This document shows, piece by piece, positions 1 through 58,165 of a DNA stretch of 58,165 nt; the first letter of the stretch is position 1, and every line of letters begins with the position of its first letter. The notes beneath the pieces were generated by a model. That model ran no database searches and had not been told where the DNA came from. It was given only the letters and a program-made list of their open reading frames with translations. Source of the stretch: an uncultured Pseudomonadota bacterium (lineage in GTDB: Bacteria; Pseudomonadota; Alphaproteobacteria; UBA9219); contig CAIXHP010000059.1 of assembly GCA_903919315.1 (NCBI GenBank), positions 1 through 58,165 on the forward strand. The letters run 5' to 3'. Made by a program: the position numbers and the translations under genes.

Positions 1-189
1 GCCGAGAAACCCCGTCGCGGCGACCGCGTCGCCGTGCGCACGCGCAACGGCGAGGTGATGGTTAAACAGCTGGGCCGCGACGGCGGACAGAAAATCGAGC
101 TGCTGTCCTTCAATCCTGACTACCCTCTCATCACCCTCCTGCGCCGCGACGTGGATTGGATCTATCGCGTGGTGTGGGCGAGTCAGTAA
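1..189 (+). CDS. C-terminal end of an S24-family (LexA/CI-like) transcriptional regulator, partial
   Basis: The reading frame is open from the first base and stops at 187-189, so only the last 62 residues are present. The visible part has the GDRVAVRTRNGEVMVKQL strand pattern, with the conserved lysine that follows GEV in S24 peptidase folds, and a closing segment (NPDYPLITLLRRDVDWIYRV) typical of phage-repressor-like S24 proteins. In this family the lysine is the general base of a Ser/Lys dyad for self-cleavage. The serine and any N-terminal HTH lie outside the window. Transcription is co-directional with pyrD 25 bp downstream. Family assignment is fairly good; the specific regulator is unknown. 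Confidence 0.7.
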   Translation, partial: AEKPRRGDRVAVRTRNGEVMVKQLGRDGGQKIELLSFNPDYPLITLLRRDVDWIYRVVWASQ

Positions 190-213
190 TTCTTGCGCCG
201 CAAAAACGAGGCT

Positions 214-1284
214 ATGGATAGAATGGTCTATGGATTGGTTCGCCCTCTCTTGTTCGCCATTGAACCTGAGAAGGCTCACGGGCTTGCCATGGCATCGCTG
301 CGGTTGCTGGATAAGACGGGCATGCTCGGCAAGCTTTATCCTCCGCACAAAGACGAAGTCACGTTGTGGGGGTTGAAGTTCTCCAATCGGATCGGTCTTG
401 CAGCGGGGCTGGATAAGGACGGCGACTCTATCGATGCCTTATCAAGTTTGGGGTTTGGTTTTCTTGAAATCGGCACCGTAACGCCCTTGCCTCAGGATGG
501 GAACCCAAGGCCGAGGATGTTCCGGCTAGTGGCGCATCAGGCCCTTATCAACCGCTTGGGCTTTAACAATCTTGGTGTGGATCGGCTGGTTCAAAACGTT
601 CGCGCTTCTCGACGACGCTGTGTGCTTGGGATCAGTATCGGAAAAAACGCGAAGACTTCGGAACAAAACACGATTGATGATTATCTGTTTTGCTTGGAAC
701 GGGCGTTTCCCGTTGCGGACTATGTTGCAGTCAACATTTCTTCGCCGAACACGGTTGGTTTGCGTGGGCTTCAGTTTCTCAATGTTCTCCCTGCGTTTTT
801 AAATCCGATTAAGGACAAGCAGCTTAAATTGCAGCGGCAATACGGAAGGATGGTGCCGCTCCTAGTCAAGATTGCGCCCGATTTGTCTTCGGACGAGGTG
901 CGGGGGATTGGTCGCGTACTGCTTGATTGCGGCGTTGATGGGGTTATCGCTACGAACTCGACCATCACGCGATCAGGTGTGGAAAGCCATCCGCTGGCGT
1001 TCCAAGCCGGAGGTCTCACCGGCGCGCCTTTGTCGCGTGTTTCGCTGCGAGTCGTTCGGGAATTGGCCGAGGTTGTCCAAGGAAGGCTTCCTATCGTTGG
1101 GAGCGGCGGGGTTATGTCGCCAACGGACGCTGCGGCTTTGGTCGAGGCTGGGGCTGACTTGGTTCAACTGTATACCGGTTTGATTTACAATGGGCCTTCG
1201 TTCATCGCGAAAGCCGCCAGAGCTGCTGATGCCGCAAAGACAGTATCTTTGTGGGCGGACTCACCCCAAAAGCGTTTGCCATGA
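214..1284 (+). CDS. pyrD: Dihydroorotate dehydrogenase (quinone), class 2
   Basis: Oxidises dihydroorotate to orotate in de novo pyrimidine synthesis, passing electrons through FMN to membrane quinone. The 356-residue protein has the class 2 N-terminal helix (YGLVRPLLFAIEPEKAHGLA), the GLAAGLDKDG and EIGTVTP motifs, NRLGFNN, the VNISSPNT segment with the class 2 catalytic serine, and the FMN-phosphate loop VGSGGVMS with a final QLYTGLIYNGP. The ATG at 214 is preferred over an upstream TTG at 193 because cgagg sits just before it and it matches the usual start of the family. Its last 24 bp overlap the convergent aroB 3' end. Codon use is slightly more AT-rich than that of its neighbours. Confidence 0.96.
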   Translation: MDRMVYGLVRPLLFAIEPEKAHGLAMASLRLLDKTGMLGKLYPPHKDEVTLWGLKFSNRIGLAAGLDKDGDSIDALSSLGFGFLEIGTVTPLPQDGNPRPRMFRLVAHQALINRLGFNNLGVDRLVQNVRASRRRCVLGISIGKNAKTSEQNTIDDYLFCLERAFPVADYVAVNISSPNTVGLRGLQFLNVLPAFLNPIKDKQLKLQRQYGRMVPLLVKIAPDLSSDEVRGIGRVLLDCGVDGVIATNSTITRSGVESHPLAFQAGGLTGAPLSRVSLRVVRELAEVVQGRLPIVGSGGVMSPTDAAALVEAGADLVQLYTGLIYNGPSFIAKAARAADAAKTVSLWADSPQKRLP

Positions 1285-2403
1285 TGCGCGGACGGGGGTG
1301 GGGTTGGTGTTGGGGTTGACGAAGGCTTGGCCGATGCCGCGTGCGAGGATGAGCGTGAGTTTGCCGTGTTCGGCTTTCTTGTCCTGCGCCATCAGGGCCA
1401 TCAGGCGTTCGATGTCATAGGCAAAGGCGGGCGGTTTGATCGGCAGGCCTACGGCTTGCAGGTGTTCACGCACCGCGCGCGCGTCGGCGGCGGGGCAGAG
1501 GCCGAGATCGGCGGAGAGGCGGAACGCCATCGCCATGCCGATGGACACCGCTTCGCCATGCAAAATCAGGTGGCTGTAGCCGGTGATGGCCTCTAACGCA
1601 TGGCCGAACGTGTGTCCGAGATTGAGCAGGGCGCGGACTCCGGTTTCGTGTTCGTCGGCGATGACGATGGCGGCCTTGTAGGCGCAGCTGCGGCTGACGG
1701 CTTCGATCTGCGCCGCGCGGTCGCCGCGCAGGAGTTTGTCGCCGTGTGTCTGGCACCATGTGAAGAAGGCGGCATCGTTGATCAGGCCGTATTTCACCAC
1801 CTCGGCATACCCGGCTTGCATTTCGCGTTCCGGCAGCGAGTCGAGCGTGCTCACGTCCGCTAGAACGAGGCGCGGCTGGTAAAAGGTGCCGACGGTGTTC
1901 TTGCCATAGGCGGTGCTGATCCCATTTTTTCCGCCGACGGAGCTGTCCACTTGCGCGAGAAGGGTCGTCGGAATCTGAACGAAGTCGAGGCCGCGCAACG
2001 CCAACGCGGCGGCTACGCCCGCCAAGTCGCCCACCACGCCGCCGCCGAGGGCGATCACGAGCGTTTTGCGGTCGATGCCGCGCGTGAACAGTTGGTCGAG
2101 GGTGTTTTGCAGCGTCGCGAAATCCTTGCTGCTCTCGCCGGGCGGGACGATGACGGCGGGCAGGACGGTGTGTTCGGCGGCCACGAGGATGGCTTCGAGC
2201 CGTTGCAGATACAGAGCGGCGACGGTGCGGTCGGTGATGACGACGCAGCGACGTGCTCCCAGCCTTAAATGGATCAGCGTTCCGGCTTCGGCCAGAATGT
2301 TGTCGCCGACGACGATGTCATAGCCGTGCGCTTCGGCGGCGGGAAGCTCGACTCGCACGACTTTTCCGGAGGAGAGTGGGGCTGCGTCGGGGGGCATCGT
2401 CAT
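1261..2403 (-). CDS. aroB: 3-dehydroquinate synthase
   Basis: Second step of the shikimate pathway, converting DAHP to 3-dehydroquinate with NAD+ and a divalent metal. The 380-residue protein shows the NAD-binding GGGVVGDLAG loop, the VDSSVGGKNGI substrate motif, the metal-site region AGYAEVVKYGL with its glutamate, and LLNLGHTFGHALE with metal-binding histidines. The start overlaps the aroK stop by 4 bp (ATGA), so translation is probably coupled. An internal ATG two codons later is an alternative start. The 3' end runs 24 bp into pyrD on the other strand. aroK-aroB pairing is standard in Proteobacteria. Confidence 0.97.
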   Translation of the reverse strand: MTMPPDAAPLSSGKVVRVELPAAEAHGYDIVVGDNILAEAGTLIHLRLGARRCVVITDRTVAALYLQRLEAILVAAEHTVLPAVIVPPGESSKDFATLQNTLDQLFTRGIDRKTLVIALGGGVVGDLAGVAAALALRGLDFVQIPTTLLAQVDSSVGGKNGISTAYGKNTVGTFYQPRLVLADVSTLDSLPEREMQAGYAEVVKYGLINDAAFFTWCQTHGDKLLRGDRAAQIEAVSRSCAYKAAIVIADEHETGVRALLNLGHTFGHALEAITGYSHLILHGEAVSIGMAMAFRLSADLGLCPAADARAVREHLQAVGLPIKPPAFAYDIERLMALMAQDKKAEHGKLTLILARGIGQAFVNPNTNPTPVRASWQTLLG

Positions 2404-2978
2404 GCGTCTTCCCTGCCGGGGTTGTTGCTGGCTGCGTAATCATGCAGAGCTTTCATCACGCGCTCGGCGGTTTCGTCCGGCGGGTTGTTGCTGGTGTCCA
2501 CGACGATGTCCGCTTGCGCGTAGATGGGCTCGCGCCGCGCCATCAGGTCGCGCAGCACTTGCGCCCGGTCGCCTTGATGCAAAAGCGGGCGGTTGTTGTT
2601 GCGCGAGGTGCGTTCCAACAGAATGTCAAAATCGGCGCGCAGCCAGATGGACAGGGCGTGTTCGTGGATCAGGGCGCGGGTTTCGTCGTCCATGAACGCG
2701 CCGCCGCCCGTCGCCAGCACATGCGGGGGGCGTTCCAGCAGACGGGCGATGACCCGGCGTTCACCGTCGCGGAAGGCGGTTTCGCCCAGCTGTTCGAAGA
2801 TGCGCATGATCTTCATGCCTGCCGCCGCTTCGACTTCGGCATCGGAATCGACAAAGCTGCGGCCAAGGCGCGTCGCCAGCCGTTTCCCGATGCTGCTTTT
2901 GCCCGCGCCCGGCATGCCGACGACGACCAAGGTTTTGGCGGGAAGGGGAAGGGCGGACAGGTTTGCGATTGCGTTCAT
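2400..2978 (-). CDS. aroK: Shikimate kinase
   Basis: Phosphorylates shikimate at the 3-OH using ATP. The 192 residues carry the P-loop GMPGAGKSSIGK near the N-terminus, the shikimate-binding aspartate in FVDSDAEVE, FRDGERRV with the substrate arginine, the GGGAF turn, and the lid arginine in NNRPLL. It is the first gene of the aroK-aroB pair and reads away from the divergent small membrane-protein gene at 3086. The ATG at 2978 has only a weak ribosome-binding site. Confidence 0.96.
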   Translation of the reverse strand: MNAIANLSALPLPAKTLVVVGMPGAGKSSIGKRLATRLGRSFVDSDAEVEAAAGMKIMRIFEQLGETAFRDGERRVIARLLERPPHVLATGGGAFMDDETRALIHEHALSIWLRADFDILLERTSRNNNRPLLHQGDRAQVLRDLMARREPIYAQADIVVDTSNNPPDETAERVMKALHDYAASNNPGREDA

Positions 2979-3085
2979 GTTCCAATCGGATCAAAATGTT
3001 GCCGCAAAGGGATGTTGTGGATGTAAAGGATTGGGCGCACGGGCGCAAGCCGTGTCTGCGCCTGACACGAGAACGGGAGTTGTTT

Positions 3086-3223
3086 ATGCGTTTTGCGGTC
3101 GCTGGTTTCGTGTTGGTTCTGGTTTTGGCTATCGTCGGCACGATCGTTTTGGGCTCCCTGCCCGTTAAGCCGCCTGTCGAAAAAGTGGAGCAATCGGTCC
3201 CCGATGATCATATCCCGCGTTAA
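3086..3223 (+). CDS. Small single-pass membrane protein, unknown function
   Basis: A 45-residue ORF starting at an ATG preceded by cgggag. It begins MRFAVAGFVLVLVLAIVGTIV, one clear hydrophobic segment at about residues 5-24, followed by a short polar tail rich in Pro, Val and Glu and ending at HIPR. The stop lies 20 bp inside the next ORF, which starts at 3204, so the two are probably translationally coupled. This gene and its downstream partner occupy the space between the aro pair and xerD. No family recognised. Its good ribosome-binding site and coupling support that it is real. Confidence 0.6.
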   Translation: MRFAVAGFVLVLVLAIVGTIVLGSLPVKPPVEKVEQSVPDDHIPR

Positions 3224-5114
3224 TACACGTTTCCTGCGGCTGGCTCTGTTGGGCGGCGCGTTGCTTTGGGCGTTGCCAGCTGCGGCGACATCGGATGACC
3301 GCGAAGCCAGCTTTTTGCCGCCGCCTGAGGCGGCGCTGTCGCCCGCGCCTGTTGTGGCCGCTCCTGCGAGCGCCAGCGTTTCGTCGGCTGTTTCCGTTCC
3401 TGTCACGTCTGCTCCCGTCACGTCCGTTCCTGTCGAGACTCCGCCAGGCGACCTCGTTCCGGTCGATATGGGCACGCCGGTGGCGACGGAGGTTTTGGCA
3501 CCGGTCGATCCCGACGGTGTCGGGCTTTTGACCGCGTCGGCTGGTGGGTTGCCTGTCGCGCTGTGGGAGGGGACTCCGCGCGCTCTGGTCGAGCGGTTGC
3601 TGGGCGAGCCGGGGTTCGTTCCGACCGCTTCGCCTGCGCTTAACGATTTGGCGCGGCGCATGCTGCTCAGCACGGCGGCGGTTCCGGCGGGGGCTTCGGC
3701 GGTCAATCGCAGCCTGACTTCGTTGCGGTTGGAAAAGCTGTTGGCACTCGGCGCTGTGAGCGAAGCGTGGCAGTTGGCGTTGTTGGCCAAAGATGCGCAT
3801 GTGGACGACGCTGTCCTGCGGCAGGTCACAGAAGCCATGCTCATTGGGCCGGACAGCAAGGTCGTGTGCGACAAAATGCCGGAAATAATGGCCGGGCATA
3901 GCGGCGGCGATTGGCAAAAGGCGCAAGTGGTTTGCCAGCTGCGCAGTGGCGACATGAAAGCGTCGCAGCTCAGCCTCGATCTGATGCGTGAGCAACAGGT
4001 GAAGGACGAGGTCTTTATGACCTTGGCCAGCCGCAATGTTTTGGGCGGCGTGAAGCAGTTGCCGCGCCAGTTGACACCGCTGCGCGCCACCAGTCTCGCC
4101 CTGCTGCGTCAAGTCGATTTGCCCTTGCCGCCGGAGCTGTTTGCGAGGCCTGACGCGGCCCTGATCCCTGAGTTGCTGCAGGCCAAGGCTGCGGACGACA
4201 AGGATCGTCTGGCGTTGGCTTCCCGCGCGGCGGCGCGTGGCATGATCGGTTCGGCCCAGCTGGCCGCTGTTTACGGCAGCGTGGCGTTTACGCCGGATAA
4301 TTTGGCGAATGCGACCGGCGGCGGCGAGAGCGGGCCTCGGTTTGAAGCTTTGCTCTATCAGGCGGCGCGACAAGAAACGGTTCCGCAAAAGCGTGTGGAA
4401 TTGGTTCGGAAATGGGCCGAGGCCATGGATACGGCATCGCTCTGCGGCGCGGCGGGCCAGCTTTTGGCGGAGCAGGTGGCGACTCTTCCCGTTACCAGCG
4501 ACAACAACATGTTTGCCGCGACGGCGGCGCGGGTGATGGCTTTGGCGGGCAAGCCGGATCAGGCGTTGGCCTGGCTTAAACTGGCGTATGGCTCGGCCAG
4601 CAAATTGCCGGAGGTTGCCGCGACCTTGCAAAACAATTGGCCGTTGTTTGTGTTGTCTGGCTTGGTGACGGATGCCGAATATGGGCAGGGGTTGAAGGGC
4701 TGGCTGGATGCCGCGCTGACTCCTGCCGCAGGGGAGGATGCCGAGAAGGCCGCTCTCGATAGCAAGGAAAGCCGGGCGCGGCGTCAGAAGGCCGGGGCAG
4801 TGTTGCTTCTGCTCAATGCGGCGGGCTTTGCCGTACCCGAAGAACAGTGGGTGCGCGTCGCGGAAACGGCGGCGGAGAGCAAGCGTTTCGCGATGCCCTC
4901 CCCGGTTCTTTTGGAACGGTTGCGGTCGGCTGGTGTCGGCAATCGTCGCGGCGAGGCGGTGGCTTTGAGCGTTTTGCTCGCGGGTGGCGGCGCGGCGGAT
5001 ACGCCTTTGTTCGTTATCACCGATGCCGTGCGCTCTTTGCGGCAAATCGGCCTGACCGCCGACGCGTTGGCTTTGGCACGGGAAACGGCGGCGGGCCAGT
5101 TGACAACGCCATGA
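3204..5114 (+). CDS. Large exported protein of unknown function
   Basis: 636 residues starting at an ATG inside the preceding small ORF. The N-terminus is a typical Sec signal peptide (positive MIISRVNTRFLR, hydrophobic core LALLGGALLWALP, cleavage near AAA-TS). A low-complexity Pro/Val/Ala/Thr/Ser stretch follows (about residues 35-95, with VPVTSAPVTSVPVE-like repeats), then roughly 500 residues of predicted alpha-helical, Leu/Ala-rich sequence suggestive of helical-hairpin repeats. It ends 10 bp before xerD, so it probably shares that transcript. I recognise no characterised family. A periplasmic or envelope-anchored solenoid is an inference from composition. Confidence 0.75.
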   Translation: MIISRVNTRFLRLALLGGALLWALPAAATSDDREASFLPPPEAALSPAPVVAAPASASVSSAVSVPVTSAPVTSVPVETPPGDLVPVDMGTPVATEVLAPVDPDGVGLLTASAGGLPVALWEGTPRALVERLLGEPGFVPTASPALNDLARRMLLSTAAVPAGASAVNRSLTSLRLEKLLALGAVSEAWQLALLAKDAHVDDAVLRQVTEAMLIGPDSKVVCDKMPEIMAGHSGGDWQKAQVVCQLRSGDMKASQLSLDLMREQQVKDEVFMTLASRNVLGGVKQLPRQLTPLRATSLALLRQVDLPLPPELFARPDAALIPELLQAKAADDKDRLALASRAAARGMIGSAQLAAVYGSVAFTPDNLANATGGGESGPRFEALLYQAARQETVPQKRVELVRKWAEAMDTASLCGAAGQLLAEQVATLPVTSDNNMFAATAARVMALAGKPDQALAWLKLAYGSASKLPEVAATLQNNWPLFVLSGLVTDAEYGQGLKGWLDAALTPAAGEDAEKAALDSKESRARRQKAGAVLLLLNAAGFAVPEEQWVRVAETAAESKRFAMPSPVLLERLRSAGVGNRRGEAVALSVLLAGGGAADTPLFVITDAVRSLRQIGLTADALALARETAAGQLTTP

Positions 5115-5124
5115 GCGGCTTGTC

Positions 5125-6057
5125 ATGACCGGGACGACGTTCGCTTTGCTCGACGCTTTTCTTGACATGATGTTGGCCGAGCGCAACGCGGCGCTGAACA
5201 CGCGGGCGGCTTATCGGCGCGATTTGGACGAGGCGTCGCGCTTTATGGCGCAGCGGGCAGTGAGCCTCCATCAGGCCAGCGAAGAAGACGTTCGGGCCTA
5301 TATCGCGTCGTTGGCCGTATTCGCGCCGCGCACACAGGCGCGGCGGTTGTCGGCGTTGCGGCAGTTCTATCGCTTTCTTTGCTCCGAGGGCCACCGCGCC
5401 GAAGATCCCTCGCGCAACATCGATCCGCCGCGCCTTGGTCGCGTCTTGCCGAAATACCTTAGCGAGGAAGAGGTTGTCGCGCTCTTGAAGGTCGTCGCGC
5501 GGCATCGCGGGGCGGAGGGCGCGCGGCTGAAGGCGATGCTGGAGCTGCTCTATGCGGCGGGACTGCGCGTGACGGAGTTGGTGAGCCTGCCGTTGGACTC
5601 CGTGTTGTTTGATCGCGGTCTTGTGCAGGTGAAGGGCAAGGGCGGCAAGGAACGCATGGTGCCGTTGGGCGATCCGGCGGTCGCCGCGCTCAAGGCGTGG
5701 CTGCCGTACCGCAAGGAATCGCTGGGCGACAAACGCGCGTCGCCGTTTCTGTTCCCTTCCTTTTCAGGGCGGTTGGGGTATATGACGCGGCAGAGATTTT
5801 TCCAGCTTTTGAAGGACATCGGCATTCAGGCGGGACTTGCGCCGGAGCGTCTCAGTCCCCACGTTTTGCGGCACGCTTTTGCGACGCATCTGCTTGAGCA
5901 TGGGGCGGATTTGCGCAGCGTGCAGACGATGCTCGGCCATGCCGACATCGCCACGACCCAGATCTACACGCACGTCGCTACGGATCGTTTGACCCGGACG
6001 GTGACAGAACACCACCCGTTGGCGCGTAAGGGACGGGGGAAGCGGTCTGCTTCTTGA
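5125..6057 (+). CDS. xerD: Site-specific tyrosine recombinase XerD
   Basis: Resolves chromosome dimers at dif together with XerC under FtsK control. The 310-residue protein has the N-terminal SAM-like core-binding domain (about 1-95) and the catalytic domain with all expected residues: Arg in AAGLRVTELVSL, Lys in VKGKGGKERMVPLG, H-x-x-R in SPHVLRHAFATHLL, His in MLGHADIATTQ and the nucleophile Tyr in IYTHV. Length and the HGADLRSVQ segment fit XerD better than XerC. The start is 10 bp after the upstream exported-protein gene. The last 80 bp overlap the convergent membrane-protein gene. Confidence 0.94.
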   Translation: MTGTTFALLDAFLDMMLAERNAALNTRAAYRRDLDEASRFMAQRAVSLHQASEEDVRAYIASLAVFAPRTQARRLSALRQFYRFLCSEGHRAEDPSRNIDPPRLGRVLPKYLSEEEVVALLKVVARHRGAEGARLKAMLELLYAAGLRVTELVSLPLDSVLFDRGLVQVKGKGGKERMVPLGDPAVAALKAWLPYRKESLGDKRASPFLFPSFSGRLGYMTRQRFFQLLKDIGIQAGLAPERLSPHVLRHAFATHLLEHGADLRSVQTMLGHADIATTQIYTHVATDRLTRTVTEHHPLARKGRGKRSAS

Positions 6058-7687
6058 AAAGAAGGCGCAGGCCGATCAGCCATGCCAATAATCCGCCTAT
6101 GAGACAGATGCTGGCGCTAATAGGCCACGCCAAGACATCCAGACGTTCCACTATCAGGGGCCATTGGTTCAGACACATGGTGCGGTCGGGGAATAGGTCG
6201 AATTCGTAAGCGGCGGCGCGGGCGCAGCCTCCGAACGTCGCGGCGGCTGCCCATGTGACAAAGGCAAAAAACGCGACGAACCAGAGCAGAAAACCTTTGA
6301 GTATGCTTCGCCGCAACGCGGTTCTTTCGATGTCTTGAAGCCCAATGGCGAAGGCCGTCGCGATGGCGGGGAGCAAGACGTGAAGATACCAACCGGGCGT
6401 GCCTCTGTATCCGTTTAAGGCCATCACGACAAAGATATGATAGGCGAGGCCGATCAGAACGGGTGCGGTTAGCCAGACGGGTAACCAGACGGCATCGGTT
6501 ATGGGTTTCATGCGCGTGCGTCGGAGATAGAGCGCTATCAACCCGATCGTGAAGATTAAGGCCGGAACCCGGATCAGTTCGGATGGGCGCTTGAGTACGG
6601 ATACAGGATCGGCCCACCAGCTCCAGAGCCAGCTGTTGATTAAGAAATCCAGCGAGCCGAAAAAGGCGTACACCATGACGAAAACGGGCACGGTGGATAA
6701 ATGTGACGACATAGAGCCGCCGCTCAACATTCTGATTTCATCCGTGCTCCCCGTAAGGGTACCGAACGTCAGGTAATTGTGGATGTACCAAAGGCTCGCT
6801 ACGGCAGGGAACACGATCATCAGCGCCAATTCGCTCAAACGCTGTCGGGTCAACGCGCGATCTTTCCGGTCGCGCCATGCTCGTGTCAGCAGGAACAGGG
6901 TCAGGCCTAGCGCGATGGGCAGAAATAGCGCTTTTGTCAGCAGGCCGAGCGCCAGCGTCGCTCCCAGCGCCAGCGCGAGGGTTTTGTCCCGTTCGTCGCG
7001 GAGCGTTTGCAGGGCCAAAGACCAGAGAATGCCGACCAGAAAAAGACACAACGAGTCGTTGCCGATGCGGGCGAATTCTAAAAAAAACATCGGTGCAGCC
7101 AACGGGTAGATCAGAAAGGCTGTCGCGACGCGCGGTGTGGGCCCAGCCTGCCTTAGCGTGCCGTGAAGACTGACGGCGAAGCCGATAAGCGCGAGGAGGA
7201 ACGAGGCTAATCTGAGTGTGAACACTTGTCCGGCAAACGAGAGATGTTCCGTCGCGCGCATCAGCAACGTCATGACGAGATAATAAAGCGGAGGGTGCTG
7301 CGCTTCCCAGTTGTTCATGGCGCTCGGTGTATATCGGGGATGCTGGGCCGGTTCGCGATAGTTTTCTCTAAAGGACTTTACGTTTTCAGGTTGTTGAAAG
7401 AACTGGGGGTATGTCCACCTGCACCCCTCTAACGCGCCGTGCGGTGGGCGCATGCTGAAGGGCATGGGCGTGTTTTGCAGGAACGTGACGACCTCTTGGG
7501 CAACACGGCTGTTCCCGTTTTTGGGAATCGTTCCTGTGTCCGTGGTTTGGCGAATGATGGAATAGTGCGCGTATTCGTCAATGCTCGCGAGAGGAGGGTG
7601 AAGAAAGATGTACCCTAACCCGATCAGAAAGATCGCGACCGACAGAAAGACGAAGGGAATCCGCGTTGCTCTGTTGGTCAGAAGCAT
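5978..7687 (-). CDS. Polytopic membrane protein, DUF2142/GT-C glycosyltransferase-like
   Basis: 569 residues with about a dozen hydrophobic segments. Near the N-terminus, after the first transmembrane helix, is PPLASIDEYAHYSIIRQ, which has the Pro-x(n)-Asp-Glu-x-x-His pattern of DUF2142 and related GT-C-fold glycosyltransferases that use lipid-linked sugars. The long first extracytoplasmic loop and following helices also fit. The donor and acceptor cannot be told from sequence. It lies 9 bp downstream of secA on the same strand and may be read through from it. Its final 26 codons are antisense to the xerD 3' end, an unusually long convergent overlap; the C-terminal tail is polar and looks dispensable. 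Confidence 0.7.
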   Translation of the reverse strand: MLLTNRATRIPFVFLSVAIFLIGLGYIFLHPPLASIDEYAHYSIIRQTTDTGTIPKNGNSRVAQEVVTFLQNTPMPFSMRPPHGALEGCRWTYPQFFQQPENVKSFRENYREPAQHPRYTPSAMNNWEAQHPPLYYLVMTLLMRATEHLSFAGQVFTLRLASFLLALIGFAVSLHGTLRQAGPTPRVATAFLIYPLAAPMFFLEFARIGNDSLCLFLVGILWSLALQTLRDERDKTLALALGATLALGLLTKALFLPIALGLTLFLLTRAWRDRKDRALTRQRLSELALMIVFPAVASLWYIHNYLTFGTLTGSTDEIRMLSGGSMSSHLSTVPVFVMVYAFFGSLDFLINSWLWSWWADPVSVLKRPSELIRVPALIFTIGLIALYLRRTRMKPITDAVWLPVWLTAPVLIGLAYHIFVVMALNGYRGTPGWYLHVLLPAIATAFAIGLQDIERTALRRSILKGFLLWFVAFFAFVTWAAAATFGGCARAAAYEFDLFPDRTMCLNQWPLIVERLDVLAWPISASICLIGGLLAWLIGLRLLFKKQTASPVPYAPTGGVLSPSGSNDP

Positions 7688-7696
7688 TGATCGTCG

Positions 7697-10423
7697 TCAC
7701 TCCACCGCGCCGTGGCAGTGTTTGTATTTTTTGCCGGAGCCGCAGGGGCAGGGGGCGTTGCGGGGGGTGTTGGTCCAGGTGTCGGGATCGGATGGGTTGA
7801 AGTTGTGCTGCGTCGGCCTGTGCGCGAGATGGCGGCGTTGGGCTTCGGCGATGGCGGCTCCGTCGCCTTCGGCGTCTTCGGGGGGAAGTCCGTGCAGGGC
7901 ATCCAGTTCTTGACGGCGGCGGGCGACGTATTCCTCCAGCGTCGGAAGGCGCAGCTCGGCGTGCATCAGGATGGAGGTCACTTGCTCGCGCACATGGTCG
8001 ATCATGAGCTGGAACAGGCCAAAGGCTTCGCGGCTGTATTCGTTGAGCGGATCGCGCTGGCCGTAGCCGCGCAAGTGGATGCCTTGCCGCAACTGATCAA
8101 GCGCGAGCAGGTGGTCTTTCCACGCTTGATCGAGGAGGCCGAGCAGCGCCGCTTTTTCGGCGCGGTGCATGTTGTCGAGGCCGATGGTGGCGGCTTTGTG
8201 CGCCATTTTTTCGTCGGCGGCTTTGGCGATGCGCTCTTCGATTTCCGCTTCGGCGGTGCCGTCTTCCTTGCCCCAGTCGAGGATGGGAAGCTCAAGCGCC
8301 AGCAACTCCTTCACACGGTCGTTCAGACCTTGCAAATCCCATTGTTCGGGATAGGAGTGGGGCGGGATCGCCTGCGTGACGAGCGCGTGAATGACTTCGT
8401 GGCGCAGGTCGCGCACGGTTTCCGACACGTCCGATGCCGCCATGATTTCGCGGCGCTGTTCGTAGATGACCTTGCGCTGGTTGTTCATCACGTTGTCGAA
8501 CTTCAACAGGTTTTTGCGCATGTCAAAGTTGCGCGATTCCACCTTTTGCTGCGCCTTTTCGAGCGCGGTGCTGATCCATGGGTGGGCGATTTTCTCGCCG
8601 TTGCGCAGGCCAAGCTTGGTGAGGATGTTTTCCATCCGCTCTGAGCCGAAGATGCGCATGAGGTCGTCTTCGAGCGACAGGTAGAATTTGGATGCGCCGG
8701 GGTCACCCTGACGGCCCGAACGGCCGCGCAGCTGGTTGTCGATGCGACGTGATTCGTGGCGTTCGGTGCCGATCACGAACAGGCCGCCCGCTTGCCGCAC
8801 GACGGCGCGGTCGGCTTCGATTTCGGCTTCGATCACGGCGATGCGGCGGGCGCGTTCGGCCTCGTCGGTCACGTCCTTGAGCTCCTCGGCGATGCGCATG
8901 TCGAGGTTGCCGCCCAACTGGATGTCGGTGCCGCGTCCGGCCATGTTGGTGGCGATGGTGACCGCGCCGGGCCGTCCGGCTTGCGAGATGATCGCCGCTT
9001 CCTGTTCGTGATAGCGGGCGTTCAGGACGTTGTGGGGGATGCGTTGCTTTTTGAGCAGCGCCGCCAGCGTTTCCGATTTTTCGATCGACACGGTGCCGAC
9101 CAGAACCGGTTGGTTGCGCTTGCGGCATTCGTCGATCAGTTGGCTGATGGCGATGTATTTCTCAGTCATCGTGCCATAGACTTCGTCGTCCATATCGTCA
9201 CGGGCGACGTTGACGTTGGTGGGGATTTCGACCACTTCCAGTCCGTAGATTTCCGCGAACTCAGCCGCTTCGGTGAGCGCGGTGCCGGTCATGCCCGCCA
9301 GCTTGGGGTACAAACGGAAATAGTTCTGGAAGGTGATGCTGGCCAGCGTCTGGTTTTCGCGTTGGATCGACACATGTTCCTTGGCTTCTAATGCCTGATG
9401 CAGGCCGTCGGAGTAGCGGCGGCCTTCCATCATGCGGCCCGTGAATTCGTCGATGATGATCACTTTGTCGTTTTTGACGATGTAATCGACGTCGCGGGCG
9501 AACAACTGGTGCGCGCGGAGCGCTTGATTGACGTGATGCACCACGGAAATATTCTGGGCATCGTACAGGCCGCCGCCGGGGGTCAACAAGCCTGCGTCGC
9601 CAAGCAGGACTTCGATCTTTTCGTTGCCCGCTTCGGTCAGCGTGACGGTCTTGTTCTTTTCGTCCTTTTCGAAGTCTTCGGCAACCAGATGCGGAATGAT
9701 GGCATCGACCCGCATATAGAGGTCGGAGGAGTCTTCGGTGGGGCCGGAGATGATGAGCGGCGTACGCGCTTCATCGATCAGGATGCTGTCCACTTCGTCG
9801 ACGATGGCGAAGTTGAAGGGACGCTGCACCAGTTCTTCCTGCGCGAACTTCATGTTGTCGCGCAGATAATCGAAGCCGAATTCGTTGTTGGTGCCATAGG
9901 TGATGTCGGCGGCGTAGCTGGCTTGGCGCTCGCTGTCGCTTAGGCCATGGACGATGCAGCCTGTCGTGAGGCCGAGGAAGCTGTAGACGCGATTCATCCA
10001 CGCGCTGTCGCGTTTGGCCAGATAATCGTTGACCGTGACGACATGCACGCCCTTGCCGGAAATGGCGTTCAGATAGACCGCCAGCGTGGCGACCAGCGTT
10101 TTGCCTTCGCCGGTTTTCATTTCGGCGATCTTGCCGCTGTGCAGCACCATGCCGCCGCGCAACTGGACATCAAAGTGACGTTGGCCCAGAACGCGCCGCG
10201 CCGCTTCGCGCACGGTGGCGAAGGCTTCGGGCAAAATCTGGTCGAGCGTCGCGCCTTCGGCGAGGCGGGTTCTGAATTCGTCCGTCTTGGCCCGCAGCTG
10301 TCCGTCGGTCAGTTTGACGAAGTCGGGCTCCATCGCGTTGATCCGCGCGATGACGCGATCCTGCCCGCGCAGCACGCGGTCGTTGTGGGAGCCGAAAATC
10401 TTGCGGACGAGAGAGGTAATCAT
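7697..10423 (-). CDS. secA: Preprotein translocase ATPase SecA
   Basis: Motor ATPase that drives unfolded preproteins through SecYEG. The 908 residues match usual length. Visible features are Walker [13 protein letters not shown], the DEAD-like [15 protein letters not shown], the [15 protein letters not shown] segment, [14 protein letters not shown], the [10 protein letters not shown] motif VI and, at the extreme C-terminus, the zinc-binding tail [15 protein letters not shown] (Cys-x-Cys...Cys-His), which binds SecB and phospholipid. The start ATG follows a tgagga ribosome-binding site. It is divergent from galE, with 220 bp between. Confidence 0.98.
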
Positions 10424-10643
10424 ACAATCCTCAGGGGGGCCTCAGGGGGCCTTAGTGGGCGTGTTCTGTGCTTCCCGCGCCGAGAAGCCGGGAACCGCTA
10501 TTACATGGCTACTCCCCCGCTGAAAAGCAATAGCCGTATTCCGTTTTGCGCCGGATGGCGGGCCGCGCGGGCAGGCTTTGATTTACAATGCGCGGAAAAT
10601 AGCTCAAAAAAGCGTCGAATCGAGCGGTGGCGAGGGTTTTGGC

Positions 10644-11630
10644 GTGAACGTGCTTCTTACCGGCGGAGCCGGGTATATCGGCAGTCATACGGCGTTCGCG
10701 TTGCGTCAGACGGGATTTACGCCCATCGTGCTGGACGATCTGTCGCAGGGGCGCAAAAGCGCCGTAAAATACGGGCCTTTTGTGCTTGGCGATGTCGGGG
10801 ACGCGGCGGGGGTGCGGGCGCTGTGCGCGACCTACCGCCCTGTGGCTTTGATCCATTTTGCTGCCTTTATCGAGGTGGGCGAGTCGGTGGCTCATCCGGG
10901 CCTGTACATGGACAATAATTTTAACAAGTCCGTCCGTTTGTTCGATGCCGCGCGCGCGTGCGGCGTGGACAAGGTGGTGTTTTCCAGCACGGCGGCGGTC
11001 TATGGCGCGCCGGAAAGCTCCGCGCCGATTCGCGAGACGCATCCGTTGAAGCCGATCAATCCCTATGGCGAGTCCAAGCTGAAGGCCGAGACGTATCTTC
11101 GCGCGGTGGAGGGGCTGCGCTCGGTGACGTTGCGGTATTTTAATGCTGCCGGAGCTGCGCCTCTAGCCGAAGCGATCGGGGAGGCGCACGAGCCGGAAAC
11201 GCACCTGATCCCGAACGCTGTGTTGGCCGGGTTGGGGCTTAAGCCTGCTATCAAGCTTTTTGGCACGGACTATCCGACTCCGGACGGCACGGCGGTGCGC
11301 GATTATGTTCATGTCATGGATCTCGCGGCGGCGCATGTTGCAGCGTTGCGCTATCTGTTGGCGGATGGCGCGACCGATGTGTGTAACCTTGGCACCGGAC
11401 GCGGCGTGAGTGTGCGCGAAGTGATTGATGCGGCGGAGAAAACGTTGGGGCGACCTGTGCCCGTGGTGGAGGAGCCGCGCCGCGCGGGCGATCCGTCCCA
11501 CCTTGTGGCCGACGTTTCCCGCGCGAAGGAGCGGCTCGACTGGCAGCCTCAGGTGATGTTGAGTCAGATCGTGGAGTCGGCGGCGGCGTGGCATGGCTCC
11601 GCGATGTATAGCCAACGTCAGATAAAATGA
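10644..11630 (+). CDS. galE: UDP-glucose 4-epimerase
   Basis: Interconverts UDP-glucose and UDP-galactose, feeding surface polysaccharide synthesis. From the GTG at 10644 the protein is 328 residues, the usual GalE length, and begins with the Rossmann motif LLTGGAGYIGSH. The catalytic Ser (VVFSSTAAVYG) and Tyr-x3-Lys (NPYGESKLKAE) are present, as are ALIHFAAFIEVGESV and the C-terminal VCNLGTGRGVSV. Upstream in-frame starts would add a non-conserved leader, so GTG is chosen. Its last 24 codons are duplicated at 19372-19443. Confidence 0.93.
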   Translation: MNVLLTGGAGYIGSHTAFALRQTGFTPIVLDDLSQGRKSAVKYGPFVLGDVGDAAGVRALCATYRPVALIHFAAFIEVGESVAHPGLYMDNNFNKSVRLFDAARACGVDKVVFSSTAAVYGAPESSAPIRETHPLKPINPYGESKLKAETYLRAVEGLRSVTLRYFNAAGAAPLAEAIGEAHEPETHLIPNAVLAGLGLKPAIKLFGTDYPTPDGTAVRDYVHVMDLAAAHVAALRYLLADGATDVCNLGTGRGVSVREVIDAAEKTLGRPVPVVEEPRRAGDPSHLVADVSRAKERLDWQPQVMLSQIVESAAAWHGSAMYSQRQIK

Positions 11631-11680
11631 TTTAAAAAGGGGATGTGCCTATGCGGGCATGACGGGATTTTTGAATCAAT
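11631..11680. repeat. Imperfect palindromic element after galE
   Basis: Immediately after the galE stop is a GC-rich hairpin (TGCC...GGCA around 11644-11658) followed by a T run. It resembles the element at 19465-19490 that also follows a copy of the galE tail. It could act as a weak terminator. Similarity is partial, so the boundaries are approximate. Confidence 0.4.
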
Positions 11681-11707
11681 TGATCCGACGCGGGGCTATA
11701 TTAAACA

Positions 11708-12259
11708 TCACCACCGGCGAACCGGCCCTACGTCGACATGGACGAACTGCGAGTCGGGGTAATAGCCGACTCCGCCGCGCCGCATGGCGAGGGCAACGTT
11801 GTGAATCTTGGCCAGCGGGGTGCCGGGCAGACGGATGTCCACGGCCATGCCCTTGGTGTGATAGCTGTGCTTGGCCACGCCGTCGGAATAGCTGGCCATC
11901 ATCGCGTTGGTGCGTGGCGAGCGGTAGCCCGAAATGATCTCGAACGAGTTGGTATTGCCGAGCCGCGCTTGCAGATCGTGCAGCAAATCCATCAGATTGG
12001 GGTGCATCGCGCAGACTTCGCCGGAGCGATAGTCGCGCAGAATCTGGTTCACCCGCGACAACGCCGGACGGCTGTAGGTGCCGTCCTTCCAATAGGCGAC
12101 ATGAAGCCGCTCGTCGGTGTGTAGGTTATGAAAGGCCAGTTCCTTTACGCCCTTGATCCGAGGCATCATGGCCATGGCGGGCGTGGCGACGGAACAGGCC
12201 ATAACGGTCAGGCCCAACTGCAGGAAACGGCGTCGAGCGCCATCGAAAGATTCATTCAT
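11708..12259 (-). CDS. Tat-exported DUF882/M15-like peptidase (YcbK-type)
   Basis: 183 residues from the ATG at 12259. The N-terminus carries a twin-arginine signal (GARRRFLQLGLTVMACSVA) ending near AMA. The mature part has the DUF882/peptidase M15 pattern: ISGYRSPRTNAMM, then SYHTKGMAVDIRLPG supplying a metal-binding His and Asp, and a C-terminal HVDVGPVRRW supplying the second His. Members are predicted zinc peptidases acting on peptidoglycan in the periplasm; E. coli YcbK (MepK) is a relative. It stands alone, convergent with galE. The short upstream in-frame extension is rejected because the Tat motif fits best from the chosen start. Confidence 0.85.
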   Translation of the reverse strand: MNESFDGARRRFLQLGLTVMACSVATPAMAMMPRIKGVKELAFHNLHTDERLHVAYWKDGTYSRPALSRVNQILRDYRSGEVCAMHPNLMDLLHDLQARLGNTNSFEIISGYRSPRTNAMMASYSDGVAKHSYHTKGMAVDIRLPGTPLAKIHNVALAMRRGGVGYYPDSQFVHVDVGPVRRW

Positions 12260-12918
12260 GAAGACACTACAAGCAGGTTGACACAAGACCGAAGTCGAAT
12301 CGCTTTCCCGTACAGTCGGGAACAGTCCTGACAGAGATGATCACGCAGCTTGGCGTAATGAACGTTGGTCATGCGTAATGGCTTTTTTCGAATGTGGCAA
12401 GTTTTTTGTTCATGCCTCGGCTTTAAGCGAACTGTTACTGTCCCGTATGTTGCGGCAAGGCGAAGCTGTTTTCAAAATTTGCTCTTTCATTTCAGTCTGT
12501 TACTCAGTCGTCGCGAATCAATGCTTTCGCAACCGTGACGAGTCGCCGACTGAAACAGCATGCTGAACGCGCCACATTTCACCGCCGCGTAGCCCTCGCC
12601 ACACCACAATTCCGACGCTGATTCGCCATAAACGGGGGGGGGACGGGTTTGCGGCGTTTCTCGCCGCAGCGAAGACGAGTCGATGTAACAGGTTCGGCGT
12701 CCAAAGCGCCTGTCCGACTGTGCTGGAAGCGATTCCAGTGTTCAATTCGCTTGACTTGCTTTCCGCCAAAGATGTACCACGGCCCTAAGGTGTTGTGGCT
12801 GTGACGGCTCGGCATCGATCAACCCAGAGAGAGAAAAATGGACGGCGACAGTAGTTGTGCCCTCTCGTTCGCGACCGGACGCACACAAAATGTCTCCAGC
12901 ATTCCCTGCCGCATGGGC
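12260..12918. other. Intergenic region without a recognisable gene
   Basis: This spacer precedes the Nramp-like transporter leader and follows the 5' end of the peptidase gene. It contains short open frames with no ribosome-binding site or recognisable protein, a run of G around 12632-12640 and scattered small inverted repeats. Promoters for both flanking genes must lie here, but no convincing -35/-10 pair is seen. Confidence 0.5.
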
Positions 12919-12995
12919 GGGGTGAATCGGGCGGCCCGTTTCTAACGGCGCTCCGGCCTTCACCTCCTTCCTGTCACGGGATGTCCGGGAGGTGA
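12919..12995 (+). promoter_or_regulatory. RNA leader with two mutually exclusive pairings of an anti-Shine-Dalgarno strand
   Basis: TTCACCTCC at 12959-12967 can pair with GGAGGTGA at 12988-12995, which is the ribosome-binding site of the leader ORF at 12999. It can instead pair with GGGGTGAA at 12919-12926 (eight pairs, one G-U). Only one pairing can form at a time, so the leader could switch between a closed and an open ribosome-binding site. This is what is seen in a riboswitch or attenuator expression platform. The sensing element is not identified: the sequence does not fit yybP-ykoY or M-box consensus as far as I can tell. Confidence 0.5.
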
Positions 12996-12998
12996 GAT

Positions 12999-13076
12999 AT
13001 GTTCACGAGCAAGCTTGCGTTCCAAGGCGCATGTTTTCGCGGTCTATCCGGCGTTGTATGCGTCGGAGGGCGGTGA
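12999..13076 (+). CDS. Putative 25-residue leader peptide
   Basis: A short ORF starting with ATG seven nucleotides after a strong GGGAGGTGA ribosome-binding site and ending TGA at 13074-13076, three bases before the transporter ATG at 13080. The peptide starts MFTSKLAFQG and has two cysteines. The spacing suggests translational coupling to the transporter gene. It may be a regulatory upstream ORF rather than a functional peptide. Confidence 0.5.
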   Translation: MFTSKLAFQGACFRGLSGVVCVGGR

Positions 13077-13079
13077 GTC

Positions 13080-14351
13080 ATGCGCTGGCTTTATCGTTAT
13101 CCACTTCATTTCTGGCGGCGGCTCGGCCCCGGTCTCATCACCGGCGCGGCGGACGACGACCCCAGCGGCATCGCCACCTATTCGCAAGCGGGCGCACAGT
13201 TCGGCTTTAACCTCGGCTGGACGATGCTGCTCGGCTATCCGCTGCTGGCCTCGATTCAGGAAATCAGCGCGCGCATCGGACGCACGACCAGTTATGGCCT
13301 CGCGGGCAACCTGCGGCTGTTCTATCCGATTGCGCTGCTGCGCTTTACGGTTCTGTTGCTGCTGATCGCCAACGTCATCAATCTCGCCGCCGATCTGGGC
13401 GCGATGGGATCGGCGCTGCGGTTGGTTATCGGCGGCGACGAACGGCTCTGGGCGGTGCTGTTCGGCGGCGTTTGCGTCGTGCTGCAGGTGTTTGCGGACT
13501 ATCACCGCTATATTGCCGTCTTGAAGTGGCTGACGTTGAGCCTGTTCGCCTATGTCGGCGTTGTGCTGATCGTCGATATGCCGTGGCCGGAGGTGGTCAA
13601 AGGCTTGTTCCTGCCGCATATCGAATTCAACGCCGCCTATCTGGCGGTGATCGTGGCCGTGTTTGGCACGACGCTCAGCCCCTATCTGTTTTTCTGGCAA
13701 TCGACGCTGGAGGCGGAAGACGTGATTGCCAACCCGGCGGCGCAACCGCTTCTGGTCGCGCCAGAGCAAGCCGAGAGCGAGGTCAAGCGCATCCGTTTCG
13801 ATACATGGATCGGAATGGGATTCTCCGGTCTGGTCGGGCTGTTCATCATGATGACCACGGCCGCAACGCTCCACAGCCACGGACTCACGGACATCCAGAC
13901 CTCGGCGCAGGCGGCGGAGGCTTTGCGACCGCTGGCGGGGCCGCTGGCCTTCACGGTCTTTGCGCTCGGCATCGTCGGCACGGGGTTGCTGGCTGTGCCG
14001 ATCTTGGCGGCATCGTCTGCCTACGCGGTCGGCGAAGCGCTCAATTGGCACGTCGGATTAGGCCGCCGTCCGCGTGAAGCCAAGGCGTTTTACGCCACGC
14101 TGGCCTGCGCGACTCTGATTGGCGCGTTGATGAACTTCACCGGCATTGACCCGATCAAGGCGCTGTTCTGGAGCGCTGTCCTCAACGGAGTCATCTCTGT
14201 GCCGATGATGTTCGTGATGATGCACATGGCGACATCCACAAAGATCATGGGCGACCACACCATTCCCAGATTCTTAAAGTCCATGGGATGGATCGCGACC
14301 GGCGTGATGACTGTCATTGTCCTCGCCATGCTGGCTTCAACGCTGCTTTGA
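13080..14351 (+). CDS. Nramp-like divalent metal transporter with non-canonical metal-site motifs
   Basis: 423 residues with about 11 transmembrane segments of the LeuT-fold Nramp family. The first helix contains GPGLITGAADDDPSGIATY where classical MntH has DPGN, and helix 6 has FGTTLSPYLFFWQSTLEAED where classical Nramp has the metal-binding MPH motif. The loss of the helix 6 methionine argues against a standard Mn/Fe transporter and leaves Mg or another hard cation possible, by analogy with Nramp-related magnesium transporters. The start follows cggaggg and lies 3 bp after the leader ORF stop. It converges on ftsA with 11 bp between. Confidence 0.85.
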   Translation: MRWLYRYPLHFWRRLGPGLITGAADDDPSGIATYSQAGAQFGFNLGWTMLLGYPLLASIQEISARIGRTTSYGLAGNLRLFYPIALLRFTVLLLLIANVINLAADLGAMGSALRLVIGGDERLWAVLFGGVCVVLQVFADYHRYIAVLKWLTLSLFAYVGVVLIVDMPWPEVVKGLFLPHIEFNAAYLAVIVAVFGTTLSPYLFFWQSTLEAEDVIANPAAQPLLVAPEQAESEVKRIRFDTWIGMGFSGLVGLFIMMTTAATLHSHGLTDIQTSAQAAEALRPLAGPLAFTVFALGIVGTGLLAVPILAASSAYAVGEALNWHVGLGRRPREAKAFYATLACATLIGALMNFTGIDPIKALFWSAVLNGVISVPMMFVMMHMATSTKIMGDHTIPRFLKSMGWIATGVMTVIVLAMLASTLL

Positions 14352-14362
14352 GGGTCGGAGTT

Positions 14363-15691
14363 CTAAAGATTCTGCCGCGCCCATTGGCTGATGCGGTTCA
14401 TTATGCCGTTGCCGCCGGACTCCACGCCGCTTTGCGTCGCGGCCAGTTCGGGCTGCATGGCGATGGCAAGAAGCCCCGCTGTGGTGGAAAAGGCCGGGCC
14501 GGACGTGGCCTCGGCAAGACCTGTAAAAGCGTGAGCGCCGTTGCGTGTCGCGGCGACGTACGGGCGCGAAATCCGTAAGGGCCGCCCCAGCCGCACTTGC
14601 TTGTCGAGAACGCGCTGGGCCACGTCGCGGATGCCGGGCAGCTGGCTTGATCCGCCCGTCAGCACCACGCGCCGTCCGGCTACATCGGTGAAGCCGCTCT
14701 TTTCCAGCCGCGCGCGCGCCATTTCGAAAATCTCGTCGAGGCGCGGCTGGATGATGCGGATCAGGTGCGACTTCGGCACATGATTGGCGTGTTCCGGCTC
14801 TTCCTCGCCCACCTGCGGCACGTCGATGATCTCGCGGTCGTCCGTCGGGCCGAGAATGGCGCTGCCATAGAGCGTCTTGAGCCGCTCGGCGTGGGCCAGA
14901 GTCGTGGTCAGACCGCGCGCGACATCGTTGGTGATGTGAGCCCCGCCGATCGGCAAGCCGTCGGCGAACACCATATGCCCGTCGAAAAAGATTCCCATCG
15001 ATGTCGTGCCGCCGCCGATGTCGATGACGGTGCAGCCTAAATCCATTTCGTCTTCGACCAGACAGGCGAGGCCGCTGGCGTAAGGGGCGGCGACTAGCCG
15101 TTCGACTTCCAGATGGCTGCGCGCCACGGCGGTCACGAGCGTGCGAACGGGGCCGAACGCGGCGGACACCAGATGAAGTTGCGCCTCAAGCGCGTTGCCG
15201 ATCATGCCGAGCGGATCGCGGATGCCCTTTTGACCGTCCAGCGCGTAATGCACGGGGATGGCGTGGACGATCTCAGGCACGCGGCCCTGCGCGTCTTCGG
15301 CCAGAAGATTCTGGCCTTGAGCGCGTATCCGCTCTACGTCCGAGTAAGTGACATCGCGGCCATTCAGCGGCAGTTCAACGCCGACGGTTTGGGATTTCAG
15401 CAACGGCCCGGCGACGTTGACGATCACATGATCGATGGTTTCACCTGCCATCTGCTCTGCCGTCGTGACCGCCGCCATGACGGTCTGCTGGACGGCTTCC
15501 ATATCGGCGACAAGTCCGGTGCGCATGCCTTCGGCGAGCTGATGGCCGATGCCGATCACGCGCGGCTGGCCCTGATCGTCGGCGCGCGCGATGAGACAGG
15601 CGATCTTGGTCGAGCCGATGTCGAGCGCGGCAAAGACATCGCCTTGCGACGGGCGTTGCTGGCCCATGAGCCATTGCGTCAATTTGCTCAT
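14363..15691 (-). CDS. ftsA: Cell division protein FtsA
   Basis: Actin-like protein that tethers FtsZ to the membrane and helps recruit the divisome. The 442 residues show ALDIGSTKIACLIAR (phosphate 1), VIDIGGGTTSMGIF (phosphate 2), VLTGGSSQLPGI (adenosine motif), the SHUFXI/1C region between, and the C-terminal amphipathic helix MNRISQWARQNL that binds membrane. Its ATG overlaps the ftsQ stop by one base (TGATG). Unusually, ftsZ does not follow: the next gene is the convergent Nramp-like transporter. Confidence 0.97.
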   Translation of the reverse strand: MSKLTQWLMGQQRPSQGDVFAALDIGSTKIACLIARADDQGQPRVIGIGHQLAEGMRTGLVADMEAVQQTVMAAVTTAEQMAGETIDHVIVNVAGPLLKSQTVGVELPLNGRDVTYSDVERIRAQGQNLLAEDAQGRVPEIVHAIPVHYALDGQKGIRDPLGMIGNALEAQLHLVSAAFGPVRTLVTAVARSHLEVERLVAAPYASGLACLVEDEMDLGCTVIDIGGGTTSMGIFFDGHMVFADGLPIGGAHITNDVARGLTTTLAHAERLKTLYGSAILGPTDDREIIDVPQVGEEEPEHANHVPKSHLIRIIQPRLDEIFEMARARLEKSGFTDVAGRRVVLTGGSSQLPGIRDVAQRVLDKQVRLGRPLRISRPYVAATRNGAHAFTGLAEATSGPAFSTTAGLLAIAMQPELAATQSGVESGGNGIMNRISQWARQNL

Positions 15692-16545
15692 CAGTTCGAC
15701 TCCCCGGTGGGTTTGGCGGGCGCGGCCCCGTTCGGCTCGAACACCAGCCGGTCCGGCAGGCGCAAGTCGACGGCGGCGAGGTCGCGTTCCAGAATCTTTT
15801 GTTCGTGGATCAGGCGCACCAGATGCGCCAGCGCCGACGACATGTTGTCTTCGGGCAAGCGCACCAATAGCTTGGGTTGCAAATAGAGGTTCCAGCGCCG
15901 CTCGCTGACGCGGACGGCCGCTTTCATGATGCGTTCGATCTCAGGGAAATTCTTGAGCGTGGTCAGCAGGTCTTCCGCCTGCGCCGGAGCGTCGTGGCCC
16001 ACCACCAGCGGCAGTTGCGCGAATTGCTCCGGTTTGGCGGCGGGCAGTTCGTGGCCCTCGCGGTCGATCACCGACACTTTGTTGTCGTGCTGCCATCGCG
16101 CGAGGGGCTGGCGCTCGGTTAAGCGCACATAAACCGTATCCGGTAAGCGGCGTTCGATCACGGCGTTGGCGACCCACGGCAATTCCAAAACTTTTTCGTG
16201 CGCGGCGGCGGGGTCGAATCCCAATATCGGAGCGTTCGCGCCGACACCAAGCGCGGCGAACAGCTCTTTTTTGTCGGTATGCCGCCGCCCTTCGACCACC
16301 ACGTCGCGCACGGAAAAATGCGCCCTTTGCGTCATCTGCAATGCGCCGTCGATCAGGCGATCGGCCTGCCGTTGCGGCCAGCCGATATGCCACAGCCACG
16401 CGCTCAGCAGCAAAAGCAGACACGCTGATCCGGCCAGCAGGCCGAGCCGCAGGCCAAAGCCGAACCAATGCGACTCGTCCTCGACCCGGCGCGGGTTGTT
16501 CTGCATCACGCTGCCGCGCAGCGTTCTGGTCTTTATCCGCGCCAT
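15691..16545 (-). CDS. ftsQ: Cell division protein FtsQ
   Basis: Bitopic divisome protein linking early and late division proteins in the periplasm. The 284 residues have a short cytoplasmic N-terminus, one transmembrane helix at about residues 28-50, and a POTRA domain beginning at FSVRDVVVEGRRHTDK, followed by the FtsQ beta domain (VIERRLPDTVYVRLTERQPL, VIDREGH). It is translationally coupled to ftsA. Between it and the upstream ddl lies a long inverted repeat. Confidence 0.94.
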   Translation of the reverse strand: MARIKTRTLRGSVMQNNPRRVEDESHWFGFGLRLGLLAGSACLLLLLSAWLWHIGWPQRQADRLIDGALQMTQRAHFSVRDVVVEGRRHTDKKELFAALGVGANAPILGFDPAAAHEKVLELPWVANAVIERRLPDTVYVRLTERQPLARWQHDNKVSVIDREGHELPAAKPEQFAQLPLVVGHDAPAQAEDLLTTLKNFPEIERIMKAAVRVSERRWNLYLQPKLLVRLPEDNMSSALAHLVRLIHEQKILERDLAAVDLRLPDRLVFEPNGAAPAKPTGESN

Positions 16546-16570
16546 GCGAACCCCATGGCCGCAATCCTAT

Positions 16571-16732
16571 ATTCCCTCCCCCTCGTGGGGAGGGTTAGGG
16601 AGGGGGTGGGAACCGTAAGCGCTCCCATTAGGCGTTTGAGCCAAAAGTCCACGGCAAGAATCTCTCGAACCTTCAACCCGGGTTGTAGCGGAACGCCCCC
16701 CTCCCTAACCCTCCCCACGAGGGGGAGGGAAT
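16571..16732. repeat. Perfect 36-bp inverted repeat of dispersed C/G-rich palindromic element
   Basis: The arms are 16571-16606 and 16697-16732, exact reverse complements, each itself partly palindromic (CCCTCCCCCTCGTGGGGAGGG). The 90-bp spacer contains a perfect CAACCCGGGTTG palindrome at 16674-16685. Related but diverged elements occur at about 19262, 22977, 23060, 24004 and 39026, always between genes, so this is a REP-like family. Confidence 0.85.
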
Positions 16733-16801
16733 AGACCGTCGCGTCCGCAAAGGCGGGTGTTCCACAGATGCGCGGTTCGCGGGAGGCGGCGGGCGGTTGG
16801 A

Positions 16802-19216
16802 TCATGATGCAGAGGCCTGCGCGGCGGACAAAAGGTTGCGGTAGCGCCGCCAGCCCAATTCCACCAACTTTTCCAGAAAAGCGCGCGGCGACAACGGCGG
16901 CTGTTCCGCCAGCGCTTGATGGAAAATGACGGTCGAAGCGGTGAGGCCAGGCAGGCTGTTCGCTTCGATCAGCATAGTCTGATTTGTCTGCACATTGAAG
17001 AAAATATCGAGCCGCGCATAGCCCTCGATCCCCAATGCTTTCGCTGCCGACACGATCTTTGTTTTGATAAGCTCCGCCTGCTGGGCGGAGAGGATGTCGG
17101 CGGGCGGCGGGGTCAGATTAACGCCTGTGCCGCCCTGAAACTTCTCTTCCAGCGACAGCACGCCGCTCTGCGCCACCGTGATGCTGGGCGAAAGGGCATG
17201 ATAGCGTCCGTCTTCCTCCATCACGCCGACGGTCAGTTCGACCCAGCCGGTGTTGCGGCTGTAGCGCAGTTCTTGCCGTTCCAGATGAATGTCGTCGGTG
17301 ACGATGAACGGTTCCATGAGCAGGATATCGGCGCTGAGCGGCAGTTCGACCGCGCCCGCGTGGTGCTTGAGGCTCCCCGGGGGCAGAAGCGGTTCACGCT
17401 TCTGCAAGGCGCGGAGGAACGTCAGCAACTCCGCCGCCGAAGCCAACCGCGCCACGCCTGCCGAACAGCCGTCGCTTCCGGGCTTGATGAGCAGATCGTG
17501 GCTTTGCAAACGGCGCTCGGCATCGGCCCAGAACGCGGCGCAGCCTTCGGGCGTGACCGTGACGGTGTTTAGCGTGAAGCTCAGCTTTGGCGCGGCGATC
17601 AGGCCGGACTCGCCTAAGGCGCGGATAACTTTGCCGGTCGCGTCCTTGTCCATGCAGAGTTTAGATGCGGTGGGGCCGGAGCCGTTGTGCGGCACGCCGT
17701 GGCGTTCCAGCAAGGCTTGCAACGTCCCGTCCTCGCCCGCGCCGCCATGCAGCGCGAGAAAGACAAAGGCATCGTCCCGCTTTGCCTGCGCGCAAAACGC
17801 CTCAAGGCTCATGCGTTCCGGTAAATCCGCCGTGGTGGCCATCGACGGTAAGCCGAGGCGCTGCCGCAGCGGCGGGACGAGCGTTTGGAGCCGTGCCGCG
17901 ACGCTGGCGGCCTCCTCGCAGTGGAACAAAATTTCTTCGACGGTGTGGTTCAGTGTGTAGGCATAGGGCAAACGCCAAACCTGATCGTCGGGAGCGAGCA
18001 AATACGGCTCCGGCGCGTAACGCCAAGACGGGCGCAACTTGAGCCACACGTTGGTGCCGGACATTAGCGACACTTGCCGCTCCGCCGTCGTGCCGCCGAA
18101 CAGGACGCGCACAGGCGTGGCCGCGCTCTTCTCCGGCGGGACAAGCGGCGGAACCTTGATGCCATAGCGCGTGGCGGCATGCGTGACGATCTGGCGCAGG
18201 ATGTCGCCGTGGGTCAGGCCGATGCGGCTGGCCTGATGGAACAAAAAGCTGTTCTGCTCCATGCCGGAAATAGGATTGAAGTCCGAGAAGATGACGCGCC
18301 CGTCCGCCAGCCACCAGCCGTCGAGCCGCGCGAAATCGCGCATGCCGAAAAATTCGAACAACACTTCGGCGGCGCGTTGGATGGCGGCGATGATTTCGTC
18401 CGGAAAGCGCGGCGGGCAGTGATAGGCGACGTGGCAGGTTGGCAGGTATTTGTGGCGAAAGCTGAAAATGCCGCCTTCGCCGCCCTGAAGCTCGATCTCG
18501 GTGGGCAACAGCGCGACGGGCTTGTCGTCATGGCCTTGAAGCGTCAGCACGGTGAATTCGCGGCCCTCGCAATAAGGCTCGATCATGGCGGCGGGGCTGA
18601 ACTGGCGGGCGAACAGCTCACGGACTTTCTCCAGCGCCTCTTCGGGCGTGTAAACCGTCGCGATGCCGAGACTGGAGCCTCCCGCCGTCGGTTTGACCAC
18701 CGCCTTATGCAAATGATGTTCGGCGAAAAACGCGCTGAGCTTGGCTTCCATCACGTCAAAGCGGTCGGTTTCCTGCACGAGACAATGGGGCAGGGGGGCA
18801 AAGCCGTGGTGCGCCAGTTGGGTGTTGGCTTTCGCTTTGTCGAACATCATCGCGCAGCTTTGGCTGGACGATCCGACAAAGGGAATGCCGTGACGCTCCA
18901 ACAGGCCTTGCAATTCTCCGTCCTCGCCGAACGCGCCATGGATGGCGGGGAACACCAGATCGACCTTGCGGCAGGCGGCGATGAACGCTTCTTCGGACAA
19001 AGGTTGCGCCGTGTGCGCCAGCTTAAAGTCGAAATCCGACGGCGTGTTGGAATACATCTGCGCGGGCGAGAGCTGGTAAAAGCGTTTCTGCGCGTCGCAG
19101 AAAAACGGCACGATCTCCCATTCCAGCGGCGACAGATGATCCAGCAGCGACCGCGCCGAATTCAACGAAATACCCCGCTCCGCCGAGGGGCCACCGCAAA
19201 TGACGGCTAAACGCAT
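16802..19216 (-). CDS. ddl: Tandem (double-domain) D-alanine--D-alanine ligase
   Basis: 804 residues against about 300-370 for ordinary Ddl. Two complete Ddl/ATP-grasp units follow one another. Unit 1 (about 1-362) has CGGPSAERGISL, HGAFGEDGELQGLLERHG, VVKPTAGGSSLGI and a metal motif changed to SDFNP (D312, N314). Unit 2 (about 368-804) has FGGTTAERQVSL, LHGGAGEDGTLQALLERHG, LIKPGSDGCSAGV and the canonical IEANSLPGLT (E751, N753). Position upstream of ftsQ-ftsA is the usual dcw place for ddl. The ATG at 19216 follows aaggaga. Unit 2 looks fully catalytic; unit 1 may be altered in substrate or activity. Confidence 0.88.
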   Translation of the reverse strand: MRLAVICGGPSAERGISLNSARSLLDHLSPLEWEIVPFFCDAQKRFYQLSPAQMYSNTPSDFDFKLAHTAQPLSEEAFIAACRKVDLVFPAIHGAFGEDGELQGLLERHGIPFVGSSSQSCAMMFDKAKANTQLAHHGFAPLPHCLVQETDRFDVMEAKLSAFFAEHHLHKAVVKPTAGGSSLGIATVYTPEEALEKVRELFARQFSPAAMIEPYCEGREFTVLTLQGHDDKPVALLPTEIELQGGEGGIFSFRHKYLPTCHVAYHCPPRFPDEIIAAIQRAAEVLFEFFGMRDFARLDGWWLADGRVIFSDFNPISGMEQNSFLFHQASRIGLTHGDILRQIVTHAATRYGIKVPPLVPPEKSAATPVRVLFGGTTAERQVSLMSGTNVWLKLRPSWRYAPEPYLLAPDDQVWRLPYAYTLNHTVEEILFHCEEAASVAARLQTLVPPLRQRLGLPSMATTADLPERMSLEAFCAQAKRDDAFVFLALHGGAGEDGTLQALLERHGVPHNGSGPTASKLCMDKDATGKVIRALGESGLIAAPKLSFTLNTVTVTPEGCAAFWADAERRLQSHDLLIKPGSDGCSAGVARLASAAELLTFLRALQKREPLLPPGSLKHHAGAVELPLSADILLMEPFIVTDDIHLERQELRYSRNTGWVELTVGVMEEDGRYHALSPSITVAQSGVLSLEEKFQGGTGVNLTPPPADILSAQQAELIKTKIVSAAKALGIEGYARLDIFFNVQTNQTMLIEANSLPGLTASTVIFHQALAEQPPLSPRAFLEKLVELGWRRYRNLLSAAQASAS

Positions 19217-19261
19217 GTTAGTCTCCTTGTTTCGGAAATCTTGATACCACAAAATGCCGCT

Positions 19262-19310
19262 GTACCCTACCCCCTGCCTCTCGTGGAGCGGATCAGGGAG
19301 GGGGGCGTTT
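19262..19310. repeat. Diverged copy of the C/G-rich palindromic element
   Basis: Reads as C-rich then G-rich halves around CTCGTGGAG, resembling the element at 16571 but with several mismatches. It lies upstream of the ddl start. Confidence 0.55.
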
Positions 19311-19371
19311 CTAGGTCTTGCACAGAAATTTGCCGCGTGAAGCAGCGGTTAGGCGGCCGTCGCAGGCGACG

Positions 19372-19443
19372 TTAAGTCAGATCGTGGAGTCGGCGGCGGC
19401 GTGGCATGGTTCCGCAGCGTATGGCCGTTGTTGGATAAAATGA
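19372..19443 (+). pseudogene. Duplicated 3' tail of galE (24 codons)
   Basis: These 72 bases match galE 11559-11630 in frame, including the stop: the fragment reads LSQIVESAAAWHGSA then diverges to AYGRCWIK and stop. There is no galE sequence upstream of it here. It is followed, as at galE, by a palindromic element with a T run. It is a gene-tail duplication, not an expressed gene. Confidence 0.8.
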
Positions 19444-19464
19444 TCATAAAGTAGAAACCAAACG

Positions 19465-19546
19465 GGATCCGCTGCCTTCGCGGGGATGACGGTGTTTTTT
19501 TTGGATTTCAATCCTCTATCGTCATGCTCGCGAACGAAGGATCAGA
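19465..19546. repeat. Inverted pair of GTCATCCCCGCGAAGG-type repeats
   Basis: 19465-19490 is the reverse complement form of GTCATCCCCGCGAAGG..GGATCC, and 19521-19546 (CGTCATGCTCGCGAACGAAGG) is a related copy in the other orientation. Together they form a long imperfect hairpin that reaches the fliE stop at 19542. A T run at about 19495-19502 lies inside. It may terminate transcription. Confidence 0.6.
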
Positions 19547-19865
19547 TCGGCATGCGGATGATGTCTTGGTAGGCACCGATGACTTTGTCGCGGATGGCGG
19601 TGACGGTTTGCATCATCATTTCGGCGTTGCCGACGGCGAGGACGACTTCTTGCAGATTGGCTTTTCCGGCGGCTCCGGCGGCGGCGGCTTTTTCGCCTTC
19701 CTTGATCGCCTTGACCCCGTCGCCGATGAAAGTTTGCAGCGTGTCGGAGAAGCTGCCCATACCTCCGGCTTCGCCGGTGCCCTCGGTTTTCTTTTTGCCT
19801 CCGACCAAGGCTCCTTCGCTCGATTGCTGATAGGCGGCGAGCGCTCCGGCGACGTTGACGACCAT
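19542..19865 (-). CDS. fliE: Flagellar hook-basal body protein FliE
   Basis: Connects the MS ring to the proximal rod. The 107 residues end in the conserved FliE C-terminal region (NLQEVVLAVGNAEMMMQTVTAIRDKVIGAYQDIIRMPI), with the expected length and helical character. Last gene of flgB-flgC-fliE, 11 bp after flgC. No further flagellar genes follow in the window. Confidence 0.93.
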   Translation of the reverse strand: MVVNVAGALAAYQQSSEGALVGGKKKTEGTGEAGGMGSFSDTLQTFIGDGVKAIKEGEKAAAAGAAGKANLQEVVLAVGNAEMMMQTVTAIRDKVIGAYQDIIRMPI

Positions 19866-19876
19866 GGTTTTGCTCC

Positions 19877-20296
19877 TTAGGTGCGGATCAGATCGAGGGT
19901 GCGCAGGATCATGGCCCGCGCCGCTTCGATCACATTCAGGTTGGCGTCGTATGAGCGCTGCGCCTCGCGCATGTCCATGCTCTCCATGATTGGGCGAACG
20001 TTCGGCGTTTGCACATAGCCCTGCGCGTCGGCGGCGGGGTGTGATGGGTCGTACTTTTTGATAAAGGCGCTTTTGTCCGCGCGGATACCCGACACTTTGA
20101 CTTCGTAGGCACCCAGCGCACGGTCGAATTCGTTGCGAAAGCTGACCACTTGGCGCTGGTAGGGCTTTTGGCCGGGGCTGGACGGAGTCGTGCCCGCGTT
20201 GGCGATGTTTTCGGCCACGACCTTCATGCGCGTGGACTGGGCCTGAAGCCCGGAGTTCGCGATTGAAAAGATGTTGGTCAGGTCGGAGGATGACAT
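19877..20296 (-). CDS. flgC: Flagellar basal-body rod protein FlgC
   Basis: Proximal rod subunit. The 139 residues show the rod/hook N-terminal motif (IANSGLQAQSTRMKVVAENIANAGT) and the C-terminal coiled segment with NVRPIMESMDMREAQRSYDA, NLNVIEAARAMILRTLDL. Follows flgB on the same strand with 35 bp between; a ggagcc-type ribosome-binding site precedes its ATG. Confidence 0.96.
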   Translation of the reverse strand: MSSSDLTNIFSIANSGLQAQSTRMKVVAENIANAGTTPSSPGQKPYQRQVVSFRNEFDRALGAYEVKVSGIRADKSAFIKKYDPSHPAADAQGYVQTPNVRPIMESMDMREAQRSYDANLNVIEAARAMILRTLDLIRT

Positions 20297-20331
20297 GCCG
20301 GAGGCTCCTTAAGGCTTAATCCGTTGGCCGG

Positions 20332-20730
20332 TTATTTGCCGATGGCCGTGCGGTATAGGCCCATGAATTTGTGAAAGACGGCGGTGATGGTTTGATAGTC
20401 GAGCGCTGTTTTGGACACTTCCATCATTTGTTGTTCCAATTCCACGGCGTTGCCGGAGGGAACCGTTTCGAAGCTGTTCATTTTCTTTGATGCCGCGTTG
20501 ACTCCGGCCATCGAGGCCGGGACGATGTGGCTGACGTTGGTCACTTTCATGCCGGGGCCGCCATGGGCTTCGCGCAGCGCGTCGGTGAACGAGAAGGGGG
20601 CGAGGTCGCGGGCTTTGTAGTTCGGCGTGTCGGCGTTGGCGACATTCTGCGCCAGCACGGATTGGCGCTGGCCCAGATACGCCATCTTGCTTTTCATAAG
20701 CCGGACAAACCCGGTGTCGGTGAAGCCCAT
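20332..20730 (-). CDS. flgB: Flagellar basal-body rod protein FlgB
   Basis: Proximal rod subunit and first gene of the cluster. From the ATG at 20730 the protein is 132 residues with SVLAQNVANADTPNYKARDL, the classic rod ANxxTP motif, and the C-terminal EVSKTALDYQTITAVFHKFM. Upstream in-frame residues are not conserved and a gagg site precedes the chosen ATG. The divergent transketolase gene starts 224 bp away. Confidence 0.95.
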   Translation of the reverse strand: MGFTDTGFVRLMKSKMAYLGQRQSVLAQNVANADTPNYKARDLAPFSFTDALREAHGGPGMKVTNVSHIVPASMAGVNAASKKMNSFETVPSGNAVELEQQMMEVSKTALDYQTITAVFHKFMGLYRTAIGK

Positions 20731-20953
20731 GCGATGATCCTCTTGCGGCGCGGGAGTCTCTGTGTGCGGACGGCTCGGAAAACAACCCAATCATACTGTG
20801 GGGGGGCGATTCTTAACAAGTGGTTAATTCGTTAACGTGGGGGCCATTCGAGGCGATGGGAAAGTTTCGCGCGCCTGCCTGTTGCGCTTGCCTTGGCACG
20901 GCAAACCCGGCATTTTGCAGCCTGCATTTCACATATTCTTTGGGGTTTTCGCT

Positions 20954-22942
20954 ATGACCGTTTCCGCGTCCGTTGATCCGATGCATGCCAAAATGGCTAA
21001 TGCTATCCGCGCCCTTGCTATGGACGGGGTCGAGAAGGCGAAGTCGGGGCATCCGGGTATGCCGATGGGGACGGCGGATATCGCCACGGTGCTGTGGCGG
21101 CAGTTTTTGCGTTTCGATCCCACGAACCCGCGTTGGCCTGATCGCGACCGTTTCATTCTGTCGGCGGGGCATGGTTCGATGCTGCTGTATGCGCTCGGCT
21201 ATCTGACCGGCTTTCCCAAGATGACGCTGGAGGATCTGAAGAAATTCCGCCAACTCGGCAGCGTGACACCCGGCCATCCCGAACATGATCTCGATAGCGG
21301 CGCGGAGACGACCACCGGGCCGTTGGGGCAGGGCTTTTCCAACAGCGTCGGTTTTGCGTTGGCCGAGCGGATTTTGAACGCGCGTTTCGGCGACGATCTG
21401 GTTGATCACCGTACCTTTGTCATCGCCTCGGACGGCGATTTGATGGAGGGCATCAGCCACGAAGCGGCCTCGCTCGCGGGGCATATGAAGCTGGGGCAGC
21501 TCGTTGTCTATTACGACGACAACAAGATTTCCATCGACGGGCCTACGTCGATGTCCTTTACCGAAGACGTGCAGGCGCGGTTCCGCGCCTATGGCTGGCA
21601 TGTGCAGGCGGTGGACGGGCATGATCCCGTCGCGATTGCCAAGGCGACCGAGGCGGCTTTGGCCGTGACGGATCAGCCTTCGTTGATCGCGTGCCGCACG
21701 GTGATCGGGTTCGGCGCACCGAACAAGCAAGGCACGTCCGGTTGCCACGGCTCGCCCTTGGGCGCGGACGAGGTTGCGGCGGCGCGTAAGCAATTGGGGT
21801 GGGATTCTCCGGCGTTCGTCGTTCCCGACGACATTTTGAGCGCATGGCGCGCGGCGGGCGCGAAGGGCGCGACGTTGAGCGGAGCTTGGGCAAAACGCCG
21901 CGACGCTTCGGCGCAGGGCGGCGCGTTTGATCGCGCGATGGCGGGCGCTTTGCCGGTGGGTTTCGACGAAGCTCTTGCCAAGCTGAAGCTGAAGATCGCG
22001 ACGGAAAAGCCTAAGCACGCCACGCGCCAATCGTCCGGCACGGTGCTGGAGGCGTTGCTCCCGCTCATGCCGGAGCTGATCGGCGGCTCGGCGGATTTGA
22101 CGCCTTCGAACAATACGCAGGTGAAGGGCTTTGGCCCCATCACGGCCCCCGCTTACAAGGGCAGCTATGTCCATTGGGGCGTGCGCGAACATGGCATGGC
22201 GGCGGCGATGAACGGCATGGCGCTGCATGGCGGCGTGATTCCCTATGGCGGCACGTTTATGCAATTCGCGGATTATTGCCGTCCCTCCATCCGGCTCGCG
22301 GCGTTGATGAAGCAGCGCGTGGTGTTTGTGATGACACATGACAGCATCGGTCTTGGCGAAGACGGCCCGACGCATCAGCCGGTCGAGCATCTTGCGGCGC
22401 TGCGCGCTATTCCGGGGTTGATGGTGTTCCGTCCTTGCGACGGGGTGGAGACGGCGGAAAGCTGGCAGATCGCGTTGCAGACCACGGATGCGCCGAGCCT
22501 GTTGGCTCTGTCGCGTCAGGGCTTGCCGACGGTGCGTGACGGCGACGCCGCGAATCTCACCGCTTGCGGCGGCTATGTGCTGGCCGGAAAGGACGAGGCG
22601 CGGCAGGTTACGTTGCTGGCGACCGGGTCGGAAGTGATGCTGGCGCTGGAAGCGCGCGAGGCCTTAAAGAAAGACGGTATCAACGCCGCCGTGGTGTCCC
22701 TGCCGTGCTGGGAATTATTCGACGCGCAGAGCGAAGCCTATCGCCGCGAGGTGCTGGGCGCCGCGCCGCGCGTGGCGGTCGAAGCGGGCCTCCGCATGGG
22801 CTGGGATCGTTACCTCGGCGAACGCGGCGCGTTCATCGGCATGACCGGCTTTGGCGCTTCAGCCCCGGCGGAGCAACTCTACAAACACTTCGGGATTACG
22901 ACCGACGCGGTCGTGGCGGCGGCGAGGAAGCTGGTGGGCTGA
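20954..22942 (+). CDS. tkt: Transketolase
   Basis: Thiamine-diphosphate enzyme of the non-oxidative pentose phosphate and Calvin-type pathways. The 662 residues, from the ATG at 20954, show [39 protein letters not shown], the ThDP motif [18 protein letters not shown]...NKIS, and the pyrimidine-domain segment [22 protein letters not shown]. Standard family length. An upstream in-frame extension of 39 residues lacks conservation. Stands alone on the plus strand before a repeat-rich spacer. Confidence 0.97.
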
Positions 22943-23163
22943 AGGGGGCAAACAGTTAGGAAGCGCCCCTCTGAATCCCTCCCCCCTTGAGGGGGAGGCT
23001 AGGTGGGGGGTGGGTTCCGCTGGGCACTACGTCGCAAGTCTGGCGCATACGGGACAGGACCCCCCACCCAACCCTCCCCCTCAAGGGGGGAGGGCTTTCG
23101 TTGTGTTTACTCCCTCGCGCTCAGCTCCAGCCGAACCCCAACTCTCTATCCAAGTGGCTTTTG
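22943..23163. repeat. Repeat-rich spacer with inverted palindromic elements
   Basis: Arms at 22977-23014 and 23060-23094 are near inverted copies of the C/G-rich palindromic element; the second forms CCCTCCCCCTCAAGGGGGGAGGG. No gene seen. The part from about 23050 to 23163 is a diverged copy of 23998-24116 and is directly joined to the duplicated gene tail at 23164. Confidence 0.75.
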
Positions 23164-23292
23164 TTACGGTTGGGTGCTGTTTGATAGCCAGTCGATTTCG
23201 GCTTTGAGGTGGATGTTTGTGGCGGACAGGGCGGTGGGGTTGGTTCGTTCGAGGCTTAGGTGTTTGAGCGCGGCGCGGCCGGGGAGGGTTTG
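23164..23292 (-). pseudogene. Duplicated 3' tail of the GspM/PilO-like gene
   Basis: Matches the 3' end of the gene at 24117-24689 (24117-24245) almost base for base, encoding TLPGRAALKHLSLERTNP... to the shared stop at 23164-23166. Homology ends abruptly at 23292. There is no start or N-terminal part, so it is a truncated copy. Confidence 0.85.
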
Positions 23293-23335
23293 CTTTGGTT
23301 TGCCTCTGCGTGGGCCATGGACATGCAGAACTTAA

Positions 23336-23836
23336 TCAGGATTTAAGGGATGGGGTCTCTTGCCTCAATTCATGAAAACTTACTCCATAGGCGTCTCCGC
23401 TTTCGGGAGGGGTAATCACTGAAACCTTGAAACGGCGTGTTGGGTAAAGGAGGGCCAAACGACCGCGCCATGCTTCGGCTACACATTCAGCAAAAAGTTT
23501 ATCGTCTTCGTCCGTAAGATGATCTCCCGCCTTCACAGAACCCCAGATATATGATGTCTCAACGTAGTTAAAGCTGTCTTCAAGTTCGTGCAGGGGATTC
23601 TTTTTTTCGTTTTTTGCTTCTATGAAGGATTTTGGAAACTCTTCGGCATTAAGGACAAAAAAAGTCTGCAAAATACTGCCTTCAACCTCTACAAACTCGG
23701 GCAAATATAATAGGGCATAGAGCAGAGCCGTGCGCTCCTCGCCGTTTACCCATACTGGAGCGGAAGCTGTAGTGTAAGGGGCAAGGTCGGGGGATGGATA
23801 AAGTCTATTCATTGCAGCCAAGAGTTTCTTCAACAT
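23336..23836 (-). CDS. Unknown protein in an AT-richer insert
   Basis: 166 residues, ATG at 23836 after a gagg ribosome-binding site. Sequence is acidic and soluble, with no signal peptide or transmembrane segment: it contains VWVNGEERTALLYALLYLPE, NYVETSYIWGSVKAGDHLTD and LFAECVAEAWRGRLALLYP, which suggest a compact alpha/beta protein. I do not recognise the family. Base composition is clearly more AT-rich than its surroundings, and it is flanked by two copies of a roughly 250-bp segment (about 23040-23292 and 23988-24245), so it looks like acquired DNA between direct repeats. Confidence 0.65.
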   Translation of the reverse strand: MLKKLLAAMNRLYPSPDLAPYTTASAPVWVNGEERTALLYALLYLPEFVEVEGSILQTFFVLNAEEFPKSFIEAKNEKKNPLHELEDSFNYVETSYIWGSVKAGDHLTDEDDKLFAECVAEAWRGRLALLYPTRRFKVSVITPPESGDAYGVSFHELRQETPSLKS

Positions 23837-23987
23837 GTTGATTCCTCAATTTCAGTATAAAGAACTTCGAGTGCGTATCGTGCCTAGAAGTGCTCTCATG
23901 AAAAATAGTTGTCAATTCTTGCCTTGTTGATTCTGACTGAAGGGCGTGCGAGCACCAGCTGAATTTTGGTTTGTCCGAATGGGCGCT

Positions 23988-24116
23988 TACGGGACAGGAC
24001 CCCCCACCCAACCCTCCCCCTCAAGGGGGGAGGGCTTTTTTTGCGTTTACATCCCTCGCGCCCAGACCCAGTCGAACCCATTATCCAACCCTCTCCCCAA
24101 GGGGAGATGGCTTTTG
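23988..24116. repeat. Second copy of the repeat unit downstream of the GspM-like gene
   Basis: CGGGACAGGACCCCCCACCC and the following CCCTCCCCCTCAAGGGGGGAGGG are shared with 23050-23094. A further C-rich hairpin (CTCTCCCCAAGGGGAGA, 24091-24107) follows. With the adjoining gene tail it makes a direct repeat flanking the unknown gene. Confidence 0.75.
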
Positions 24117-24689
24117 TTAGGGTTGGGTGCTGTTTGATAGCCAGTCGATTTCGGCTTTGAGGTGGATGTTTGTGGCGGATAGGGCGGTGGGGTTGGTTCG
24201 TTCGAGGCTTAGGTGTTGGAGCGCGGCGCGGCCGGGGAGGGTTTGTTGCAGGCGTAGGAGAAAGCGGGTGGCGTCGTCGTCTTGCGGCGCTTCGGCTTCA
24301 AGCGTGAGGTGGCTTTGCGCGATGCCGTCCATGTCGCCGCCTTCCGGCGCGAAGTTTTGCTCCGGCGACAGCGTGTAGGTGAAGCGGCTTAGCCGCGAGG
24401 CGGTGGCGATCGGCTCAAGACGTGCCGCGATCTTGGCGCGGTCGGTGGGGGCCAGATATTTTTCCATGTCTTTGCTCGTGATCGTCCGGCTGAGCCTTTG
24501 CGCCGTCGCGGCATCGTCGCGCAACTGCATGAGGGATTGGCTGATGCGGGCGTGTTCCGCGTCCAGCGCTCGGCTTTCTTCGGCCATGCCGTTTCGGGCG
24601 TAGCGCAGCAGCGGATCGCTGGCCGCCGCCAACAGCAACGCCGCGCCTAGCGCCAGCAACCAACCATGGTGAGGGCGCAGCGCGTTCAT
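24117..24689 (-). CDS. GspM/PilO-like inner-membrane protein of a type II secretion or type IV pilus system
   Basis: 190 residues: a short cytoplasmic N-terminus, one transmembrane helix at about residues 10-28 (WLLALGAALLLAAAS), a coiled-coil stretch (ESRALDAEHARISQSLMQLR) and a small periplasmic ferredoxin-like domain ending in HLSLERTNP...LKAEIDW. This is the GspM/PilO layout. Its ATG overlaps the stop of the upstream GspL-like gene by 4 bp. Assignment rests on topology and context more than on motif identity. Its 3' end is duplicated at 23164-23292. Confidence 0.55.
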   Translation of the reverse strand: MNALRPHHGWLLALGAALLLAAASDPLLRYARNGMAEESRALDAEHARISQSLMQLRDDAATAQRLSRTITSKDMEKYLAPTDRAKIAARLEPIATASRLSRFTYTLSPEQNFAPEGGDMDGIAQSHLTLEAEAPQDDDATRFLLRLQQTLPGRAALQHLSLERTNPTALSATNIHLKAEIDWLSNSTQP

Positions 24690-26134
24690 GGTGTTACCCT
24701 GCGAAGAACGAAATTCGCCGTCGCGTCGTCGCGCGTTTGGGCGGATGCGTTGGTCAACGGCTCGTTCGGCGCGGTGGCGAAGGGATAACGGACGATGGCG
24801 ACTTCATAGCCGGGCAGCGCGTCGCGGAGGGTCGCGGCCAATGCGTCGAAGCGCGGCGTTAAGGCCTCCCGTTCGTCGAGCGTCGCGGCGGGCGCGTCGG
24901 TCAGGCGCAGGTTGAGGTCGAGTTTGCCCGTTTGCCATTCGAGCCGGGTTGCGCGGGCGGAGTTCGGCAGCGTGGCGTTGAGCGTTTCAAACAGCGCCCA
25001 TGGGGCTTCGGGGGGCGTTGTGAACAGGCGTTTGCGGGCCACGGCTTGCCGCAGGCGGCCCAGCGGCTCGGTGACGGGGGCGAGGGCGGCGTATTCTTCG
25101 GCGCGTTGGCGTTGCAGCGCCGCGATGTCACGCGCTTTGGCGCGATGGGCAAGGGCGTCTTGCCACAGGCCGGTCGCTTGTCCGGCGATCAGGGCGAGGG
25201 TCACGAGCCAGACCGCCGCCGCGCTGCGCCATCCCCAGCGCCGGATTGATGCTTCGCGCCGACGTTGTCGGGTTTCGCGCTGCATCAGGATGTGGCGCGG
25301 GCGGCGGTGGAGCATCCATACGGCGTGCAACAGGTCGGCGGTCGGGTCTTCGGCGCTGGGGGTGTAGGGCAGGTTGAGCTGCCGCGCCGCTTGATGCGGC
25401 GTGAGCATGGTCAGGGCGCAGGTCGGGAGGTTCAGTTCCGTCAGCGCGGCGTGGACGCGGGCGGGCATTACGGCCACGACCGACAGGCGTTCGCCGCCGG
25501 AAAGGCCGAGCCGCGCGAGATACCCAAGGCTGGCTTGAATGTCGCGGCCAATCGCGGCGGCGATGTCGTCTTCGGCCGCTGTCAGAGGCAGGGGCGGAGT
25601 CAAGCGGGTGAAGACCAGTTCCCCGTCGCGGGTGACGATCTGGCGAAAGCCGCCCGTGCGTTGCCAACTGAGGAGCAGGCCCCAGCCTTGCGCGGTTTGC
25701 GGCGCGAGGCTTGTGAGCATTGACGCGCTTTCGCCGGGCAGCAGCGCGACTCCGCCGGAGGGATTGGGGCGTTGGTTCAGACGCTCCAACCATGTCTCGA
25801 CCGGCCCGCCTTCGTGGACGCAGGCAAGGAGGGCGGCGCGGTTTTTCTGCGGCCATGCGGCTTTGAGCGGCGATTGCGGGAAAGCTTGTTCCAATCGACG
25901 TGCTAGAATCTTCTTGCGGTCAAAGGGGTTCAGGCGCGGGAGGACGACGGGGCGGAATTCTTGCGCCAGCACGTCGGCGAGGATCAGGACGGGGACGCGC
26001 GGTCGCGCCGCCAAGGCATCGAGGATGGGCCTCGCCTCGCCGTGGCCCGCGACGAACAGGGGCGCGGCGGTTCCGTCGCAGGGCGGCACCAGCAACGCGC
26101 CGTCGTCGCCGAGCATGAGGAGGAAAGGTTTCAT
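24686..26134 (-). CDS. GspL-like (PilM/PilN-type) assembly protein
   Basis: 482 residues. The cytoplasmic N-terminal half resembles the actin-like GspL/PilM fold (FLLMLGDDGALLVPP, DILASLGYLARLGLSGGERL-like region). A single transmembrane helix lies near residues 305-325 (SAAAVWLVTLALIAGQATGL), followed by a helix and a periplasmic PilN-like domain (ALFETLNATLPNSARATRLE). GspL recruits the assembly ATPase and pairs with GspM, whose candidate follows with a 4-bp overlap. No ATPase or pseudopilin gene is in the window, so the assembly partners are elsewhere or missing. Confidence 0.6.
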   Translation of the reverse strand: MKPFLLMLGDDGALLVPPCDGTAAPLFVAGHGEARPILDALAARPRVPVLILADVLAQEFRPVVLPRLNPFDRKKILARRLEQAFPQSPLKAAWPQKNRAALLACVHEGGPVETWLERLNQRPNPSGGVALLPGESASMLTSLAPQTAQGWGLLLSWQRTGGFRQIVTRDGELVFTRLTPPLPLTAAEDDIAAAIGRDIQASLGYLARLGLSGGERLSVVAVMPARVHAALTELNLPTCALTMLTPHQAARQLNLPYTPSAEDPTADLLHAVWMLHRRPRHILMQRETRQRRREASIRRWGWRSAAAVWLVTLALIAGQATGLWQDALAHRAKARDIAALQRQRAEEYAALAPVTEPLGRLRQAVARKRLFTTPPEAPWALFETLNATLPNSARATRLEWQTGKLDLNLRLTDAPAATLDEREALTPRFDALAATLRDALPGYEVAIVRYPFATAPNEPLTNASAQTRDDATANFVLRRVTP

Positions 26135-26138
26135 GCGC

Positions 26139-27350
26139 TCAACCTCCGCTCAAGCGGCCAAGGCTGCCGTAGACCGGGCCTAGCACCGCCAGAACCACCC
26201 ACGCCAGCAACGCGCCGACGAGGAGCGTGAGGGCGGGCTCAAGCGTGCCGAGGAAACGGCTGACGGCGGCTTGCGCTTCGGAGTCGCAGGCGCGGCTGAC
26301 TTCGTGCAGGGTTTTGGCGAGCTGGCCGCTTTGTTCGCCGACGCGGATCATCGGCAGGACGAAGGGCGGGAATAGGGCCGCTGTGGCGGCGGAGAGGGCT
26401 TGTCCGCTCTGCACCTGCGCTTGCGCGGCTTCGACGATGGCGATCAGGTGGCGGTTGCCGAGGACTCCGGATGCCAGCGCGAGACTGGAGGGCAGGTCAA
26501 CTCCGCTTTGCAGCAAGGCGGTCAGGCTTCGCGCAAAACGCGCCACGGACAGCTTGCGCAGAACCGGGCCGAGGCCCGGCGTTCGGAGAATCCAGCCGTC
26601 GGTGCGCCGCGCCACGTCGTTCGAGGCGCGTCGCGCCAACGCGACCAGCAGGGCTGCCATTGCGAATGCCAACAACGCCATCCACCATCCGGCGGCGAAC
26701 AGGCGCGACACGCCGATCAACAGGCGCGTGAACAACGGCAGGTCGGCGGACAGGGATTCCAACAGCGTCACGATTTGCGGCACCACCATGGTCATCATAA
26801 AGGCCATGACCGCCACGGCGACACCGACCAAGAACAGGGGATACCGCACGGCGCGGCGGATTTGTTCCTGCAGCGCGGACTGCCAGCGCAGTTGTTGTGC
26901 CAGTTGCGCGAAGGTGGCGGCCAGATCGCCGCTGCCTTCGCCCGCCGCGAGGATGGCGCGGAACACGGGGCCGAAGCTTTGCGGGTGTTGTCCAAAGGAG
27001 GCCGACAGGCTGATGCCGTGCTGGATGCTGCGTTGGATGGCCGTGATTTGTTCGCGCAGCGGGCCGGAGGGGAGGGCTTGGGCGACGGTTTGCAGCGCGG
27101 CGGGAAAGGGTAGCCCGGCGCGCAGCAAATCTTCCAACTGGCCGCACAGCGCGATGAGTTGAGCGAGCGGCACGCGTCCGCGCCGCTCGCGGCGGAGCGT
27201 TTCCGTTTTTGCGTTCTGCTGTTTGGCTTCGATCAGCTCCAGCCCGGATTCGCCGAGAAGCTGCGCCAGTTCGTTCGCGTTGGCCGCCTGCATCCACCCT
27301 CGTTGGATGCGGCCCGATGTATGCACGGCGCGGTAGCGATAGGCGGGCAT
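26139..27350 (-). CDS. GspF/PilC-family inner-membrane platform protein
   Basis: 403 residues with the family start PAYRYRAVHTSGRIQRGWM, two T2SF domains (about 65-185 and 268-385), and transmembrane helices near 167-190, 215-240 and 372-395. The repeat motifs are LCGQLEDLLRAGLPFPAAL and SLTALLQSGVDLPSSLALA. In secretion and pilus machines it anchors the ATPase and pseudopilin. First gene of the F-L-M-like trio, 4 bp before the L-like gene. Divergent from the DUF4402 pilin-like gene across a 403-bp regulatory spacer. Confidence 0.88.
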   Translation of the reverse strand: MPAYRYRAVHTSGRIQRGWMQAANANELAQLLGESGLELIEAKQQNAKTETLRRERRGRVPLAQLIALCGQLEDLLRAGLPFPAALQTVAQALPSGPLREQITAIQRSIQHGISLSASFGQHPQSFGPVFRAILAAGEGSGDLAATFAQLAQQLRWQSALQEQIRRAVRYPLFLVGVAVAVMAFMMTMVVPQIVTLLESLSADLPLFTRLLIGVSRLFAAGWWMALLAFAMAALLVALARRASNDVARRTDGWILRTPGLGPVLRKLSVARFARSLTALLQSGVDLPSSLALASGVLGNRHLIAIVEAAQAQVQSGQALSAATAALFPPFVLPMIRVGEQSGQLAKTLHEVSRACDSEAQAAVSRFLGTLEPALTLLVGALLAWVVLAVLGPVYGSLGRLSGG

Positions 27351-27431
27351 ACGGTCAAAAGCCCCGAAAAGGTGGATCGCGAACAGGAACGTTTCCGAAA
27401 ACTTCCGCCGAGCGGCTGTCTTCGGTACCTA

Positions 27432-27470
27432 TTTTGTCTAACGGAAAGGCGCGGGTTGCGCCAGACAAAA
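27432..27470. repeat. Two-tier perfect stem-loop
   Basis: TTTTGTCT at 27432-27439 pairs with AGACAAAA at 27463-27470, and inside it GGCGC (27448-27452) pairs with GCGCC (27458-27462) around a GGGTT loop, with an unpaired AACGGAAA on one side. Could be a structured 5' region, a small RNA part or a bidirectional terminator. Confidence 0.5.
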
Positions 27471-27560
27471 GGCGCGGGGTTCAAATCTAGCCCGCAACGC
27501 CTTCATATTACGCCGTGTCATTGTGTATTATCTTATTGTTATTGCATGAAAATGCGTCTT

Positions 27561-27661
27561 GTGCGGTCGTGTGCTGTCCAATTAACTTGTCTTTAACCAC
27601 ACGTCCGTATATCTAGCAATGTGCGATCGTGTGCATTCCCAATGTGCCATCGTATGCACTT
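27561..27661. promoter_or_regulatory. Three imperfect direct repeats, candidate operator array
   Basis: Copies at 27561 (GTGCGGTCGTGTGCTGTCC), 27621 (GTGCGATCGTGTGCATTCC) and 27644 (GTGCCATCGTATGCACTTA), spaced 60 and 23 bp, lie 90-190 bp upstream of the first DUF4402 gene. Such an array suggests binding sites for one regulator. Confidence 0.5.
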
Positions 27662-27753
27662 AGGCGTTCCTTTTCGTGATCAGCGCTGTGTCGCGTAAGG
27701 GAAGGCTCTCCGTGGTTTCTGAATTTCCTGCCACCCACATCGAGGAGAATCCT

Positions 27754-28272
27754 ATGATCAAGTCAAGAATGAAGTATCTCGCCCTGGCCCTGACGGCCTC
27801 GTTCTTCATGTGCGGCGGTGCGCAAGCCGCGACGCAGTCGGTGACGGCGAATATGGCGTTCGACTCGGTTCTGTCTCTGACCAAGAACGCCGACATCAAC
27901 TTTGGAACGGTGAAGGCGAGCACGGTCGGTACTTACACAATTAACACGGCTGGCACGGTCACGCCTGCAGGCGGCGGTGTTATTGTCGGCGGCACGACGG
28001 CTTTTGGCCAAATCACCATCACCGGCTCGGCCTCGCAGACTGTATCAATCAGCACAGGAACCTACACCGCGAACAACGGCGTAACGCCTTCGGCGGCGAC
28101 TTGCTCGTATGATGGGGCCGCTGCTTCTGCGTGCGACACGCCTTTGACCGGATTGGCGGCGCCTGGTGTTGGCAAGGTTTTGAGGCTCGGTGTCACGGCT
28201 TCTTCCGACGGCACGCAAGCCGCCGGTGCGACTGCTGCCCCGACGTTCGTCGTCACGGTCATTTACGGCTAA
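27754..28272 (+). CDS. DUF4402 exported protein, probable major fibre subunit
   Basis: 172 residues with a signal peptide (MIKSRMKYLALALTASFFMC, cleavage near AQA-AT) and a DUF4402 beta-sandwich: FDSVLSLTKNADINFGTVKA, then GTYTINTAGTVTP and ITITGSASQTVSIS. A Cys pair occurs in TPSAATCSYDGAAASAC, likely a disulfide. The C-terminus is an alternating hydrophobic strand ending VIYG, with the penultimate Tyr seen in chaperone-usher pilins. A gaggag site precedes the ATG. A strong hairpin at 28316 follows, which could make this the most abundant product of the operon. Function as a pilin is inferred. Confidence 0.85.
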   Translation: MIKSRMKYLALALTASFFMCGGAQAATQSVTANMAFDSVLSLTKNADINFGTVKASTVGTYTINTAGTVTPAGGGVIVGGTTAFGQITITGSASQTVSISTGTYTANNGVTPSAATCSYDGAAASACDTPLTGLAAPGVGKVLRLGVTASSDGTQAAGATAAPTFVVTVIYG

Positions 28273-28315
28273 GCTAAGCGTTGCGCGCTGTTTGCGCGTC
28301 GTGTTGTGTTTCCGG

Positions 28316-28342
28316 CAAGGGCGGGATAGTCTCCCGCCCTTG
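28316..28342 (+). terminator. Perfect 11-bp intercistronic hairpin (attenuator or mRNA-stabilising)
   Basis: CAAGGGCGGGA pairs with TCCCGCCCTTG around a 5-nt loop. No proper T run follows, so termination would be partial. It sits 44 bp after the first subunit gene and 30 bp before the second, the position where pilus operons often place a processing or attenuation hairpin. Confidence 0.65.
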
Positions 28343-28371
28343 TTGCGTCTTATCGCTTTGAGTTTTGCGCC

Positions 28372-28875
28372 ATGACGGGATGTCGCTTTCGCCGCTGTCT
28401 TTTGCTGGCCTGCGTCGTGTGCCTGATGCCTGCGCGTGTCGGGGCCGAAGAGGGCGTGAATTTTACCGAATCCCAGAAATTGACTTTCCCGACCATGGGC
28501 CTGCCCGCCTCGGGCGGGAGCGTCAACCTGACCATCAGTCCGCTGAACTCTTCGACATCGGGATCGGCCCAGATTATTTCCGGCGTTGCGAGTCGGGGGC
28601 AGTATGCTCTGTCGTTGTCGCCCGGCGGCAATCCGGTGTCGATTTCAATCGACATAACCGGTGTTACGACCGGCAATGCCGGTTTGACACTGGACAACTT
28701 CCGTGGCTTTTATGGAAGCCAGACGATTGACAGTTTTCCCAGCCCTACGTTGCCGTTGCCGCCGCGATCGCCCGCAAGTACGCCCCTGTACATCGGCGCT
28801 CGGGCGACGGCCAATTCGGCGGTGACTCCCGGGACTTATAACGCCAGTTTCTCGGTCACCATTTTTATCCAGTAA
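28372..28875 (+). CDS. DUF4402-like exported protein, probable minor subunit
   Basis: 167 residues with a signal peptide (CRFRRCLLLACVVCLMPARV, cleavage near GA-EE). The mature protein is beta-rich and patterned like DUF4402: FTESQKLTFPTMGLPASGG, INITGVTTG-like SIDITGVTTGNAGLTLDNF, and a closing strand TYNASFSVTIFIQ. It lacks the cysteine pair and the penultimate Tyr of its paralogues, so it may be an adhesin, tip or terminator subunit. It lies between the major subunit and the chaperone gene, 16 bp before the latter. Confidence 0.7.
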   Translation: MTGCRFRRCLLLACVVCLMPARVGAEEGVNFTESQKLTFPTMGLPASGGSVNLTISPLNSSTSGSAQIISGVASRGQYALSLSPGGNPVSISIDITGVTTGNAGLTLDNFRGFYGSQTIDSFPSPTLPLPPRSPASTPLYIGARATANSAVTPGTYNASFSVTIFIQ

Positions 28876-28891
28876 CCACGGAGTTTCGCTC

Positions 28892-29731
28892 ATGTCCTCG
28901 CGTTGTTTTGTTCGTTTCGCCGTTCTGGCGGTTGTGTTGCTTCTTGCGAGTCCGGCATCAGCGCGGAACGCTGAGATGCTGCTGTCGCCGACCCGCGTCG
29001 TTCTTGAGGGAGCCAATCGCTTCGCCACGGTCACCGTGCGCAACAACGGCGACGGAGTCGGGCGCTATAAGATCGAGTTGGTCGATACGGTGATGGCCGA
29101 AAACGGGGGCATCAGGATTCGCGAAGAGGGCAGCCGCGATGAATTTTCCGCGATGGATATGCTTAGCCTCTCGCCGCGCAGCATGACTTTGAAGCCGGAC
29201 GAGAGCCAGACGGTGCGTATTCTCGTGAAGATGAAGGGCGATCTTCCCGACGGCGAATACCGTTCGCATCTGCAGGTGCGGATGACGGAGAACGACCTTG
29301 ATCTGGCGACGAACAAGCCCGCGACCGACGGCGCGAGCGTCGTCCTGAAGCCCAAGATGACGACCGTCATTCCGGTGATCATCCGCAACGGCGCGACGAG
29401 CTATAAGGTCAGCGTCGACGAGGCGCAGCTGGTCACAGGAGGCGGCGACGGGAAACCGGTGCCGCAGGTGAAGCTCGCCCTCAGCTTTTCGGGCAATCGT
29501 TCCGTGCTGGGCGATGTCAAGGTGACCCATGTCGCCGCCGAGGGCAAGGAAACGCAGTTGGCCTTTTTCCGAGGCATCGCGATTTACCGTGGCCTTGCTA
29601 AGCGCGAGCAGACCGTGGATTTGACCGTTCCTGAGGGTGTCAATGTCCACAAGGGACGGCTGCGCGTCGCCTTTATGTCGCAAGAGGCTGAGGGCAGTCA
29701 GGTTCTGTCCGAAAAAGAGATCACGCCCTAA
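28892..29731 (+). CDS. PapD-like periplasmic fimbrial chaperone
   Basis: 279 residues with a signal peptide (FVRFAVLAVVLLLASPASA). The mature N-terminus has LLSPTRVVLEGANRFATVTV and SPRSMTLKPDESQTVRILVK, the two-strand core of the first Ig domain of pilus chaperones, followed by PDGEYRSHLQVRM, the usual GEYRS turn. A second domain begins at about residue 150. Members donate a strand to immature pilins and deliver them to the usher. It lies between two DUF4402 genes and the usher-like gene, so those are its likely clients. It is nearer to the COG3121 alternate-type chaperones than to classical PapD. Confidence 0.87.
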   Translation: MSSRCFVRFAVLAVVLLLASPASARNAEMLLSPTRVVLEGANRFATVTVRNNGDGVGRYKIELVDTVMAENGGIRIREEGSRDEFSAMDMLSLSPRSMTLKPDESQTVRILVKMKGDLPDGEYRSHLQVRMTENDLDLATNKPATDGASVVLKPKMTTVIPVIIRNGATSYKVSVDEAQLVTGGGDGKPVPQVKLALSFSGNRSVLGDVKVTHVAAEGKETQLAFFRGIAIYRGLAKREQTVDLTVPEGVNVHKGRLRVAFMSQEAEGSQVLSEKEITP

Positions 29732-29768
29732 TCGTCGATTCGGGGAAATTATCGAAAAAATACAGGGC

Positions 29769-29819
29769 CGAATCGGGTTTTAAGCTCTGGTCGAATCGGG
29801 TTTTATGGTCGACCATAAA
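29769..29819. promoter_or_regulatory. Tandem CGAATCGGGTTTTA repeats and a perfect 18-bp palindrome
   Basis: CGAATCGGGTTTTA occurs at 29769-29782 and 29792-29805. The second overlaps TTTATGGTCGACCATAAA at 29802-29819, a perfect palindrome. They lie 150-200 bp upstream of the usher start, between chaperone and usher genes. A dimeric repressor or activator site is likely. Confidence 0.55.
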
Positions 29820-29972
29820 CGCTTGGTTTGATCGGTTTGGATGCCCGCTGTATGACCGCTGATTATGATCCGTTCGGCCCTTCGCTTGCGCTTCGGCGGC
29901 GAAGGATGCCTGCGATGGTATGCGTGCCGTGTCGGAGGCGTATGTCCGCGCGTCTTCGCGCCGGTGGGGTCC

Positions 29973-32900
29973 ATGCCTAGGCGCTCTATCTGGTTTGCGC
30001 GGTGGTTTGTTGTCGGCGCGGTGGCGGCGTTACTCGTCCTGTTTTCCGGAGGGCCCGCTGCGGCGGCGGACACGCAGCCTTTTCTTTCGAATTTGGAACG
30101 TCTGAAAAACGTCTTAACCGGCGAGACGGCCGCGCCGCCGATGCCTGTTGCGGACAGTGTTCTGACGCTGTTGCCGCGCGTCGAAAACGCTCCCTTTGAC
30201 GGCGAGCTTATCGAAGCGATTGATTTGCCGGGGCAGACGTTTTTGCCGCTTGCGGCTTTTGTGCGCATTCTTGGTTTCGCGATCACGGTCGATTCCGGCA
30301 AGGACATTGCCAGCGGGTTTTTCTTTGCGCCCGAGAACACGTTTAATCTCGACTTGAACAATCGTACGGTTCGCATTCGTTCGACGCAACACGCTCTGAC
30401 GCGTGGCGACGTGCGCAAACGCAACGGGCAGATTTATGTCGATGTCGCGGCGCTGACGGCTTGGTTCGGCGTGGGCAGTGCGATTGACCGGGCGCAGTCC
30501 ACCATCCTGTTCTCGACCGACCGGAAGCGGCCTCAGGAGGCGTGGGATGAACGCGCGGCGCTGTGGGCAAAACGGTACGTCGCCCTTGAGGTCGAACGGC
30601 AACAGGCGCAGGTCTTGCCAAAATGCCGCCCTGCGGCGGCGCAACGGCCGTCGGGCGGCGGCGAGCCTGTGGCGATGCGCCGGTTTAGCGGCGAGGCCAC
30701 GCCGGGTTATCAGGTCGAACTGTACCGCGACGATGCGCTGGCGGCGTTTCAGATCGCGGATGCCCAGGGCCGGTATGATTTTGCGGATATTGTCCTTTCC
30801 GAAGGCGAGCATGTCGTTCGCACCGTGGCTTATGGAGCGCAGGGCCAGCGTAGCGAAAAAACGGAAACGGTCGCCGTCACGGTGCCGCCTTGCGAGATGC
30901 CGCCTGCGGCTACGGCGACTCCCGTCGCCGATCATCCGGCGGACGTTCTGCCGCGCAAAGAAGCGTCGGCGCCGATTGCGGCGGGCAAATCTGTGGCGGC
31001 AACGGCGGCGAAGAACTGGACGGAGCGATCCATCGTCCGCGACCATCAAACGCTGGGCGCGGTCGAAGCCTTTGTCGATTTGAAGGGCACGTTCCTGCGC
31101 CTCGATAGCTTGCTGCGGCTTCTTGGAATCTCTTACAGAACGCCGGACTCGGTCTATGCGCTCGACATCGTGAGAAAGGACGGCAGCGTCGTCGCGCTGG
31201 ATATTCCCAAGCGCGTCTATGTCGAGAACGGCCAACAGCATGGGCTTTATGATAACGACGCTTTCGGCAACGAGGACAAAATCTTTGTCAACATGACGCT
31301 GCTCAACCGTATTTTGCCGCCCAACCAGTTTGTTGAAGACCCGACCACGCGGTCGGTCGATGTTACCGAAGCTCAGGGGGGGATTCTGGGGTTGTGGTCT
31401 GACACGACGACGGATACAGCGGATATGGCTCCGCCTCCCTTGGCCGCGCCGGTTCAGCCGGTCATTGTCGATGATGTGTCGTCAGGCCAGCAGCAGGCCT
31501 CCGGCGCGGCGGCTTCGACGACCGAAGCTCCGGCGGAAGCGGGCGATGTTCTGCATCTGGAGCAACCCGCCGCGCCGTTGCCGCCTTCTCCTGCTCCGCC
31601 GTCCGCCGTGGTCGCCGCGCCGCCTAAGGTCGAGTCCGTGACGACCCGTGTTGCCGATAAAGGCGCGGAGGAGACGGATGATAAAACCGACGGCAACGAT
31701 GTTCTGATTCTCCAGCCGCGCATCAAGAGCCAGCCGCCCAGCAATGTTTTTATCGAGGCGCTTGATCTGCCGGGCGGCGTTTTCCTTCCGCTCAACGACC
31801 TCGTTCAGATTCTGGAATTTCCGATCAAGGTCGATCCGGAGCGCAGCACGGCGAGCGGATTTTTTCTTGCGCCGGAAAATATCTTTGAGCTTGATGTCGA
31901 AAAACGCGCGGCGCGCGTCGGCTCGGAACGTTATTCTGTGACGCGGAGCGACGTGCGTCGCCGCGAGGGGCAAATTTACGTCAGTGTCGAGAGCTTTGCC
32001 AAATGGTTCGGGATCGCGAGCGCGATTGATCGGACGCAGTCCACCATCCATTTCACAACAGACAAAAAACTGCCGGAGGAGGAGCGGGAGGAACGGCAGA
32101 AGCGCTGGCAGAAAATGCTGGCCGTGGTCGAGCCTGACGGCAATCATGATCCGGTGTTGCAAAATGATTATCAGGCGATTGGTTATCCGACCGTCGATGT
32201 CAATCTCGGTTCGTCGTACACGCATACGGCGCAGGCTTCGTCGTCCGGCGGCGAGGGGTCACAGCCTTTTGCGGCCAACTACAACATTCAGGGCGCGATG
32301 GATCTGGCTTATCTGACCGGCCAGTTCTATGCGCAAGGCTCTATGGACGGCAGCATGATGGACACGTTGCGCTTTCAGGCGGGACGCAAGGACCCCGGCG
32401 GCGGGTTGCTGGGTGGACTGCATGCCACGGAGTTTTCCTTGGGCGACGTGACATCGCCGTCGTTGACGCTTGTGACGTCCAATTCGCTCGGCCGCGGGTT
32501 TACGGTGTCCAATCGGGATTTGTCCGCTTCCGAGAATTTTGATTTTCGTAATTTCAGCGGCGACTCCGTGCCGGGCTATGAGGTCGAGTTGTACCGCAAC
32601 AACGTCCTTGTCGCGTTTCAGACGGTTGACGCGAGCGGCCGCTATAACTTCGTCAACATTCCTATTCTTTACGGCGAGAATACGTTCCGCATTGTTTTCT
32701 ATGGCTCGCAGGGACAACGCGAGGAACGGGTCGAGAGCGTGTCCGCTTCCAGCGCTTTGCTTAAGGAAAACAAATTCGTTTATACGCTGGCTGCCGACGA
32801 GCGCGGCAAGAATCTTCTTCCTGTCGGTCGGGAAAGCGCGGCCAATCCCTCGACCCCTGCGGGGATGCAACTGGTCGGCGGCGTGCGCTATGGCTTGACA

Positions 32901-34469
32901 CGCGATGTGACGGTCGGCGCGGCGCTGGCTTCGACGAATCTGAGCGACGGCGAGCATCGTTATGTGAGCGTGACGACCGGCGCGAATATTCAGGGTGTGT
33001 TGACCGAGACAACCGTTGCCAAGGATTTGACCGACGGCGGATGGGCGGGCAGCGTGTCGGCGCTCGGCGGATTTTACGGCATTAGCCTGCGCGCGCGGTA
33101 CCGTCATTTCAGTGATTTTCTAAGCGAGTCCGTCAACAACTTTGACCTTCCTCTCGCGTCCGATGCCGCGCTTGACGCGAACACGCAGCTTTATGTGCCG
33201 ATCTTGGGCGATTACAGCGTCGGTTTTTCGGCGTTGCGCGAGAGCTTTGCCGATACGTCGCTGGTCCCGCGTAATACCTATAGCTGGCGTTCGTCGAAGA
33301 GCCTTTGGGGGCTGAGTTTCACCAGTTCGGCGGAGTATATCGTCGATGCTGAGAAGCGGTTTCAGGACACGTTCGGCGTTCAGACCCGTTTGTGGGGCGT
33401 GGATTTGCGCGCGGTGGGCACTTACGAGATCAAGCCGGTGCGGCGGTTTCGCGACGCGAATTTTATGGCGGACTATCGCTTGACGGAGCGTCTGTCCGCG
33501 CAAACGCAAATCGAGAAAGACCTGACCAGCAGCGATCGCACGTCGTTCGGCCAGAGCATCAATTGGGATTTCGATACGTTTCGCCTGAGTTTTTACGGCC
33601 AAATGGACAACAGCTCGCAGTATTCCGTCGGCATGAACGTTTTGTTTTCACTCAATCACGACAAGGCGACGGACAGTTGGCGGATGCAGCCGCAGCAGAC
33701 CTCCGGCGGCGGCGCGATCACGGGGCGGGTTTTTGTGGACGAAGACGGCGACGGAAAGCCCGACGAGGGCGGAAAGCTCATGCCCGATGTCAAGGTGCGT
33801 GTGAATCGCGCGGCGGCCACGTTGAGTCCGGACGGTTACTTTGTCGCGCCCGTCACGCCCTATGAGCCGTCGCGCGTGGAACTGGACGAAGGCTCTATCA
33901 CCGATCCTTTGCTGACTCCGGTCACGCGGGGGTATCAGGTTGTCACGCGGCCGGGCGACACGGTCGTGGCCGACTTCCCGCTGGTGCGCACGACGATCAT
34001 CGACGGCACGGTGACGTTCCTCGACGACAAGGGCGACAAGCGCGAACTGGGCGATATTGTTGTTGAGCTGGAGGACAAGGACGGCAAGCCGCTGCGTCGT
34101 GTCATGAGCGCGGTCGACGGCTATTTTATCTTTGATAAAATTAAGATCGGCGAATATTTGCTGACGGTGCCGGAGGAAGCGCTTGCAGCCTATAACGCCG
34201 CGCTCGACAGCAAGGTTCGCATTGTCATCGAGGAAGTCAGCGAGTTTGTTACCGGCAAAGACATTCTCTTGCTTCAGAAGGAAAAGTTGAACGGCCCGCC
34301 GATCTTCGATCCGATTGCTCCAGCCGCTGCGTCCGGCGAGACCGCGCCGCCGCTTCCTTCGATTCCGTCGCTGCCGCCGCCCGAAGCGATGAAGCCGGAG
34401 TCGTATGAAGTGAAGCCTCGGTCTTCGGTCTCTTCCGACCCGCTACCTCCTGGGACGGCGGAGGAATAA
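29973..34469 (+). CDS. Usher-like outer-membrane protein with duplicated N-terminal half and C-terminal SdrD/Cna-B-like domain
   Basis: 1498 residues from the ATG at 29973 (signal peptide WFVVGAVAALLVLFSGGPAA). Residues about 69-200 and 590-715 are copies of one module (FIEALDLPGGVFLPLNDLVQ, SAIDRTQSTI). An FSG..PGY-VELYR module occurs at about 238-295 and 859-915. A related module lies at about 352-480. A Pro/Ala-rich linker occupies about 490-585. Residues about 760-1230 are beta-strand rich and read as an usher-type barrel (NKFVYTLAADERGKNL, GFSALRESFADTS). From about 1244 is GRVFVDEDGDGKPDEGG, an SdrD-like calcium-loop segment. Its role as secretion pore for the DUF4402 subunits is inferred. 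An upstream ATG at 29865 is possible but precedes no signal peptide. Confidence 0.72.
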   Translation: MPRRSIWFARWFVVGAVAALLVLFSGGPAAAADTQPFLSNLERLKNVLTGETAAPPMPVADSVLTLLPRVENAPFDGELIEAIDLPGQTFLPLAAFVRILGFAITVDSGKDIASGFFFAPENTFNLDLNNRTVRIRSTQHALTRGDVRKRNGQIYVDVAALTAWFGVGSAIDRAQSTILFSTDRKRPQEAWDERAALWAKRYVALEVERQQAQVLPKCRPAAAQRPSGGGEPVAMRRFSGEATPGYQVELYRDDALAAFQIADAQGRYDFADIVLSEGEHVVRTVAYGAQGQRSEKTETVAVTVPPCEMPPAATATPVADHPADVLPRKEASAPIAAGKSVAATAAKNWTERSIVRDHQTLGAVEAFVDLKGTFLRLDSLLRLLGISYRTPDSVYALDIVRKDGSVVALDIPKRVYVENGQQHGLYDNDAFGNEDKIFVNMTLLNRILPPNQFVEDPTTRSVDVTEAQGGILGLWSDTTTDTADMAPPPLAAPVQPVIVDDVSSGQQQASGAAASTTEAPAEAGDVLHLEQPAAPLPPSPAPPSAVVAAPPKVESVTTRVADKGAEETDDKTDGNDVLILQPRIKSQPPSNVFIEALDLPGGVFLPLNDLVQILEFPIKVDPERSTASGFFLAPENIFELDVEKRAARVGSERYSVTRSDVRRREGQIYVSVESFAKWFGIASAIDRTQSTIHFTTDKKLPEEEREERQKRWQKMLAVVEPDGNHDPVLQNDYQAIGYPTVDVNLGSSYTHTAQASSSGGEGSQPFAANYNIQGAMDLAYLTGQFYAQGSMDGSMMDTLRFQAGRKDPGGGLLGGLHATEFSLGDVTSPSLTLVTSNSLGRGFTVSNRDLSASENFDFRNFSGDSVPGYEVELYRNNVLVAFQTVDASGRYNFVNIPILYGENTFRIVFYGSQGQREERVESVSASSALLKENKFVYTLAADERGKNLLPVGRESAANPSTPAGMQLVGGVRYGLTRDVTVGAALASTNLSDGEHRYVSVTTGANIQGVLTETTVAKDLTDGGWAGSVSALGGFYGISLRARYRHFSDFLSESVNNFDLPLASDAALDANTQLYVPILGDYSVGFSALRESFADTSLVPRNTYSWRSSKSLWGLSFTSSAEYIVDAEKRFQDTFGVQTRLWGVDLRAVGTYEIKPVRRFRDANFMADYRLTERLSAQTQIEKDLTSSDRTSFGQSINWDFDTFRLSFYGQMDNSSQYSVGMNVLFSLNHDKATDSWRMQPQQTSGGGAITGRVFVDEDGDGKPDEGGKLMPDVKVRVNRAAATLSPDGYFVAPVTPYEPSRVELDEGSITDPLLTPVTRGYQVVTRPGDTVVADFPLVRTTIIDGTVTFLDDKGDKRELGDIVVELEDKDGKPLRRVMSAVDGYFIFDKIKIGEYLLTVPEEALAAYNAALDSKVRIVIEEVSEFVTGKDILLLQKEKLNGPPIFDPIAPAAASGETAPPLPSIPSLPPPEAMKPESYEVKPRSSVSSDPLPPGTAEE

Positions 34470-35024
34470 GGGCGACAATAACAAAATATTTTTTTTCGAA
34501 ACCAACCCGTGCGCCGTTCTGCGCTGTGTTCGGTGAAAATTTGCTAAAATTTGCCTGAAATTTCGTGCCGTTATTGTGCAGTGCAATGATATTCTTGAGG
34601 AAAACGTGGTTAAGACGTGCGTCGTCTCAGTGGCCGATAGAGGGTTGTGGAAGCGTGGATGTGCTGAATGTGTTTGCGTTATAGATCGTGATTTATCTCT
34701 GTTTCATCGTTGATTTTCATGCAATCTACATACAACCGTAGGTGCGGATGAATTTTGTTGGATGCGCGGTTTTTCGTCGCGATGGTTGGAATAGAGTTAT
34801 CGGCGTTCTCATTCTGCGATGTGTCCTTTTTATCGTTGGGCCTGCGTTTGCAAATTGCGAGTCGATTTCAATAGTGTTGTGCAGCGCATGATCTGCATGT
34901 GGCTGCATACTAGACTATGCGCGTATTACACCGTTTCATTCACCTGTCATGGTATACTGAGAGGGTTCGATAGTGTGAGATTTTGCATATTGAGTTGGTG
35001 CGGCGAGCCGAGGGTTACTTGGTT
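34470..35024. other. AT-rich spacer before the third DUF4402 gene
   Basis: No gene seen. At 34536-34565 are three phased A/T tracts (AAAATTTGC, AAAATTTGC, GAAATTTCG) at about 10-bp spacing, a pattern that bends DNA. Around 34878-34925 are several TGCA/GCATG motifs. Composition is distinctly more AT-rich than the genes on either side, so the last subunit gene probably has its own promoter. Confidence 0.5.
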
Positions 35025-35531
35025 ATGATGTGTCCCCTTTTGAAATGGCTGGTCTGTTCGTCTCTTGTCCTGTTCGCGGGCAATGTTGCGGCTGCGACTC
35101 AATCTATGACGGCGAGCATCGGCTTTGATTCCTTGCTCAGCATCACCAACAGCACCAACATCAGCTTTGGTTTCGTGAAGGCGGATCAGGCGGGAACGTA
35201 TACGATCTCGCCCACCGGTCAGGTCACGTCTTCGAATGATGGCCAGTGGTTGGGCGGCGGGATGAGCGCGGGTTCGATGACCATAGCGGGTTCGGCGACG
35301 CAAACAATCGACATCAACGTAAACAACTATGTTGCCGACAAGGGCGTGACTCCTTCGGCGGCGACTTGCGCCTATGACGGAGGAGGGAGCGCTCCCTGTT
35401 CATTGGCCAGTCTGGCCGCTCCGGGTTCCGGCAAGCCGTTGTTGGTCGGCATTACCGTTGCCGTGGACGGCACGCAAACCACAGGCGCTACAGCCGCGCC
35501 GTCCTTCGACGTCGTCGTCAATTATCACTGA
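35025..35531 (+). CDS. DUF4402 exported protein, second major-type subunit paralogue
   Basis: 168 residues with a signal peptide (LLKWLVCSSLVLFAGNVAA, cleavage near A-ATQ). Closely related to the protein at 27754: TASIGFDSLLSITNSTNISF, GTYTISPTGQVTS, MTIAGSATQTIDI, TPSAATCAYDGGGSAPC and the ending FDVVVNYH with a penultimate Tyr. It is separated from the usher gene by 555 bp, so it may be expressed under different conditions as an alternative fibre subunit. The start could also be the ATG at 35028. Confidence 0.8.
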   Translation: MMCPLLKWLVCSSLVLFAGNVAAATQSMTASIGFDSLLSITNSTNISFGFVKADQAGTYTISPTGQVTSSNDGQWLGGGMSAGSMTIAGSATQTIDINVNNYVADKGVTPSAATCAYDGGGSAPCSLASLAAPGSGKPLLVGITVAVDGTQTTGATAAPSFDVVVNYH

Positions 35532-35544
35532 TGTGTCGGCACTG

Positions 35545-36213
35545 CTATGATGGGTGCGCGGATCGCGTGGATCGTGGCGTGCGGTGAGATGCGCTCTGTG
35601 GTCTGACTCTTTGGTCGATTCCGGCCATGATTTCGTCGATGGGCATTATCCGCAGGCCGGGCGCGTTGTGATCGTCCCTTCGTTGCTCAAGCGACGTGTA
35701 ATAGCGTGTCATTTCGGGGAGGCCTCGGTTCGTCGCCTCGGCGGCGATGATCACGTTGTACCCAGCCTTGGCAAAATCAAAGGCCGTCTCGCTCACGCAG
35801 TAATAGTCTTTCTTGGCAATGTCGCCTTCGGTAAGGCCGCTGAGGATGATGGTCGTGTAGCCCTCGCGTTCGACATAGTCCCGTATCGACGGCTCGCGAT
35901 AGAGCGAATAGTGGTTTTTGAAGGCGATTAGGGAATCGGGCGACTGCAGCAGATCGATGTCGGCTCCGGGAAAGCGTTGCAGTGTTTCTTGATTTCGCGA
36001 GGGCATATGCATCCGCGGTCCGACACCTTTGGGGTAGGGTAGAAAACCTTCCTTGGTGCCATATGCTACGGCTACTGAGAGGATGTCTTGGTCGTTCAGA
36101 GCGTTTCGCAGGCGACAGATATTTTGCTGCAATTTTCCCCGCGCTCGAAAATAATCGGGACAGATGTTCGCATAGCATCTTTGCATATCGACGATAAAGT
36201 GAATTATGGACAT
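35545..36213 (-). CDS. Isochorismatase-family cysteine hydrolase
   Basis: 222 residues with the isochorismatase-like fold: catalytic Asp in IIHFIVDMQRCY, Lys in LIAFKNHYSLYR, and the nucleophile Cys in KKDYYCVSETAFDFAKAGY, equivalent to the usual GVxTxxCVxxTA-x-A element. The preceding SGLTEGD is less canonical. The C-terminal tail is Arg/Ser-rich and probably disordered. Substrate cannot be predicted (amides such as nicotinamide or carbamates are typical). Convergent with the DUF4402 gene. ATG 36213 is preferred to GTG 36228. Confidence 0.75.
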   Translation of the reverse strand: MSIIHFIVDMQRCYANICPDYFRARGKLQQNICRLRNALNDQDILSVAVAYGTKEGFLPYPKGVGPRMHMPSRNQETLQRFPGADIDLLQSPDSLIAFKNHYSLYREPSIRDYVEREGYTTIILSGLTEGDIAKKDYYCVSETAFDFAKAGYNVIIAAEATNRGLPEMTRYYTSLEQRRDDHNAPGLRIMPIDEIMAGIDQRVRPQSASHRTPRSTRSAHPS

Positions 36214-36377
36214 AAAAAACAGACCCACCCGAAAACGGAATTATGCCTAATGACCAGACCTTAAGAATTGGAACGCGCCAAAGCCCTCACTTGGGGTAAG
36301 GCTAACATCTAGGGACGTGTTTTCAAGCGGATAATTTAGTTGCGAGGGGCGCTAGGAAGTCTGGGCCGGGCGAATTT

Positions 36378-36451
36378 TGGCTGGGGGACTAGGATTCGAA
36401 CCTAGGTAAACAGAGTCAGAGTCTGTTGTCCTACCGCTAGACGATCCCCCA
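36378..36451 (-). tRNA. tRNA-Gln(CTG)
   Basis: Reading the minus strand, the acceptor stem TGGGGGA/TCCCCCA closes the cloverleaf. The anticodon arm ACAGA-CTCTGAC-TCTGT gives anticodon CTG. The T arm CTAGGTTCGAATCCTAG is perfect, and discriminator G plus CCA are encoded. It decodes CAG. Located between the hydrolase gene and rlmE. Confidence 0.95.
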
Positions 36452-36546
36452 ACGGGCTTCAGGCGGTTTTCCTATCATATCATTTGGGGTTTGGGTAGAT
36501 TGGAAGTGAGGGTTTTTCATCTTTTGTTTCAAAGGGCTTCAGGATC

Positions 36547-37251
36547 ATGAAGGGTAGCGGTAAAAATCGGGGGCTGGGCGGGATCGCCTCGCGGCGGCGG
36601 GCGGCTGTGCGGGTCAAGACCGGGCGGCGGCGCACGGTGTCCTCTAAGAAGTGGCTGGAACGGCAGCTTAACGATCCCTACGTCGCGGCGGCCAAGGAGA
36701 GCGGTTATCGTTCCCGTGCGGCGTTTAAGCTGATCCAGCTTGATGAGCAGTTCAAGCTGCTGCGGCCCGGCATGCGGATGGTCGATCTGGGCGCGGCTCC
36801 CGGCGGCTGGAGTCAGGTGGCGGCGGCGAAGATCGGCGGGAAGGGGAAGCTGGTCGCGCTCGACATTCTGCCGATGGAGCCGATCAAGGGCGTTGAAGTC
36901 CTGCTGATGGATTTTCTCGCCGACGACGCGCCCAACCGCTTGCGGGCGGCTTTGCTGGGCGATGCCGATCTGGTGTTGAGCGATATGGCTCCGCCCACCA
37001 CCGGGCATAACGGCACGGACTATCTGCGGATCATGGCTCTGGTGGAGACGGCGGCGCATTTCGCCATGCAGGTGCTTACCCCCGGCGGGACGTTTGTCTG
37101 CAAGCTGTTTCAGGGCGGCGCGGAGAAGGCTTTGCTGGATAGCCTGAAGCAAAACTTCGCCAAAGTGAAACACGCCAAGCCCGCCGCCAGCCGCGCCGAT
37201 TCATCGGAGAATTATCTGGTGGCGATGGGGTTCAAGGGACGGCGCGATTAG
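36547..37251 (+). CDS. rlmE: 23S rRNA (uridine-2'-O)-methyltransferase RlmE (FtsJ)
   Basis: Methylates U2552 in the peptidyl-transferase A loop. The 234 residues have the SAM motif VDLGAAPGGWSQVAA, SDMAPPTTGHN, GGTFVCKLFQGG, and the K-D-K-E set (Lys in RSRAAFKL, Asp in LSDM, Lys in VCKLF, Glu in SSENYLV). A basic N-terminal extension of about 45 residues (RRRAAVRVKTGRRRTV) is longer than in E. coli and resembles other alphaproteobacterial members. Convergent with rlmJ with a 4-bp overlap. Confidence 0.95.
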   Translation: MKGSGKNRGLGGIASRRRAAVRVKTGRRRTVSSKKWLERQLNDPYVAAAKESGYRSRAAFKLIQLDEQFKLLRPGMRMVDLGAAPGGWSQVAAAKIGGKGKLVALDILPMEPIKGVEVLLMDFLADDAPNRLRAALLGDADLVLSDMAPPTTGHNGTDYLRIMALVETAAHFAMQVLTPGGTFVCKLFQGGAEKALLDSLKQNFAKVKHAKPAASRADSSENYLVAMGFKGRRD

Positions 37252-38084
37252 GCCGGTTTCGCCAGCCACTTCACCACGCTGTTCGGGTATTGGGTCTGCA
37301 ACGCTTGATGCAGGGCGGGGAAGAGCTGCGTCAGTTGCGCGTCGAACGACCATGGCGGGTTGACGAGGATAAAGCCGGAGCCGTTCAGGCGGTCGTGCCG
37401 CGTTTCCTCGGCCCAGAGGAATTCGGCGCAGAGGATTTCGGGGATGCCCGTCGCGACCAGCGCTTCGTGAAAGCGCCAGATGGTGGGGCGTTCCTTGATG
37501 GGATACCAAATGGCCACTTGTCCCTGCGGCCAACGTTTGTGGAGCGCGGCGACGGCGTTGGTCAGGCGGGCGAATTCGTCCGCTTCTTCGAATGGCGGGT
37601 CGATCAGCGCGAGGCCGCGCCGCTCCGGCGGGGGAAAGAGCGCCGTCAGGGCTTCGTAGCCGTCGCGGTGGTGCGTCTGGACTTGCTTGTCGCCGTGGAA
37701 GAGGCGCTTGAGGGCGCGGGCATCTTCGGGGTGCAGCTCGCAGGCGATCAGCCGATCTTGGGGGCGGAGCAGGTGGCGCACCAAGAGCGGTGAGCCGGGG
37801 TAAAGGCGCAACGCGCCTCCCGCGTTCAGGTCGTTCAACACGCGGCTGTAATCGGCCAGCGCGGGGATGGCTGGCGATGCTTGCAGGCGGTGGATGCCGT
37901 TTGCCGCTTCGTCGGTTTTCTGCGCCAACGGATCGGACAGGTCATAAAGCCCGATGCCTGCGTGCGTGTCCAGCACCGCAAAGCCCTTATCCTTGGCGCG
38001 AAGATGCTCGACGAGCAGCGTCAGCAGCGCGTGCTTGACGACATCGCAGATGTTTCCGGCGTGATAGATGTGGCGGTAATTCAT
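37248..38084 (-). CDS. rlmJ: 23S rRNA (adenine-N6)-methyltransferase RlmJ
   Basis: Methylates A2030 of 23S rRNA. The 278 residues start with the family signature MNYRHIYHAGNICDVVKHAL and contain VLDTHAGIGLYDL (SAM binding), YPGSPLLVRHLLRPQD and the catalytic LIDPPFE (DPPF/Y motif), plus GSGFILVNPPW near the C-terminus. An upstream in-frame extension is excluded by the strong signature at the chosen ATG. rlmE lies convergently opposite. Confidence 0.95.
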   Translation of the reverse strand: MNYRHIYHAGNICDVVKHALLTLLVEHLRAKDKGFAVLDTHAGIGLYDLSDPLAQKTDEAANGIHRLQASPAIPALADYSRVLNDLNAGGALRLYPGSPLLVRHLLRPQDRLIACELHPEDARALKRLFHGDKQVQTHHRDGYEALTALFPPPERRGLALIDPPFEEADEFARLTNAVAALHKRWPQGQVAIWYPIKERPTIWRFHEALVATGIPEILCAEFLWAEETRHDRLNGSGFILVNPPWSFDAQLTQLFPALHQALQTQYPNSVVKWLAKPA

Positions 38085-38157
38085 GGGTGTCGGGCGGCTC
38101 GCATTACAGGGCGCAGGGGGACGAAGCGTCGGAGCGCAAGGCCACACGCCGCCGCTG

Positions 38158-38748
38158 TCAGTCGCCTTGGTAGCCGAGTGCGCGGGTCTTTTCCAGCTCC
38201 CTTTGACGGGTGTTGCCGTCGACCAGCGCCATCGAGCCGATCAGGGTGTCGTGGATCGGGTTGAGGCCGCAGTAGCCGAGGATATTGCGTTTCAGGCTTC
38301 GGATGCTGTGGGCGCAGAAGTACCAGCGGAAAAGACAGGCGGGCATCCCCATCGTGACGATCAGGCGCACCGAGCGGCCCGGCAGCAGGCTTTGGCCGAC
38401 CGCCTTGCCCTCCTCAATGCGGCTAAAGGCGAAGCCGGGGCGGAAGGTTTGCTCGAAAAAGCCCTTGAGCAACGCGGGCAGGTTGCCCAGCCATAGGGGA
38501 AAGATGATGACGATATGCTCGGCCCACAACATGTCCTCTTGCGCCTTGGCGATCGCGGGCGGGGGCGGAGCGCGGCTCCAATCGTCCATGGTGCGCAGGA
38601 TGGGGAAATCAAGCTCGCCTACGTTGATGCGCCTGACTTCGTGTCCAGCATCGTGCGCGCCACCGGCATAAGCGTGCGCCAGCGCGTGACAAAAGTGCAT
38701 GGGTGAGGGATCGGGGTGGCCGTCCAGTATGAGAATGCGTTTTGCCAT
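38158..38748 (-). CDS. NAD(P)H dehydrogenase (quinone)-family flavodoxin-fold protein
   Basis: 196 residues of the NQO1/MdaB/KefF-type fold: RILILDGHPDPSPMHFCHAL at the N-terminus binds FMN/FAD phosphate, AEHIVIIFPLWLGNLPALLKGF is the family PxxWxxxPAxLK motif, and GMPACLFRWYF follows. Predicted two-electron quinone reductase in the cytoplasm or at the membrane. The ATG follows aggagg, an excellent ribosome-binding site. It is not obviously linked to rlmJ. Confidence 0.88.
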   Translation of the reverse strand: MAKRILILDGHPDPSPMHFCHALAHAYAGGAHDAGHEVRRINVGELDFPILRTMDDWSRAPPPPAIAKAQEDMLWAEHIVIIFPLWLGNLPALLKGFFEQTFRPGFAFSRIEEGKAVGQSLLPGRSVRLIVTMGMPACLFRWYFCAHSIRSLKRNILGYCGLNPIHDTLIGSMALVDGNTRQRELEKTRALGYQGD

Positions 38749-39063
38749 GGTCGTCCTCCTGTTTTGGGTGCCAAAAGCAAGAAGGCCTTAAACCAAACGC
38801 CGCTCCTTCGTGATCGCCTGCCTACTGTCGCACCGGTCGATGAAAAGCGCCGACAAGAAGAAAAACTTCACAACAGAATACTATTCCTTTGTTGGTGGCT
38901 AAGTCAAGGTTATGTGGTGCGAAGTAGAGGTCAAGCGCTGTTCCGTGGCGTGAAAGACACCGGGACAATTTTGAAAGTGAACGTCAAAGAATGGCAAGGT
39001 GCCAATTAAGCGTTATGATCGCTGCGGCCCACCCCCTTCTTACCCTGTCCACGGGGGAGGGAA
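38749..39063. other. Intergenic region with one palindromic element, no confident gene
   Basis: Contains a diverged C/G-rich palindromic element at about 39026-39062 just after the trpA stop. An AT-richer stretch (38840-39009) has coding-like short frames but no complete recognisable gene and no ribosome-binding site; it may be a decayed gene. Confidence 0.5.
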
Positions 39064-39897
39064 CTACCTCAGCGCCAGTGTTCGGACAAAGTTCAGGACA
39101 TCGTTCACCAGTTCGGGCTTGGCCTTGCCGTTTGCGTCCAGACCTGCGGCGATGCGGTTGACGATGGCGCTGCCGACCACGACCGCGTCGGCGTGAGAGC
39201 TAAGGGCGCGGGCTTGCTCCGGTGTCGTGATGCCGAAACCGACCGCGATGGGGAGATCGGTGCTTTGGCGCAAACGCTCAATCGCCTCGCGCACCGGGGC
39301 GGCGCTGGCTTGCTTGTTGCCGGTGATGCCGGTGACGGAGACGTAATAGAGAAACCCGCTGGCGTTGTTCAGCACGGTGGGAAGGCGTTTGGCGTCCGTC
39401 GTCGGCGTGACGAGACGGATGAAGTTCAGCCCCTCGCGCAAGGCCGGGAGGCAGAGTTCGCTGTCTTCTTCGGGCGGCAGATCGACCACGATCAACCCGT
39501 CTGTCCCCGCCGCCTTCGCGTCCTTGAGGAATCGCTCCGCGCCATAGGCGTAGATCGGATTGAAATAGCCCATCAACACCAGCGGCGTGGCCTGATCCTG
39601 CGCACGAAAGTCGTGCACGAGATCAAGAATCTTCGCCAGCGTCATGCCCGCGTTTAAGGCCCGCAGTCCGGCGGCCTGAATGGTCGGCCCGTCCGCCATC
39701 GGATCGCTGAACGGCATCCCCAGTTCGATGATGTCTGCGCCAGCCCGTGGCAACCCTGCCAATAATGCTGCAAAAGTCGCGGCATCCGGATCGCCCGCCG
39801 TGACGAAGGTGACCAGCCCGCAACGCTTTGCCGCCTTGAGCGCCGCGAAGCGCGTGGTGAGGCGGCTTGTGAAAGGCTCGGATGAAAAATGGCTCAC
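39064..39897 (-). CDS. trpA: Tryptophan synthase alpha chain
   Basis: Cleaves indole-3-glycerol phosphate to indole and G3P, passing indole to TrpB. From GTG 39897 the protein is 277 residues with the catalytic Glu in [18 protein letters not shown], the catalytic Asp in [10 protein letters not shown], the flexible loop [13 protein letters not shown] and the phosphate loop [18 protein letters not shown]. The GTG overlaps the trpB stop (GTGA), so the two chains are translationally coupled. A longer upstream frame is only antisense-like readthrough of trpB. Confidence 0.97.
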
Positions 39898-41117
39898 AAC
39901 GTCACTCCCAGTTTCTCCGCTACCGTGAAAATATCCTTGTCCCCGCGTCCGCAGATGTTGACGACCATCAGGTGATCTTTGGGAAGCGTGGGCGCGAGTT
40001 TCTGGACGTGGGCGAGGGCGTGCGACGGCTCGAGCGCTGGGATGATGCCTTCGAGGCGGCTGCACATCTGAAACGCGGCGATGGCTTCGTCGTCGGTGGC
40101 GGCGGCATACTCCACGCGCTGGGTGTCGTGCAGCCACGCATGTTCGGGGCCGACTCCGGGATAATCGAGGCCCGCCGAGATCGAATGCGCTTCCTGAATT
40201 TGTCCGTCTTCGCTTTGCAAGAAATAGCTGCGCATGCCGTGAAGAACGCCCGCCTTGCCGCCCGCTAGAGCAGCGGCGTGCATGCCGGTGTTTACGCCAT
40301 GTCCGGCGGCTTCGACCGCAACCATTTTGACGGAAGGCTCGTTGAGGAATTCATAGAACAGCCCCATCGCGTTCGAGCCGCCGCCGACGCAGGCGACCAG
40401 CGAGTCCGGCAAGCGGCCTTCGGCCTCCATAATCTGGGAACGAACCTCGCGTCCCATCACCGCCTGAAAATCGCGCACCATCATGGGATAGGGATGCGGC
40501 CCGCCGACGGTGCCGATGATGTAGAAGGTGTCTTCGACATGGCTGACCCAGTCGCGCAACGCTTCGTTCATCGCGTCTTTCAGCGAGCGCGAACCGCTGG
40601 TGACGGGCTTGACCTCCGCGCCGAGCAGCTTCATGCGAAAGACGTTGGGCTTTTGCCGTTCGATGTCCAACTCGCCCATGTAAACGGTGCAAGGCAGGTT
40701 GAACAACGCCGCGACGGTCGCTGTGGCGACGCCGTGTTGGCCCGCGCCCGTCTCGGCGATGATGCGCGTCTTGCCCATGCGCTTGGCCAACAGGATTTGG
40801 CCCATGCAGTGGTTGATCTTGTGAGCGCCGGTGTGGTTCAGCTCGTCGCGCTTCATGTAGATTTTCGCGCCGCCTAGTTTCTCGGTCAGGCGCGGCGCGT
40901 AATACAGCGGCGAGGGCCGACCGACGTAATGCTTGAGGTAGTAATCCAGCTCGGTCTGAAACGCGGGATCGGCCTTGGCTTTGGCGTAGGCTTCTTCGAC
41001 CGCCAGCACGAGCGGCATCAGCGTCTCGGCGACAAAGCGTCCACCGTACAGGCCGAAATGCCCGGATTCATCGGGGCCGGAGCGATAAGAATTCTGCGGT
41101 TTTGGTTCGTTTTTCAT
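39894..41117 (-). CDS. trpB: Tryptophan synthase beta chain
   Basis: PLP enzyme joining indole with serine. The 407 residues show [18 protein letters not shown] with the PLP lysine, [30 protein letters not shown], and the phosphate-binding [14 protein letters not shown]. Standard length and class (TrpB1). It lies 30 bp after trpF and is coupled to trpA. Confidence 0.98.
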
Positions 41118-41147
41118 GCAGGCACCTTAGCGGATTTGCTCCGCGCG

Positions 41148-41783
41148 TCAAAGTCCGGCGGCCAAGGATAAAAAAGCGCAAATTATTTCGGGCGATTTAT
41201 GCCCCGCGCCATCCTCCACGCCGGAGGAAACATCGACGCACGGTGCTCCGGTTGCCGCGACGGCGGCTGCCAGATTGGTTGTTTTGAGTCCGCCCGCCAG
41301 CATCCACGGCTTGGCAAAGCGACGGCCCTTCAGCAACGACCAATCGAAAGCGACTCCGGTTCCCCCTGAAGGTTGCGGCCCCAGCTTTGTGTCGAACAAC
41401 AGAAGGTCCGCCGTGGCTTCATACGCCGGAACAACCGCGAGATCGTCTGCGGTCGCGATGTGAATGGTCTTCATGACCGGCAATCCGGTCGCCGCCCGAA
41501 CGGCCATCACGCGCTGCGGAGTCTCATGGCCGTGCAGTTGCAGGATGTTGAGCGGCACCGCCTCCGTTACCGCGCGCAGCTCGTCGTCGGTGGGATCGAC
41601 GAACAGGCCGACGCTTTGAACCTGCGCGGGGACGTGCAACGCCAAGGGCCGCGCTTGCTCCGCCGTCAAGCGATGACGCGAAGGATCGCAGAACACAAAG
41701 CCGACATACCGCGCTCCCGCCGCAACGGCGGCGTTAAGACCGGTTTCTTCCTGCAAGCCGCAAATCTTGACGTGAACGCTCAC
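41148..41783 (-). CDS. trpF: Phosphoribosylanthranilate isomerase
   Basis: Third step of tryptophan synthesis. From the GTG at 41783 the protein is 211 residues, with the family start VKICGLQEE containing the catalytic Cys, ARYVGFVFCDPSRHRL, NILQLHGHE, a catalytic Asp in LLLFDTKLG, and WMLAGGLKTTNL. The start overlaps the pyrF stop (GTGA). trpF before trpBA is normal for Alphaproteobacteria; trpG, trpD and trpC are elsewhere. Confidence 0.95.
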   Translation of the reverse strand: MSVHVKICGLQEETGLNAAVAAGARYVGFVFCDPSRHRLTAEQARPLALHVPAQVQSVGLFVDPTDDELRAVTEAVPLNILQLHGHETPQRVMAVRAATGLPVMKTIHIATADDLAVVPAYEATADLLLFDTKLGPQPSGGTGVAFDWSLLKGRRFAKPWMLAGGLKTTNLAAAVAATGAPCVDVSSGVEDGAGHKSPEIICAFLSLAAGL

Positions 41784-42481
41784 GCGGCAATTTCCGCCGC
41801 CAAACGTTGCGCCGCTTCGACGGGATCGGCGGCTCCGGTGATGGGGCGCCCCACGACCAGATGCGTTGCGCCCGCCGTCATGGCTTCGCGCGGAGTCATC
41901 ACGCGCTTTTGGTCGTTGGCGGCGGCCCAACTGGGGCGAATGCCGGGAACCATCAGAATGAAATCCGGGCCGCACGCCGCGCGTAATAGTGCGACTTCGG
42001 CAGGCGAGCAAATCACGCCATCCAATCCGCTGGATTGCGCGAGCTTGGCCAGACGCGCCACATGCGCCGCAACGTCCGAGGACTGGCCGACAGCGGTAAG
42101 GTCGCTGGCATCGAGACTGGTCAGGACGGTGACACCGAGCAGCTTAGGTCGCCCCGCGCCCGCCGTCGCGGCAGCATCGGCGGCGGCGCGCATCATCGCC
42201 GGACCGCCGGAGGTATGGATGGTGATGAAATTAGGCCGCAGCGGCAGCAACGACCGCACCGCGCCCGCGACCGTGTTGGGAATGTCGTGCAGCTTGACGT
42301 CGAGGAAGAGCGGCAAGCCCAGTTCAGCAATCGGCTTGTAGCCCACCGCGCCGTTGGCCATAAAGAATTCCAGCCCCAACTTGAGTCCGCCCACATGCCC
42401 CCGCAATTGCGTCGCCATCTTCAAAGCTTCGCCAGCGTCCGGCGTATCAAGGGCGCAGAAAACAGGATTCTTAAAAGCCAT
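41780..42481 (-). CDS. pyrF: Orotidine 5'-phosphate decarboxylase
   Basis: Last step of UMP synthesis. The 233 residues contain the signature LFLDVKLHDIPNTVAG with the Asp/Lys/Asp catalytic cluster, FCALDTPD at the N-terminus, FITIHTSGG, GVICSPAEV and VPGIRPSW, and the C-terminal HLVVGRPIT phosphate loop. It sits between lapA (11-bp overlap upstream) and trpF (4-bp overlap), so pyrimidine and tryptophan genes share one transcript. Confidence 0.97.
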   Translation of the reverse strand: MAFKNPVFCALDTPDAGEALKMATQLRGHVGGLKLGLEFFMANGAVGYKPIAELGLPLFLDVKLHDIPNTVAGAVRSLLPLRPNFITIHTSGGPAMMRAAADAAATAGAGRPKLLGVTVLTSLDASDLTAVGQSSDVAAHVARLAKLAQSSGLDGVICSPAEVALLRAACGPDFILMVPGIRPSWAAANDQKRVMTPREAMTAGATHLVVGRPITGAADPVEAAQRLAAEIAA

Positions 42482-42866
42482 GGGGAGGATTCCTCGGTTG
42501 AATGTGGGGGGCGTGAGAAGGGGGCAGGGGGACGGCTTTGCCGCGCCGCCAGCGCAGCTTGAACTTGTTCTTCAGTCGATCGGCGAGGGACTCCGGCAGC
42601 GCCGTCGCTTTGTCCGCATACAGCCGCGCCAGTTCGCGGCTCAGGCGACGGGCATGGAACCGGTGCTTGAGGCTGGCAAGCCACGCGACAAAGCTGCCCA
42701 GCAAAAGCCCAAGAAACAACATGCCGACCAAAAGGACGGACAGCGGCAAAGTGACCTCGGCGTCAAACGGCCAGAAACTAACCGTCACGTCGTTGCGGTT
42801 CGCCAGCGCGAAATTGATCAGCGCCAGCAGAATCGGCAGGGTGATGAGCCAAGACAAGTACCGCAT
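42471..42866 (-). CDS. lapA: LapA (YciS-type) lipopolysaccharide assembly domain protein
   Basis: 131 residues with two transmembrane helices (about 2-20 and 38-62), and between them NRNDVTVSFWPFDAEVTLPL, the family LapA/YciS signature. A coiled cytoplasmic tail follows (KHRFHARRLSRELARLYADK). In E. coli LapA works with LapB and FtsH to control LpxC. The ATG at 42866 is chosen because the upstream residues are not conserved. Its 3' end overlaps pyrF by 11 bp. Confidence 0.85.
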   Translation of the reverse strand: MRYLSWLITLPILLALINFALANRNDVTVSFWPFDAEVTLPLSVLLVGMLFLGLLLGSFVAWLASLKHRFHARRLSRELARLYADKATALPESLADRLKNKFKLRWRRGKAVPLPPSHAPHIQPRNPPHGF

Positions 42867-42958
42867 AGCAGGACACCGCGCAAAAGAGGACAACACCCGA
42901 TTATACCCGCAGAAGCCTTCAGGCAAAAGCCGGAATTCCGTCCTTCCGCCGTTAAGGA

Positions 42959-44107
42959 CTAACGCAATTCAGACCGCAGGAGAGGAAGGCGAAGCCCGAC
43001 GGCGGTTCGAAATTTCCTGTAAAGATCGGCTTGTCCGAGGGGCGGATTGCGTAGTTTGTCCAGAAAGGCATCGACCGTGACACCTGTTGACAGATCGCGA
43101 ACAGTCGCGTCAAAGGCGGCGTAGGCGGTGTTGTTGGCGTACAATCGGGCGGTGGCCTGCTGCCGCGCTTGATGCCAGTTGGGTGTCTGTGGGCGTGAAG
43201 AAGGCACTTGCTGCTCCAAATAACGCTGAATCGACGGATTTGGTAGGTCACGGCACAAAAAGTTATAGGCGTCGCGACCGCGTGCATAGTCCAGAATGAC
43301 TGTTTTGATTTTCTTGCGCCGCTGGTACGCGCTGGGCGTCGTCGTCACTTCCGCCATCTTCATCCACATTTCCGCGATGCTGTCGGACGGCAGCAGATGA
43401 AGGTTGAACTTGTCGATGGGAGCATGCGTTCCCACGCTCACATTGTGGCAACGGACATAGGGCAGGACTCCTGCCGCGCTGGCGGTTTGGTTGAGCTTGT
43501 CCTGCGCCTCTCTCTTGCCGTATTCGGAGGAGCGTAGCTGAAAGAACAGAGTGGAATGCCGATCTTCGTGAAGAACCAGTTGAACCGAGCCGGGGTCGCG
43601 TCTGTCGGTGCCTGTGATGGGATGGCCGAGAAAGAGATGGTTGGCCTCATTCGTTTTTGTCGTCTGAAAATTGCGCCACATCTGTTCCCGCGCGACGGCT
43701 TTTGCCACGGCACCTTCCACGGAAAACGAAATTTTCGCTTTCGCCTGCGCTAACTTGAGCAGAGGATCCACCATTAGACGGATTTGGTAGCATTCCGGGA
43801 AAACCTCATCCGGCAACGGCAACGAGTCGCGGTCCACCGTTTTTCCTTCGGGAAAACTTAGATGCCGCAACGCGCTGCGGAGTTCCCGATTAAGCTCATA
43901 TCCTTGGTGTCGCGTCAGATCGATTTCAAAGATAGCCTCTTTTCTATTGCTGAACAGAACCCAAGCGCCTGCGGGAGGAGCATCAAGGATGCCCTCTCTG
44001 GCGCGATGTTCCCGCGCCTCAATGGTGTCCGCAATAATCTCTGGCCCAAACACGGATTTCAGCCGTCGGGCGAGCCCTGCGCTGTCGGTGGGGCGGCGAA
44101 TAGCCAT
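42959..44107 (-). CDS. Unknown 382-residue soluble protein
   Basis: No signal peptide or transmembrane helix. The sequence has an alpha/beta look: GAWVLFSNRKEAIFEIDLTR, FFQLRSSEYGKREAQ, PYVRCHNVSVGTHAPIDKFN and AYQRRKKIKTVILDYARGRD. The C-terminal 90 residues are helical and Gln/Arg-rich. I do not recognise a family. It stands alone, transcribed away from mutM, with moderately lower GC than its neighbours, and could be an acquired gene. Confidence 0.7.
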   Translation of the reverse strand: MAIRRPTDSAGLARRLKSVFGPEIIADTIEAREHRAREGILDAPPAGAWVLFSNRKEAIFEIDLTRHQGYELNRELRSALRHLSFPEGKTVDRDSLPLPDEVFPECYQIRLMVDPLLKLAQAKAKISFSVEGAVAKAVAREQMWRNFQTTKTNEANHLFLGHPITGTDRRDPGSVQLVLHEDRHSTLFFQLRSSEYGKREAQDKLNQTASAAGVLPYVRCHNVSVGTHAPIDKFNLHLLPSDSIAEMWMKMAEVTTTPSAYQRRKKIKTVILDYARGRDAYNFLCRDLPNPSIQRYLEQQVPSSRPQTPNWHQARQQATARLYANNTAYAAFDATVRDLSTGVTVDAFLDKLRNPPLGQADLYRKFRTAVGLRLPLLRSELR

Positions 44108-44271
44108 GATATTTCTCCGGCATAATATCTCTTCGATTGTGAATTGGTACGCAGCGCAGTTGACAGTGTCAAGCAGAGGTCGGACGTTTAGCCAATGATT
44201 ATGGGATCAATCGAGAGCATTACGATGTTAACCATAAGCCCGCCGCCCCTAAACATCCCAGAGCGACTCTA

Positions 44272-45123
44272 ATGCCCGAACTCCCCGAAGTCGAAACGGT
44301 TTGCGTGGGACTGGCCAAGGTTTTGGTGGGGATGCGTTTTGCGCAGGTGGAGCCGCGCCGCCGTGATTTGCGAGTGCCGTTTCCGCCTGATCTTGCGGAG
44401 CGACTCATGGGGCGCTCCGTGGTGTCCGTGACGCGCCGCGCCAAGTATATCCTGATGGAACTTGACGGCGACGACATGCTTTTGCTGCATCTGGGCATGT
44501 CGGGACGTTTGACGGTGGGGCCGGACAATGGCGCTCCTCCGGGCAAGCATGATCATCTGATCTGCCGTTTCGCTGGAGGCGACGGCCCCGTTGTTATGAC
44601 CTTTACCGATCCGCGCCGCTTTGGACTCTGCGACCTGTTGCCCAAGGCGGTGGTGAGCCAGCATAAATTGTTGCGTGGTTTGGGTGTGGAACCTCTGGGG
44701 CCGGAGCTTACGCCAGCATGGCTGGGTGAACGCTTGCGCGGCAAGACAACCACCATCAAGGCGGCGCTGCTGGATCAAAGGTTGATCGCGGGACTGGGCA
44801 ACATCTATGTCTGCGAAGCTCTGTTCCATGCCGGAATCCGCCCGACACGCCGCGCGGGTTTATGCTCACAGGCGCAAATTGCCAAGCTGGTTCCCGCCAT
44901 CCGCAAAGTTCTGCGCGCGGCGATTGCGGCGGGCGGTTCCAGTTTGCGCGACTATGCCCATACGGACGGTCGGCTTGGTTACTTCCAGCATCAATTCTGC
45001 GTTTATGACCGCGAGGGCGAGCCGTGTCCCGGCTGCGCCTGTTCTCTGTCCAAAACTCACGGCATCCGGCGCGTTCGGCAAGGCGGACGGTCAAGCTTTT
45101 ATTGCGCCACCAAACAGGTCTGA
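44272..45123 (+). CDS. mutM: Formamidopyrimidine-DNA glycosylase (Fpg)
   Basis: Excises 8-oxoguanine and nicks the abasic site. The 283 residues begin MPELPEVETV, giving the catalytic Pro2 and Glu3, contain the lysine of LMGRSVVSVTRRAKYI and RLIAGLGNIYVCEALF (H2TH), and end in the zinc finger FCVYDREGEPCPGC...GGRSSFYCATKQV. The last cysteine expected in C-x2-C is a Lys (CATK), so only three standard ligands remain, with an extra Cys at CPGCAC. DNA repair function is otherwise well supported. Confidence 0.95.
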   Translation: MPELPEVETVCVGLAKVLVGMRFAQVEPRRRDLRVPFPPDLAERLMGRSVVSVTRRAKYILMELDGDDMLLLHLGMSGRLTVGPDNGAPPGKHDHLICRFAGGDGPVVMTFTDPRRFGLCDLLPKAVVSQHKLLRGLGVEPLGPELTPAWLGERLRGKTTTIKAALLDQRLIAGLGNIYVCEALFHAGIRPTRRAGLCSQAQIAKLVPAIRKVLRAAIAAGGSSLRDYAHTDGRLGYFQHQFCVYDREGEPCPGCACSLSKTHGIRRVRQGGRSSFYCATKQV

Positions 45124-45162
45124 GACATTGTCAGCCTCGCTCCGTTGCGGTAGGTTCGGGAT

Positions 45163-45579
45163 ATGAACCTTACACGCTTCACCCTCTCCGCCGCTCTGCT
45201 GATCGTTGCCTGTTCGGCTTCGACCGCTTGGGCCGATTCCAACATCAACCAGAAACGCGACAATCCTGCCGGGACGGCGTTTGCCAAGGTGATCGACGAT
45301 CTGCCGTTGATGCCGGGATTGAGGATTGTCGTGGAGAAGGACGTTTTGTTTATCGCCAAAACAGGTCGCATTGCCCAGACCATGGCGACCGGCAGCGTGG
45401 ATGTGGACAGTGTCTATCCATTCTACCAGAAAAGCCTGCCGCAACTCGGTTGGAAGCTCATCGACGCGCGTACCTATGAACGCGAAAACGACCGTTTGCG
45501 CATCGACGTGAGCGGCACCGGCCCCACGGCGGCGACCGTCGTCAAATTCTCGGTGCAACCCGTTTCGCGCCACGATTAG
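45163..45579 (+). CDS. Small exported protein of unknown function
   Basis: 138 residues with a signal peptide (FTLSAALLIVACSASTAWA-DS). The mature part has FAKVIDDLPLMPGLRIVVEK, TGRIAQTMATGSVD and VYPFYQKSLPQLGWKLIDAR, an alpha/beta pattern of a small periplasmic domain. Cys is present at the end of the hydrophobic core, but no clear lipobox. It begins 40 bp after mutM and is probably co-transcribed with it. Convergent with cysQ. No family named with confidence. Confidence 0.75.
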   Translation: MNLTRFTLSAALLIVACSASTAWADSNINQKRDNPAGTAFAKVIDDLPLMPGLRIVVEKDVLFIAKTGRIAQTMATGSVDVDSVYPFYQKSLPQLGWKLIDARTYERENDRLRIDVSGTGPTAATVVKFSVQPVSRHD

Positions 45580-45591
45580 AGCGTTCTTCGC

Positions 45592-46428
45592 TTAGTCGCG
45601 GGACAACAACGCTAAGAAATCGGTTGTGCGCTGCTCCCCAAAGCCGCCGGTGCTGGCGATAAAGGTGCCGTTGCGGAAATCCGGCTTACCATAGACGAGC
45701 GGGCGATTGTCGGGCGTTATGATCCGTCCGCCGACCGCGCGTAAAATGGCGTCGCCCGCCGCCGTGTCCCATTCGTAGGTGGTGCCGGTGCGCAAAAAGA
45801 CATCGAACTCTCCAGCAGCGAGAAGTCCGAATTTATAAGCGCTGGAGCAAGCCCGCCAGAGGCCGACCTCGCCGCTCAACAGCCATTCGGTCACCGGCAC
45901 ATGCCGCGCCTCGCGGCGGCTGGTCAGCAGGCGCGGCGCGGCCTTGGCGGACGGCGGCGGTGTCGGCACTAAGGCGTGCGCTCCCTGCGCGTTGACGCGC
46001 AGAGCGCCGTTGGGATCGCCGTAAAACAGGTCGTCCGTCTGTGGCGCATAAAGAACGCCGAGGCAGGGCTCGTGCGCGACGACAAGACCGATGTTGACGG
46101 AGAATTCATCGCCGCCCTCGACATAATCGCGCGTGCCGTCGAGCGGATCGACCAACCAATAGGTGCCGCCATCGGCCAAATGCGCGGGATTGTCCTTTTC
46201 CTCGGCGACAACGGGAATGTCGGGCGTGAGGGCGTTCAGTCCGGCAAGAATGATGCGTTCGGCCTCGCGGTCGGCGGCGGTAACGTGGCTGCCGTCGGGC
46301 TTGCGCTGTGTATCCAGCGTCGAGGCGGCGCGGTGCGCAAGGATGCACGCGCCCGCCTCACGCGCGATGTCCTGCAACGCTTGTTTGTGGCGCTCGGACC
46401 AACAAGCGGGTTGACGGAGGTGCTCCAC
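45592..46428 (-). CDS. cysQ: 3'(2'),5'-bisphosphate nucleotidase CysQ
   Basis: Removes PAP formed in sulfate assimilation. Inositol-monophosphatase fold, 278 residues from GTG 46428: VVAEEKDNPAHLADGG gives metal-binding glutamates, WLVDPLDGTRDYVEGGDEF is the DPxDGT motif, and YEWDTAAGDAILRAVGG the C-terminal WDxAAG motif. GTG 46428 has a better-spaced ribosome-binding site than the TTG at 46434. It begins 28 bp after the giant coiled-coil gene on the same strand. Confidence 0.93.
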   Translation of the reverse strand: MEHLRQPACWSERHKQALQDIAREAGACILAHRAASTLDTQRKPDGSHVTAADREAERIILAGLNALTPDIPVVAEEKDNPAHLADGGTYWLVDPLDGTRDYVEGGDEFSVNIGLVVAHEPCLGVLYAPQTDDLFYGDPNGALRVNAQGAHALVPTPPPSAKAAPRLLTSRREARHVPVTEWLLSGEVGLWRACSSAYKFGLLAAGEFDVFLRTGTTYEWDTAAGDAILRAVGGRIITPDNRPLVYGKPDFRNGTFIASTGGFGEQRTTDFLALLSRD

Positions 46429-46456
46429 GCGCAATATCCCGCTTTACGGCAAGCGA

Positions 46457-49400
46457 TCAGCTGATGCGCTTCAGGCTGTCTTCCGCCTGACGCTGCAGCA
46501 CATGGTCAACCGTGTCGCCCATGACATCGCCCGTGGCGGACAACTGACGCAGGATCTGCTCCAGCGAATTGAGCAAATCCTCGCCCTGCAGCTTGAGCGC
46601 GACGCGCATGCGGTCGGTGCGTTGCTGCATCTCTTCGATGGACTTGTTCATCTGCAGGACTTGCGTCTGAGCGTCGACGACCGCGTGGTTCATGCTGTGC
46701 GTTTGGTCGGCGTACATTTGCCCGACGCCGCGCACGATCTCGGTGACGGTCTTTGACCCGTCGGTGAGCCCGCGCATTTGCTTTTCGACGCTGTGGGCGA
46801 CCTCAGAGAGGCGCGCCACGGCTTCGTCGCTGACATCGGCGGTGAGAACGCGGTTCGATTCGAGCCGTTCGGCAACCGAGCCGAGATGGCCGAGCGCCGT
46901 CTGCAACTGGCCGATCAGATCGCTTTCATGCCGCTTGATGCCGTCGCCCGCCATCGACAACCGGTCGAGCAACACGTCGATCTGGTCGCCAAAGCCGCTC
47001 AACAGCTTGGCCACTTCCTCGGTCGCGACGCGCATACGCGCCGTGCGGTCGCTGAGCTGGTTCGCCGTATCCTTGCTGGTCTGGTCGAAGCGTGTGGCGA
47101 TCTTTTCCACGTCCGCCACGGTGCCCGCTGTGGCCGAGCGCAGGGTGGTGCCGGTGCGCTCCAACTGCGCCGTGATTTGCATCAGTCCACGGTTGATGTC
47201 GTCGATCTGCATCTGCACGCCCGTGCGGATGCGCTCCAACTGCTCGCGGAAGCTCTGGCTGGCGCTCAGCATCTGGCCTTCGGCGCGTTCGGTCGTTTCG
47301 GTCAGGAGCGTGATCTGCTTGTTGACCCCTTCGCTGGCCTGAGCCAAGCGCTGTGTGGTCGCGCCTGTGCGGGCATCGATCACGTCGAATTCACGCGCCA
47401 GCTTTTCCGTCGTCTGCACGGCTTCGTCGCGCAGCTTGGCCAGACGCTCGGCCGAGGCGGAGAGTTGGGCGATGCTGTGCGCCGACTTTTCGACCAGTTC
47501 GGTCTGCTCGGCGGACATTTTCTTGCCGCCCAGCTGGATCGCATCGATCTGTTCGGCCAGAGCCTTGTTAAAGGCGCGCAGGGTCTGGTCGGAGGTTTCG
47601 GCCACCTTCTCCAGATTCCGCGCTTCGTCCATCATCGAGTCGCGTACCGCGCCCGTGACGTTGATAAAGCGGTCGGCCGTGCCGAGAATGGCATAGTCGA
47701 TGACTCCGGCCTGTTCCTTGAACGTCTTGCCGGTCGCTTCGATCCGTGCCGTGCTGCGGTCGAGGACGACGGGCAGCTGAACGGATTCGTCGCGCACCAG
47801 CGTCGCCGCCTGCACAAGCGCCGATTCGGAACTCGCCAGATTGGCGCGGAGCGTGTCGCTCTGCGTCGTGAGGTCGAGACCAGCCGCTGTGACTTGCTCG
47901 ACGGCAAGCTGCGAGACTTCGGCAACATGTTCCAATTCGCGCTGCAGCGTGGTCTTGACCTCGGCGATGCGCGCGCTGACCTGATCCAGCATGGCGCGTC
48001 CGTCGCGGTCGCTCGCGGCCATCGTGTCGCGCAACGTGACGAGGCGCGTGGTGGCGTATTCGGCGGTGTCGGCCAGTTGTCGCGCCTGTTGCTCGGTCGT
48101 CTCGCCCGCCTCGGTGACGGTCTTGACGTGGATGCGGATCTTGTCGCCCGCGCTGGCCACGCGCGCTTCGGCCTGTTCGGCGACGGCGGCGAGGATTTCG
48201 GCCTGCTTCTCAAGCGTTTCGTTGGTGGTTTTGGCCAAGCTGGAGAACTGCAGCACCGATTGATCCATGCTGTTGATCACGCTGCCGCTTTGCTGCTTGA
48301 GCTGCTGGCTGGTGGTGTCGAGTTGGGTTACCACGCCGTTCAGCTGTTCGATGACGCGCGACGATTCGCCCTGCATCGATTCCCGCAGCTGCCGCGCCTG
48401 ATCCTGCATGGCGGCGGTGACGGAGAGCATGCCGCGCACCTGTTGCTCGGTCTGCTGGGCCTGAATGTTGAGCGTTCCGGCTTCATCGACGAACCCGGCT
48501 CCGGCGGCCCGCACGTTGGCAAGCGTGTTCTGCGCCACCGATTCGAGCGCGACCATCTGCTTGGTGATCTGTTGCGTGTTGTCGGTGAGACGGGCGGCGT
48601 TGCGTTCCGCGACCGCTGACGTTTCGTCCTGCGCCAAAGCCAGACGGTTGAGCAGAGCGTTCAACGTGTCGCGCTGTTGGTCAAGCGACGAGGTGAGCGC
48701 GCGCTGCCGTTCGCTGATCTGCTGCATGCTGGCGATAAGCGCCGTGGTCTGTTCGTTGACCGAGCCGTGCAGCGTGGTCAGCGTGCCTTCCGCCGTGGTG
48801 CCCAGATCGCGAAGATCCTTGCTGCCGCTGGTGAGCTTGGCGAGGATCGTGTCGAGCGCCAGACCCGTGCGGTCGCTCTCGCTCTGGATCGTTTCGCGCA
48901 TCTGGCGCGCTTGTTCTTGCATCATCGACACATTGGCAAACAGCGCTTGCGTTTGCTGTTCGGCCTGCTGCGCGTGTTGGCTGAGGGCGGCGGATTCGTC
49001 CCCGAAACGCGCGCCGGCCACATGGACGTTGGCCAGAGTCGTGTTGGCCTGCGTGTCGATTTCGTCCATCTGGCGCGCGATTTGCAGGATGTTGTCGGTA
49101 AGCCGCGCGGCGCAGCGCTCCGCCACCGTGGTGGCTTCGTCTTGTGCGGTGGTCAGGCGGTTCAGCAAACCATTGAGCGTTGTGCTTTGCGAATCCAGCG
49201 TGTCGTTGAGAACGCGTTGACGTTCGTCGATCTGCCGCATCGTGCCGGTCAAAGCCGTCGTTTGCGCGTCGACGGTGCCCCGCAGGTGCGTGAGCATGGT
49301 TTCCGCCGAAGTTCCCAGATCGATCAGCTGTGTGTTGCCGCCGTCCAGTTTTTGCAGCAGCGCGGTGAGCGCCTGCGTCACGCGGTCGCTCTCGCCATCG

Positions 49401-52400
49401 AGGCTTGCGCGCAACTGTACGGCTTCTTTCTGCAGCGTCGCGGTGTTGTTGAACAGGGCTTGCGCCTGCTTCTCGGCCTGCTGCGCGTTGCTGGCGAGCG
49501 TTGCGGATTCTTCGGCAAACCCGGCGTTGACCTTGCGGATGCTGGCAATCGAAGACTCGGCGCAAGAATCGATGGTTTCGATCTGCTCGGTGATTTGGCG
49601 GGTGCTGTCGGACAGACGGTTAACGCTGCGCTCGGCCACGGCGGCGGTTTCGTCCTGCGCCAGCGTCAGGCGATTGAGCAAGCCGTTCAACACGTCGCGC
49701 TGCGCGTCGAGCGCAGTGGTCAGGCCGCGTTGCCGGTCGCTGATCTGCTGCATCGAGCTGTTCAGTGCCGATGTTTGTTGCGTGACGTTGTTGTTCAGGC
49801 TGGTCAGCGTGACTTCGGCGGTGGCACCGAGATCGCGCAGCTCGCTGTTTCCGGCGCTGATGCGGCCCAAGAGGCTGCCCAAAATCTCGCCGGTGCGTTC
49901 GCCTTCGCCATGCAGAGCGTCGCGCAACTGGCGCGCCTGATCTTGCAACGCCGAGGTGACGGAGAGGACGGTGCGGGCCTGTTGTTCGGCCTGCTGCGCA
50001 TGTTGGAGCAGCGAGCCCGCCTGATCGGCAAAGCCTGTGCCCGCCGTGCGGACGTTGGCCAGCGTGGTCTGCGATTGATCGCTGAGGACGCCCAACTGAC
50101 GCTGAATCTGCTGCAACGCGTCGGTGAGGCGGGTGATGGTGCGTTCCGCCACTTCGGAGGCTTGGCCATGCGCCGAGCCGAGTTTGTCGAACAGATCGAC
50201 CAACTGGGTGCGCTGGTTTTCGTTGGCGGCGGTGAGGGCGCGATGCTGTTCGCTCAGCTGATCGCCGACGAGATTGAGCGACGCGACCTGTTGCGTGATG
50301 CTGGCCCCGAGGCTGTTGAGCGTGGTGTCGGCCTTGGCCGCTATGTCGAGCAGTTCCTGACTGGTGCTGCCGATACGACTGGAGGCGTTCTGAGTCATTT
50401 CGTGGAACCGCGACGAAGCCTGATCGGCACCGAGCGTGGCGGTGGCCGCCGCTTGTTGCAGTTTGGCGGTCGTCGCGTCGAGTTGGCCGACCGTTTCGCT
50501 GAGCGAGGTGACGAGGCGGTGATTGTTCTGCTCCATCGCCGCGCGGATTTGCGTCGATTGATCGGCAAAGGCGGTCGTGGCGGCGCTGAGGTTGCGGATG
50601 TTTTGTTCAACCTGATGCGTGGAATCGATCATGCGCGTGGACTGTTCGCCAAAAGCGGTTCCCGCCTTTTGGATCATGATCACCGCGTTCTGCGCCGCGT
50701 CGTTGAGGCCGTTGCTCTGGCGTTGGAAGGCGTTGTTGGCTTCCTCGATGCGCGCGACGGATTGCTGCGCGCTGTTGACGGTGGTTTCTTGGGTGACGGC
50801 CAGCTTCTCGTTGAGGAGGCTGAGTTGTTGCAGCGTCTTGCCGCCCGCGCCGGTAATCTGGCTGGCGGTCGCTTCCAACTGGGTTGATCCCGTGCCGATC
50901 AGGCTGATCTGCTGCTGCAACACGTTGTTGAGGGTTTCGACGTTGGTTTGCGCTTGCGCGGCGGTTTGACCGAGCTTGGCGGCGCGGGTCTCGAATTCGT
51001 CCGCCGTGGCGCGGGTCATCTCGCCGTAATGCGTGGCCATGCGGTCGAGCAGGGCTTGCGCGGTGTCGGTGCGCTGCTTGAGCGATTCGCCCAGAATCGT
51101 GAACTTTTGCTCGGCGCGCGCCAGATCGGCGTTGAGGTCGTCGGCCTGCTTTTGCAGAACCGCGCGAATCTGCGCCGCTTCGGTCTGGAGCGCGGAGGTG
51201 ACGATTTGGATTTTCGTACCGGAATCTTCGGCGTCGCGTTGCAACTGTTGCGAATGCTGGCTGACCTGCGAGGCGGCCTGCTGCAGGATGCTGACGGCCT
51301 GCGACGTGTTGCCTCCCAACAAGCCGACTTCCTTTTGCAAGCGGTCGGCGACCGAGCCGAATTGTTCGATCGTGCTGCGCGCGGAATCCTCTTGCGCGGC
51401 GCGCGCGGCGAGGAAACGCCCGTTGAGTTGTTCGATGGTGTTCAGCGTTTCGGTGGTCATGCGGCTGACTTCTTCGCCCATGCCGTTGACGCGGGTGTTG
51501 AACTGCTGCAGGCGAGTCAATTGCTCCTGCATGTTTTCGCCATAGCGGCCCACGGATTCGAGGCCTTGAGTCGTGCATTGCTCGATCTCGTGCACAGCCT
51601 GCTGCACCGGAATGGCGGCGCTCGAGGAGAAATCTTTCAAACGCTGATCGGCGCTGTCGAGCCGCTCCTGCGTTTCCTTGAGCAAGGATGTGAGGCTGAG
51701 ATTCTGTTCGCGCATCGTCTGCTCGGCCGTCTTCGCCTGGTTTTGCAGCTGCTCGATGGTGCCGCGCAGGCTGGTTTCCGCCGCCTGCGCTTGGCCCGTG
51801 ATCGCGCCTTCTTGACGTCCCAGCGATTCCGTGGCGATGCCGAGGGCATGCACGGTCATCTGTGCCGCTTCGTTGATGCGGGTGATGACGACTTCGTTCT
51901 GGTCGACAGCGGCGCGGAGCTTTTCGGTCAGCGTTTCGCCCACGCTTTGGGTCGCGTCGCGCGTGGCCAACAGGCGTTCCAGAACATGTTGCAGGTTTTG
52001 CAGCGCGGATCCGGCGCGGGTCTGAACTTCCTGTCCGGCCATTTGCGAAGCGTTGAAGAGAGCTTCGAACTGCGACAATTGGGTGCCGATTTCGCTGGTG
52101 ATTGAGCGCACCTTTTCCTTGTGCTCGTCGGAGGTCGTGCCGAGCTGAAGGGCGGCGGCTTCGTATTTCGCCGCCGTTTCAGTGAGGTGGGCGGCAATGT
52201 CGTCCGCGCCGCGCCGTGCTTCGGCGTTGACAGCGGTAAATTGCTTGAGCGCGTCGTCGGCGCGGTTGCCGAGATGCGCGAGGCTGCCTTGCAGTTGTTG
52301 CGACAAATCGTCGGTCGCGTCGCCGATCCGCGCCACGAGGCCGTCGAGATCGCTGCGCCGCTGTTGCAAGCCGTGGTCGATGTCCTGAATCTTGACCCCG

Positions 52401-53557
52401 AACCGATCAAGCACGCCTTGCAGCCCTTCGATCTGCTCGCCCAGCTTATCGCCGAGATGGACGGCCTGTTCGCGCGCGAGCTGTTCGCTGGCATACAGGC
52501 GGTCGGCGACGCCGCGCAGGACGGTTTCGGCCTCGATGACGCGGGCGGGGAGGGTGCTGCTGAATTCGTCCAGTACGCGGGTCTGCGAATCAAGCGCGCC
52601 TGCAAGACGTTCGGCCTCTTCGCGCGCGGTGCTGGCGCGCTCGAGGAAATGGGCGATGTTGATGTCGATTTTGCCGGACAAGTCTTGCAGCGTTGACGAG
52701 GCGCTCTCGGCGGCGTTAATGAGGCTGGATTCCTGCGCCCGCGCGGTGTCGGACAGTTTTTTGCTGTCGCGCATGGCTTGTTCGAGGGAGGTGCTGACAA
52801 TTTGCGTGTTCGATTCGATGTCTTGCAGCAGGGTACTCAACTGCTCGCGCACCGCTTCGGTCTGGCGCGAAACGCCGTCGCCGCTCTGCAAAAGCTTGCC
52901 GTCGAGGATGCGCAGCATGGTGAACTTGTCTTCCATCAATTGCTCGATGTGCTGCATGCTGTGACGGATGACGTCTTGGATTTCCTTGACCTGATAAACG
53001 CTGTGCTGTTCGAACTGTTCCAACTCGTTCTTGTGTTGGCGCACGCGTTCCATGATCGTCATCATGTCGTCGTGGTTGACATCCTTGGTGGTGCGGAGAA
53101 GGTCGAGCTGCTCGCGGATCGCCTGATTAAAGCGGCGGATGCGCACTTCGGCGGCGCCTGATTCGCCCGTGATCATCATGAGCTGGCGACGCAACGGCTC
53201 GGCGACCGACTGCACGTCGGCGGCGCGCTGCAGGTACGCCGTGACCATCCAGATCATGCCGACCGGCGAGGCAATGGCCGAAATGCCGATAGCCCAGTTG
53301 ACGAGCGGCAGCCCGCCGAAGGTGTGAGTCGTTCCCGATTGCATCAGCGCGATGGCGACCACGCCCACCCAAACGATGGAAAGCGCAAGCCCCATCCAGA
53401 AAGGCATGCCGGAGAAATTCATCGGCTTTTTCGGAGCCGCGCGGCGCATGGCGGGCTTGGCCGCCGGTTGCTGCGGCGCTGGCGCGCTTTGGGGCTTGGT
53501 CGAATCGAGGGTTCGGACGGGGGACGGACTTAGAGAAGGATGATTAGGATCGACCAT
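46457..53557 (-). CDS. Giant membrane-anchored coiled-coil protein with 171-residue repeats
   Basis: 2366 residues. A Pro/Ala-rich cytoplasmic N-terminus (about 1-48) precedes two transmembrane helices (about 53-73 and 86-109). Almost all the rest is heptad-like, Gln/Ala/Thr-rich coiled coil. Four tandem units of 171 residues (LNGLLNRLTLAQDETAAVAE as reference, 513 bp period) lie at about 48200-50220. Topology and coiled-coil content recall Caulobacter TipN (888 residues, two N-terminal helices), but this is far longer and homology is not shown. A polar scaffold or septum/cell-shape role is inferred. It is followed closely by cysQ and lies 232 bp after mutS. Confidence 0.8.
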   Translation of the reverse strand: MVDPNHPSLSPSPVRTLDSTKPQSAPAPQQPAAKPAMRRAAPKKPMNFSGMPFWMGLALSIVWVGVVAIALMQSGTTHTFGGLPLVNWAIGISAIASPVGMIWMVTAYLQRAADVQSVAEPLRRQLMMITGESGAAEVRIRRFNQAIREQLDLLRTTKDVNHDDMMTIMERVRQHKNELEQFEQHSVYQVKEIQDVIRHSMQHIEQLMEDKFTMLRILDGKLLQSGDGVSRQTEAVREQLSTLLQDIESNTQIVSTSLEQAMRDSKKLSDTARAQESSLINAAESASSTLQDLSGKIDINIAHFLERASTAREEAERLAGALDSQTRVLDEFSSTLPARVIEAETVLRGVADRLYASEQLAREQAVHLGDKLGEQIEGLQGVLDRFGVKIQDIDHGLQQRRSDLDGLVARIGDATDDLSQQLQGSLAHLGNRADDALKQFTAVNAEARRGADDIAAHLTETAAKYEAAALQLGTTSDEHKEKVRSITSEIGTQLSQFEALFNASQMAGQEVQTRAGSALQNLQHVLERLLATRDATQSVGETLTEKLRAAVDQNEVVITRINEAAQMTVHALGIATESLGRQEGAITGQAQAAETSLRGTIEQLQNQAKTAEQTMREQNLSLTSLLKETQERLDSADQRLKDFSSSAAIPVQQAVHEIEQCTTQGLESVGRYGENMQEQLTRLQQFNTRVNGMGEEVSRMTTETLNTIEQLNGRFLAARAAQEDSARSTIEQFGSVADRLQKEVGLLGGNTSQAVSILQQAASQVSQHSQQLQRDAEDSGTKIQIVTSALQTEAAQIRAVLQKQADDLNADLARAEQKFTILGESLKQRTDTAQALLDRMATHYGEMTRATADEFETRAAKLGQTAAQAQTNVETLNNVLQQQISLIGTGSTQLEATASQITGAGGKTLQQLSLLNEKLAVTQETTVNSAQQSVARIEEANNAFQRQSNGLNDAAQNAVIMIQKAGTAFGEQSTRMIDSTHQVEQNIRNLSAATTAFADQSTQIRAAMEQNNHRLVTSLSETVGQLDATTAKLQQAAATATLGADQASSRFHEMTQNASSRIGSTSQELLDIAAKADTTLNSLGASITQQVASLNLVGDQLSEQHRALTAANENQRTQLVDLFDKLGSAHGQASEVAERTITRLTDALQQIQRQLGVLSDQSQTTLANVRTAGTGFADQAGSLLQHAQQAEQQARTVLSVTSALQDQARQLRDALHGEGERTGEILGSLLGRISAGNSELRDLGATAEVTLTSLNNNVTQQTSALNSSMQQISDRQRGLTTALDAQRDVLNGLLNRLTLAQDETAAVAERSVNRLSDSTRQITEQIETIDSCAESSIASIRKVNAGFAEESATLASNAQQAEKQAQALFNNTATLQKEAVQLRASLDGESDRVTQALTALLQKLDGGNTQLIDLGTSAETMLTHLRGTVDAQTTALTGTMRQIDERQRVLNDTLDSQSTTLNGLLNRLTTAQDEATTVAERCAARLTDNILQIARQMDEIDTQANTTLANVHVAGARFGDESAALSQHAQQAEQQTQALFANVSMMQEQARQMRETIQSESDRTGLALDTILAKLTSGSKDLRDLGTTAEGTLTTLHGSVNEQTTALIASMQQISERQRALTSSLDQQRDTLNALLNRLALAQDETSAVAERNAARLTDNTQQITKQMVALESVAQNTLANVRAAGAGFVDEAGTLNIQAQQTEQQVRGMLSVTAAMQDQARQLRESMQGESSRVIEQLNGVVTQLDTTSQQLKQQSGSVINSMDQSVLQFSSLAKTTNETLEKQAEILAAVAEQAEARVASAGDKIRIHVKTVTEAGETTEQQARQLADTAEYATTRLVTLRDTMAASDRDGRAMLDQVSARIAEVKTTLQRELEHVAEVSQLAVEQVTAAGLDLTTQSDTLRANLASSESALVQAATLVRDESVQLPVVLDRSTARIEATGKTFKEQAGVIDYAILGTADRFINVTGAVRDSMMDEARNLEKVAETSDQTLRAFNKALAEQIDAIQLGGKKMSAEQTELVEKSAHSIAQLSASAERLAKLRDEAVQTTEKLAREFDVIDARTGATTQRLAQASEGVNKQITLLTETTERAEGQMLSASQSFREQLERIRTGVQMQIDDINRGLMQITAQLERTGTTLRSATAGTVADVEKIATRFDQTSKDTANQLSDRTARMRVATEEVAKLLSGFGDQIDVLLDRLSMAGDGIKRHESDLIGQLQTALGHLGSVAERLESNRVLTADVSDEAVARLSEVAHSVEKQMRGLTDGSKTVTEIVRGVGQMYADQTHSMNHAVVDAQTQVLQMNKSIEEMQQRTDRMRVALKLQGEDLLNSLEQILRQLSATGDVMGDTVDHVLQRQAEDSLKRIS

Positions 53558-53789
53558 TGTTCGCCTCAACGCCTTGGAAAGAGAGAGTCAAATAACCAGA
53601 CGCGGCCAAGATCATCGCAGGACGCAACGCAACCAATCCGGCGACAAGGCGCATGTAGGCACAGTGACAGCGTCGCGAGTGTAGAGTCCTCTCTTTCAAA
53701 AGGGAAGCGTTAACAGCGCCCAAGTCGTTCATGCGCCGAAAAAGTTACCGAGAGGACACGCCGCTAAGCTCTTGAGCGTTGACAGCGTT

Positions 53790-56462
53790 TCAGGGAAGAA
53801 GTTGCTTGATTCGGTAAATCAGGTCGAGCGCTTCGCGCGGAGTCAGTTCGTCGGGATGGATCGTCTGGAGAAGTTCGTCCAACGCTGCGTTTGATGCGGG
53901 TTTTTCCACGACGGGCGGCAAGGCGTTGAACAGCGGGAGCGTCGCCAGCGTCGCGTTGGACTTGGTGCGCACCGCCTTGCTCTCCAATCGGCGCAGCACG
54001 TCTTCGGCACGCGCGACGACGGCGGGGGGGAGTCCGGCCATCTGCGCGACGTGAATGCCATAGGAACGGTCGGCCACGCCGGGCGCGACTTCGTGGAGGA
54101 AAATGATGTCCTTGTTCCACTCCCTGATTCGCATCGTGGCGCAGCGGAGGGCGGGGAGTTTGTCGGCCAGTTGCGTCAGTTCGTGGTAATGCGTCGCGAA
54201 CAAGGCGCGGCAGCGGTTCACGTCGTGCAGATGCTCGACGGTGGCCCAGGCGATGGAAAGCCCGTCATAGGTCGCTGTCCCGCGCCCGATTTCGTCGAGG
54301 ATGACCAGCGCCCGTTCGCCGGACTGGTTGAGGATGGCGGCCGTCTCGACCATTTCGACCATAAAGGTCGAGCGTCCCCGCGCCAGATCGTCCGCCGCGC
54401 CGACCCGGCTGAACAGCCGATCCACCACGCCGATATGGGCGGATTGGGCCGGGACATAGCTTCCCATCTGCGCCAACAGGACGATTAGGGCGTTTTGGCG
54501 CAAAAAGGTCGACTTACCGGCCATATTCGGCCCCGTAAGGAGCCATAAACGCTGTTCAGGGGCCAAAAGACAGTCGTTGCCGACAAAAGAAGCGCCATCC
54601 TGAGCCTTTTTGAGCGCCTGTTCCACGACCGGATGGCGGCCTTTGCGGATGTCAAAGGATAAGGAGTCATCGATAACCGGACGGGTGTAGTCCTGCTCTA
54701 CCGCCAGTTCGGCCAGCGCCGCCGTCACGTCCAGCTCGGCCAGCGCCGCCGCCGTGCGCCGCAGGTCGGATTGGCGTTGGGCTACGTCCTGCGCCAAATC
54801 GGCGAACAATTGCAGCTCCATGGCCAACGCGCGGTCGGCGGCCTCGGTGATTTTGCGTTCCAGTTCGCCCAGTTCGACCGTGGTGAAGCGTACCGCGCTG
54901 GCGAGGCTCTGCCTGTGGATAAATGTGTCTTTTTGTGTGGATAACTTGTCGGCTTGCGCGGGGGACACCTCTATATAATAGCCGATGACGTTGTTGTGCC
55001 GGATCTTGAGGCCGGGAACGCCGCTCAGCGTGGCGTAGTTTTGCTGCAACCCCGCGATCAGGCGGCGGCTGTCGTCGCGCAACAGCACCAATTCGTCGAG
55101 CGGCGGGGCGTAACCGGACGCGATAAAGCCGCCGTCTCGTGCCTGAAGCGGCAAATCGGGAGCCAGCGCCCGCGCCAGTTTGTCCGCCAGAACGCCGTGT
55201 TCGCCGAGCGCCTGCATGGCCGCGCCAAGGTCGTCCGGAATCTGCGCCGGGTCGAGCGCCAGCAAGGCGCTGCGGATCGCTCCGGCCTGTTGCACCGCGT
55301 CGCGCAGGGCGGCGAGGTCGCGCGGCCCGCCTCGGTTTAACGCGAGCCGCGCCAGCGAACGTTCCAGATCGGGCGTTTCTCTCAACGCTTTTTGCAAAAC
55401 CTCGCGCAAGGTTTTCCGTTGCAACAGAAAGGTCACGGAATCGAGGCGGCGGTTGATGACGGCAACGTCGGTCAGGGGCGCGGTCAACCGCGCCGCCAAC
55501 AACCGCGCTCCGGCCCCCGTCAGCGTCCGGTCGATGGCGGCGAGCAGCGAGCCTTGGCGTTCGCCGTTCAGGGTGCGAGTCAATTCCAGATTGCGCCGCG
55601 TGGCCGGATCAATGGCCGCGATGTGCGCCGCGCCCAGCTGGCGGGGACGCGCCAGATGGGCGAGGTCGTTTCGCTGCGTCAGAGCGGCGTAATCCAACAA
55701 CGCGCCGAGCGCGGCGACTTCGGCGCGCGCAAAATCGCCAAAAGCCTCCAGCTCGTTCACTTTATAAGTCTGTTGCAAGCGGCGGCGGGCGTTGACGCTG
55801 TCAAAACGGCTGTCGGGCTGGGGCGCGAGTTGGTCGCGCCATGCTGCCAGAGTCTCGAACAACTCGGGCCGTTCGACCAAACGCTGCGGGATAAGAATTT
55901 CACTGGGGTTGATCCGGGCCAGCGCGGCGGATAGCTCGGACTCCTCAAGCGCCTGCGTCCACGGCTCGCCCGATGCCAGATCCAGCCACGCTAACGCCAG
56001 ATCATCGCCGGTCGAAGTCAGGCAGGCGAGGTAATTCGCCGAGCGCGAGTCGAGCAGACTGTCCTCCGTCACCGTGCCGGGGGTGACGATGCGGACGACT
56101 TCGCGGGCGACGATGCTCTTGCCGCCGCGCTTTTTGGCCGTCGCGGGGTCTTCGGTCTGCTCACAGATGGCGACGCGAAAGCCCTTGCGGATCAGTTTGG
56201 CGAGATAGTTTTCATGCGCGTGCGCGGGAATGCCGCACATCGGCACATCCTGACCCTGAAACTGGCCGCGTCGGGTGAGGGCGATGTCGAGCGCGGCGGA
56301 AGCCCTTTGGGCATCCTCGAAAAACATCTCATAGAAATCGCCCAAACGGAAAAACAGCAAACAATCCGGCTGCTGCGCCTTGACGGCCAAATACTGCGCC
56401 ATCAACGGCGTCACAGCGTCGTTGGCGGCGGGGTCGGGCGCGTTGGTTAGGGGCAGGGCCAT
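53790..56462 (-). CDS. mutS: DNA mismatch repair protein MutS
   Basis: Recognises mismatches and starts repair. From the ATG at 56462 the protein is 890 residues with the mismatch-binding [15 protein letters not shown], the core domain, Walker [16 protein letters not shown], the ABC signature [14 protein letters not shown], Walker [12 protein letters not shown] and [10 protein letters not shown]. Standard MutS length. Residues upstream of 56462 are not conserved and cross a palindromic repeat. Confidence 0.98.
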
Positions 56463-56659
56463 TGCAATCTCGAAAAAACAATCTCCCTCAGCGGGGCGAC
56501 GAGGGTAACAAGGATTGCCTCCCTCTAAAACAGGATTTATCGACCCGTACCAGCGGTGCTTGCAACAGGTCAAATCATGAGGGATTCTGTACGCTGCACT
56601 CCTGCTGGCATGAAAACCGCGCAATTTTCCCAGCTGCGGCAAATCCAAGCAAAATTCTT

Positions 56660-56706
56660 CGTTCAAGGTTTGGAGAGGCGTTTCTCGCCTCTCCAAACCT
56701 TGAACG
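56660..56706. repeat. Perfect 21-bp stem palindromic element
   Basis: CGTTCAAGGTTTGGAGAGGCG pairs fully with 56686-56706 around a TTTCT loop. It shares TTCAAGGnnTGGAGAGGCG with the element at 58075-58108. Both read GEAxNASPxL on the minus strand. It separates mutS from the unknown gene upstream and may end its transcript. Confidence 0.85.
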
Positions 56707-56740
56707 TTGGCAGGTTAGCTCGCCCGAGTCATAAAAAATC

Positions 56741-58051
56741 TTATAAAGGTGAAGCACTTCCTCTGCTAAAATCGAATTTTACACCACGAGCAGGACGGAA
56801 TGGATGGCCTATACTAAAATTATAACTAAGCCCCAATCGTATTTCTGGACCATAAAAAGCTTTTGCATGTATGCCGCTTTGCCAATAATTATATACGTTG
56901 ACTTCACCCACAACATCCAACCCTTTGATTCCGGTGTGATAGGCCATTTCTGCACCTATAACACCCAAGTCCCAGCCTTCCCTGTTTCTATAAGAAGTTG
57001 GACGTGCTCTCCATGAACCATCGCCAGCATTAAATCCAACGACTCTCTCTCCATTCCAACTATTGTTGGAGTTAAGCAGCCCACCATGCACATAAACCGA
57101 CGCATTGCCAACATCAAGAACGTGTGCTTCCAGTTCAAGTGTTAAGAATTTATTTTCGTTTGTAATGTGATTAGGTTGCCCGCCAAGATTAACGCCTGTT
57201 GCTCTTATCCCAAAGTGACTTCCCCGACAACCAAAATTCATGCCCTCAGAGTGTGGCCTCATCGATCTGGTTACACCGGCGTAACAAGATATGTCGCCTG
57301 TTGCAGGTTCTGAGAGGGGAAGTGAAATAAAAGGCGTTCTTTCTGCTCCATGCCATTGTATCTGTGGTAGTTGAGATTTAATGGAATCCCAAGAGAGCTT
57401 AACTCTGTCCAAAACAGATGTTGTAGGTATGTTTGGCAAACGTGAATGGGCATTATCTGCGAGTGTGGATGGGCGCGCAACAGGACGCGGCTGGAGGGGG
57501 GCTGCCTTCGTAGTTTCTCCTCCTCCTGCATCAAGCCGATGGTGGGCTTTTCCCCGCGTCCATCTATCATCAGTAACAAAGCGGTGCACAAGTCTACTGT
57601 CAGCATTTGCCTCAAGGTAGCCTTGTGGCAAAGTTGCGCGTGCGGCCATGGCAAGTCGCTGCGCCTTATCAAAATCGCCGTGACTTGCTGCCTCATGCGC
57701 AAGATGGTTCGTGACCTTGAGAATATCTTGAGGACTTGCGTCTCCACTTAAAATGTTTTCTGCGGCGTTTCTGATGCCTTTGGGTAGTTTATTCAGGTCG
57801 ATCAGTTCTTTATAACTTCCGCCACCAGTGCCTGCCACCTCAGAAACACCGGAGGACAAATGAGTTGGTGCCAACGGTTTGGGCTCAGCTATCTGGACAG
57901 CAGAAAACTCACCATGAAATGGTGCTTCAAGAGGCTTTTGTTGTTGCCAACGGTTAACCTGATCTAAAACATCACCATCGAGATTGTCATTGGCACTGGC
58001 ATTGTTCACGGGAAAAGCAAAGATAGAATAGACTCGTTGCGAAAGAGGCAT
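56741..58051 (-). CDS. Unknown protein in AT-rich DNA, possible outer-membrane-like C-terminus
   Basis: 436 residues from the ATG at 58051; the frame stays open to a TTG at 58144, close to the window edge, so the true start is unsure. No signal peptide. The first 200 residues are helical and polar (LPKGIRNAAENILSGDASPQ, HGDFDKAQRLAMAARATLPQ). The rest is rich in Gly, Asn and aromatics in a beta pattern (LGVIGAEMAYHTGIKGLDVV, YGPEIRLGLSYNFSIG), like an autotransporter or porin barrel. The AT-rich composition differs from the rest of the window and suggests transfer. No family recognised. Confidence 0.65.
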   Translation of the reverse strand: MPLSQRVYSIFAFPVNNASANDNLDGDVLDQVNRWQQQKPLEAPFHGEFSAVQIAEPKPLAPTHLSSGVSEVAGTGGGSYKELIDLNKLPKGIRNAAENILSGDASPQDILKVTNHLAHEAASHGDFDKAQRLAMAARATLPQGYLEANADSRLVHRFVTDDRWTRGKAHHRLDAGGGETTKAAPLQPRPVARPSTLADNAHSRLPNIPTTSVLDRVKLSWDSIKSQLPQIQWHGAERTPFISLPLSEPATGDISCYAGVTRSMRPHSEGMNFGCRGSHFGIRATGVNLGGQPNHITNENKFLTLELEAHVLDVGNASVYVHGGLLNSNNSWNGERVVGFNAGDGSWRARPTSYRNREGWDLGVIGAEMAYHTGIKGLDVVGEVNVYNYWQSGIHAKAFYGPEIRLGLSYNFSIGHPFRPARGVKFDFSRGSASPL

Positions 58052-58074
58052 TGAATCTTTGTTAACCGGCTTGT

Positions 58075-58108
58075 GATTCAAGGGTGGAGAGGCGTTGGAG
58101 GCCTCTCC
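58075..58108. repeat. Partial copy of the palindromic element, in frame with the adjacent ORF
   Basis: GGAGAGGC at 58086-58093 pairs with GCCTCTCC at 58101-58108. Together with the preceding TTCAAGG it matches the element at 56660. On the minus strand it reads GEASNASPPLN in the frame of the neighbouring ORF. Confidence 0.6.
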
Positions 58109-58165
58109 GATGGCAAAGTTTAATAGCGCGGCGCTTTTACGCAAGCGGCAATTTCAGCGCCTGAC

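Follow-up and report, generated by a model that had tools for sequence, protein, structure and literature searches.

A tandem ddl gene and its neighbourhood

On the minus strand of the window (the whole stretch of DNA analysed, 58,165 nucleotides from an uncultured member of the Pseudomonadota), positions 16802..19216 hold a gene for a tandem D-Ala-D-Ala ligase (Ddl) of 804 amino acids plus a stop codon. Its ATG start at 19216 is preceded by AAGGAG, and the plus-strand frame over 16802-19216 has many stops. The coordinates of the original prediction proved exact, and its claim of two complete Ddl units in one 804-residue protein is borne out by Pfam, which finds PF01820 and PF07478 twice each in the single frame, all above cut-offs. 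Unit 1 (residues 1-354; 18155..19216, minus strand), with one copy of each domain, is a Tyr-type Ddl with an altered metal/oxyanion motif; unit 2 (residues 368-804; 16805..18115, minus strand) is a Phe-type Ddl that has two insertions and keeps its metal motif intact. The short linker between them (residues 355-367; 18116..18154, minus strand) varies in both length and sequence in the alignment of tandem proteins, and is longer in G006 and G020. The whole protein scores above the cut-offs of the NCBI D-alanine--D-alanine ligase models NF002528 (301 bits versus 262) and TIGR01205 (300.5 versus 245.65), so automatic annotation would label it as a plain Ddl.

A frame break between the units, which had been named as a possible refutation, was not found; the uninterrupted tandem recurs in related genomes and public contigs. 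A frame error or assembly artefact is ruled out because over 80 public records show the tandem unbroken, and a fused pseudogene copy is ruled out because strong purifying selection acts on both units (dN/dS 0.00-0.05 where synonymous change was unsaturated and the ratio measurable). The chlamydial MurC-Ddl (NF011171) is likewise a Ddl within a larger wall-synthesis protein, but its partner is a Mur ligase; since Pfam finds no Mur_ligase domain in the tandem protein, a fusion of that kind is also ruled out.

The next gene downstream is ftsQ (15691..16545, minus strand; FtsQ_DivIB_C and POTRA_1), followed by ftsA (14363..15691, minus strand; TIGR01174 above cut-off). The predicted position in the dcw cluster therefore stands in part: the order ddl-ftsQ-ftsA is retained, but murC is on another contig, and upstream of the tandem lie fliE, flgC and flgB, which were identified by reading their translations. 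Relatives carry the tandem inside a full dcw cluster, as in G026, where murE-murF-mraY-murD-ftsW-murG-murC is followed by the tandem and then by ftsQ-ftsA-ftsZ-lpxC. G026 and G032 belong to one genus and have the tandem and an ordinary Ddl, respectively, in the same slot between murC and ftsQ; within a single genus, the tandem thus takes the place of an ordinary Ddl in the dcw cluster. At several loci the tandem is separated from murC by murB. The commonest neighbour is alanine racemase (15 loci), which mostly starts 2-39 bp downstream of the tandem gene. Elsewhere in the window, a 2370-aa open frame adjoining mutS (46457-53569, minus strand) has zero Pfam matches.

A check for another ddl, also proposed with the original prediction, found none in the window's genome (2.4 Mb, completeness 100): the PF01820 matches there are the two tandem units alone, which rules out a second ddl elsewhere. 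Two further PF07478 matches, to frames of 447 and 1089 aa, are inferred from their size to be AccC and CarB. Among 12 tandem-bearing Pseudomonadota genomes examined, 12/12 have no other PF01820 protein. Named loci led to six more genomes, and in five of these (one Alphaproteobacteria, three Patescibacteria, one Chlamydiota) the tandem is the only Ddl. The exception, G455 (Kaiserbacteria), has beside the tandem a second, divergent Ddl-like protein (L150:3227 region, minus strand; a 435-aa frame) that is without Tyr216, Arg255 and Asn272. MurF, which consumes the D-Ala-D-Ala dipeptide, is encoded in the window's genome. Given a sole Ddl, the dcw slot, the alanine racemase neighbour and the presence of MurF, together with knowledge of the pathway, supply of D-Ala-D-Ala to MurF is by far the likeliest role of the tandem.

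Two non-equivalent active sites

Ddl residues are numbered here as in E. coli DdlB, and counts are over 82 tandem proteins. Unit 1 keeps Ser150, Ser151, Lys215, Tyr216, Arg255, Asp257, Asn272, Gly276 and Ser281 in 82/82, including the Tyr-type omega-loop pair K256-Y257 (Lys215-Tyr216; 18446..18451, minus strand). It is altered in the motif D312-F-N314-P-I-S-G-M-E320-Q-N-S323 (18248..18283, minus strand), where PGMT has become SGME through Pro275 to Ser (79/82) and Thr278 to Glu (82/82), and where the metal ligand Glu270 is replaced by Asp (82/82) while Ser281 is kept. In terms of the window protein, D312, N314, E320 and S323 are each found in 82/82, and S317 in 79/82.

Unit 2 has its own set of differences. 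The motif E751-A-N753-S-L-P-G-L-T-A-S-T762-V763 (16928..16966, minus strand) keeps the metal residues Glu270 (E751) and Asn272 (N753), as well as Pro275 and Thr278, in 82/82, and has Ser281 to Thr (T762) and Leu282 to Val (V763), likewise in 82/82. Tyr216 is replaced by Phe in 82/82 (K692-F693; 17138..17143, minus strand, within LSLEEKFQGGTG). Position 150 is Cys in 76/82, as in the window protein (C584; 17465..17467, minus strand), and Ser in the other 6, mostly from Rickettsiales.

The Glu15-Ser150-Tyr216 triad is kept in unit 1, whereas unit 2 has Cys or Ser and Phe at its last two positions, and neither unit alone has the triad together with the full metal set. Ordinary DdlA/DdlB (TIGR01205, NF002528) share with the tandem the same two Pfam domains, the fold (Z 38) and the dcw slot before ftsQ-ftsA, but are single units of ~300-370 aa with Ser150, Tyr216, Glu270 and Ser281, which the tandem divides between its units. 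The predicted contrast of Asp-x-Asn in unit 1 with Glu-x-Asn in unit 2 is confirmed, with D312, N314, SGME (317-320), E751 and N753 all in place; the unit-2 changes C584, F693 and T762, which had escaped the original prediction, are no less informative than the unit-1 Asp. Cys150, Phe216 and Thr281 were found in 0 of ~44 single Ddls (relatives, Patescibacteria and E. coli).

Residues conserved at 90% number 106/355 in unit 1 and 99/421 in unit 2. The fixed reciprocal residues and the purifying selection indicate that the halves are held in a reciprocal pattern and have not simply drifted. It is accordingly very unlikely that the protein consists of two redundant D-Ala-D-Ala sites, fused after a duplication and each active independently of the other. 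The ATP-site lysines and glutamates are all conserved in both units, which, like the selection on both, would suit such an arrangement; however, redundant sites would not keep fixed, differing residues in 82/82 across phyla, and the parallel asymmetry of the split pairs described below would be unexpected.

An AlphaFold2 model of the full-length tandem has a mean pLDDT of 88.5 and a pTM of 0.88. So high a value over the whole chain points to a single defined arrangement of the units, although pTM by itself is no proof that they pack as in a Ddl homodimer. Both omega-loops are low-confidence parts of the model, as is expected of mobile lids. The best structural match of unit 1 is Thermus Ddl (Z 38.2), with ordinary Ddls as the top matches (Z ~38); unit 2 modelled alone (pLDDT 91.8) matches Salmonella DdlA with Z 38.4. 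No tandem Ddl chain is among the PDB matches, and the solved forms found are all single-unit chains.

The Phe in unit 2 raises the possibility of two products, in which unit 1, being Tyr-type, would make D-Ala-D-Ala, and unit 2 D-Ala-D-lactate or another D-Ala-D-X. Phe at this position makes the Leuconostoc and Lactobacillus Ddls depsipeptide ligases, and F261Y converts the Leuconostoc enzyme (PMC5996685). The Leuconostoc D-Ala:D-Lac ligase LmDdl2 (PDB 1EHI), a single unit whose omega-loop carries Phe for Tyr216 like that of unit 2, ranks among the top fold matches, tied with ordinary Ddls, and Phe216 together with Cys150 could signal a different second substrate. Nevertheless, we regard this scenario as quite unlikely. 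The tandem falls far under the cut-offs of the NCBIfam D-Ala-D-Lac/Van models (161 bits versus 550 for NF000206), their best-matching stretches are in unit 1, and neither Ser150 to Cys nor Ser281 to Thr belongs to the known D-Lac signature. In addition, the hosts are mostly Gram-negative or wall-reduced, with no evident need for D-Lac ends, and moss precursors terminate in Ala-Ala (PMC9434261).

Distribution of the tandem and the split pairs of Patescibacteria

The 82 homologues with both units, sought as the original prediction had proposed, have the same architecture, are 44-67% identical to the window protein and come from Pseudomonadota, Patescibacteria, Chlamydiota and a few other phyla. 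The tandem is uninterrupted in 11 closely related genomes, the window's own included. A profile scan of ~85,000 species genomes gave 135 relatives in all, with full-length or near full-length tandems at 80 loci or public contigs, some of which are the same records as the related genomes. Among the 80 loci, 27 are labelled Pseudomonadota and 4 Chlamydiota, and the remainder mostly Patescibacteria and its subgroups; single records labelled Thermodesulfobacteriota (Dadabacteria) and Verrucomicrobiota should be read with caution, because most tandem records are metagenome bins. In a Rhodospirillaceae bin (L138:734-3288), unit 1 is interrupted between 955 and 1150 by an insertion or assembly error.

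The tandem is uncommon when genomes are sampled evenly: 2/398 from the window's phylum and ~12/286 from a Patescibacteria sample have it. Its distribution is patchy within the window's family, where other members carry an ordinary Ddl or a long single Ddl of a third type. This third type, seen in the window's order at L048, L049, L050, L051, L053, L055 and L036 (genomes G019, G010, G003, G005, G001, G025 and G027, respectively), is a single unit in open frames of 409-458 aa, mostly outside the dcw slot; Ser281 is replaced in it by Phe or Tyr, and Thr278 by Phe or Leu. A Peregrinibacteria bin has, close to its tandem gene, an 811-aa frame with two ATP-grasp halves (L081:14169 onward, plus strand), of which the second matches the Ddl C-terminus without the Ddl N-domain.

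A mobile origin of the tandem is ruled out by its absence from 72,556 plasmid and 50,697 phage records. In a tree, every unit-1 sequence falls into one group and every unit-2 sequence into a second (SH-aLRT 99 and 100); because each unit is a single clade, the fusion most simply arose once and was then spread or lost. Tree tests were compatible both with unit 1 and unit 2 as sisters and with other placements (AU p 0.25).

A comparable division is seen between separate genes. Split Ddl pairs are present in three Patescibacteria genomes, at L145:2418-5094 (minus strand), where the pair comes after alanine racemase (alr), at L146:3514-6304 (plus strand), beside murA, and at L148:3904-6502 (plus strand); in the L145 and L146 pairs, a peptide deformylase gene separates the two Ddl genes. 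The first gene (alpha) is Tyr-type and no longer has His63, Asn272 or the PGMT motif. The second (beta) has the exact unit-2 set of Cys150, Phe216 and Thr281, with its EPN/PGMT metal motif intact. Alpha and beta are 34.5% identical, compared with 27.6% for beta and unit 2, whereas the tree gives slight preference to a grouping of beta and unit 2 (support 81); the alternative, a separate duplication with alpha, has an AU p of 0.275. Either the split pair and the tandem descend from a shared old pair, or the same asymmetry evolved twice. Both origins speak for two units obliged to work together.

The split pairs also bear on which unit would be the ligase. The roles could be reversed from those proposed below, with unit 1 as the ligase and unit 2 as a binding or allosteric partner. 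Apart from Glu270, unit 1 retains all catalytic residues, among them the complete Glu15-Ser150-Tyr216 triad and Ser281; its substrate residues match those of an ordinary Ddl, and it is slightly more conserved at the 90% level; its Glu to Asp change is conservative, always accompanied by the new Glu320, and may be tolerated. On the other hand, it is the first, Tyr-type gene of the split pairs that has lost Asn272, PGMT and His63, and the second that keeps the full metal motif, and we consider the reversed assignment unlikely.

A predicted internal heterodimer

In ordinary Ddl, two identical subunits form a homodimer. We propose that the tandem Ddl is probably an obligate internal heterodimer that makes D-Ala-D-Ala. 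The pair of a Ddl homodimer would have been covalently fused, after which the halves became non-equivalent. Unit 2, with its complete metal and oxyanion motif, would carry out most of the ligation, and unit 1, whose metal position is Asp, would be a weakly active or regulatory partner that still binds ATP and D-Ala and is indispensable to the complex. The product D-Ala-D-Ala would be passed to MurF.

Of the three readings offered by the original prediction, the internal dimer and the catalytic/regulatory pair are the best supported, as predictions, by the non-equivalence of the sites in 82 proteins, the parallel asymmetry of the split pairs and the whole-chain confidence of the model. The third, an enzyme making a different dipeptide, is kept alive by the unit-2 Phe known from D-Ala-D-Lac ligases, but the murF, alr and dcw context and the product in moss favour D-Ala-D-Ala.

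The plant plastid DDL (Physcomitrium, Arabidopsis), compared by architecture, resembles the bacterial tandem in having two complete Ddl units per chain, and differs in being nuclear-encoded and plastid-targeted. The Arabidopsis enzyme presumably shares the unit-1 and unit-2 motifs as well (SGMEQ, DGCSTG and EEKFQGGTG). The original prediction had allowed that such tandem enzymes might already be characterised; this is so to the extent that a fusion of two Ddl enzymes is described throughout the plant lineage (PMC9954125), but no report of a bacterial tandem Ddl was found in open-licence papers. In moss, loss of DDL leads to giant chloroplasts, and the pentapeptide ends in Ala-Ala (PMC9954125, PMC9434261, PMC7432710). 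The moss Ddl is closest to homologues from the Fibrobacteres-Chlorobi-Bacteroidetes group, not to those of cyanobacteria (PMC9434261).

More tentatively, we suggest that bacteria may have a class of two-site, obligately paired D-Ala-D-X ligases, both fused and split, in which a Tyr-type substrate site and a complete metal site are divided between interdependent, non-equivalent units, and that the plant plastid DDL may descend from this class and not from a cyanobacterial Ddl.

Finally, we note that the bacterial tandem combines an ordinary role with an unusual and widely conserved construction, and that a fused DDL is already known from plants. Ddl, an essential wall enzyme and a target of D-cycloserine, ranks among the best studied of the ATP-grasp family. 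The tandem, widespread and with two fixed, differing sites, shows that the usual substrate-site and metal-site residues are separable between units, and it would be a natural system for separating the roles of the two. It would also provide bacterial counterparts for testing how the double DDL of plant chloroplasts, so far unexplained, arose and works.

Follow-up and report, generated by a model that had tools for sequence, protein, structure and literature searches.

What do DUF4402 proteins, members of a Pfam family without a known function, build together with a periplasmic chaperone and a giant outer-membrane protein when the three are encoded side by side? The question is raised by a locus in a stretch of 58,165 nucleotides, analysed here as a whole and referred to as the window (contig CAIXHP010000059.1 of assembly GCA_903919315.1), from an uncultured alphaproteobacterium of the lineage UBA9219. 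A preliminary description of this DNA had proposed that the DUF4402 proteins are subunits of chaperone–usher-type fibres assembled by a non-classical usher. Homology and gene clustering support this proposal, while the formation of fibres itself has to be inferred. The observations on which it stands are the homology of all three components to their chaperone–usher counterparts, their conserved clustering, the predicted topology of the usher, and the existence of two subunit classes with a characteristic gene placement. The locus comprises the following genes.

27754–28272, + strand: DUF4402 subunit 1 (Pfam PF14352, 31.5 bits, above the cut-off), with an N-terminal extension; proposed shaft pilin.
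28372–28875, + strand: DUF4402 subunit 2 (PF14352, 38.4 bits), without the N-terminal extension; proposed tip or initiator.
28892–29731, + strand: PapD-like periplasmic chaperone (PapD_N, 21.7 bits, just below the cut-off of 23).
29973–34469, + strand: divergent usher (frame open from 29865, likely start at ATG 29973; longest open reading frame 29865–34469, 1534 amino acids).
35025–35531, + strand: DUF4402 subunit 3 (open reading frame 34983–35531, with a better ATG at about 35025; 25.1 bits against a cut-off of 25.2), with an N-terminal extension.

All five genes are present at the place and in the order previously claimed for them, all on the + strand, and all three subunits belong to PF14352, the third falling 0.1 bit below the cut-off. 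A whole-genome search of the 2.4-Mb source genome found three DUF4402 genes, every one of them at this locus. The genes of subunit 2 and the chaperone are separated by 16 bp. The usher likely starts at ATG 29973, because the region preceding this codon is not conserved as coding in the nearest relative (locus L167), with which it can be aligned only with indels, not all of them multiples of three; a G-rich, Shine–Dalgarno-like GGTGGGG precedes the same ATG. Provided that this start is correct, the spacer before the usher measures about 240 bp, as had been stated. Signal peptides were assigned by visual inspection and a crude rule, without SignalP. Opposite-strand genes for a T2SS protein F and an isochorismatase-like protein flank the locus and lie outside it.

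The Pfam entry for DUF4402 carries no function, in contrast to the pilin role that we propose for its members in the window, and a survey of the open-licence literature yielded nothing on DUF4402 (PF14352) or on divergent ushers of the kind described here. After most of the signal peptide had been cut off, profile–profile comparison paired DUF4402 with the SCPU pilins of archaic systems at 96.2% (E 2.3e-9), with reversed controls at 0.2–0.3%; the same method gives 51% for SCPU against the classical Fimbrial pilins and 1.2% for DUF4402 against Fimbrial (PF00419). A PDB sequence search with the family profile gave no matches. The AlphaFold2 (AF2) model of subunit 1 (pLDDT 87) leaves residues 24–40 without a strand, and its residues from about 37 to 172 match chaperone–usher pilins, many of them in truncated, domain-only or chaperone-bound forms. 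Foldseek retrieved mostly such pilins with this model (CfaB as the top match, and PapA, Caf1, CS17, FimI, CsuA/B, CsuE and FimA), albeit with modest E-values (best 3e-3) and with a few non-pilin beta folds among the matches. VIA gave a Z of 8.0 for the pilin domain of PapG and of 6–7 for FimG, CfaB, CsuA/B, CupE and EcpA, values that unrelated models attain as well and that are weak evidence alone. The incomplete Ig fold of pilins is thus met by the AF2 match, in so far as a single subunit was modelled and no complex, and a complete, self-sufficient Ig domain, which the preliminary description had named as a refuting result, did not turn up. As judged from its profile, the list of similar predicted folds and its genomic context, which all agree, DUF4402 is a family of chaperone–usher pilins.

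The chaperone family reaches 97.6% in profile–profile comparison with PapD-family chaperones, mostly over domain 1 (reversed control 1.5%), and a PDB sequence search with its profile gave marginal matches to FimC and CsuC. The invariant proline of PapD-like chaperones is located in strand D1 (position from PMC4654587), and the equivalent residue is kept in 16 of 16 relatives of the window's chaperone; membership among PapD-like two-domain chaperones with this proline is met. Most relatives also have an arginine that aligns by eye with Arg8 of PapD. Arg89 of CsuC is typical of non-classical chaperones (PMC4654587) and forms part, together with Tyr196 and Arg174, of the carboxylate anchor expected in the archaic group; in our alignment by eye its column holds mostly histidine in the window's chaperone family, with a conserved arginine two residues earlier.

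The large protein had been called merely usher-like. By profile comparison and predicted structure it is a true but divergent usher homologue, with hhalign, Foldseek and VIA all matching it to ushers. Its parts are listed here in their order along the gene.

30150–30617, + strand: duplicated usher N-terminal domain, copy 1 (residues 96–251; 49% identity to residues 610–765, E 2e-40).
30639–30881, + strand: duplicated plug domain outside the barrel (residues 259–339; 47% identity to the barrel plug at 882–962, E 2e-21; also in L167).
31059–31319, + strand: third, divergent N-terminal-domain-like module (residues 399–485; family HMM domain i-E 9e-6; also in L167).
31692–32159, + strand: usher N-terminal domain proper (Pfam Cu_amine_oxidN1; aligned to the archaic usher N-terminal domain).
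32190–33689, + strand: predicted 24-strand barrel, with the plug inserted after strand 6 (AF2 strand count; VIA).
32508–32750, + strand: barrel plug domain (self-comparison with the free plug; AF2 strand count).
33792–34277, + strand: C-terminal domains CTD1 and CTD2 (Pfam SdrD_B and CarboxypepD_reg; colinear with the archaic usher C-terminal domains in hhalign).

An alignment of 15 members of this usher family matched 13 archaic ushers at 99.8% in hhalign (E 3.9e-29) over 705 columns, which span the N-terminal domain, the barrel, the plug and both C-terminal domains; classical ushers gave 98.6%, and sequence-reversed controls stayed at or below 9%. In the AF2 model (pLDDT 76.6, pTM 0.59), a hand count on the DSSP string gives six barrel strands, a six-strand insert and then 18 further strands, amounting to a predicted barrel of 24 strands. 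In FimD and PapC the barrel has 24 strands, and the plug sits between the sixth and the seventh. Ranks 1–18 of the Foldseek search with the usher model were all occupied by FimD and PapC (E from 1.5e-27, for FimD, to 1.4e-14), the first non-usher match being SdrD at 3e-9, and the top 15 in VIA were all ushers (FimD reaches a Z of 23.7, the best barrel other than an usher 15.9). The usher architecture, comprising an N-terminal domain, a 24-strand barrel, a plug after strand 6 and C-terminal domains, is met by this predicted topology. Pfam recognizes in the protein, above the cut-offs, only Cu_amine_oxidN1, SdrD_B and CarboxypepD_reg; Pfam Usher (PF00577) has no match in the window's usher or in the source genome, and a PDB sequence search with the usher-family profile returned no ushers, only SdrD-like C-terminal domains. 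A copper-amine-oxidase role, which the Cu_amine_oxidN1 matches could suggest, was rejected: those regions align with the usher N-terminal domain.

The giant size of the window's usher results from the duplication of the N-terminal domain and the plug in its first half. Among 80 scanned loci the same arrangement occurs elsewhere only in L167; it is a trait of the window's lineage and not of the usher family as a whole. The plug outside the barrel and the extra N-terminal modules might provide additional docking sites for chaperone–subunit complexes, but this is a guess, and their function is unknown.

The three components belong together well beyond the window. Among 289 alphaproteobacterial genomes, the usher family occurs in 20, DUF4402 in 13 and both in 10 (hypergeometric p 5e-11), and in 10 of these 10 the usher and DUF4402 genes lie on one contig, a few kb apart. 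A set of 398 Pseudomonadota genomes gave a similar picture, with the usher present in 10 of the 11 that have DUF4402 over the cut-off (p 1e-16), here too within about 2 kb. Neither p-value is corrected for genome relatedness, yet the co-occurrence is not a matter of chance. Hence the second result that had been named as refuting, a lack of DUF4402 genes beside chaperone and usher genes in other genomes, did not materialize either, and the neighbourhood predicted for Alphaproteobacteria is found, as a rule with no more than a few kb between the genes. When 84,980 species genomes were scanned for a plug-domain pattern, 155 relatives were confirmed, and 80 of them were kept; a chaperone gene is present at 71 of these 80 loci and a DUF4402 gene within 6 kb at 68, several of the loci that lack one or the other being situated on short contigs. 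The usual gene order is shaft–tip–chaperone–usher. Hosts include Micavibrio, Oceanibaculum, Pseudoalteromonas, Shewanella, Colwellia, Marinobacter, Desulfobulbus, Lujinxingia, a member of Bdellovibrionales and a metagenome-assembled genome (MAG) of Acidobacteriota, and in Polaromonas the locus is found on plasmids. The system extends beyond Alphaproteobacteria.

Where this system belongs among the known ones is less straightforward. Chaperone–usher pathways have been divided into three groups, alternative, classical and archaic, with six clades (PMC9452303). In a tree of 57 ushers (31 sampled members of the new family, 15 archaic, 10 classical and EcpC), the 31 family members make up one side of a branch of length 1.33 with an SH-aLRT support of 99%, separate from the archaic and the classical ushers. 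This is a quick tree, in which the archaic set itself is not monophyletic; EcpC, the sole alternative usher included, falls near the new family, and its placement is unsure because its branch is very long (2.57). We think that the window's system probably represents a fourth major chaperone–usher group, one with DUF4402 pilins, which occurs in Alpha-, Beta- and Gammaproteobacteria, Desulfobacterota, Myxococcota, Bdellovibrionota and Acidobacteriota and whose usher, in the window's lineage, also carries a second, free plug and additional N-terminal domains facing the periplasm. Such a group may have remained unnoticed so far because its usher mostly escapes the Pfam Usher model.

The alternative that survives best, although we consider it unlikely, is that the system belongs to the known archaic (sigma) group as a divergent member, like Csu, and has no branch of its own. 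The archaic ushers are indeed the best profile match of the window's usher, and DUF4402 matches the SCPU pilins rather than classical fimbrial subunits. Archaic pili (Csu of Acinetobacter baumannii and CupE of Pseudomonas aeruginosa) also resemble the system in the domain order of the usher, the PapD-like chaperone, the wide spread over phyla and the N-terminal donor strand of the pilins, whose GTYxDTVTVTVTY-like C-terminus is similar to the GTYxxTxxVTVxY motif found here. Their pilins, however, are of the SCPU family (PF05229), for which hmmscan found no match in the window subunits (E 1) or in 25 DUF4402 proteins (E 0.1), which leaves only a remote similarity between profiles; the window's proteins likewise lack a Pfam Usher match, their usher stands apart from the archaic set in the tree, and the column of CsuC Arg89 in the chaperone appears to be one of histidine. 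The archaic tip CsuE has two domains, as opposed to one in the tip proposed for the window. We do not file the system as an archaic member, because two archaic features, SCPU pilins and an usher inside the archaic clade, were tested and not met.

The two hallmarks of the classical group, an usher and pilins recognized by PF00577 and PF00419, are not seen in the window's proteins. Classical pili (type 1 and P pili) share the predicted 24-strand barrel, the plug after strand 6, and the N-terminal and two C-terminal domains, but the identity of their ushers to the window family is only 12%, and they have a separate tip lectin domain, which the window's proposed tip lacks. As regards the alternative (alpha) pili (CFA/I and ECP), CfaB is the top Foldseek match of the DUF4402 model and EcpC adjoins the new family in the tree, with an unsure placement, but their pilin families differ from DUF4402.

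The putative fourth group can also be read for its mode of assembly, since DUF4402 proteins fall into two classes, with or without an N-terminal, donor-strand-like extension of about 15 residues. The distance from the signal cleavage site, predicted by a crude rule, to the first-strand motif (LxFG) is bimodal, with 7–12 residues in one class and about 22 in the other. In the window, mature subunit 1 starts with ATQSVTANMAFDSVLSLTKNADINFG, and mature subunit 2 with EEGVNFTESQKLTFPT, close to the first-strand motif; subunits 1 and 3 are 49% identical. The extension of the long class shows alternating hydrophobic residues (e.g. SVTANMTF), as do the donor strands of CsuA/B (PMC4654587). At loci with at least two subunits, the gene nearest the chaperone is of the short class in 31 cases and of the long class in 10, whereas among the genes farther away 4 are short and 45 long (Fisher p 3e-11, a value that is too small because the loci are related and not independent). 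Natural two-domain fusions of DUF4402 (L168:10083-11051, L169:11191-12132, L246:6494-7498, L069:9764-10777, L031:1842-2762 and also one in L235) have a first domain that begins almost at the LxFG motif and a donor-strand-like linker before the second. This order, with the extension-lacking domain first, fits donor-strand exchange; the linker could fill the groove of the first domain.

A donor strand in the polymerizing subunits and its absence from the tip, as expected of chaperone–usher pili, is thus met, though on sequence evidence only. A subunit without the extension could accept a strand but could not give one, and would therefore have to end the chain at the tip. The product of the second gene (28372–28875), previously described as a minor subunit, indeed appears to be a subunit, but its class and placement refine its role: it is best read as the tip or initiator, with the first and third genes encoding shaft subunits, the tip position being an inference. 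In the mechanism that we propose, DUF4402 proteins would be exported into the periplasm as pilins with an incomplete Ig-like fold and held there by the PapD-like chaperone until they reach the outer-membrane usher, whose N-terminal domain would take in the chaperone–subunit complex. Donor-strand exchange would join the subunits, the plug-gated 24-strand barrel would let the fibre exit, the extension-lacking subunit (28372–28875) would start the fibre and sit at its tip, and the extension-bearing ones (27754–28272 and 35025–35531) would build the shaft. That the locus encodes a divergent chaperone–usher pathway with DUF4402 pilins is, taken as a whole explanation, very probable in our opinion, although polymerization, donor-strand exchange, surface fibres, the tip position and any adhesive or biofilm role are inferred.

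It is conceivable, but would surprise us, that the usher homologue secretes or displays DUF4402 proteins singly or as an amorphous coat, without any fibre. No fibre has been observed, and some genomes have DUF4402 genes without this usher; some DUF4402 genes are situated away from any usher of the family (in genomes G144 and G518, and as extra copies in several genomes). A conserved extension of the length of one strand in one subunit class and its absence from the other are not readily reconciled with such a role, nor are the location of the extension-lacking class beside the chaperone gene and the order of the domains in the fusions, all of which fit the assembly of a chain. For the notion that the large protein has nothing to do with ushers, being a beta-barrel with carboxypeptidase-regulatory-like domains that adjoins DUF4402 genes for some other reason, one could invoke the SdrD_B and carboxypeptidase-regulatory-like labels given to its relatives by Pfam and RefSeq. 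This notion is hardly credible and is contradicted by the profile and fold comparisons, in which the protein matches ushers over its full length, far better than other barrels.

Indeed, the relatives of the usher are called 'carboxypeptidase regulatory-like domain-containing protein' or 'SdrD B-like domain-containing protein' in RefSeq, and those of the subunits and the chaperone 'DUF4402 domain-containing protein', 'molecular chaperone', 'fimbria/pilus periplasmic chaperone' or 'hypothetical protein'. Should a divergent chaperone–usher pathway with DUF4402 pilins be confirmed, many outer-membrane proteins now labelled 'carboxypeptidase regulatory-like' would receive a correct annotation, DUF4402 would gain a pilin function, and a further deep chaperone–usher branch across many phyla would add pili to environmental bacteria without such annotation. 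The sharp split between subunits with and without a donor strand, together with the tip-first fusions, makes the assembly model directly testable.

Several further observations were made in passing. Extra DUF4402 genes distant from the usher family occur in genomes of family f13 (G481:C4:99590-101032 and similar). The highest number of DUF4402 genes among the genomes sampled, at least 14 on many contigs, was found in a 0.9-Mb alphaproteobacterial genome (G282, with loci L031, L049, L052, L054 and L057). Some members of the usher family carry POTRA or SPOR domains, apparently at the N-terminus in L061 (G275) and at the C-terminus in L058 (G160), and a Pseudoalteromonas plasmid has genes for SPOR proteins near its usher gene, one of them overlapping the end of the latter (L247:7757-8395). 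Elsewhere in the window, an open reading frame of 2370 amino acids (46457–53569, − strand), without a Pfam match at 1e-5, shows by eye apparent membrane segments near its start and a long coiled-coil-like sequence. Another one, of 816 amino acids (16805–19252, − strand), matches the N and C domains of D-Ala-D-Ala ligase twice each and represents a tandem, or fused, ligase.
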